A stretch of 33,319 bases of DNA from an uncultured Oxalobacteraceae bacterium (GTDB taxonomy: Bacteria > Pseudomonadota > Gammaproteobacteria > Burkholderiales > Burkholderiaceae). Where the stretch lies: positions 1 to 33,319 of the forward strand of contig CAMLDH010000005.1 in NCBI GenBank assembly GCA_946478765.1, read 5' to 3'. Below, piece by piece: positions 1 to 33,319 of this stretch; the first letter of the stretch is position 1; each line of letters starts with the position of its first letter. The translations under genes and the position numbers were made by a program. The notes beneath the pieces were generated by a model. That model was given only the letters and a program-made list of their open reading frames with translations. It had not been told where the DNA came from and did no database searches.

Positions 1-29
1 CAGCATGGTCCCGGATCAGATGTGCGTAA

Positions 30-840
30 GGTTTGATACTACTTACGAATGCACCGCTGCCGGAACGGCAGATCGTCATCGTGGCCGACAGCGCCTTTGC
101 GGCATTGGAATTTCTCGGTGCGGCAAGACCGTATGCCACGCTCATCACCCGCTTGCGCCTGGATGCCGCCCTGTATGCGCCGGCGCCTGCCCGCCGTCCC
201 AGACAGCGCGGGCTCAACCGCAAAAAGGGCAAACGGCTGCCCGCGCTGGTCAAGGTGCTCGCCGATCCGGCCACCCAATGGACGACGCTGACGATCCCAT
301 TCTGGTACGGCCAACAGAACCGCCAAGTCGAGGCCGCCAGCACCACGGCCGTCTGGCATCACTCCGGCATGCCGGTTATTCCCCTGCGCTGGGTCTTGAT
401 TCGCGATCTGTTGGGGGCAATTCGACACCCAGGCCTTGTTGTGCACCGATTTGCAGGCGGCGCCTGCTTTCATTCTCAACTGTTTCGTGCCTCGCTGGCA
501 GATGGAAGTGACCTTCGAGCAAGCGCGCGCCCACCTGGGCGTCGAAACCCAGCGGCAGTGGTCGGACCAAGCCATTGCGCGTACCACGCCTTGCCTGTTT
601 GGACTGTATTCCATCGTGACCCTGCTGGCGCAATATCTGTTCTCAAACGGACAGGTTTATATGCGCCCCGCCGCCTGGTACGCGAAACCGCAAGCTACCT
701 TCTCCGACACCATTGCTTCCGTGCGCTGATGGTGGTGGAGCCACGAGTATTTTTCAACGTCGTCAAATGAGCCCGATATGATAAAAATCCCGCGCCCTTT
801 GCTGGATCGCTTTATAGATTCGCTTTGCTATGCAGCTTGA
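30..840 (+). pseudogene. IS701-like DDE transposase remnant (N-terminus lost, frameshifted)
   Basis: This is the C-terminal half of a DDE transposase of the IS701 / DDE_5 type. The VADSAF segment supplies a catalytic Asp, and the later segment WQMEVTFEQARAHLG followed by ETQRQWSD carries the catalytic Glu, a typical signature of this family. The N-terminal part is absent: an in-frame TAA lies at 27-29 and homology begins only around 48. One extra G in the G run at 413-417 breaks the frame; removing one G gives a continuous RDLLGQFDTQALLCTDL reading. A TGA at 727-729, where TGG (Trp) is expected, is a nonsense change, and the same frame continues with transposase-like sequence ending in LLDRFIDSLCYAA at the TGA of 838-840. 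With three independent lesions it cannot make a working transposase. The terminal inverted repeats were not found. Confidence 0.8.
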
Positions 841-976
841 ATGGATAAAGCCAAGCCGAGGTTGATTGCAAATATCGAATTTCAATACGCCATGAATAAT
901 TCCTCTTGGCGCGAACCCGGATGCGAGGAATTTCAGTGAAATCGGGAACGTCTGCACAGGAAGATCGGAAATCGTC

Positions 977-1957
977 TTACAACACCTTCAACATGATCTT
1001 CCCGACATGTGCGCTGGTTTCCATCAGCGCGTGCGCCTGCGACGCCTGTTCAAGCGGAAATGTTTGGTGGATCACCGGCTTGATTGCGCCGGATTCGAGC
1101 ATGGGCCAAATGCGCTTACGCAAATTGGCGGCGATGGCGGCTTTGAACGCGATGGAGCGCGGACGCAAGGTCGAGCCGGTAATCGTCAGGCGCCGGCGCA
1201 AAATCTGCGCTAAATCGACTATGCCTTTTGTACCTCCAAGCAAAGCGATGATAACCAGACGCCCATCATCTGCTAGGCAATTGATCTCACGTGCGACATA
1301 GTCGCCGCCGACCATATCGAGAATCACGTTGATACCCTTCCCTCCAGTCGCGGCACGAATGGCTTCGACAAAGTCTTCGGTCCGATAGTTAATGCCGCGC
1401 TCGGCCCCCAAAACCTCGCAGATGCGGCATTTTTCATCCGACCCAGCGGTCGCAAAGACGCGATGACCAAGCGCGACCACCATCTGAATTGCCGTCACGC
1501 CAATGCCGGAGGTCCCTCCTTGCACCAGCAATGTTTCAGTCCCGGTCAGTTTTGCCCGATCGAATACGTTGCTCCATACGGTGAAAAACGTTTCCGGTAG
1601 CGAGGCTGCTTCGATCGCACTCAAACCTTGCGGCGCCGGCAGGCATTGTTCGATCGGCGCCGCGCAATATTCCGCGTACCCCCCCCCTTGTACCAAGGCG
1701 CAGACCATATCGCCTTGCTTGAAGCTGCTGCCCGCCAAATCGCCATCGACGATTTCACCAGCAACTTCCAGCCCAGGCAAATCCGATGCGCCCGGCGGCA
1801 CCGGGTAATGTCCGGCGCGTTGAATCACATCAGGCCTGTTCACGCCTGCAGCGTGCACTTTGATCAAGACTTCGCCGGATTTCAAGATCGGCATCGGCCG
1901 CTCGCAAAGTTTCAAGACGTCGGGCGGACCGGGATGAGTGATTTCGATAGCGCGCAT
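977..1957 (-). CDS. qor: NAD(P)H quinone oxidoreductase, PIG3-like zinc-free MDR family
   Basis: The 326-residue protein is full length for the quinone oxidoreductase (QOR/PIG3) branch of the medium-chain dehydrogenase/reductase superfamily, cytoplasmic enzymes that reduce quinones and similar electrophiles with NAD(P)H. The N-terminal GroES-like domain (about 1-120) has the usual VLIKVHAAGVNRPDV and GLEVAGEI segments. The Rossmann domain carries the nucleotide-binding loop VQGGTSGIGVTAIQ at about 146-159. The zinc ligands of alcohol dehydrogenases are not apparent, as expected for this branch. In related Burkholderiales, by recollection, this gene lies directly downstream of pnp and upstream of tpiA. 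Here pnp is almost 14 kb away and the tpiA side holds a transposase remnant, so both neighbours have been displaced. It is now transcribed away from the accessory zone. Confidence 0.9.
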   Translation of the reverse strand: MRAIEITHPGPPDVLKLCERPMPILKSGEVLIKVHAAGVNRPDVIQRAGHYPVPPGASDLPGLEVAGEIVDGDLAGSSFKQGDMVCALVQGGGYAEYCAAPIEQCLPAPQGLSAIEAASLPETFFTVWSNVFDRAKLTGTETLLVQGGTSGIGVTAIQMVVALGHRVFATAGSDEKCRICEVLGAERGINYRTEDFVEAIRAATGGKGINVILDMVGGDYVAREINCLADDGRLVIIALLGGTKGIVDLAQILRRRLTITGSTLRPRSIAFKAAIAANLRKRIWPMLESGAIKPVIHQTFPLEQASQAHALMETSAHVGKIMLKVL

Positions 1958-2005
1958 GTCGGCCTCGTCGTATATAAAAACACATTGTACGACACCGAGA
2001 AAGAA

Positions 2006-2358
2006 TTATTTTCGCTTCGCCCCGCTGTTGGATTTACCTCGCAATGCGATCAAATCGGCCCACGGTTTGGGCTTGCTCAATACGTAGCCTTGAATCAGCG
2101 CGCATCCGAATTAGCGCAAGAAAAGGAGTCTCTCATACCGAAATTGTCCGGACTGATCTGAAACCTCAATTGCCGCAACGTCATCATTACCGGAACAACT
2201 CTTCCCGGATGCGCATCACCATCCACTCAGTCAACTCCAGGCAAAGATGATGCGACGCAATGCCCGATTCTTCGACGATTGCCGCCAATTCGCTCGGCAA
2301 GCTGCCGGCCTTGTAACGAATGCATCATTGATCAGCTTGAAGCGATCGAGATCGATAT
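2006..2358 (-). pseudogene. Decayed GGDEF-EAL cyclic-di-GMP gene, 3' fragments
   Basis: Three short coding-like pieces lie in order on the minus strand. At about 2324-2358, YIDLDRFKLIND matches the start of a GGDEF domain. At about 2187-2308, LPSELAAIVEESG and then LCLELTEWMVM match the middle of an EAL phosphodiesterase domain. At about 2120-2165, ISPDNFGM resembles the DDFGTG motif of EAL. At 2006-2110, CALIQGYVLSKP matches the conserved C-terminal IQGY..S+P of EAL domains and runs to a TAA at 2006-2008. The pieces are in different frames with stops at 2187-2189 and 2111-2113, and most of both domains is deleted, so no product is expected. The gene ends 48 bases from the start of qor. Its 5' end is fused to an IS630 fragment near 2359. 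Confidence 0.65.
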
Positions 2359-2598
2359 ACAACATCACGCCATCTTGCGGCAATTGCCGCCAAGCCAGGT
2401 GTATCCGCGCCAGGGTGGCGCTTCGGCACGGGTCGCCACTGATCAGCTTGCGTTCGACGCGGCGAAAACGCAGCCCCCTTTTTTGAGCACCCGCCGCAGA
2501 TGCTCCCGGCTGATGGCAGAAACCACGCCTTGATCGAGCAGGTATTGACGCAGTTTCGACAGCGACCAGCGGCCATAGGGCAGTTTCAACTAAGACGA
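2359..2598 (-). pseudogene. IS630-family transposase, internal fragment
   Basis: Read on the minus strand, the segment gives LPYGRWSLSKLRQYLLDQG, then AISREHLRRVLKK, then LRFRRVERKLISGDP. This is the second half of the N-terminal DNA-binding region of an IS630-family transposase. The frame is lost by one base in an A6G5 run (rc of about 2474-2484), and the DDE catalytic domain is missing. Downstream the reading passes through LARIHLAWRQLPQDGVMLY into the GGDEF-like IDLDRF. The exact point of change cannot be fixed and lies within about 2350-2430. An N-terminal fragment of apparently the same type of transposase lies at 9500-9737 on the same strand. Confidence 0.65.
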
Positions 2599-2607
2599 CA
2601 AAGTTAG

Positions 2608-3015
2608 TTAGTCACTTCCCCTATGAGAAGAACTGGCCAACAGGTATGGTGCTCGCTCCATGTCCTCCATGCCGCCGGCGATCACGCAGCGGGACACGCC
2701 CGAGGCGATTTCGGCAAAAGCTGTGGTCACCGCCTGCGCGCCGGAGCCGCAGACACGATTGGCGGTCATAGCCGGTACGTCGACCGGGAGCCCGCCGTGG
2801 ATCGCCGCCTGCCGCGCTACGTTCATGCCGTTGCCGGCCTGCACAACGTTGCCCATAACAACCGAATCGACCAGCACCGGATCGAGCGCCGAACGCCGCA
2901 GCGTCGCCGCAACGGCATGGGCGCCGAGCGCGGCCGCCGACGCGTCCTTCAAGGTCCCGCCGAAGGCGCCGATGGCACTGCGGACCGGGGAACAGATAAC
3001 GATTTCTTTGTCCAT
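2608..3015 (-). pseudogene. Acetyl-CoA acetyltransferase (thiolase), N-terminal fragment
   Basis: About 126 residues match the N-terminus of a type II thiolase (acetyl-CoA C-acetyltransferase), which condenses two acetyl-CoA or cleaves 3-ketoacyl-CoA. The start is well supported by an AGAGGAAAG ribosome-binding site just upstream of the ATG. The nucleophilic cysteine is present in NRVCGSGAQAV at about residue 89, and the GGMEDMERAPYLL segment follows. The family is about 390 residues long; here homology stops at about 2636 and the frame ends at 2608-2610 in foreign sequence next to the IS630 fragment. The C-terminal His/Cys catalytic residues are lost, so the product would be inactive. It lies 83 bases downstream of an SDR relic on the same strand, suggesting a former metabolic operon. 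Confidence 0.8.
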
Positions 3016-3098
3016 TTCACTTTCCTCTAAAACTCATGCCGGCCCCCTGGGTAGGATCGGGGAACGCGGCATGGTGTGACACCCAAGGTGACGTTCGC

Positions 3099-3431
3099 TT
3101 ACTCCGTCAAGGTCGTGGCGTTCGCGTACCGCGATGCGGCATGTTTAAGGGAGAGCCGGGGGCCAAAGCCGTGGCGTATCGCGTTGCAGGCATCCCAGTC
3201 CTGCGCATCGGGCAAAGACGGGGTCGTGACGGTCTCACCGAGATCCAGGCCGGCCAGCGCCGCATCGACCATCTTTTCCAAGCGTTGCGGATCGGCCCCG
3301 AGCAGTGGGCCGCTCACCGCGACGCCCGCATTGTTCACCAGCAGGCTGATCGTCGGGTCGCTGCTCATGCGCTGGGCGACCAGCGCGACATCGGCGGCGA
3401 CCGTTAGATCGGCTCCCAAGGCAGCAATCAC
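3099..3431 (-). pseudogene. Short-chain dehydrogenase/reductase with internal deletion
   Basis: The reading frame joins two non-adjacent parts of an SDR protein. Residues 1-52 cover the region before and after the NNAG motif (LLVNNAGVAVSGPLLG, motif at residues 33-36). From about residue 54 the sequence becomes the C-terminal tail (VDAALAGLDLGE, then PSLPD and GPRLSLKHAASRYA). The nucleotide-binding TGxxxGIG start and the whole middle with the catalytic Ser and YxxxK are missing. The internal deletion joint is near 3275, and the 5' truncation is near 3432, where an IS5-like scrap begins. The frame remains open, but a protein lacking both cofactor loop and active site cannot be an oxidoreductase. 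It precedes the thiolase relic on the same strand. Confidence 0.75.
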
Positions 3432-3495
3432 AATATCAGTTGTTCACTGCACGGTATGGCAGATCACCAAGGTAACAGATCCTCGTATGCACCTG

Positions 3496-3541
3496 CCCGG
3501 CTTCGTTGACTTTTGCATCATGGACACACAAAGCGTCAAAC
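3496..3541 (+). pseudogene. IS5-family transposase scrap around the first catalytic Asp
   Basis: A short stretch on the plus strand reads CIMDTQSVK, which matches the [IV]-[MV]-D-[ST]-Q-S-V-K motif around the first catalytic Asp of IS5/IS1031-type transposases. Nothing else of the element is recognisable, although the preceding bases back to about 3435 are also unlike any gene. The match ends at about 3540, one or two bases before the stop codon of the histidine kinase on the other strand. The call depends on a single short motif and is tentative. Confidence 0.4.
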
Positions 3542-5707
3542 CTACACCTGATTCTTTTTCAGCCATTGCTCCACGAGATTGAGAATGGTTTTCGACTGGT
3601 AGCTCTTAGCCAGCAAACTCAATTGGCTGGCTAACTGACCGTAGCGCTCGTCGAGTTCGGCTAGATAGGCTGCCCGCTGCAGAATGGCTTGCATGTTTCC
3701 CAGCTTGGCCAGATGATGCAGTATCTCCATCTCCTCCGCCGGCGGCATCACTAGCAACTTGGTCGTCTCGGATTCCGGAGACGCTTTTTCTCTCGGCAAG
3801 GCATAGGTCCAGTCCAGCTGCAGCATCAGCGAGATCTGCCCGAGAAGCGCATTCAGATCAATCGGTTTCGGCAGGAAAGCATTCGCACCGGCGCGCGCGC
3901 TTTTTTCATGATCGCTGCTGGTCACACTGGCTGACACTACAATGATCGGCACGTTCTGGAAAGCCGCCAGTCGTCGCAGGTGGAGCGTGGCTTCCAGTCC
4001 ATCCATCTCCGGCATCACGATGTCCATTAAGATCAAGTGCGGCAGCAGGTTTTGGGCAATTTCCAGCGCTTCGCGGCCATTCGCCGCCTCGACCACCTCG
4101 AACCCGAGCGGCTTGAGCATGTCGGCCACCAGCGCTCGATCCTCGGCCAGATCGTCCACTACCCGGAGTTGCAGGCGCGGCCCCTGGTAGCCGGTCACAA
4201 TCCTCCTGGTCATTGCCGTGGCCGTTTCGGCCACCACCACCGGCACCTCCAGTTCGAACCAGAAGGTGCTGCCCTGCCCGAGCACGCTCTCGACCTGGAT
4301 ATCACCTCCCATCCGGCGCACATATTGTCTGCTGATGCTCAGGCCCAGGCCAGTGCCGCCGAGACGGCGTTGCGCATCGCCCACCTGTTCGAAAGGCTGG
4401 AAGATGGTGTCCAGTTCAGCCACATCAATGCCGCTTCCAGTATCCCGCACCTCGAAGCGCAGCCGGGCGGACGGTGTAACGCGCACCTGCAGCATCACTT
4501 GGCCGCGGTCGGTGAATTTGATGGCATTGGACAACAGGTTGAGCAGCACTTGCCGCAGCAGCTTTTCATCGATCCTGCCCCATTGCGGCACATCCGGCGC
4601 GATATCGCAGATGAACTTCAGGCCCTTCTGCTCCGCTTTCACCCTGATCATCTCGACAATGATGTGTATGAACTGGGCGAGCTGGATGTCGCTCCGGCAA
4701 AGACTTGTCTTGCCGGCTTCGATCTTCGCGACATCCAGGATATCGTTGATGAGCATCAGCAGATGCTCGCCGCTTTGCCGGATCACGTTTACCCCTGTGT
4801 GCTGCCGGTCATCCAGACTCTTGTCCTGCTGCATGATCTGGGCGTAACCCAGAATGCCGTTGAGCGGCGTGCGCAGCTCATGGCTCATGTTGGCCAGGAA
4901 GGCGCTCTTGGCCTGGCTCGCTGCTTCGGCCTTATCGCGGGCCAACAGCAATTCCGCCGTACGCTGTTGTACTGTTTCCTCCAGCTGTTCCTTGTGAAGC
5001 CTCTGCATTTCTTCATGCTTTTGGATCGCTCCCATCATGGCGTTGAAGCTTTGGCCCAGCCGGGCCACTTCGTCGGTGCCGGTGGTCGGCACTCGCTGGT
5101 GGTAATCGGCTCGTGAACGGACTTGTTCGACTGTCCTGGCCAGTGTGGAGATGGGGCGGACGATGGCTTGCTGGAGCGCTGCCAGCAGCCCCAGGGTAAC
5201 CATCCCTAACAGGACAGCCATGCCTGCGGCAAACACCAGCAAGGTATTGCGGGTCTGGCGGTTGATTTCATCCAGGTTCATGGCAAGGTACAAGTGCGCA
5301 CCATTTTGCAGGTTCTGAATCAAAACGACGGCATTCCGGTCCATATCGACATAAACATCATCGGATTTGGCCGGAGGGATAGCTATTTTCGCGAAAGGCC
5401 GAATGCTGTAGCGGGCCAGGACCCTGTCATCCTCCAGGTTGATCCTAGCTTCCAGGATTTGCGGGTTGGCCCTTAAGGTATCGAGAATTTCCTGGGCGCG
5501 TGCGGCGTCCTCAAAGGCGACCGCTGCTTCTGCGCCAACGGAAACCAGTTGCGCATAAGGCGCCATGACTTGCCGGGCGCGGCTTTCCAGCGTGAACCGT
5601 TCAAACAGCACAAATGCCGCGCTCGCTGCGGCAAAGGCCAGCAGTGCCGCGATAAACAGCACCAGTACAAGTTTTCCGCGAATGGTGATCCGCCGAAACA
5701 TGATCAT
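3542..5707 (-). CDS. Membrane hybrid histidine kinase with CHASE8-like sensor region and receiver
   Basis: A 721-residue inner-membrane sensor kinase, third gene of the TonB receptor-yfiR-kinase operon. Transmembrane helix 1 is at about 12-36, a periplasmic region at 37-153 resembles CHASE8-type sensors (the kind found in YfiN), and transmembrane helix 2 is at about 154-180. A HAMP region (181-235) and coiled linker follow. HisKA has [10 protein letters not shown] with phospho-acceptor His276. The ATPase domain has N394, the G1 box DTGSGI (422-427) and GGTGLGL (450-456). The receiver (about 512-630) has an acidic pair VVDD, phospho-acceptor Asp562 in [13 protein letters not shown], and Lys614. 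A helical tail of about 90 residues follows and has no recognisable Hpt histidine. The ATG at 5707 overlaps the yfiR stop by four bases (ATGA); an in-frame upstream extension would lie inside yfiR and is rejected. All phosphorelay residues are intact. No separate DNA-binding regulator is nearby. Confidence 0.9.
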
Positions 5708-6300
5708 CGCCAATTCTTCACGATCCCATTCTCCACGACGTCCCGGGAGACTTCCAGCATCTTGGTCTGTATCGCCAGGGAGGCGGAACGTGCCTGATCG
5801 AGGTTGATGTTCATTTCCACCCGATCCCCGATTTGGAACTGGATGATTCCGCCTTCCTGCAAAAAGTCGGGCGCATCGCTCACCGTCAGGACCGGCGACT
5901 TTTTCAATTCCGCAAGGGCGGCACGGCGTTTTGCGGCATCCTTGTACGCGATATAGACAATCTGGCATCGGGGCAATTCATTCAGGGTTTCCGCGCGAAA
6001 AACTTGAAATGCACGGCCCTGTTCGAAGCGTCCTGCCACGGTTTTATCGAGGATGTCACCAAAGGGATCGTTGCCCAGAATACAGATTCGCCAAGGAGAA
6101 TGATCATCGGCGAAAGCATCGGCCGGCCAACTCACATAGCGGGTGAAATTGCGTAGAAAAGCGGCCTTGACCTTGTTCGGGGACGCCGTCACCACTTCCT
6201 GGGCTACGGCAAGCTTCGGCAGAGGCAGCATGAGCAGCAGGGCAATGACCCATTGACCAAGAACACGGGAATAGCAAGCAGCTTTTAGGGATACCCCCAC
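5704..6300 (-). CDS. YfiR-family (DUF4154) periplasmic protein
   Basis: A 198-residue exported protein of the YfiR / DUF4154 family. A signal peptide covers about residues 1-33, with hydrophobic core VIALLLMLPLP and likely cleavage after AVA. The mature part shows the family landmarks: KAAFLRNFTRYVSWP near the N-terminus, ILGNDPFG, and a C-terminal VLTVSDAPDFLQEGGIIQF followed by MNINLDQARSASL. In Pseudomonas aeruginosa, YfiR is a periplasmic repressor that binds the CHASE8-containing cyclase YfiN. Here the likely partner is the CHASE8-like kinase encoded next, whose ATG overlaps this stop codon. The proposed GTG start lies two bases after the receptor stop, so translation is probably coupled; no strong ribosome-binding site is visible. 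Two cysteines remain in the mature part. The exact ligand and the sign of regulation are not visible. Confidence 0.85.
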   Translation of the reverse strand: MGVSLKAACYSRVLGQWVIALLLMLPLPKLAVAQEVVTASPNKVKAAFLRNFTRYVSWPADAFADDHSPWRICILGNDPFGDILDKTVAGRFEQGRAFQVFRAETLNELPRCQIVYIAYKDAAKRRAALAELKKSPVLTVSDAPDFLQEGGIIQFQIGDRVEMNINLDQARSASLAIQTKMLEVSRDVVENGIVKNWR

Positions 6301-6302
6301 CG

Positions 6303-8828
6303 TCAGAATCCGGCCGTGAACGTCAGAAGGAATTCGCGGGGACGCGAGCGCGTGCTTTGCGAAGGACGATAATGTTCGTTGGCAAGGTTCTTACCCATAA
6401 GATCCAGTCGCATCTTCTGGCCATGCCATTTCCATTCGTAGCCGACTGCCGCATTGAGGAGCGTATAGGTCTGGTGAGAGGACTCCGGCGTATCAGGCAG
6501 GATCGTCTGGTCGCGCACATAATTAATACCGCCAGCGACGTAAGCCCCCCGGAGCTTGCCTTGCGTGAAGTTGTAGCGCGTCCACACGTTTGCAATGTCC
6601 GGCGCACTCATTTGCAACGGGGCGTTGTGCAACAGGTTGACCGTCTTGTAATTCGCCTGCCCGGCGGCATCGAGCGTGGCCGGATTCTGGGCGAGGATGG
6701 CAGCGTCGTTGCCGCTGAATTCGGTGATGCGCGCCTTCATGTGGCTGTAGGAGAGATAGATCTGCCAGTTGTCGCTGGGCGTGACGGTGGCATCCAGTTC
6801 GACGCCGCGGGAGCGCTGCTCGCCGCTTTGGACGTTGTAAAACTTCTGGGCTCCGGTGCTCGGATCCAGGTAGGTCAAATCATTGACGATGTTTTTGTTG
6901 CGGATATCGAACAAGGTCAACGTGCCGGACAGCCGGCGATCGAACAGATCCGCCTTGATACCCAAGTCGTAGCCCTTGCCCTGAGTGGGTTTGGCGGGCG
7001 AGGTGCTGCCGTCGAGATTGTTGAGGATCTGTGAGCCGGGGACGAAGGATTCGGCGTAGGAAGAAAACAGCGACAGCTCCGGCGTCAGCTTGTAGAGTGC
7101 GCCGTATTGCGGCGTGACTGCGCTGGCTGTGATTGCGGGCTGCGTCTGGCCGGTCAGGTGGTTGGTGAGCTGGCTTTCTGTCTTCGTCTGACGCCAGCCA
7201 GCCAGCACCAGCAGGCGGTCTTTGAAGAAACCGAAGGTGCTGCCCGCGTAAATGGATTTGTCCACGTAGTGAGTAGTCTGGTCGGTTGGGTTCGCGGTAA
7301 GCGCGGAGATCGGAATCGTGACGTTGCGGTTCCAAGTGGAGGGATCGGCGAGATTCCAGAGCGGAAGCGGGGATGCTGTGGGGTTGCTGCCGAGCGCCGG
7401 GTCGTTGGGCGCCTGGGCGGCCCAGTTGTTGAAACTGCGGTCGACATATTGCATGCCGAGGAGCAGGCGCAGACTCGTGTCGCCGAATTCATACTTACCG
7501 GTGCCCTGGACTTCGTAGGTGTCGTCCGAGTTGTCGTATATTTGGCGCCTGAAACGGCGCCCCTGGAGGAGCGTCGTGTTGTTGGCCATACCGCCGTTGC
7601 CCGAGAAGAGCAAGTCGGTCTTGTACTTCTGGTGAGCATAGGCGGCGCGCAGGTTCCAGTGATCGTCGGCCTTCACGTCAATCCACGTGCTCAGGCCGTC
7701 CGCGTCACTGTGCCGGAAGTCGACGTAGGACGCAGTGTTCCAGGTATCGGGCAGGCCGGGCACGTCGACACCCGAGAGATTGGGGTCGGCCGGGGTCGGC
7801 ACGACGCCGGCCTGGCGGTTGTAGCCTGGCTTCTGCTGGAGTTGCGGCGACTCGATCTTGCGGAAGTTCTCGTACTTAAGCGATACGCTGACTCGCTCAT
7901 TGGGGCGCCAGAGCAGCGACGGTGAGATGTTGCGGGTGTGGGCATCGTAAGGTTCCCAGTAGTGCATGTCCTGGTCGTAGGAGGTCGCAAGCCGGTAAGA
8001 CAAGGTTTTCGACGCCGGTCCGGTCACGTCGGCATCGGCATGGTATTCGCCGTAGGAACCATAACGGGCATTGGCCGTTGCGGCGAACTGGGGCTGCGGG
8101 CTCTTGGTGATGACGTTGACGATACCGCCGGGAGCGACCTGGCCGTACAGAAACGAGGCCGGACCTTTAACCACCTCCACGCGCGAGATGTTGGTGAAGT
8201 CGAGAATCGAAGGGCCGTGCCAGCCGTCGCGCAGGATCTGGACGTTGCCGGGGGTGGCGCTGACGGCGAAGCCGCGAATGGCGAGGTTGGCGTTGCCCTC
8301 TGTGCCATCGTTGCTGCGGTAGGTGACACCTGGCGAGTAGCGCGCAATGTCGAAGATGTTCACCGGCTTCTGGTCTTCGATAAAGGATTCGGTAAAGGCC
8401 TGGATGGCAAATGGCAATTCGCGAATCGGCGCATCGAAGCGTGAGCCGGATACGGAGTTAGAGGCGCGGTAACCCTTGTCTAGAAAAGAGGAAACCTCGA
8501 AGGGAGAGACCCTGACTTTCACCAGCTCTGCGATGTCCAGGTCGGCCACATCTTGCCCATTCCCTAGCTGCGCTAAAACAACAGGGCGAGCGGATGGATG
8601 AGCATAGGCCGGCATGTTGGCAACCGTTGCGGAGCGCTTGGCGATGCTGGCAGGCTGGGCCATATCCGGCGCCGTAAAACCCTTTGTCTCGCTGTTAGTG
8701 AGTGGATTTTGGGGGGGATCGGCAAGAATGTCCGCGATTGCGAAAGGCAAGTTCCAAAGCAACAAACATGGCGCTACAGCAACCGTGAACATCACGCGCA
8801 TGACGGAATGATGCTCGAAATGATTCAT
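6303..8828 (-). CDS. TonB-dependent outer-membrane receptor (siderophore-receptor type)
   Basis: An 841-residue outer-membrane receptor, first gene of the three-gene sensory operon. An N-terminal signal peptide (about 1-32) is followed by a Pro-rich linker and a pre-plug segment VSPFEVSSFLDKGYRASN. The plug domain (about 125-245) includes the siderophore-receptor-like DAPIRELPFAIQAFT, an IRGF motif, and VEVVKGPASFLYGQVAPGG, then VNVITKSP. The rest reads as a 22-stranded barrel ending in the C-terminal Phe (FLLTFTAGF) recognised by the BAM machinery. The ATG at 8828 is preceded by GGAGG at a good distance; 13 extra upstream codons would be antisense to an IS4 remnant and are excluded. Substrate specificity cannot be read from the sequence. 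Only about 15 bases separate the start codon from foreign IS sequence, so the native promoter seems to be lost. Confidence 0.92.
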   Translation of the reverse strand: MNHFEHHSVMRVMFTVAVAPCLLLWNLPFAIADILADPPQNPLTNSETKGFTAPDMAQPASIAKRSATVANMPAYAHPSARPVVLAQLGNGQDVADLDIAELVKVRVSPFEVSSFLDKGYRASNSVSGSRFDAPIRELPFAIQAFTESFIEDQKPVNIFDIARYSPGVTYRSNDGTEGNANLAIRGFAVSATPGNVQILRDGWHGPSILDFTNISRVEVVKGPASFLYGQVAPGGIVNVITKSPQPQFAATANARYGSYGEYHADADVTGPASKTLSYRLATSYDQDMHYWEPYDAHTRNISPSLLWRPNERVSVSLKYENFRKIESPQLQQKPGYNRQAGVVPTPADPNLSGVDVPGLPDTWNTASYVDFRHSDADGLSTWIDVKADDHWNLRAAYAHQKYKTDLLFSGNGGMANNTTLLQGRRFRRQIYDNSDDTYEVQGTGKYEFGDTSLRLLLGMQYVDRSFNNWAAQAPNDPALGSNPTASPLPLWNLADPSTWNRNVTIPISALTANPTDQTTHYVDKSIYAGSTFGFFKDRLLVLAGWRQTKTESQLTNHLTGQTQPAITASAVTPQYGALYKLTPELSLFSSYAESFVPGSQILNNLDGSTSPAKPTQGKGYDLGIKADLFDRRLSGTLTLFDIRNKNIVNDLTYLDPSTGAQKFYNVQSGEQRSRGVELDATVTPSDNWQIYLSYSHMKARITEFSGNDAAILAQNPATLDAAGQANYKTVNLLHNAPLQMSAPDIANVWTRYNFTQGKLRGAYVAGGINYVRDQTILPDTPESSHQTYTLLNAAVGYEWKWHGQKMRLDLMGKNLANEHYRPSQSTRSRPREFLLTFTAGF

Positions 8829-8844
8829 ATGGCCTCCGCCTAGA

Positions 8845-9340
8845 GCGGCTCTACCTCGCTTCGTCACCGCATCAAGCGCTGCGATCGCTTATTAGGCAAC
8901 AGCAAGCTGGAGCAGGAGCTGCACTAGATCTATGGCGCGATGGCGCAACGCATATTGTAAAGCATGGCACAACCGCTGATCATTGTCGACTGGTCCGATC
9001 TCTACCCCTGACCGAAGTCAGCAGTTGCTGCGGGCGGCACTGATTGTGCAGGGACGGGCATTGACCTTACACGAAAAAGTGCCCCCTCACGCGCGGCCTC
9101 GCTCAACGTGCACCGCGCCTATTTGAAGCGTCTGCAAGCCCTCCTGCTCTTGAAATGCCAACCAGTCTTCATCAGCGATCGCACAGTAAAAAGCAAGCCC
9201 GGGCACAAAAGGAACTGTGGCTGCTCGCCGTCTCGCCACAGCTTGCTGCGCTCGATGCCAAGGCAATAGTGGCGATCTATGCCGGGCGCATGCAAATCGA
9301 ACAGACCTTTCGTGACGTAAATTGCGCGAACCACTATGTT
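8845..9340 (+). pseudogene. IS4-family transposase remnant
   Basis: A heavily damaged DDE transposase. Plus-strand readings in different frames give HRIKRCDRLLGN (from about 8865), then MAQPLIIVDWSDL with the first catalytic Asp (from 8964), then PDRSQQLLRAALIVQGRALTL, LNVHRAYLKRLQALL, CQPVFISD with the second Asp, and finally ELWLLAVSPQLAALDAKAIV plus YAGRMQIEQTFRD with the catalytic Glu. Stops and frameshifts separate these pieces: a TAG near 8926, a TAA near 8957, and a frameshift plus TGA near 9007. A deletion after about 9180 removes the segment between the second Asp and the Glu region. Its left end touches the ribosome-binding site of the TonB receptor gene on the opposite strand. Confidence 0.75.
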
Positions 9341-9350
9341 GTAGTGCTCT

Positions 9351-9444
9351 AACGTAAAGCCATCAGGGAAATAAACGTAATGGCATCGGGTAATTCAATT
9401 TCGTGAAATTCTGTTTTTCCCCGGTGCCTTTACGCCTTTACGTT
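9351..9444. repeat. 94-bp AT-rich segment bounded by a 9-bp inverted repeat
   Basis: The segment starts with AACGTAAAG (9351-9359) and ends with the exact reverse complement CTTTACGTT (9436-9444). A second CTTTACG lies just inside at 9428-9434. A 14-base palindrome, AATTTCGTGAAATT, sits at 9397-9410. It lies between the IS4 remnant and the IS630 N-terminal fragment and contains no reading frame. It could be an end of a lost insertion sequence or a small non-autonomous element; no flanking duplication was identified. Confidence 0.35.
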
Positions 9445-9497
9445 TTCCAACAAAACGATTTCTTTTCTCGCTCGAACGCGCGCCCTTCCCCCCCCCC

Positions 9498-9737
9498 CAT
9501 CAACGGCTGACGAACGCAGTGGACGCCGTCCTGTTCAAATGCTCGCAAGTCTGCGTAAATCGTATTGACGTGACTACCGAGCCCGTCGGCAATCGTGGAT
9601 GCTTCCACACCAGCCCCATGCAGCAAAATCGCTTCGATACGGCGCCGTTGCCGGGCATTGCAATCCGCCTCAAGTGCTGAATGCAATCGGCGAAGCGCCG
9701 AAGCACGGGGCTGGCGAACCTTTACTGAGCGTGCCAT
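9498..9737 (-). pseudogene. IS630-family transposase, N-terminal fragment
   Basis: From the ATG at 9737, with AAGGAGA about eight bases upstream, the minus strand encodes MARSVKVRQPRASALRRLHS followed by a helix-turn-helix region that includes GAGVEASTIADGLGSHVNTIY and DLRAFEQDGVHCVRQPL. This is the N-terminal winged-helix region of an IS630-family transposase. After about 79 residues, homology stops at a run of eleven C (9488-9498 on the plus strand) and the frame goes on into unrelated sequence to 9438. The next part of the same protein type appears at 2359-2598. The promoter-side start signals look intact, but without the DDE domain the product cannot transpose. Confidence 0.7.
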
Positions 9738-9766
9738 GGTGGAATCTCCTTCGATACAGTTTGATT

Positions 9767-10454
9767 CTGCCTTTGCTCGAACAGCGCGTGCGCATCATCG
9801 GACAGGTGCGACGCGATACGGCCTTGTTTCTGTCGCCACAACCGGAACCAAAACGCCGAGGATGCAAGCGCAAGCCTGGCCTGCGGATCGATGCTGCGAT
9901 GCTCGCTACGCTGCCGCTGACTGAAATGGAACTGACAGTGTATGGCAAGGCGCAGCCGGTGCGGATACGCTCGCTCATCGCCGTGGCGCGATTTCTGAAG
10001 GGGCTCCCGGTGCAGGCCGCGTGGTGCGAGATGCGCCAAGCCGACAACACCTGGTCGCGTCCACGTCTGATCCTGGCGACCGAGACCGATCTGTCGGCAC
10101 AAGCAGGTGGAAATCTATGCCGAGCGCTGGGGTATTGAGTCCTTGTTTCACAATCTCAAGCGCTGGTGGGGTATGACAAATCTGTGGCGGCAATCAAAGG
10201 CGGCGCTGGAGTTGTGGATGCAGATTCGTTCCACGGCATACGCCTTGACGCAATTGCTTGCCCTGCGCTTGTGGGAGTCCTTTCCGTTGATGGATATCGC
10301 ACCTTGGCGCAAGGGCGCGATGATCACGGCCGGGCTCTTCGGTTAATGGCTACGAATTCATTTTATCGGACTTCGCGTGCGCCATGTCTACGACCCGAAG
10401 TCGCGTCAATTCGTGATGCCTTTCCCAGGTCGGGATCAGCGTTTGCAGTGTTGA
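9767..10454 (+). pseudogene. DDE transposase (IS4/DDE_Tnp_1 type) C-terminal remnant
   Basis: From about 9767 the plus strand encodes LILPLLEQRVRIIGQVRRDT, then PLTEMELTVYGKAQPVRIRS, WCEMRQADNTWSRPRLILATETDLSA, and after a frameshift near 10105-10110 QVEIYAERWGIESLFHNLKRWWG with the catalytic Glu. The last part, GLFG then WLRIHFIGLRVRHVYDPKS and PGRDQRLQC, ends at the TGA of 10452-10454. A TAA at 10344-10346 replaces a codon, probably CAA, within this otherwise continuous frame. The N-terminal half with the first catalytic Asp is missing. At least one frameshift and one nonsense change make this a dead copy. Its left edge nearly touches the start of the divergent IS630 fragment. Confidence 0.75.
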
Positions 10455-10516
10455 ATCGCGTTGCATGGCGTCGGTCGCATTCGAATCGTTGCATTTTTGA
10501 GTTTCTCAATGGTCGC

Positions 10517-10536
10517 CGCCCGAAAATTTTCGGGCG
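10517..10536. repeat. Perfect 20-bp palindrome
   Basis: CGCCCGAAAATTTTCGGGCG reads the same on both strands. It lies 60 bases after the end of the transposase remnant and 60 bases before the complete insertion sequence. There is no T run beside it, so it is not a typical terminator. It may be an end feature of the degraded element or a protein-binding site. Confidence 0.5.
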
Positions 10537-10584
10537 ACGGGGCGGTGTGTGTCTAAACTTCAGTTCATGGAAGACTGCTCCAAG

Positions 10585-10598
10585 GGCCAATAGACACC
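10585..10598. repeat. Target-site duplication, left copy
   Basis: GGCCAATAGACACC directly precedes the left inverted repeat of the complete insertion sequence and is repeated exactly at 12152-12165 after the right inverted repeat. Fourteen bases is at the long end of the range known for IS4-type elements. One or two bases at the edge could belong to the inverted repeat instead. Confidence 0.85.
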
Positions 10599-12151
10599 AG
10601 CCCTGTCAATGTGAGTCGATTTGCCTGAAATCATCGAATTTCAGTGCGCCGATGGCAGTCCAATCCGCATTGCCTCTGGACTGGAGCCTCCCATGCGCGC
10701 TGCTGCCCCCAAACAATCCTCGCGTGCCGCCGATCCCGCCTTGCTGATGCCGCCGGCATTGGCGTGTCCGCGCGCGCTCGCGCCTTTCCTGCGCCGCGCC
10801 CCAGTGCCCGTGCTGGTGCGCTCCTGCCTCGAATGGATGCTCGCGCAGGCCGACCTGAACGCCTTGTTCGACCACACCGCGCAAGAGCAATATACGCGCT
10901 CCCTCACGCTCGATTTCCTCGTTGACCTCCTGCTCGACGTGGCTTGCGGCGCTCAGCCTTCGGCTCATGCCGCCCTCAAGGCCCGGCGCGAGCAGATCGA
11001 CATTTCCCGGCAAGCCTTCTATGCCAAGCTGGCCCGCATGGAATTGCCCGTCTCCGAAGCCGTCGCCGCCCGCTTCGCCGACTTGGCCGAGACGGTCATG
11101 GCGCATGGCGGCTTCGCCGGCAGCGAACCCATTGCCGGCTTTGCCGCGCACGTGCTCGACGGCACCGTGCTGGGCGGGCGCACCGAGCATCGCCTCGCCC
11201 CGCTGCGCGGGCTGCGCGCCGCCGGCCTGACCGGCCATGCGCTGGCCGTCTATGCCCCGGCTCGGCGCACGGTGCGGCAATTGGTGCTCGACGAGGATGC
11301 CTACACCCAGGAGCGCGCGCTGCTGCCCCGGGTGCGGGTGCAGGCGGGCGAAGTGTGGATCGCCGACCGCCATTTCTGCGTGCGGTCGTTCCTGTTCCGT
11401 CTGCAGCGGCAAGGCGCCGCCTGCGCCATCCGCTGGCATGCGCAAAACTGTCCGTTCGAGGAACTCGCGCCGCTGGCGAGCGCGCCCGGCAGCACGCAGG
11501 GCGCGCTGGAACAGCTGGTGCGGCTGACCGATCCGGACACCGGCGAGCCCATGACGGTGCGCCGCATCGTGCTGCCGCTGGCCAAGCGCACACGCAACGG
11601 CGATGCCGAACTGATCCTGGCGACGACGCTGCCGCAGACCATCGGCGCCGACGTCATCTGCAACGCCTACCGCGAGCGCTGGCAAATTGAAACCCATTTC
11701 CAGCGCCTGACCGAGCAATTGCACTGCGAACCGCCCGCGCTGGACATGCCGCGCGCGGCCTTGTTTGCGTTCGCCATGGCGAGCGTGGCCGGCAACGCGC
11801 TGGCGCTGGTGCTGGCCGCGCTGCAGGCCGCGCATGGCGAGGAGGCGGTGCGGGAGCTGTCGTATTACTTCTTCGTGCTGGAGGTTTCCCAGATCTGGCT
11901 GGGCATGGAAGTGGCCGTGCCGCCGCAAGAGTGGGACTTCATCCGTGCGGCGACAGCCGAAACGCTGGCCGACTGGCTGCTCGCACTGGCACGCCACGCC
12001 GACATGGCGTACTTCCGGCGCAGCCGACGCGGACCGAAGAAGCCGCCGGCGAAGAAGCCCGCCGACGGGCGCACCCACGTCTCCAACAAACGCATGATCG
12101 AGGAAGCGTTGCAGCGCCCAGTTAACTATAAAAACTCACATTGACAGGGCT
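10599..12151 (+). mobile_element. Complete IS4-type insertion sequence (1553 bp)
   Basis: The element is bounded by a perfect 18-bp inverted repeat: AGCCCTGTCAATGTGAGT at 10599-10616 and its reverse complement at 12134-12151. It is flanked by a 14-bp direct repeat (10585-10598 and 12152-12165). It carries one intact transposase gene that fills nearly its whole length. Its coding strand is markedly GC-rich compared with the AT-rich DNA to its right. Intact ends, intact gene and identical target copies all point to a recent insertion, the latest event in this accessory zone. The target appears to be an already decayed GAF-domain gene on the minus strand. Confidence 0.92.
10621..12144 (+). CDS. 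IS4-type DDE transposase
   Basis: A 507-residue transposase with no interruption, encoded within the complete insertion sequence. Catalytic residues are visible: Asp180 in HVLDGTVLGG, Asp249 in VWIADRHFC, and Glu347 in YRERWQIETHF. The last agrees with the Y-x2-R-x3-E part of the IS4 YREK signature, with Thr at the place of the distal Lys. The C-terminus is basic (RRSRRGPKKPPAKKP), as often seen in DNA-binding tails. The proposed start is TTG at 10621, five bases after the inverted repeat, with no clear ribosome-binding site; the ATG at 10693 (residue 25) is a reasonable alternative. The stop codon lies inside the right inverted repeat. The residues and the intact ends suggest it may be active. 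Confidence 0.88.
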   Translation: MPEIIEFQCADGSPIRIASGLEPPMRAAAPKQSSRAADPALLMPPALACPRALAPFLRRAPVPVLVRSCLEWMLAQADLNALFDHTAQEQYTRSLTLDFLVDLLLDVACGAQPSAHAALKARREQIDISRQAFYAKLARMELPVSEAVAARFADLAETVMAHGGFAGSEPIAGFAAHVLDGTVLGGRTEHRLAPLRGLRAAGLTGHALAVYAPARRTVRQLVLDEDAYTQERALLPRVRVQAGEVWIADRHFCVRSFLFRLQRQGAACAIRWHAQNCPFEELAPLASAPGSTQGALEQLVRLTDPDTGEPMTVRRIVLPLAKRTRNGDAELILATTLPQTIGADVICNAYRERWQIETHFQRLTEQLHCEPPALDMPRAALFAFAMASVAGNALALVLAALQAAHGEEAVRELSYYFFVLEVSQIWLGMEVAVPPQEWDFIRAATAETLADWLLALARHADMAYFRRSRRGPKKPPAKKPADGRTHVSNKRMIEEALQRPVNYKNSH

Positions 12152-12165
12152 GGCCAATAGACACC
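12152..12165. repeat. Target-site duplication, right copy
   Basis: GGCCAATAGACACC, identical to 10585-10598, follows the right inverted repeat of the complete insertion sequence directly. Confidence 0.85.
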
Positions 12166-12293
12166 TCCCCCCTCCCCAGATCTTCGCATACCAATTGAAT
12201 CACCCGCACTACCGCATCCTACAAAGTACGCGTGCCGACCAGGAATTGTGTCGATTCGAAACTCAAGCGCTCGCGCATCGCGGCGTAATTGGC
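12166..12293 (-). pseudogene. Relic of a GAF-domain signalling gene
   Basis: Minus-strand reading from 12293 gives ANYAAMRERLSFESTQFLVG, then TRTL, a TAG at 12219-12221, then DAVVRVIQLVCEDLG. This pattern (a helix, then V..I...C..LG) is typical of the start of GAF domains in bacterial sensor proteins. If the insertion sequence is removed and one base in the G run is ignored, the reading goes on as GVYWPLEQSS at about 10560-10596, also GAF-like. Stops both within and upstream (TGA near 12294) show that it is dead. The call is based on pattern recognition only. Confidence 0.4.
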
Positions 12294-12811
12294 TCAGGAT
12301 GAGTCGCCTGCCGCAACGCAGACTTCAGATGCGGAGACACATCCGCGACGTTGTTTGCACTTGATGCAGACCAGCACATGAAAAGTCGATCACGCATAAC
12401 AGTCGAAGCCTCTAACTCACTGGATTATTAGTACCCACAAAACAACTTCCGGACCATGAAAAATGCGTCTGACTATGGAGGCGTTGACGTTACGCAATGT
12501 CAAAAACTGGCGTTGAATTAAATTAAGCAATAAAGAAGCATTTATCTGATGAGGCAAAAATGTGGCAATGGCGAAATTTCCGTCATGCCCACACCAATCG
12601 AGTGCATGCATTTCTTGCAATTCGGCGTCATCTTCCAAGATACCTCGACTGTTCCGTCCCTTTACAAACCAACGGCGAGAGATGAAGTGATATCGAAATG
12701 CAATTTACGTGTGAAATCCACTCAGCACGTTACAAATTGTTACCAATATTTTACTTAGAGCAACACTTCAGATTAATTGAATGGGAACTAATTTAAGCAA
12801 TTAATTTCCAA
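12294..12811. other. Intergenic stretch upstream of the diguanylate cyclase gene
   Basis: No gene is recognised here. The part up to about 12410 may still belong to the decayed minus-strand signalling gene. From about 12500 the DNA becomes AT-rich, and 12720-12800 (with TTACAAATTG and TATTTTACTT) is the likely promoter area for the plus-strand cyclase gene, although no clear -35/-10 pair stands out. Confidence 0.5.
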
Positions 12812-15685
12812 ATGGAAATCATCATGATGGTAGCTAGAGCAACACCCACATCATCAATCTCAGCTTGGCTCGGAACGCATATGAACGCACCTGTGGACAT
12901 CTTTGCTGTGAAGAGATGTATGAGCACGACCTCAGACCTGCTCGCGACAAACAAGCGCTTGATCTTGGCGCTTGAAAGCGCACGTCAAGTCGCCTTCGAC
13001 TGGCTCATTCTCGAAGACAAGCTTTACTTCAGCAGCGAGCTTGGCGACAGTTTCAAGGATTTGCCTATCGATACCGGCAGGACTTGGCGTTCAAATGAAC
13101 TACCTGCGCTCATGCACGAGGATGATAAAGAAATTTTTCGCACCCATTTGCATCATGCACTCAAGGGAAGCAACGATACGGAGGATGCCGTCTATAGAGT
13201 GGAGGTGCGTCTGATCGATGCTTCAGGCGGATGGCGCTGGGTCGATATCGGCGGCAAGATCGTGGAACGCGACAATAAAGGCCGCGCACTGCGCATGGTG
13301 GGAACCTTTTCCGACATCGATGAACGCAAGCAGGCGGAGAAAAGAATTGCGCGATTGCGCGATCTCTATGCCGCACTCAGTCAAACAAATCAGGCCATCG
13401 TACGTATCGACAATCAGGATGCACTATTCCACGAAATTTGCCGGATTGCAGTCGATCATGGCCACTTTCATATGGCGTGGATCGGCATGGTCGACGAGCA
13501 TAGCAAACAGGTCATGCCAGTCGCTTCTTACGGTAGCGGCCTTGATGTATTGCAGAAAGCCATGGCGTCAATCGATGCATCAAAGCGCGAGAGTTGCGGA
13601 CCGATCGGCACAGCGATCAGAGAGAACCGGCCAGTCATCTGCAATAACATCTTCAATGCCCATCAGTCGGAATTCTGCGCTGAAATTGCCGCGCAATCCG
13701 GCTTCCACGCGATTGCCAGTTTTCCTTTTCAACAATTAGGTCGTGCTGTGGGCGCACTCAATCTCCACGTCGCCGAAAAGAATTTTTTCGATGAATCTCT
13801 TATCAGCTTGCTGGAAGAGATGACGAGGGATATTTCATTTGCGGTTCATAACTACGCGCGTGAATCGCAGCGTGAAGCAATGGAAAATGCGCTGGTTGAA
13901 AGCGAACGATTCAAGAGCGCCATTCTTACCGCCGCACTTGATTGCATCATTTCCATTAATCATGAAGGTGAAATCATCAGTTTCAACCAGGCTGCGGAAC
14001 GTACCTTCGGCTATCGCAGCAAAGACATATTGGGTCAAAAACTCGCGGATGTCATTGTGCCGCCCGAGTGGCGCGAAAAACATCGACAAGGCATGGCACG
14101 CTTTCTTCAGACTGGTGAAAGCACCCTCCTCAACCGCCGTATTGAGCTCACCGCGATGCATGCGGACGGCTCGCTTTTCCCTGTTGAAATGGCGACTGTT
14201 CCGATCCATATCCATGGCAAGCCGATATTTACCGCCTTCATGCGCGACATCTCGGAACTCAAGCAAAGTCAGGAAATCCTCAAGGAGAGTGCGATGCGCT
14301 ACCGCCAGCTTGTCGAATTATCGCCAGAAGCAATCTTCGTGCATCGACAGGACAAGTTCGTTCTCCTCAACCAGGCTGCGGTGCGCATGCTGGGCGCCCA
14401 AACTGCGAGTGAATTGATCGGCAAAGACATAGCTGACTTCATTCATCCGGATTACCGCGCGGCTTCGGGCGAGCATATACGGCAAGCCCAACACAGTTCA
14501 AGCGCAACGCCGTTTCAGGAGCAAATATGGATGCGCCTTGATGGCAGCGAGTTCCATACCGAAGTCGCCGCGACCAAGCTGGTATACGATGGCATGCCCA
14601 CGGTGCAAACCGTGGTACGCGACATCACTGTCCGCAAACGTGCGGAGGAGTTACAACTGGGTCAGAATCGCATTCTGAACATGGTTGCAACCGGCATCGA
14701 ACTGGTAGAAATTCTGAATGCCGTCGCATTGTTTATCGAATCGCAATCCGAGCACGGGTTGTGTTCGATCCTATTGCTTGACCCTGACGGCTCCACCCTG
14801 TCAAACGGCATATCTCCGAGTTTGCCTGATATCTTTCGTCGCGAAATCGACGGTTTGCTGGTCGCGCCGGCAAGCGGCTCATGCGGAACTGCCATATTCC
14901 GGGCCGAACCGGTGATCGTCACCGATATTGCGCATGATCCTGTCTGGGCAACCTGCCGCAATCTCGCGCTTCGTCACGGGCTCAAAGCCTGCTCGTCATG
15001 GCCTATTTTCGGCAAGAACCGGAAGCTATTGGGTACGATAGCGCTTTACTTCCGCGAAGTCATGGCTCCTACCGCCAGGGATTTACAGCTGTTCAGCGTA
15101 TATGCAAATCTCGCCGGCATCGCGATCGAAAGCCGCGCGTCGGAAGAACGGATTCGTTATCTCGCCCACTATGACGGGCTGACCTCGTTACCCAATCGCT
15201 TTTTATTCAAGGAATTTCTCGATCTTGCGTTGCGCAATGCGCAGCGCCATGGAAAACAGTTTGCCGTCTTTTTTCTTGACCTGGATAAATTCAAGGATAT
15301 CAACGATACCCTCGGACATGAGGCGGGCGATCAGGTGTTACGGGAAACAGCCATCCGATTGCGCGGCTGCCTGCGACAAACAGACAAGATCGCGCGCATG
15401 GGCGGCGACGAATTTTACATATTGATCGAAGATTTGGAAGACGGACGTTATGCAGCCGAAGTGGCGCAAAAACTTCTCGAAGAAGCAGCGCGTCCGCTGC
15501 ATATCGGCCGCCATACCTGCCAGTTGAGCGTCAGCATCGGCATCGGCATTTACCCTGACGATGGCCGCAATGGCCAAGCTTTGTTAAAAAATGCAGACTA
15601 TGCGATGTACCGCGCGAAGAACCTGGGCAAGAATGGCTATCAGTTTTATTCAGCTAGCAAAGAAAGTACGACTATTCAAGCTTGA
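12812..15685 (+). CDS. Multi-sensor diguanylate cyclase (PAS-GAF-PAS-PAS-GAF-GGDEF)
   Basis: A 957-residue protein with no clear transmembrane segment, so probably cytoplasmic. It would make cyclic di-GMP from two GTP. Domain reading: PAS with a PAC-like end at about 50-170 (GWRWVDIGGKIVERD, VGTFSDIDERKQAE); GAF at about 185-350; PAS at about 370-490; PAS at about 495-615, ending VVRDITVRKRAEE; GAF at about 630-775; GGDEF at about 785-945. The GGDEF starts with YDGLTSLPNRFLF and FFLDLDKFKDINDTLGH, has an intact GGDEF signature at 864-868, and an upstream RxxD inhibitory site at 855-858. It should therefore be active and feedback-inhibited. No EAL domain is present. The start is uncertain: ATG codons at 12824, 12881 and 12917 are also possible, the last with AAGAGA just upstream. 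It is convergent with pnp, with a shared terminator. Confidence 0.92.
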   Translation: MEIIMMVARATPTSSISAWLGTHMNAPVDIFAVKRCMSTTSDLLATNKRLILALESARQVAFDWLILEDKLYFSSELGDSFKDLPIDTGRTWRSNELPALMHEDDKEIFRTHLHHALKGSNDTEDAVYRVEVRLIDASGGWRWVDIGGKIVERDNKGRALRMVGTFSDIDERKQAEKRIARLRDLYAALSQTNQAIVRIDNQDALFHEICRIAVDHGHFHMAWIGMVDEHSKQVMPVASYGSGLDVLQKAMASIDASKRESCGPIGTAIRENRPVICNNIFNAHQSEFCAEIAAQSGFHAIASFPFQQLGRAVGALNLHVAEKNFFDESLISLLEEMTRDISFAVHNYARESQREAMENALVESERFKSAILTAALDCIISINHEGEIISFNQAAERTFGYRSKDILGQKLADVIVPPEWREKHRQGMARFLQTGESTLLNRRIELTAMHADGSLFPVEMATVPIHIHGKPIFTAFMRDISELKQSQEILKESAMRYRQLVELSPEAIFVHRQDKFVLLNQAAVRMLGAQTASELIGKDIADFIHPDYRAASGEHIRQAQHSSSATPFQEQIWMRLDGSEFHTEVAATKLVYDGMPTVQTVVRDITVRKRAEELQLGQNRILNMVATGIELVEILNAVALFIESQSEHGLCSILLLDPDGSTLSNGISPSLPDIFRREIDGLLVAPASGSCGTAIFRAEPVIVTDIAHDPVWATCRNLALRHGLKACSSWPIFGKNRKLLGTIALYFREVMAPTARDLQLFSVYANLAGIAIESRASEERIRYLAHYDGLTSLPNRFLFKEFLDLALRNAQRHGKQFAVFFLDLDKFKDINDTLGHEAGDQVLRETAIRLRGCLRQTDKIARMGGDEFYILIEDLEDGRYAAEVAQKLLEEAARPLHIGRHTCQLSVSIGIGIYPDDGRNGQALLKNADYAMYRAKNLGKNGYQFYSASKESTTIQA

Positions 15686-15713
15686 TATCTAAACGCACCA
15701 CCATTTCAAGGCA

Positions 15714-15758
15714 CAAAAAAACCGCCCGAGCTTTCACTCGGGCGGTTTTTCTTTTTTT
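15714..15758. terminator. Bidirectional intrinsic terminator between the cyclase gene and pnp
   Basis: The stem ACCGCCCGAG (15721-15730) pairs perfectly with CTCGGGCGGT (15737-15746) around a six-base loop. An A run lies on the left and T runs on the right, so it can stop transcription from both strands: the cyclase gene (ends 15685) and pnp (ends 15783). Confidence 0.93.
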
Positions 15759-15782
15759 AACGACCGCAACAACCGGAACAGC

Positions 15783-17915
15783 TTATTGCTGCTGCTGTAC
15801 CTGCTCGCCAGTTTCTTCCACTGCCGCAGCCTTCATCGACAGTTTCAGACGGCCACGATCATCGGTCTCCAGCACTTTCACGCGCACTTGCTGACCTTCT
15901 TTCAAGTAGTCTGCAACCGCATTCACGCGTTCATTGGCGATCTGGCTGATGTGCAGCAAGCCGTCTTTGCCAGGCATCACTTGCACGATCGCGCCGAAGT
16001 CCAGCAACTTAAGCACAATGCCATCATAGGTCTTGCCGACTTCAACTGAAGCGGTCAACTCTTCGATACGGCGCTTGGCTTCCTGGCCGGCAGCAGCATC
16101 GACGGAAGCGATCGTCACGACACCTTCATCGCTGATGTCGATCTGGGTGCCAGTTTCTTCGGTCAGCGCGCGAATCACCGCGCCACCTTTGCCGATCACG
16201 TCACGGATTTTTTCCGGATTGATCTTGATCGTGATCAGGCGCGGGGCGAAGTCGGACAGTTCAGTCTTCGTGTGCGGCATCGCTTCCTGCATCTTGCCGA
16301 GGATGTGCATACGGCCTTCTTTGGCTTGCGCCAATGCGACTTGCATGATTTCCTTGGTGATGCCCTGGATCTTGATGTCCATCTGCAGCGCGGTAATGCC
16401 GTTGGCAGTACCCGCCACCTTGAAGTCCATGTCGCCCAAGTGATCTTCGTCGCCGAGGATATCGGTCAGCACAGCGAACTTGCCGCCGTCCTTGATCAAG
16501 CCCATCGCTATACCGGCGACGTGCGCTTTCATCGGCACGCCTGCATCCATCAACGCCAGGCAGCCGCCGCAGACAGATGCCATCGACGACGAGCCGTTGG
16601 ATTCGGTGATCTCGGACACGAGACGCACGGAGTAGCTGAAATCTTCCGGTGCCGGCAATGCTGCCTGCAAGGCGCGCTTGGCCAGGCGGCCATGACCGAT
16701 TTCCCGACGCTTCGGCGTACCGACACGGCCGGTTTCGCCGGTCGCGAACGGAGGCATGTTGTAATGAAGCATGAAGCGATCAGAATACTCGCCCATCAAT
16801 GCATCAATTTTTTGCTCATCGCGCGCGGTGCCGAGGGTTGCGACTACCAGCGCCTGGGTTTCGCCGCGGGTGAACAAGGCGGAGCCGTGGGTACGCGGCA
16901 GCACGCTGTTGCGAATCGTGATCGGACGCACCGTACGAGTGTCGCGGCCGTCGATGCGCGGTTCGCCTTCCAGTATCTGCGAACGGACGATCTTCGCTTC
17001 CAGATCGAACAGGATGCCGCCGACTTCGGCTGTGTCCGGTGCGGTGCCGCCGACCGATGCGGCTTCTGCCGCCAGCGCAGTGTTGACTTCCACCGTCACA
17101 TCTTTCAGCTTGGCGGTACGCGCTTGCTTGTCCTTGGTTTGATACGCTTCACGCAATTTGGCTTCGCCGAAATGAGCCACACGTGCAATCAGCGCTTCGT
17201 TCTTCGGTGCCGGACTCCATTGTACTTCCGGCTTGCCGCCGTCACGCACCAAGTCGTGGATCGCATTGATCACGGCTTTCATCTGGTCGTGGCCGTAGAC
17301 CACTGCGCCAAGCATGATTTCTTCGGACAGTTGCTTGGCTTCGGATTCCACCATCAACACCGCTTGCTCGGTGCCGGCAACAACCAGGTCCATTTCCGAT
17401 GTCGCGAGCTGTGTCGCAGTCGGGTTCAATACGTATTGGCCATTGATATAACCGACGCGCGCCGCACCGATCGGACCGCTGAATGGAATGCCTGCCACGC
17501 ACAGCGCAGCGGAGGCACCGATCATCGACGCGATGTCGGGATCGATCTCAGGATTGACGGACAGAACATGGATGATGATCTGCACTTCGTTCAAGTAACC
17601 TTCTGGGAACAGCGGACGAATCGGACGATCGATCAGGCGGGAAGTCAGCGTTTCTTTTTCGGATGGACGGCCTTCGCGCTTGAAGAAACCGCCAGGAATA
17701 CGACCTGCAGCATAGGTCTTCTCAACATAATCAACGGTCAATGGGAAAAAATCCTGGCCCGGCTTGGCATCCTTGCGTGCCACAACGGTAGCGAGCACAA
17801 CGGTATCTTCGATCGATACGAGCACAGCGCCAGAGGCTTGGCGAGCGATCTCGCCGGTTTCCAGCGTGACCTGATGTTGGCCGTACTGGAAGGTTTTGGT
17901 AACTTTATTGAACAC
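15783..17915 (-). CDS. pnp: Polyribonucleotide nucleotidyltransferase (PNPase)
   Basis: A 710-residue protein, full length for PNPase, the phosphorolytic 3'-to-5' exoribonuclease of the RNA degradosome. It has a first RNase PH-like core (about 1-140, with [17 protein letters not shown]), a helical linker, a second RNase PH core (about 310-545, with [14 protein letters not shown] and [13 protein letters not shown]), a KH domain (about 550-615, with the GKGGAVIR loop), and an S1 domain (about 620-690, with [13 protein letters not shown]). The tail ends in a Gln run. The start is GTG at 17915, preceded by AAGGA at good spacing. It lies downstream of rpsO on the same strand, the classical rpsO-pnp arrangement, with a hairpin in between. 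Downstream, the expected neighbour qor has been moved about 14 kb away by the accessory zone. Confidence 0.97.
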
Positions 17916-18070
17916 GGTGTTCCTTTCTATTTTTGCCGACAGATTTTCAGGCGCTGTCGTTCACCTCACCACAGATGACCGGTTACAAGTAACTTGCCAT
18001 CTCATTGTTGGACTATATGTTGAACCATACTCAATTGCGTATTGTCAATTACAAATCGCAAAAGGACAAA

Positions 18071-18100
18071 ATGCCCGCATCAGCGAACTGACGCAGGCAT
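18071..18100 (-). terminator. Hairpin between rpsO and pnp
   Basis: On the minus strand a 13-bp stem (ATGCCTGCGTCAG with CTGATGCGGGCAT, including two G-U pairs) closes on a TTCG tetraloop and is followed by TTTTG. It lies 37 bases after the rpsO stop. It may partly terminate rpsO transcription or act as a processing site, as known for rpsO-pnp in other bacteria. Confidence 0.8.
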
Positions 18101-18137
18101 TTCAATAAGCAAACTCAGACAGGATGTCGCAACCAGA

Positions 18138-18407
18138 TTACTTGCGCAAGCCGAGTTTTTCAATCAGGGCACGGTAACGATTAGCGTCTTTGCCCTTGAG
18201 GTACGATAGCAGGCTCTTGCGACGATTAACCATCATGATCAAGCCACGGCGGGAGTGGTGATCCTTGGCGTGGGCTTTGAAGTGGCCGTTGAGCTCGTTG
18301 ATACGGGCGGTCAGCAGCGCAACTTGCACTTCTGGAGAGCCGGTATCATTTTGACCGCGGGCGTTATCCGCAATAATGGCGGCCTTGTTGATATTTTCTA
18401 CTGACAT
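18138..18407 (-). CDS. rpsO: 30S ribosomal protein S15
   Basis: An 89-residue protein, the exact usual length of S15, which binds 16S rRNA early in assembly of the 30S platform and contacts 23S rRNA. Family features are visible: [34 protein letters not shown], and [13 protein letters not shown]. The ATG at 18407 has AAAGG upstream at good spacing. It is the first gene of the rpsO-pnp pair on the minus strand. A divergent lipoprotein gene starts 150 bases away, so this gap should hold promoters for both sides. Confidence 0.97.
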
Positions 18408-18557
18408 GATTACCTTTCACATGCGGTGCACAGAGTCACAACCCCGCACACCGTGAATAAACAAATTGAACAATTGGTCAAATCAACCAGACGCGCAGTA
18501 TATAGGAAATAGCGTGACGGCTCAAATACTTAACGCGTTTAATTATGGGCAGCTGCC

Positions 18558-19076
18558 ATGAAATACCTGCGGAATTTATTATTTACTGTGATTTTGACAA
18601 TTTTCGCCGGATGCGCCACTTTTGGAACCGCCCCAGTCACTGTCGGCGAGCCAGAACAGGCTATCCTCGCGAAACTCGGTAACCCGACCCATCGTTATCA
18701 AGATGGGAAAGACCATTTGCTGGAATATGCACATGGCCCGTGGGGACAGCAAACCTACATGGCACGCATTGGTGCCGATGGCAAATTGGTTTCTTATGAG
18801 CAAGTTTTAACAACACAAAAATTTGCCTCGATTAAAGTCGGCCAAGCGACCAAGGACGATGTCTTACGTATGATCGGCGCGCCCAGCGAAATGACGTATT
18901 TGACGCTATCGCAATTGGAGGTATGGTCCTATCCCTACAAGGAAAGCAATACTTGGGATTCAATGATGCATGTGCATTTCGATAATGCGGGCATTGTGCG
19001 CAAAATGCTCAATGGACCCGATCCGCGTCGCGACCCGGATGAGCGCTTTCCGTTCGGGATGATGCGCATGAGATAG
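18558..19076 (+). CDS. Putative lipoprotein with SmpA/OmlA-like repeats
   Basis: A 172-residue protein with a lipoprotein-type signal peptide: a charged start, hydrophobic stretch LLFTVILTIFAG, and Cys19 as likely lipidation site (FAGC; the -3 Phe is unusual for a lipobox). The mature part has two similar segments: GEPEQAILAKLGNPTHRYQD and VGQATKDDVLRMIGAPSEM, each with the xxDVxxxxGxPx pattern of BamE/SmpA/OmlA-like domains. Each is followed by a W/Y-containing strand. This suggests an envelope protein anchored in the outer membrane, but no direct function is known. It is divergent from rpsO and ends before a strong bidirectional terminator shared with leuA. Confidence 0.8.
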   Translation: MKYLRNLLFTVILTIFAGCATFGTAPVTVGEPEQAILAKLGNPTHRYQDGKDHLLEYAHGPWGQQTYMARIGADGKLVSYEQVLTTQKFASIKVGQATKDDVLRMIGAPSEMTYLTLSQLEVWSYPYKESNTWDSMMHVHFDNAGIVRKMLNGPDPRRDPDERFPFGMMRMR

Positions 19077-19132
19077 TTTGCTCTCGTCAGCGCGCATTCA
19101 GCACTCTTTCTTGACTCAGTGACCACGCCAAT

Positions 19133-19166
19133 AAAAAAAGCGCCTGTTTCTTCAGGCGCTTTTTTT
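19133..19166. terminator. Bidirectional intrinsic terminator between the lipoprotein gene and leuA
   Basis: The sequence A7-GCGCCTG, six-base loop, CAGGCGC-T7 forms a perfect stem with A and T runs on both sides. It serves the plus-strand lipoprotein gene (ends 19076) and minus-strand leuA (ends 19179). Confidence 0.95.
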
Positions 19167-19178
19167 CAAGAGTAAATA

Positions 19179-20717
19179 TCAGAGTTGCGGATTTAGTTTT
19201 TCCGCTTTCGAATGCAGTTTGTTCAGCGCTGACAAATACGCCTTGGCGGACGCGACCACGATGTCCGGATCAGCGCCCACTCCATTGACGATACGACCGG
19301 CTTTCGACAAACGCATCGTCACCTCGCCTTGCGATTGTGTTCCGGTCGTAATCGCATTCACTGAAAACAACAGCAATTCGGCGCCGCTTTTGGTTTTGGA
19401 TTCGATCGCATTCACCGTTGCATCGACCGGACCATTACCCTGCCCTTCGCAGGTCGACTCCTTGCCATCGATTGAAAACACGACTTTGGCAGCAGGCTTC
19501 TCACCGGTTTCGGAATGCTGCGACAGCGACACGAAACGGTAATATTCATTGTCGTGCGCGTGCTCCTCGTCAGAGACGAGCGCCAGGATATCTTCATCGA
19601 AAATATCGGACTTGCGATCCGCGAGTTCCTTGAACCGCGTAAATGCCGCATTAACATCGGTCTCGGACTCTAAGGCAATGCCGAGTTCTTCCAGGCGCTG
19701 CTTGAATGCATTGCGACCGGACAATTTTCCCAGCACGATCTTGTTGGCGGTCCAACCCACGTCTTCGGCCCGCATGATTTCATACGTATCGCGCGCTTTC
19801 AAAACGCCGTCCTGATGAATGCCCGACGCATGCGCGAACGCATTGGCGCCGACCACCGCTTTGTTTGGCTGCACCGCGAAGCCGGTAATCTGCGACACCA
19901 GTTTGGAAGCTGCCACGATCTGCGTAGTATCGATGCCGATGTCGAAATTAAAATAATCCTTGCGCGTGCGCATCGCCATGATCACTTCTTCCAGCGCCGT
20001 ATTACCTGCACGCTCGCCCAAGCCGTTGATCGTGCATTCGATTTGCCGGGCCCCGCCAATCATTACACCGGCCAGCGAATTCGCAACTGCCATACCAAGA
20101 TCGTTGTGGCAATGTACCGACCAAACAGCTTTATCCGAGTTAGGCACGCGCTCGCGTAAAGTCTTCAGCATATTGCCGTACAGTTCCGGCACACCGTACC
20201 CGACGGTATCGGCAAAATTGATTGTGGTCGCACCTTCTGTAATGACCGCCTCAATCACGCGGCACAGAAAATCCATGTCGGAGCGGCTACCATCTTCGGG
20301 ACTGAACTCGATATCGTCCGTAAACTTGCGGGCGAAGCGCACCGCCAGCTTGGCCTGTTCAAATACCTGATCCGGCGTCATCCGCAGTTTTTTTTCCATA
20401 TGCAATGGCGACGTCGCAATGAACGTATGAATGCGCTTGCGCGAAGCCGGCGCAAGCGCTTCCGCGGCCCGCGAAATATCGCGGTCATTGGCACGCGACA
20501 GCGAACACACGGTGGAATCCTTGATCACGCCGGCGATTGCCTTGATCGATTCGAAATCCCCTTGCGAGGCCGCCGCAAAGCCCGCTTCGATCACGTCCAC
20601 TCTCAGACGCTCCAGTTGCTTGGCGATGCGGACTTTTTCGTCCTTGGTCATTGAAGCGCCCGGAGATTGTTCGCCATCCCGTAAGGTCGTATCGAAAATA
20701 ATTAGTTTGTCGGCCAT
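19179..20717 (-). CDS. leuA: 2-isopropylmalate synthase
   Basis: A 512-residue protein that condenses acetyl-CoA with 2-oxoisovalerate, the first committed step of leucine synthesis. The catalytic TIM-barrel shows the HMGL-like signature [12 protein letters not shown] near the N-terminus, the metal-ligand [13 protein letters not shown] at about 204-216, and [14 protein letters not shown]. The C-terminal regulatory (LeuA allosteric) domain is present from about residue 395, with [13 protein letters not shown]. Length and order match the long bacterial type. TAAGGAG precedes the ATG at 20717. It lies downstream of pssA on the same strand, 97 bases apart, as the distal member of the ilv-psd-pssA-leuA cluster. 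Confidence 0.97.
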
Positions 20718-20814
20718 GTTGTGCTCCTTAGGAAAGTTCGATCAATTCGCTGAATGCAAGCATTCGATTAATAACAAAAATTCCCGCTCATTTCATTTCT
20801 GTTAAACAACGACG

Positions 20815-21690
20815 CTATTCTTTCTCTTCGCCCGGTTCCGTTTCGGTTTCGATAATGCTTACCGGCTTGCCTTTGAACAGGCGCCAGAAATAAACGGCGT
20901 ATCCCGACAAGCCATAGCATACAAACAGGCCGAACAACACCTTGGGTGGATCACTCGACACCGCAACAAATGCAAGGACGATCAGGAAAATCGCAATGAA
21001 TGGAACCGACTTGCGGAAATTAATATCCTTGAAACTGTAGAACGGTACATTCGTGACCATCGTAAGGCCGGCATAGATCGTGACCGTCCATGCGAGCCAA
21101 CTCAGATCGGTGCCGGCAAAGCGCAAATCATCCATCAACCAAACCAGTCCGGCGACCAATGCCGCAGCCGCAGGACTGGGCAAGCCCTGAAAATATCGTT
21201 TGTCGACGACCGCAATATTGGTATTGAAGCGCGCCAGTCGCAGCGCCGCACCCGCACAGTACACGAACGCCGCCAGCCAACCGAGTTTCCCCAATCCACG
21301 CAACGACCATTCGTAGACCACCAGCGCAGGTGCCGCACCGAATGACACCATATCAGACAGGCTGTCATACTGTGCGCCAAATTCGCTCTGCGTATTGGTT
21401 AATCGCGCGACACGACCATCGATACCATCGAGCACCATCGCCGCAAAAATCGCAATCGAGGCGTGATCGAACTTGAGATTCATCGCCATCACGATTGCGT
21501 AAAAACCACAGAAGAGTGCCGCTGTCGTAAACGCATTCGGCAACAAGTAAATACCACGCCGGCGCAAAGTCGGGCGCATCGGCGGGATTTCTTCCAGATG
21601 TGCATGGTGCAGCATCTGCTTGTTTGCACGCGACATCTTGGAAAATAACGCTACCTTGCTCTTGGCTTTGCGACGATTAAAATTTGCCAT
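20815..21690 (-). CDS. pssA: CDP-diacylglycerol-serine O-phosphatidyltransferase
   Basis: A 291-residue integral membrane enzyme that makes phosphatidylserine from CDP-diacylglycerol and serine. The CDP-alcohol phosphotransferase signature D-G-x2-D-G-x2-A-R-x8-G-x3-D-x3-D is complete ([10 protein letters not shown], then [10 protein letters not shown]). Several hydrophobic helices span the rest, for example [18 protein letters not shown] and [14 protein letters not shown]. The basic N-terminus ([12 protein letters not shown]) and an acidic tail complete it. The ATG at 21690 is preferred; a GTG at 21735 would add 15 residues that overlap the broken psd frame. Its product is normally decarboxylated by Psd, whose gene just upstream is truncated. 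The start overlaps the altered end of psd by 14 bases. Confidence 0.93.
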
Positions 21691-22051
21691 GCATATTCCG
21701 CTTTTTAGAAATGATGGAACAGGGTTGCGCGGCACCGCAATACTGAATTACGCGGCAGGCGCGGCTCTTTCCCCAGAACACGCTGATTTTGAGCATTTCG
21801 CGGCCGACATACGGATCCTGCGTTTTCTCGACAACCACAATGCGGCCATCTGCCGGAGATAACACGGCATTCGCTTTTTGCGGAATAACGCGAGCCGGAT
21901 CACAGAAAAACTGCAGCGAGAACAGTGCGATGATCCAGAATGGAATCGACCAGGCAGCGGAAAACAAAGTCGCCATTGCGGCGAGGGCGACAGCCAGGCC
22001 CAGAAAAGACCAGCCTTCACGGGCGATGACAGGGTGCGGATAATTATTCAA
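21677..22051 (-). pseudogene. psd: Phosphatidylserine decarboxylase, truncated
   Basis: The frame starts at TTG 22051 with GGAG five bases upstream and encodes the N-terminal part of a short-type Psd proenzyme: a membrane helix (about 12-45), then [24 protein letters not shown] and [10 protein letters not shown] at about 83-92. At this point the family continues with a conserved MNVFNVHSNR segment; here the sequence changes to [11 protein letters not shown] and unrelated residues, ending after 124 residues. The rest, including the self-cleavage Gly-Ser site that creates the pyruvoyl cofactor, is absent; the usual length is about 210. No catalytic remnant was found in the following bases before pssA, so roughly 350 bp appears deleted. 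The protein cannot be active unless this is an assembly error. Confidence 0.85.
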
Positions 22052-22172
22052 CGTCGCTCCGGATGGTTGATGGCATGTAAATCATATAGGAAAGCGTCGC
22101 TATTCTAGACGAGCCGACGCCAAATGTAACCCCCGCACAAAGCTGCGTGAGAGCGTCGAAAACCAAAAGCAC

Positions 22173-22340
22173 CTACTTTTGAGCGTCGTCGGCCGCCCCC
22201 AACCGTTCTTGCGCTTGTTGCTGCAACTATTCTTCGAGCGCCTTGGCTTTATCCAGTGCTTCTCGCTGCGTCTTGATCAAATCCTAGGATGAACCTACCC
22301 GCTTGCACCTAGACAAGGCCAAGCCGAGCAAGCCGGCCAT
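22173..22340 (-). pseudogene. Relic of a small protein with a charged helix (two in-frame amber codons)
   Basis: From an ATG at 22340 one frame runs 56 codons with TAG after 18 residues, TAG again after DLIKTQREALDKAKALEE, then LQQQAQERLGAADDAQK and a final TAG. The beginning, MAGLLGLALS, is hydrophobic, and the rest resembles an amphipathic helix of the kind seen in small membrane-anchored proteins of this group. The composition is coding-like, but the stops make it a probable relic. It lies between psd and the SIMPL gene in a 325-base gap otherwise without genes. No family could be named. Confidence 0.4.
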
Positions 22341-22377
22341 CACTATCCCACATGTGACACACTTTCATCATTGACAC

Positions 22378-23130
22378 TCACTTGAATTTAACTTTACCAA
22401 CGACCCGCATGTGCAAGGTCGTCTCGCCCGGCTCGAAACTCGGCTCTTCGACCAGCGCGGATTCCATGCTAGGGGCGCGCATTGCCATTTTTGCAGCAGG
22501 TGTCTCCTGTTGCGCATAAGCGCCAGAGCCCTCGAAATCTACCGTATCCAGCACGGCATCCGACACATTGCGGCCCATCGTTTTCGCAATCGCGGCGATA
22601 CGCTCGGTCAGATTCTTGTACGTGGCTTCAATCCGCTTGTCATCCAGTTTCTTCATGGTTTCATCGGCCAAGCCGAATTGCAAGCCGTTGAGCGCCAGCA
22701 GCCGCTGTGTCGCAGCGACGGTTTTGGGTAAATGATCCAGATTCGTTGTAGTTACTTCCATATATTGCCCTACTCGCCAACTCACCGGTTGCCGCACCTT
22801 GTTATTTTGACGAAGTTGATCTTCAGGATAGATTGGATAGGTGTAGTAACCGCGCGTCTTGAGCGTCGCTAGCGGATCTTCGCGCTTGACGATCTCCATG
22901 CCCTGCTTCATTTTTTGGTTGACCCGAGATGCGGCTACGGCCTTGTCTTTGTCCTGCTCCTCGATCATCAGCGTCACGTGCGCTTCGTCATTCGCATGTT
23001 TGACTTCCCCAAAAGCCTGGACGATCACGAGTGCGCCGCCGGTTTGCACCGATGTCAGTTTTTGCGCCTGCACTGTGGCAACGTTCATGAACAAGATAAT
23101 CGATAGTGACAATGTCCCTAAGCCGCGCAT
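22378..23130 (-). CDS. SIMPL domain (DUF541) periplasmic protein
   Basis: A 250-residue exported protein of the SIMPL/DUF541 family. The signal peptide is residues 1-22 (LSLSIILFMNVATVQA). The mature part has the typical start GEVKHANDEAHVTLMIEEQD, the middle LKTRGYYTYPIY followed by WRVGQYMEVTTTNLDHLPK, and the C-terminal end TTLHMRVVGKVKFK. SIMPL proteins form periplasmic oligomers; some members are linked to oxidative stress, but the biochemical role is not settled. GGAGAAACGCC precedes the ATG. It follows ilvC on the same strand behind a strong terminator, so it probably has its own promoter in a tight 100-base gap or depends on read-through. Confidence 0.85.
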   Translation of the reverse strand: MRGLGTLSLSIILFMNVATVQAQKLTSVQTGGALVIVQAFGEVKHANDEAHVTLMIEEQDKDKAVAASRVNQKMKQGMEIVKREDPLATLKTRGYYTYPIYPEDQLRQNNKVRQPVSWRVGQYMEVTTTNLDHLPKTVAATQRLLALNGLQFGLADETMKKLDDKRIEATYKNLTERIAAIAKTMGRNVSDAVLDTVDFEGSGAYAQQETPAAKMAMRAPSMESALVEEPSFEPGETTLHMRVVGKVKFK

Positions 23131-23143
23131 GGCGTTTCTCCAA

Positions 23144-23173
23144 TAAAAATGGGGCTACCCAGTGTAGCCCCAT
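23144..23173 (-). terminator. Intrinsic terminator after ilvC
   Basis: On the minus strand a perfect 10-bp stem (ATGGGGCTAC with GTAGCCCCAT, five-base loop) is followed by TTTTATT. It lies 59 bases after the ilvC stop and just before the ribosome-binding site of the SIMPL gene, so it ends the ilvIHC transcript. Confidence 0.9.
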
Positions 23174-23231
23174 CGAATTCGTAAAACCAAGAATAGTTCC
23201 ACTAACCAGCGTTGGAATTTTTTACAATTGC

Positions 23232-24269
<1,038 letters not shown>

Positions 24270-24286
24270 TCAACATTCATTATTGT

Positions 24287-24319
24287 GGGACAGAGTCAAG
24301 CGCAGCGGTACTTTGTCCC
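24287..24319 (-). promoter_or_regulatory. Hairpin in the ilvH-ilvC spacer
   Basis: GGGACAGAGT (24287-24296) pairs with ACTTTGTCCC (24310-24319), with one G-U pair in the transcript, around a 13-base loop. There is no T run after it. It could stabilise or process the ilvIHC message and give separate control of ilvC; no direct evidence for either. Confidence 0.4.
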
Positions 24320-24335
24320 CAACACTATAAAAAAG

Positions 24336-24827
24336 TTAAACTTTGAGAATGCGCTCGCCGCGGCCAATGCCGGAACCGCCCGTGCGGACGGTTTCCAGAA
24401 TGGCGGTACGGTCGATTGATTCGATAAACGCATCGAGCTTGCCTTTATTACCGGTCAATTCGATCGTGTAGGTTTTTTCCGTAACATCGATGATGCGGCC
24501 ACGGAAAATGTCCGCAGTACGCTTCACTTCTTCACGCTCCTTGCCGACCGCACGCACCTTGATGAGCATCAGTTCGCGCTCGATATGCGAACCTTCGGTC
24601 AGATCGACCACTTTCACCACTTCAATCAAACGGTTCAGGTGTTTGGTGATTTGCTCAATCACATCATCCGAACCGGAAGTCACGATCGTCATGCGCGACA
24701 AGGTCGCATCTTCGGTAGGCGCCACTGTCAAGGTTTCGATGTTGTAGCCGCGCGCCGAAAACAAACCGACCACGCGCGACAACGCGCCCGCTTCATTTTC
24801 CAGCAAAACAGAAACGATATGTCGCAT
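24336..24827 (-). CDS. ilvH: Acetolactate synthase, small regulatory subunit
   Basis: A 163-residue regulatory subunit of acetohydroxyacid synthase, which activates the large subunit and gives valine feedback inhibition. The N-terminal ACT domain reads MRHIVSVLLENEAGALSRVVGLFSARGYNIETL, with conserved ENE.GALSRV and FSARGYNI. The C-terminal domain carries REVIDVTEKTYTIELTG-like sequence (RIIDVTEKTYTIELTGNKGKLDAFI). The start lies two bases after the ilvI stop, so the two subunits are translated together. Length and sequence fit the ilvH type. Confidence 0.96.
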   Translation of the reverse strand: MRHIVSVLLENEAGALSRVVGLFSARGYNIETLTVAPTEDATLSRMTIVTSGSDDVIEQITKHLNRLIEVVKVVDLTEGSHIERELMLIKVRAVGKEREEVKRTADIFRGRIIDVTEKTYTIELTGNKGKLDAFIESIDRTAILETVRTGGSGIGRGERILKV

Positions 24828-24829
24828 GA

Positions 24830-26545
24830 TTACAGATCCTCCGAACCCAAGAGCATTTCAGTCAAGCCTTTGCCAGCCTTGACCATGGGCCAGACATTCT
24901 CTGTTTGATCCGTAATGAAATTCATGAACACCAACCTGTCTTTCATCGCAAATGCTTCTTTCAATGCGCCGTCGACATCATTCGGATTTTCGATTTTCAT
25001 GCCGACGTGGCCATAGGATTCGGCCAATTTGTTGAAGTCCGGCAGGGAGTCCATGTACGACTCGGAATAGCGGGAACCGTAATCGATCTGCTGCCATTGG
25101 CGCACCATGCCGAGGAAGCGATTGTTCAACAGAATGATCTTCGGCGTCAGATGGTATTGCTTGCAAGTAGCCAATTCCTGAATGCACATCTGGATTGATG
25201 CTTCGCCGGTGATGCAGGCGACCGTTGCATCGGGATTAGCCATCTGTACGCCCATCGCGTACGGCAAACCGACACCCATCGTGCCCAGGCCACCGGAATT
25301 GATCCAGCGGCGCGGCTTGTCGAATCGATAGTATTGCGCAGCCCACATCTGGTGTTGCCCCACGTCGGAAGTGATGAAGGCATCGCCTTTGGTGATTTCC
25401 CACACTTTTTCAACCACCGATTGCGGCTTGATGACTTCTTTCGAGGTCGGGTACTTCAGGCATTCGCGTTCGCGCCACTGATTGATTTGTTTCCACCAAT
25501 TGGCGAGCGCCGGCGCATTGGGTTTTGCATCGCTCGCATTGAGCTGCGACAGCAATTCCTGCAGCACGTCTTTCACATTGCCGACAATCGGAATATCAAC
25601 TTTCACGCGCTTGGAAATCGACGACGGATCGATGTCGATATGAATGATTTTGCGCGGATGAGAGGCGAAGTGTTTCGGATTGCCGATCACGCGATCGTCG
25701 AAACGTGCGCCGATAGCGATCATCACATCAGAGTGCTGCATCGCCATATTGGCTTCATAGGTGCCGTGCATACCGGGCATGCCGACGAATAGATCGCTGG
25801 ATGCTTTATAGGCGCCCAAACCCATCAGCGTATTCGTGCATGGAAAACCGAGCTTGTCGACCAACTTGTTCAATTCCGGCGCAGCATTGGCCAGAATGAC
25901 GCCGCCGCCGGTATAAATCATTGGTCGCTCGGCCGCCAGCAGCAATTGCACCGCCTTGCGAATCTGGCCGGAATGCCCTTTATCGACCGGCTTGTACGAG
26001 CGCATTTCGAGCTCCTTCGGATACTCGTACGCGCACTTGTGCATGCTGATGTCTTTGGGAATATCGACCAATACCGGGCCTGGACGGCCGGTCGTCGCGA
26101 TATAAAACGCTTTCTTCATCGTCATTGCCAAATCCTTGACATCCTTGACGAGGAAGTTGTGTTTGACGCACGGCCGGGTAATGCCGACCGTGTCGCATTC
26201 CTGGAATGCATCCTGCCCGATCGCGTGAGAAGGCACCTGTCCGGAAATGATCACCATCGGGATCGAATCCATGTGCGCAGTGGCCAGACCTGTGACCGCA
26301 TTGGTGACGCCAGGGCCGGACGTGACAAGGGCGACGCCGACTTTTTGCGAACTGCGGGAATAAGCATCTGCCGCATGAATCGCAGCCTGCTCGTGCCGAA
26401 CCAGGATATGCTGAAACTTGTCCTGATTGAAGATTGCGTCGTAAATGTAGAGCACTGCGCCGCCAGGATAGCCGAACACGTGTTCAACACCCTCCTCAGC
26501 CAAACAGCGCACAACAATTTCCGCGCCTGTGATTTCCAAACTCAT
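24830..26545 (-). CDS. ilvI: Acetolactate synthase, large catalytic subunit
   Basis: A 571-residue ThDP- and FAD-dependent catalytic subunit of acetohydroxyacid synthase, which condenses pyruvate with pyruvate or 2-oxobutyrate. The N-terminal ThDP pyrimidine domain has VFGYPGGAVLYIYDA, the catalytic Glu in ILVRHEQAAIHAADAYSR, and GVALVTSGPGVTNAVTG. The central domain has the FAD-binding VGMPGMHGTYEAN and GARFDDRV. The C-terminal ThDP domain has the GDG-like motif CITGEASIQM (Glu in place of the usual Asp), followed by LLNNRFLGMVRQWQ. AAAGGAACG precedes the ATG at 26545. It is the first gene of the ilvIHC operon. Confidence 0.96.
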   Translation of the reverse strand: MSLEITGAEIVVRCLAEEGVEHVFGYPGGAVLYIYDAIFNQDKFQHILVRHEQAAIHAADAYSRSSQKVGVALVTSGPGVTNAVTGLATAHMDSIPMVIISGQVPSHAIGQDAFQECDTVGITRPCVKHNFLVKDVKDLAMTMKKAFYIATTGRPGPVLVDIPKDISMHKCAYEYPKELEMRSYKPVDKGHSGQIRKAVQLLLAAERPMIYTGGGVILANAAPELNKLVDKLGFPCTNTLMGLGAYKASSDLFVGMPGMHGTYEANMAMQHSDVMIAIGARFDDRVIGNPKHFASHPRKIIHIDIDPSSISKRVKVDIPIVGNVKDVLQELLSQLNASDAKPNAPALANWWKQINQWRERECLKYPTSKEVIKPQSVVEKVWEITKGDAFITSDVGQHQMWAAQYYRFDKPRRWINSGGLGTMGVGLPYAMGVQMANPDATVACITGEASIQMCIQELATCKQYHLTPKIILLNNRFLGMVRQWQQIDYGSRYSESYMDSLPDFNKLAESYGHVGMKIENPNDVDGALKEAFAMKDRLVFMNFITDQTENVWPMVKAGKGLTEMLLGSEDL

Positions 26546-27057
26546 ACATCGTTCCTTTCAAGGTCCATTGGAGATTGATCGGATGCTCTTGCCTGACGAA
26601 ATCGTGTCGTACTGCAGTGCTGAGGCTTCCCTTTTTTGTGCGGTCACACTACCTCGTTACGCATCCGTAGATGCGATTCAAAATAATGCTAAACGCGACT
26701 CGTTCAGCCTGAGGTTCTGGAGTACGCCTACAACTTCTCGCGCTTGTGGCACGGGTTGGAGCAAACAGCCTTAAATTGTCAAAGCACGTCTGATCGCTGG
26801 GCCGCATTATGCGCTGCTAGCAAAAAGACCATATCCTTCGAGATTGCGAAGGGATTGATACGTTAATGCGTCGCACCATTTTGGTCAAGTCAAATTCCGT
26901 TAATTCCTTTTGAAATCAAGGATTTTGAGCAAAAAGCGCGCACAAACCAGGCCTTTTTTGCTAGCATGCGCACAGTTTGCAAGAAGAACCATAGGCAACT
27001 CCAACGGCATCAACCGACGAATTCCTTGGCCGCGCCTCAGACGGCGCGCCGCATTGC
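26546..27057. other. Divergent intergenic region between ilvI and the sigma factor gene
   Basis: This 512-base gap has no recognised gene. On the minus side a candidate sigma-70 promoter lies at 26860-26888, which would leave a leader of about 300 bases before ilvI. A small stem CGCATC-CGTA-GATGCG (26661-26676) lies in that leader but has no T run. I found no leader peptide rich in Leu, Val or Ile and no clear attenuator. The sigma factor gene promoter must lie in the right half, but no clear boxes are visible. Confidence 0.5.
26860..26888 (-). promoter_or_regulatory. Candidate sigma-70 promoter for the ilvIHC operon
   Basis: On the minus strand TTGACC (rc of 26883-26888) and TAACGT (rc of 26860-26865) are separated by 17 bases, a good match in spacing and -35 box and a fair -10 box. 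It faces ilvI about 310 bases away. The prediction rests on the motif only. Confidence 0.4.
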
Positions 27058-27627
27058 ATGGCAACCGACAAAGAACTTTCCGACTTCCTCGAAAATGTAG
27101 AGCGCCGCGCATTCAAGCAGGCTGTATACGCCGTCCGCAAGGATGAGGCGGCGCTCGACATAGTGCAAGATGCAATGATCAAACTGGCCGAGAAGTATGG
27201 CGACAAGCCTCCGGCCGAATTGCCTTTGCTGTTTCAACGCATTCTGCAAAATACCATTCACGATTTCTTCCGCCGGGAAAAAGTACGCAATACCTGGGTT
27301 AGTCTTTTTTCAAGTCTTGGCGGCGACACAGATGATAGCGAAGACTTCGATCTACTGGAAACTTACGAAGCTAAAAGCGGGTCCCAAGGCTCGGAATCCG
27401 GTGCCGACAAGGTCGAACGCAATCAGGTTCTCGCTGCCATAGATGAAGAAGTACAAAAACTGCCGACGCGTCAACGGGAAGCATTCCTCATGCGTTATTG
27501 GGAAGATATGGATGTAGCCGAAACCGCCGCCGCGATGGGATGCTCTGAAGGCAGTGTGAAAACGCATTGCTCACGAGCAACGCGTGCGTTGGCCCAGGCG
27601 CTGAAGGCCAAAGGAATACACTTATGA
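27058..27627 (+). CDS. ECF-type RNA polymerase sigma factor
   Basis: A 189-residue sigma-70 family factor with only regions 2 and 4. Region 2 (about 15-85) reads AFKQAVYAVRKDEAALDIVQ, DAMIKLAEKYG, then FQRILQNTIHDFFRREKVRN. An acidic and Ser/Gly-rich linker (about 90-125) separates it from region 4 (about 130-185), with LPTRQREAFLMRYWEDMDVAE and the helix-turn-helix AAMGCSEGSVKTHCSRATRAL. The ATG at 27058 has a weak ribosome-binding site. It starts a four-gene block with DUF3619, DUF3106 and RDD proteins; the next gene overlaps its stop by four bases (ATGA). The order sigma factor then one-helix membrane protein suggests that the DUF3619 protein may act as an anti-sigma factor, but this is inference. 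Confidence 0.88.
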   Translation: MATDKELSDFLENVERRAFKQAVYAVRKDEAALDIVQDAMIKLAEKYGDKPPAELPLLFQRILQNTIHDFFRREKVRNTWVSLFSSLGGDTDDSEDFDLLETYEAKSGSQGSESGADKVERNQVLAAIDEEVQKLPTRQREAFLMRYWEDMDVAETAAAMGCSEGSVKTHCSRATRALAQALKAKGIHL

Positions 27628-28028
27628 ACACTGAAGAAATCAACTTCGCTTACAAAGTGCGTCACGCACTCAATGAAAATCTCGACATTTTGCCTGCCTC
27701 GACAGCCAATCGACTGGCTTCTGCGCGAAAAATTGCCTTATCTCGCAAGAAAAACGACGCGCCGCTGCATATGCTTGCATCTCAACGCGCGCTGGCGGGA
27801 CAAATCGGCAATTTTTTTAACGAGCCATTGTCATGGATCGGTCGCATGAGCTTGGCAATTCCAGTTATTGTGGTAGTTATCGGCTTGATCGGCATTTACC
27901 AAGCTGAACAACAACAACGCATTAGTGAAATTGCAGATATCGACGTTGCTGTTCTGGCAGATGAATTGCCTCTTACCGCCTATCTGGATCATGGCTTTAA
28001 CGCCTATCTCGCCAAACGGGTGGACTAA
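27624..28028 (+). CDS. DUF3619-family single-pass membrane protein, possible anti-sigma factor
   Basis: A 134-residue protein whose ATG overlaps the TGA of the sigma factor gene; AAAGGAAT lies upstream at suitable distance. The N-terminal half is cytoplasmic in appearance: FAYKVRHALNENLDILPAST, then RLASARKIALSRKK. A single transmembrane helix is at about 75-93 (LAIPVIVVVIGLIGIY). The short C-terminal part, with AQQQQR-type residues and DVAVLADELPLTAYLDHGF, would be periplasmic. This fits DUF3619 of betaproteobacteria. The tight coupling with the sigma gene and the topology resemble anti-sigma factors, but no zinc-binding HxxxCxxC motif is present. Confidence 0.82.
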   Translation: MNTEEINFAYKVRHALNENLDILPASTANRLASARKIALSRKKNDAPLHMLASQRALAGQIGNFFNEPLSWIGRMSLAIPVIVVVIGLIGIYQAEQQQRISEIADIDVAVLADELPLTAYLDHGFNAYLAKRVD

Positions 28029-28030
28029 GC

Positions 28031-28681
28031 ATGGCGCAAAGATGGTCCGTCGCCACCGCCCGCGGCTTGCGGGCGGTCTGCTTTTTGGGCGCTGTGCTGA
28101 CGGCTGCCGTAGCTAACGGTCAAGCGAATACGGGCGCCGGCCTTCCGCATGCAGCTGCCTCATCGCCCAATAGTAAACCGGCGCCCATACAACCAGCTAC
28201 CAAACCCGTGTGGGCCGAGCTGACCCCGGCACAACGACAAGCTCTTGCGCCTCTTGCCACCGAGTGGGACAAGATCGAAGATATCCGGAAAAAAAAGTGG
28301 CTTGAAATCGCGAACAAGTTTTCGGCCATGAAACCTGACGAACAACAACGCATGCACACTCGCATGCGGGATTGGGCGAAACTGACACCGGAACAACGAC
28401 GTGTTGCCCGCGAGAGCTATGCGCGTTCGAAAAAACTCAATCCGGATCAAAAATCTGCACAATGGCAGCAATATCAACAGTTGCCGGAAGACCAAAAAAA
28501 GAAACTGGCAGCCGACACTGCGAGCAAAAAGCATGTCGCCAATTTACCCCCTGCGCATAGCAAGAACAAGACAGTGCCGCCGATCAAATCCACACCCAAG
28601 CCTGTGCTCGAACAGTCGGTAACGCCGCAAGTGGCAAACCAGTCGGTTATTCAGCCATCTGCACCGCCAGCAACTAAATAA
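28031..28681 (+). CDS. DUF3106-family secreted or periplasmic protein
   Basis: A 216-residue protein with an N-terminal export signal (ARGLRAVCFLGAVLTAAVANG, about 8-28), followed by a Pro/Ala-rich stretch. The conserved core at about 60-140 is rich in Trp, Pro and charged residues: VWAELTPAQRQALAPLATEW, IRKKKWLEIANKFSAMKPDE, MRDWAKLTPEQRRVARE. This repeating L-x-P-x-Q/E-R-x-A-L/R pattern is typical of DUF3106. The C-terminal third is Lys/Pro/Ser-rich and likely unfolded. It starts two bases after the DUF3619 stop and precedes the RDD gene, so it is most likely co-transcribed with the sigma factor. No biochemical role is known to me. Confidence 0.82.
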   Translation: MAQRWSVATARGLRAVCFLGAVLTAAVANGQANTGAGLPHAAASSPNSKPAPIQPATKPVWAELTPAQRQALAPLATEWDKIEDIRKKKWLEIANKFSAMKPDEQQRMHTRMRDWAKLTPEQRRVARESYARSKKLNPDQKSAQWQQYQQLPEDQKKKLAADTASKKHVANLPPAHSKNKTVPPIKSTPKPVLEQSVTPQVANQSVIQPSAPPATK

Positions 28682-28689
28682 ACGCCTCG

Positions 28690-29196
28690 TTGAACATCAT
28701 TACTACGCCACCGCTAAAACGCCGTCTTGCCAGCATGGTATATGAAGCCATGCTGCTGTTTGGCGTCGTATTTATCGCGGGTTGGTTGTTCGATACGCTC
28801 ACCCAGAGCCGGCACGCATTGACCTTGCGCCATGCTCGACAGTTCTGGCTGTTTCTCGTGCTAGGAGTTTATTTCGTTTTCTTCTGGCGGCGCAGCGGAC
28901 AAACCTTGGCAATGAAGACATGGCGGATCAAGCTCGTTGTTCCTGGCGCCACTCAAGTTCCGCTGACCAAGGCGATTACACGCTATTTACTCGCATGGAT
29001 GTGGTTTTTGCCCGCCATGGCCTTGGATTATGCGTTCGATCTCAAAGGGTGGGCCAGCATTGCTGTCATTGCGATCGGCATGGCGCTGTGGGCGATGACG
29101 ATACGACTGAATAAAGATCGTCAGTTTTTGCATGATCAACTGGTCGGCACGCGACTCATTCATTTCAACACGCCTGCGGTCCGTAAAAAAGTCTAA
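28690..29196 (+). CDS. RDD-family membrane protein
   Basis: A 168-residue inner-membrane protein of the RDD family. The family start (K)RRLASMVYEAMLLFGVVF is present, with variation in the Arg-Asp-Asp pattern. Hydrophobic helices lie at about 17-36, 51-66, 103-117 and 120-138. The second conserved part reads GQTLAMKTWRIKLV, and the end has HDQLVGTRLI. The start is uncertain: TTG at 28690 follows the DUF3106 stop by eight bases without a clear ribosome-binding site, while the ATG at 28735 would remove the conserved first Arg residues. It closes the four-gene block and is convergent with the next gene. RDD proteins are mostly of unknown function; some affect ion transport. Confidence 0.85.
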   Translation: MNIITTPPLKRRLASMVYEAMLLFGVVFIAGWLFDTLTQSRHALTLRHARQFWLFLVLGVYFVFFWRRSGQTLAMKTWRIKLVVPGATQVPLTKAITRYLLAWMWFLPAMALDYAFDLKGWASIAVIAIGMALWAMTIRLNKDRQFLHDQLVGTRLIHFNTPAVRKKV

Positions 29197-29286
29197 TCCC
29201 GTCGTGAACAGACGTGAGAATCAGCTGCTTCATTGCGCCAAAGAGCCACTCAAAAAAATGACGCGGATCTGTTTCGCGTATAACAC

Positions 29287-29985
29287 TCACTCCAACGCAA
29301 ACGGCCGTATTCGTTCTGCATACAAATTATCCATCATCGCCGCCTCGCGCGCGATAATCGTCGCGACGAAAATACGCGGCTGCTTCATCCCCTTGAAGGC
29401 GACAAATCCACGTTCAAGAAAATCGTGCAATTCAGATAGCTTCGCCAACTTCGCCGGGCCACGCATCATTTTAAGCGTACTGCCGATGAGAGGAACCCGC
29501 ACCAGTTCGCACAGCGAATTTCCCACCGATTGCACGTACGCCAACTGCTTCTCGCGGTCGACACGCTGTGTCAATTGCCTATAAGCGGCGATGTAATCGT
29601 CTTCAGAAAACAGTTCGCCCAGGCGCGACGCCATTACCGCATCAAGCGATTCCGACAACGCGTCGAGCGCCATCGCATCCGCGATCGTTGCCAGCGCCTG
29701 CACGGGCAGTAATTTTTCCATCACCGGGATAATGCGTTCAATATCCGCATCCCGCTGCGTCATGTCTTCCGCACCATATAAATCGTTCAAGAAAAACTGC
29801 GCCGCCGTACGCGATTCCGGACTTGCCAGTAAATCAGCATGGGTCATGGCCATCCGCTCAGATTGAAAACGCTTGAGAGCACAGCGGGCGGCATGGGTTG
29901 CGATGTTGGCCTTGGCCGCTTGGCGCTGTGCCATCACCGAGCGCAATTCACGGCGGAGTGTTGCAACGGCATCCTGCTTTTTCAT
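29287..29985 (-). CDS. Conserved hypothetical protein
   Basis: A 232-residue, mostly helical protein without signal peptide or membrane helix. Notable segments are SERMAMTHADLLASPESRTA, FFLNDLYGAEDMTQRDADIE, VDREKQLAYVQSVG and LERGFVAFKGMKQPRIFV. The FFLNDLYG...RD pattern is familiar from uncharacterised proteins in Burkholderiales, but I cannot name a function. It is convergent with the RDD gene (91 bases, no clear terminator) and divergent from the lipase-like gene. Its composition agrees with the core genes around it. The ATG at 29985 starts MKKQDAV with a weak ribosome-binding site. Confidence 0.75.
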   Translation of the reverse strand: MKKQDAVATLRRELRSVMAQRQAAKANIATHAARCALKRFQSERMAMTHADLLASPESRTAAQFFLNDLYGAEDMTQRDADIERIIPVMEKLLPVQALATIADAMALDALSESLDAVMASRLGELFSEDDYIAAYRQLTQRVDREKQLAYVQSVGNSLCELVRVPLIGSTLKMMRGPAKLAKLSELHDFLERGFVAFKGMKQPRIFVATIIAREAAMMDNLYAERIRPFALE

Positions 29986-30245
29986 ATGAAAATCAAATTC
30001 AAATACATGTGAACAAGCACTAACGGGAATGAAACCGGATCGACCGATTATGACATTCTCATTCTCAAATTATGCTGCTTTTATTTAACGAAAAGCCCTG
30101 TTCACAGTAAAACTTATTCGAGGGTTCGAACTCTCACAAGAGACATGGCCTCTTCCCTATCATGCTGAAGGACGCACTTTCATTCGGTTCGCCGCAAATC
30201 ATCGACGACACAATTTCATGCGTACAAGGAGCTGTTGAGCATTGC

Positions 30246-31214
30246 ATGGTAGTCCGTATTACACGCCTATTGCTTTTGCTGCAGACCGCAATTGCCGCCG
30301 GATTTTTTTTGTTGGCGGTGAAGGTTTTGCAGGTAAACAATCTTTGGCTTGGCCTCGCTTTCGGCATTACGGCAGTTTTGCTGCTGCGTCTGGCGATCAC
30401 TACGAATAATTTTTATCTCGCTTGGACTTATCGTAGCGAGACGCCTGCCGCTTTTCGGCTCAACTGGCGGCAGGTGTGCCGCTTGTTCCTGGGAGAATTT
30501 AGCGCGACCTTGATCAGTTCCTCCTGGACCATGCCGTTTCACACGTTCAGAAAGCGCATTGCAAAAAATCCGACCTGTCTGCCGGTGCTGCTCATTCATG
30601 GTTATGGATGCAATAGCGGCTATTGGCACAGCATGAGTAAAGTATTGATGCACGCGAATATTACGCATTATGCAGTTGACATGGAGCCCGTGTTCGGCAC
30701 CATCGATGCCTATGCTCCTATCGTGCATGACACGGTGGAAGCCATGTGTACCGATACCGGTCACGACAGAATCGTTATCGTCGCGCATAGCATGGGCGGC
30801 CTCGCGGCACGTGCCTATCTGCGGGATCATGGCAGCACTCGCATCGCCAGAATCATCACACTTGGCACGCCGCATTATGGAACCGGCTTGGCCAATTTTG
30901 GCCCCGGCATCAATAGCCAACAAATGCGCTGGAAAGGCAACGGCCAACATGGAAAATCGAGTAGCTGGCTGCACCAATTGGCGGATCGGGAAGATTGCGC
31001 TACATCCGCCCTTTTCGTATCAATTTACTCGCACCACGACAACATCATTTCGCCACAAACATCCTCTTTCCTGCCAGGCGCGAAAAACATCGAAGTCCAT
31101 GGAATCGGTCACGTAGCATTGGCGCTCGATCCGACCATCCAGACCAAAGTGATTGAAGAAATTCGGCTTGCTTCGCAAGTCATTGCAACAATGCCGGCAA
31201 AAAAATCCGCGTAA
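30246..31214 (+). CDS. Membrane-anchored alpha/beta hydrolase (lipase-like)
   Basis: A 322-residue protein with two N-terminal hydrophobic helices (about 6-28, LLLLLQTAIAAGFFLLAVKV; and 32-50, LWLGLAFGITAVLLLRL), then an alpha/beta hydrolase domain. The oxyanion region is LLIHGYGCNSGYW (about 115-127). The nucleophile elbow AHSMGGLAAR has Ser182. The likely catalytic His is in GIGHVALALD near residue 292. The THY-GTG region (LGTPHYGTGLANF) is typical of triacylglycerol-lipase-like enzymes. The start is uncertain: ATG 30246 lies just before the first helix, with AAGGAG 14 bases upstream; an in-frame ATG at 30162 would add 28 residues but has no ribosome-binding site. A lipid or ester substrate is likely; specificity is unknown. 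Confidence 0.82.
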   Translation: MVVRITRLLLLLQTAIAAGFFLLAVKVLQVNNLWLGLAFGITAVLLLRLAITTNNFYLAWTYRSETPAAFRLNWRQVCRLFLGEFSATLISSSWTMPFHTFRKRIAKNPTCLPVLLIHGYGCNSGYWHSMSKVLMHANITHYAVDMEPVFGTIDAYAPIVHDTVEAMCTDTGHDRIVIVAHSMGGLAARAYLRDHGSTRIARIITLGTPHYGTGLANFGPGINSQQMRWKGNGQHGKSSSWLHQLADREDCATSALFVSIYSHHDNIISPQTSSFLPGAKNIEVHGIGHVALALDPTIQTKVIEEIRLASQVIATMPAKKSA

Positions 31215-31239
31215 CAACAGGTGCGGTTACTTCAGCGCG

Positions 31240-31455
31240 TTATTCTTTGCCTGTGATAATTCTCTGACCGTCCGGTGTGGCGATACGCGCAACGAGATAC
31301 GGTTCCCCACCACGATCGGCGGCATGCACCGTCAACTTTGGTTCCGCATCCAGGCCGATTTCCGCCCACCGTGTCACAAGCCATTCCGGCTGCGGATAAT
31401 AGGCTTCCAAATGCAGCAGCCGATACCCAAAATCCGGATAGAAGTTTATTGTCAA
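31240..31455 (-). pseudogene. Short open frame resembling the C-terminal end of a VOC/glyoxalase-like protein
   Basis: A 71-codon frame from TTG 31455 reads YRLLHLEAYYPQPEWLVTRW, then AEIGLDAEPKLTVHAADRG and a final YLVARIATPDGQRIITGKE. The pattern (a strand with a L.L.A..P.P..L, then a short V.V segment, then LVAR..TP.G) resembles the C-terminal domain found in glyoxalase-like (VOC) proteins. The N-terminal VOC fold is missing and the start is weak. It may instead be a complete small protein. It is convergent with the lipase gene, 25 bases away. Coding composition is good, but identification is weak. Confidence 0.4.
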
Positions 31456-31629
31456 TTAACAAGTCTTCCATTACAGAATTACTGGCAACGTCGCTTGACG
31501 TTGAACTTTTCTAATAGTTTGGCAACTGAATATTAATGCATCCATTTTCAGATGTTCACACTACAACAGCGCGAGTGCAAAAATCGGATTGTCCGTTTAT
31601 TTTTGCCCGCACAAGTCCAGGAACTCTCT

Positions 31630-32106
31630 ATGAAAAAATTAATTTCCATCCTCGCGGTTGCACTCGCGACATTGAGCGGGGCCTCCCATGTCTTTGCTGC
31701 CGATATCGTTGACACTGCGGTTGCAACCGGCTCGTTGAAGACCTTTGTCGCCGCCTTAAAAGCGGCAGGTTTTACGCAAGCACTCAAAAGCTCAGGGCCT
31801 TATACAGTATTCGCCCCATCTGATGAAGCCTTTGCTAAGCTACCGACAGGCACTTGGGATGCGCTGATAAAAGACAAAGCCAAACTGGCGCAAGTGTTGG
31901 CCTATCATGTTGTACCCGGCAAGATCCTGGTAGCCGAGGTGAAACCTGGAAATGTAAAAACCGTTCAAGGCAGTACGCTTCGTCTTGCTTCAGACAACGG
32001 GCAGGTCACAGTCAATGACGCGAAGATCACGCAAAGCGACGTGTTAGCAGACAACGGCATTATTCATGCGATTGATGCCGTTGTGTTGCCGAACAAGGAG
32101 AAATAG
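31630..32106 (+). CDS. Secreted fasciclin (FAS1) domain protein
   Basis: A 158-residue exported protein with a signal peptide (residues 1-24, KKLISILAVALATLSGASHVFA) and a single FAS1 domain. Both FAS1 landmarks are visible: H1 box GPYTVFAPSDEAFAKLP and the YHVVPGKI segment, then H2 box GIIHAIDAVVLP at the C-terminus. Length is typical of single-domain bacterial members, which function at the cell surface in adhesion or matrix association. The ATG at 31630 is preferred, because the upstream in-frame part to 31552 is not signal-like. A bidirectional terminator follows 92 bases after the stop. Confidence 0.92.
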   Translation: MKKLISILAVALATLSGASHVFAADIVDTAVATGSLKTFVAALKAAGFTQALKSSGPYTVFAPSDEAFAKLPTGTWDALIKDKAKLAQVLAYHVVPGKILVAEVKPGNVKTVQGSTLRLASDNGQVTVNDAKITQSDVLADNGIIHAIDAVVLPNKEK

Positions 32107-32197
32107 CGCTTGCGTCGATCAGAATGGTGTACCCTCCCGGCTCTTCGTTCTTCGTTCGTCGCACTTCATTCGTTTCGTTGCACTTGCCGCGAACCAT

Positions 32198-32232
32198 AAA
32201 AAATGGACCTGCATGAACGCAGGCCCATTTTT
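32198..32232. terminator. Bidirectional intrinsic terminator
   Basis: AAAAATGG-A-CCTGC (from 32198) pairs with GCAGG-C-CCATTTTT (to 32232) around ATGAAC; there is one mismatch in the stem. It ends the fasciclin transcript and could serve the coding-like relic on the opposite strand, whose stop codon lies 15 bases away at 32247. Confidence 0.88.
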
Positions 32233-32246
32233 CGATTCAACACGCT

Positions 32247-32486
32247 TTAAACACTGAGACGCAAACCGGCATTCATTTGCGATGTCTTCTTGTCGCCATC
32301 CTTTTTTGCCGCATCGGAATCCGGGAACATGCAGAAGCTGGCATTCATTACGATTTGCCAGCGGAGATCCTGATCAACCAAGAGACGATCACGCGGGATA
32401 TCCACTCGCAGTCAAAATTCATCAACAGACAACCGAAATGCGATCCCCACCGGCACCGGATGCCGCGGATGCTTTCGTGGATTGAT
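32247..32486 (-). pseudogene. Coding-like relic of unknown family with one nonsense codon
   Basis: On the minus strand a frame reads HPVPVGIAFRLSVDEF, a TGA at 32412-32414 (a Trp codon would fit), then LRVDIPRDRLLVDQDLRWQI, VMNASFCMFPDSDAAKKDGD and KKTSQMNAGLRLSV to a TAA at 32247-32249. The composition is more protein-like than other frames here, and the stop lies just before a bidirectional terminator, as expected for a true 3' end. No start codon is seen before the in-frame TAA at 32487-32489, so the 5' end is missing. I do not recognise the family. Confidence 0.35.
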
Positions 32487-32497
32487 TTATCGGTGTT

Positions 32498-32635
32498 ATG
32501 CTAGAAAAAAGCCAGCATGAAGGTAAAAAAATAGATGATGTCGTGGCGTTATACGAAGAAGCCGCTGCGTGCGAACCGATGGATGCGATGGAGCGTATGG
32601 ATGTGGAAATGGCGAAGGAAGAACTGGAAGATTGA
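32498..32635 (+). CDS. Possible small acidic protein (45 residues)
   Basis: The ATG at 32498 opens a 45-residue frame: MLEKSQHEGKKIDDVVALYE, then EAAACEPMDAMERMDVEMAK and EELED. It is strongly acidic and predicted helical, and it ends six bases before the ATG of the LOG gene, suggesting co-translation. There is no clear ribosome-binding site. It could be a true small gene or the end of a decayed gene whose upstream part (to about 32282) is in the same frame but interrupted by TGA at 32483-32485. No family is recognised. Confidence 0.4.
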   Translation: MLEKSQHEGKKIDDVVALYEEAAACEPMDAMERMDVEMAKEELED

Positions 32636-32641
32636 GCCGTG

Positions 32642-33238
32642 ATGAAGTCTCTCTGCGTCTATTGCGGCTCGTCGTTTGGCGCAACACCATTATATGCAGA
32701 AGCCGCGCGTGCATTAGCGAAGGAAATGGTCGACAACAATATCGCGCTGGTTTATGGGGGCGGCAACGTCGGCCTCATGGGCGTTATCTCCGATGAGGTG
32801 CTGCGTCTGGACGGGGAAGTGACGGGAGTCATTCCGCAGGCGTTGATGGACAAGGAAGTCGGTCATGGCGGTCTGACGCGCCTGCATATCGTAAAAGACA
32901 TGCACGAACGCAAAGCGATGATGGCGGAATTGTCCGACGGTTTTATTGCGATGCCCGGCGGTATCGGCACCATGGAAGAACTATTCGAAGTGCTGACCTG
33001 GTCGCAACTCGGCTTCCATGACAAACCGATCGGCCTGCTGAATGCACACGGCTTCTATGATCGCCTGGTCGAATTCGTCCGGCATCTGGTGGACGAGCAG
33101 TTTTTAAAAGCAGAACAGGCCTCTCTATTGATGCACGAAGCGGATGCACCGACATTGTTAAAGCGATTCAAATCGTATCAACCCCAGTATCACGACAAAC
33201 TCCTGAATTGCGCCGACGCGAAAACCTTGCTTCCTTAA
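32642..33238 (+). CDS. LOG-family cytokinin riboside 5'-monophosphate phosphoribohydrolase-like protein
   Basis: A 198-residue cytoplasmic protein of the LOG / TIGR00730 family, which cleaves nucleoside 5'-monophosphates to base and ribose 5-phosphate. The Rossmann-like start is SLCVYCGSSFGA, then VYGGGNVGLMG. The catalytic and substrate-binding signature is PGGIGTMEELFE (about 105-116), together with the Arg of MHERKAMM. Length fits the family. ATG 32642 is preferred; GTG at 32639 is in frame directly before it. It follows the small acidic frame by six bases. In bacteria the physiological substrate is often AMP or other nucleotides. Confidence 0.9.
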   Translation: MKSLCVYCGSSFGATPLYAEAARALAKEMVDNNIALVYGGGNVGLMGVISDEVLRLDGEVTGVIPQALMDKEVGHGGLTRLHIVKDMHERKAMMAELSDGFIAMPGGIGTMEELFEVLTWSQLGFHDKPIGLLNAHGFYDRLVEFVRHLVDEQFLKAEQASLLMHEADAPTLLKRFKSYQPQYHDKLLNCADAKTLLP

Positions 33239-33283
33239 ACCTAGATTCGGCAGTTGACCGCTCGCTTTCGTCTGGAGAGCCGC

Positions 33284-33319
33284 ATGAACATTCACTTTTA
33301 TTCGTTCGATAACCGTCAC
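33284..33319 (+). CDS. Start of an unidentified gene, cut by the window end
   Basis: An ATG at 33284 preceded by GGAGAG at ideal distance opens a frame MNIHFYSFDNRH that continues beyond the window. It lies 45 bases after the LOG gene on the same strand. Too little is present to name it. Confidence 0.5.
   Translation, partial: MNIHFYSFDNRH

Follow-up and report, generated by a model that had tools for sequence, protein, structure and literature searches.

Can a TonB-dependent receptor take the part that YfiB plays in passing a signal from the outer membrane to a YfiR-controlled protein in the inner membrane? The question is raised by a three-gene operon within a 33,319-nt stretch of DNA (here called the window) from an uncultured Oxalobacteraceae bacterium. 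In Pseudomonas aeruginosa, going by the parts of the two source papers used here, YfiR keeps YfiN repressed through contact with an 'AAVVF' motif in the periplasmic PAS domain of YfiN (PMC3375315), and YfiR is itself captured by YfiB at the outer membrane (PMC3375315, PMC4655355). Malone 2012 (PMC3375315) described YfiR with a PAS/HAMP protein as a widespread core fed by differing inputs; the more divergent modules mostly lack YfiB and some have kinase outputs, distant homologues include those of Geobacter and Opitutus, and the input of the YfiB-less modules was left open in the parts used.

The operon and its surroundings

The three genes are read from the minus strand in the order receptor, YfiR, kinase:

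6303..8828, minus strand: TonB-dependent receptor, siderophore-receptor-like (841 aa; ATG at 8828, stop at 6303)
5704..6300, minus strand: YfiR-like periplasmic protein, DUF4154 (198 aa; GTG at 6300, stop at 5704)
3542..5707, minus strand: hybrid histidine kinase (721 aa; ATG at 5707, stop at 3542)

They lie head to tail, with 2 bp between receptor and YfiR and a 4-bp ATGA overlap between YfiR and kinase, and all three frames are intact across 5.3 kb. The receptor start at 8828 is consistent with the aligned N-termini of near homologues. Reading frames and Pfam domains bear out the three-gene layout, coordinates, gap and overlap proposed in the initial annotation; the operon is genuine and intact. 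The domains assigned there (TonB receptor, YfiR/DUF4154, and CHASE8, HisKA, ATPase and receiver) all score above the curated Pfam cut-offs. It is fair to describe the operon as one in which a TonB receptor stands where YfiB would and the output is a phosphorelay.

Several neighbouring features bear on the origin and expression of the operon:

2608-3015 and 3099-3431: immediately past the end of the kinase gene, the N-terminal part of a truncated thiolase and a weakly matching SDR-like remnant
8850-9440, plus strand: decayed transposase-like sequence just upstream of the receptor gene (identified by eye)
10597-12153: complete insertion sequence bounded by perfect 20-bp inverted repeats, its 507-aa frame a match to DDE_Tnp_1
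12812-15685: intact PAS/GAF-GGDEF protein of 957 aa, ~4 kb upstream of the operon

The operon had been placed in a zone of mostly dead genes. This holds for parts of the flanks, where the thiolase, an SDR piece and transposase pieces are truncated or broken, but not for the full-length ADH, PAS/GAF-GGDEF, pnp, leuA and ilvC/H/I genes; core genes lie beyond the truncated metabolic genes and insertion sequence pieces that surround the operon. By eye, broken transposase-like frames seem to start within ~100 bp of the receptor start, and this decayed sequence possibly parts the operon from its native promoter. A consensus scan for one promoter type recovered no sigma-70-like site at 3300-9500 (2.1 expected in shuffled sequence). 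No response regulator adjoins the operon among the neighbouring frames scanned, in agreement with the earlier observation that an output regulator is not encoded nearby.

The recent arrival also suggested at first was not demonstrated: other contigs carry relatives at 84% (YfiR) and 91% (kinase sensor) identity, and third-position GC is elevated in the genes for receptor and kinase but not in that for YfiR. The operon has a GC content of 58.6%, against ~51–54% in the genes to its right, yet this is no clean sign of arrival because the left flank and the insertion sequence region are equally high. A plasmid or recent mobile origin was discarded, as any plasmid DNA match covers at most 11% of the region around the operon. 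Searches of plasmids returned no match to the receptor at E 1e-60 and three distant hits to YfiR.

Recurrence of the gene order

Two genome sets were searched for YfiR relatives: one class, where 54 of 369 genomes have them, and one order, where 77 of 399 do. Gene neighbourhoods were tallied for 74 YfiR genes, comprising the best-scoring places of the two genome searches, six further loci and three plasmid loci; one locus (L118) duplicates another (L004), leaving 73 distinct places. Being top-scoring hits, these genes are a non-random sample biased towards close relatives of the query, and the adjoining receptors, kinases and cyclases were assigned by our own HMMER searches built on the window proteins. 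Within this sample, a TonB receptor lies directly upstream on the same strand of 46/74 YfiR genes, across differing receptor types, and a kinase or GGDEF protein lies directly downstream of 55/74, all but one of these 55 (54) carrying a CHASE8-like sensor by our own profile. The full trio is present at 36/74 YfiR genes (32 with kinase and four with GGDEF output). The adjacency on which the initial annotation had staked its reading thus recurs in other genomes.

Without a receptor called adjacent, 17/74 YfiR genes have a kinase and 2/74 a cyclase downstream. No TonB receptor was called directly upstream of 28/74, and in 17 of these 28 a longer upstream frame is present. Ten such frames were scanned: five yielded ShlB, ZnuA, glycosyltransferase, MCP and UvrA matches, and five were without a Pfam match. 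For instance, two gammaproteobacterial loci (L003, 8203-9957; L004, 8122-9873) carry a gene of ~584 aa upstream of YfiR that is not a TonB receptor; the L003 gene, the one of the two that was scanned, encodes an ShlB/FhaC-type outer-membrane transporter, so that YfiR may have partners among other outer-membrane proteins. At another locus (L103), a gene for a ZnuA-type periplasmic binding protein (3933-4988) directly precedes YfiR, and a TonB receptor gene lies downstream.

As background, YfiR was found in the sampled stretch for 2/55 TonB receptor frames from six genomes, or for 8/61 once six YfiR-linked receptors of those genomes, initially omitted, are included. Across three sets of 120 listed homologues, contigs of equal size were shared by 19, 16 and 20 entries pairwise and by six in all three sets, compared with 0.3–0.45 for each pair when a jittered control was used. 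Over 15 trios, six of which were assembled from equal-sized contigs, pairwise identities in one protein correlate with those in the others (r of 0.84, 0.73 and 0.77); genes of an operon that are inherited together would also be expected to diverge in step. The same order of receptor, YfiR-type gene and third gene is seen on two annotated Sphingobium plasmids, where the annotation reads TonB-dependent receptor, YfiR family protein and ATP-binding protein on one and TonB-dependent receptor and two hypothetical proteins on the other.

At E≤1e-150, receptors of the window's own class were identified in 8 of 399 genomes of the family of genome G606 (G606 included), a family probably of the Burkholderiales. 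All eight receptors precede YfiR and then a kinase whose sensor is of the same type. Identity to the window proteins falls from the outside of the cell to the inside, the receptor being the best-conserved part of the trio (60–75%), followed by YfiR (47–60%), sensor (49–58%) and kinase core (27–48%); the receiver is 30–39% identical in six loci and was undetected in two, of which one (L152) runs off its contig. In a FastTree phylogeny, receptors labelled Pelobacteraceae and Deltaproteobacteria form a small group with four others (support 0.98), which joins receptors from Gammaproteobacteria, Sideroxyarcus, Piscinibacter and Rhodoferax (support 0.76). These placements, which depend on MAG labels and a weak backbone, hint at a possible transfer of the receptor class between phyla.

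Candidate interaction surfaces of the three proteins

Alignments of homologues and Pfam matches highlighted the following elements:

8490..8549, minus strand: residues 94–113 of the receptor, a conserved periplasmic stretch near the N-terminus, directly before the plug
5797..5805, minus strand: N166-L167-D168 of YfiR
5513..5527, minus strand: A61-A-V-A-F65 of the kinase sensor
5405..5587, minus strand: CHASE8 match of the kinase (PF17152; 50.7 bits, cut-off 27), a helix-helix-five-strand region in the structural model
3836..4162, minus strand: receiver domain of the kinase (PF00072, 83.9 bits)

The kinase matches CHASE8, HAMP, HisKA, HATPase_c and Response_reg above the curated cut-offs. Its layout is TM, CHASE8, TM, HAMP, HisKA, HATPase, REC and a C-terminal helical tail, the membrane helices being predicted. 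H-box, N-box and G-boxes as well as the acidic, Asp and Lys residues of the receiver can be read in the translation, in support of the earlier statement that the catalytic residues are intact. The CHASE8 match spans profile positions 2–62 of 102 (61 positions; residues 42–102 of a 722-residue reference) and leaves the later part of the domain unmatched. Together with the YfiR-binding motif, this supports the relatedness of the sensor region to CHASE8: A61-A-V-A-F65 matches the 'AAVVF' of YfiN, and A62, V63 and F65 do not vary across an alignment of 38 kinases. The sampled loci (window included) contain 61 sensor-profile matches, which were chosen by sensor homology so that some conservation is built in, and not all of which directly adjoin YfiR. 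In these the Phe is kept in 60; Ala occupies the A62 position in 49, Leu, Val or Ile the V63 position in 59, and Asp the position two residues after the Phe in 59. An AlphaFold2 model from 38 sequences (mean pLDDT 80.7, pTM 0.43) places two long helices, taken as membrane-spanning, on either side of a helix-helix-five-strand domain, with kinase and receiver folds and the helical tail following. A fold search with the whole model returned kinase structures among the best 50 of 1340 and did not inform on the sensor. The sensor has 278 relatives; the 120 matches listed include Methylobacter, Gallionella and Geotalea, and outputs among them are HK-REC, PAS-HK-REC, PAS only and, in one case, GGDEF.

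The YfiR protein scores 144.8 bits against DUF4154 (PF13689; YfiR/HmsC-like), above the curated cut-off, and aligns over residues 42–186 with the solved P. aeruginosa YfiR (phmmer, 7.7e-05). By our own residue mapping from this alignment, N166-L167-D168, invariant across 45 aligned sequences, correspond to Asn165-Leu166-Asp167 of the P. aeruginosa binding surface, as described in the parts of PMC4655355 used here. C73 and C112 match Cys71 and Cys110; the Cys145-Cys152 pair, which P. aeruginosa YfiR requires for folding, is missing, and a Met is aligned at Phe162. Several Arg, Glu and Trp residues are invariant among the 45 sequences of this subfamily outside the known interaction face. Taken together, homology makes a contact between YfiR and the kinase sensor well founded.

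The receptor scores 67.6 bits for the Plug and 134.5 bits for the barrel, both above curated cut-offs, and no STN domain was detected (Pfam, E≤1; Plug and barrel alone). Its best model, TIGR01783 (TonB-dependent siderophore receptor), gives 181.4 bits, below the cut-off of 223.5. Of the candidates scored, 874 pass E 0.001 as receptor relatives; the 120 matches listed have 67–89% identity, and those with names are from Burkholderiales, Sideroxyarcus and MAGs labelled Gammaproteobacteria, Pelobacteraceae and Deltaproteobacteria. One relative (P0268) has ~60 additional N-terminal residues that by eye look protein kinase-like, perhaps a gene-calling fusion.

In an alignment of 40 sequences, the pre-plug segment follows a variable leader; columns 94, 95, 97 and 98 are at least 90% conserved (column 97 is mostly Met, but Leu in the window) and columns 102, 107, 109, 110 and 112 are invariant. 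Receptors upstream of YfiR usually carry LxxLSLEELxxIxV at this place, from which the form in the window class, VADxDIxELVxVxVSPF, diverges. A motif set was compiled from the receptors >600 aa among 47 upstream of YfiR, minus two of the window class. A motif score of at least 13 was reached by 38 of these 40 YfiR-linked receptors (leave-one-out) compared with 9/53 receptors counted as not adjoining YfiR, an enrichment computed without control for receptor relatedness; the window receptor, at 13.4, is close to the lower end. The control comprised 55 frames from 56 loci in six of eight genomes searched, taken from listed rows in Plug-score order rather than at random and leaving out six places already sampled as YfiR-linked, two at contig ends and the later-listed rows of genome G905. 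One control frame (L158) is the same receptor as a member of the 40 (L084), is YfiR-linked and stands outside the 53; another (L163) is YfiR-linked without the motif, and a motif-bearing receptor counted among the 53 (L188) has a YfiR gene ~1.9 kb away on the opposite strand. Enriched as it is, the motif was rejected as a hallmark of YfiR partners since those nine others carry it. The segment is a candidate contact with YfiR or, as a TonB-box region, with TonB; in the AlphaFold2 receptor model, plug and N-terminus have a pLDDT below 50 and the segment is not placed.

A proposed relay of the Yfi type and its alternatives

Like YfiBNR (TpbB), the window operon combines a YfiR-like protein with an adjoining CHASE8/PAS-HAMP membrane signalling protein bearing an AAVxF motif and with an outer-membrane partner. 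In contrast to YfiBNR, this third gene encodes a TonB receptor instead of the OmpA-like lipoprotein YfiB, the output is HisKA-HATPase-REC instead of a GGDEF diguanylate cyclase, and YfiR is without the Cys145-Cys152 pair. The YfiB-less modules of 2012 are closer, with YfiR, a PAS/HAMP kinase and conserved interaction residues in the parts of PMC3375315 used here, the window YfiR having Met at Phe162; the receptor partner is the added point, the term 'tonb' being absent from the main text of PMC3375315. By model name, the NCBIfam set around TOL_0243 and TOL_0244 (NF053591, NF053590, NF053592) assigns the same three roles, of which the window YfiR alone passes its model. It reaches 133.5 for NF053591 (TOL_0243 YfiR-like; cut-off 125), which all 45 aligned YfiR homologues match at E 1e-5, and stays below the NCBIfam YfiR equivalog (35.9 vs. 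85). The receptor falls outside NF053590 (TOL_0244 TonB receptor; 41.3 vs. 645), and the kinase N-terminus outside NF053592 (kinase near YfiR-like; 120.2 vs. 194). The kinase output is therefore not peculiar to this locus, YfiR-kinase modules without YfiB (2012) and the NCBIfam receptor-YfiR-kinase set being already known; what is added here is the class of receptor, the conservation of that class and the proposal that a TonB receptor fills YfiB's place. The literature searched, mostly at the level of listings, yielded no paper on a TonB receptor-YfiR-kinase operon.

We propose, with a probability of roughly 0.6, that the trio constitutes a single Yfi-type relay that spans the envelope and senses a ligand. 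Specificity for that ligand would come from the TonB receptor at the cell surface, and YfiR would act as periplasmic go-between, binding the AAVAF face of the CHASE8 domain and locking the kinase into one state. When a ligand docks at the receptor, or TonB drives its transport there, the availability of YfiR would alter, either by capture at the outer membrane, as for YfiB, or by ligand handover, and this change would switch the HAMP-coupled kinase and receiver. The step from receptor to YfiR, central to the relay, is one that we infer, and the protein-protein contacts in general, signalling direction, ligand and downstream phosphorelay partner are likewise presumptive. The overlapping genes, the recurrent order, the eight of eight trios, the equal-sized contigs and the correlated identities argue for the relay, as do AAVxF in the kinase and NLD in YfiR, both reported interaction surfaces in P. 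aeruginosa; the YfiR genes lacking an upstream receptor, the missing Cys145-Cys152 pair, the Phe162-to-Met change and the non-exclusive receptor motif argue against it. On balance, the relay is plausible and better supported than from the sequence alone.

Its main rival, in our estimate somewhat unlikely, is that the receptor merely imports a molecule which YfiR binds before acting on the CHASE8 kinase, much as LuxP acts on LuxQ, with no need for a contact between receptor and YfiR. On this view YfiR would be a small periplasmic binding protein; its fold resembles a type I ligand-binding domain, several invariant Arg, Glu and Trp residues lie away from the known interaction face, and the receptor is of a transporter class, all of which would suit ligand delivery. 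Yet P. aeruginosa YfiR works through protein-protein capture, no YfiR ligand is mentioned in the parts of PMC3375315 and PMC4655355 used here, and the window receptor has a conserved periplasmic N-terminal segment of its own. We consider it improbable that YfiR and kinase sense redox or envelope stress by themselves, the receptor being co-regulated cargo and perhaps a target of the kinase. Such a division is in line with the redox-sensitive, YfiB-independent action described for P. aeruginosa YfiR in the parts of PMC3375315 used here, with the Cys71/Cys110 equivalents in the window YfiR and with the receptor-less YfiR genes followed by a kinase or cyclase; the constant pairing of the window's receptor class with YfiR and kinase, the receptor's place as best-conserved part and the TonB receptors of differing types before most YfiR genes sampled speak against it. 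More doubtful still is a silent, decaying remnant whose frames survive but whose promoter was lost to an insertion sequence ending just upstream. The broken transposase-like frames, the empty promoter scan and the truncated thiolase and SDR neighbours would fit this scenario, against which stand three frames intact over 5.3 kb and the restriction of the scan to one promoter type. Moreover, insertion sequences can themselves provide promoters.

Another known way of tying a TonB receptor to gene regulation across the envelope is that of FecA/FpvA-type transducers, which signal with an anti-sigma factor. In contrast to these, the window operon is without a FecR/sigma pair, its receptor being partnered by YfiR and a kinase, and this route is not indicated because no STN domain was found; it was set aside, the sigma factor gene at 27058-27627 being 18 kb off. 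If the relay holds, a TonB receptor family currently annotated for transport would turn out to sense specific ligands. The receptors directly upstream in many YfiB-less modules are concrete candidates for the input left open in 2012.

A broader reading, offered tentatively, extends the relay beyond the window. TonB receptors might be general stand-ins for YfiB, their N-terminal segment competing with the AAVxF face for YfiR such that docking switches an inner-membrane kinase or cyclase; the window-class receptor, with near-fixed ligand loops, might have spread between phyla as a module whose cytoplasmic outputs were exchanged. This would constitute a third route for TonB-receptor signalling across the envelope, beside the STN/anti-sigma and SusCD/hybrid-kinase systems. 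Should the relay itself hold, the strong conservation of the window's receptor class would point to one ligand shared across its bacteria (Sideroxyarcus, Gallionella, Geotalea, Rhodoferax ferrireducens, Methylobacter), names that suggest iron oxidisers or reducers and methane oxidisers.

GGDEF genes near the trios were set aside as evidence: besides the one in the window, they occur close to four of the eight related trios, and these four represent two seemingly syntenic pairs.
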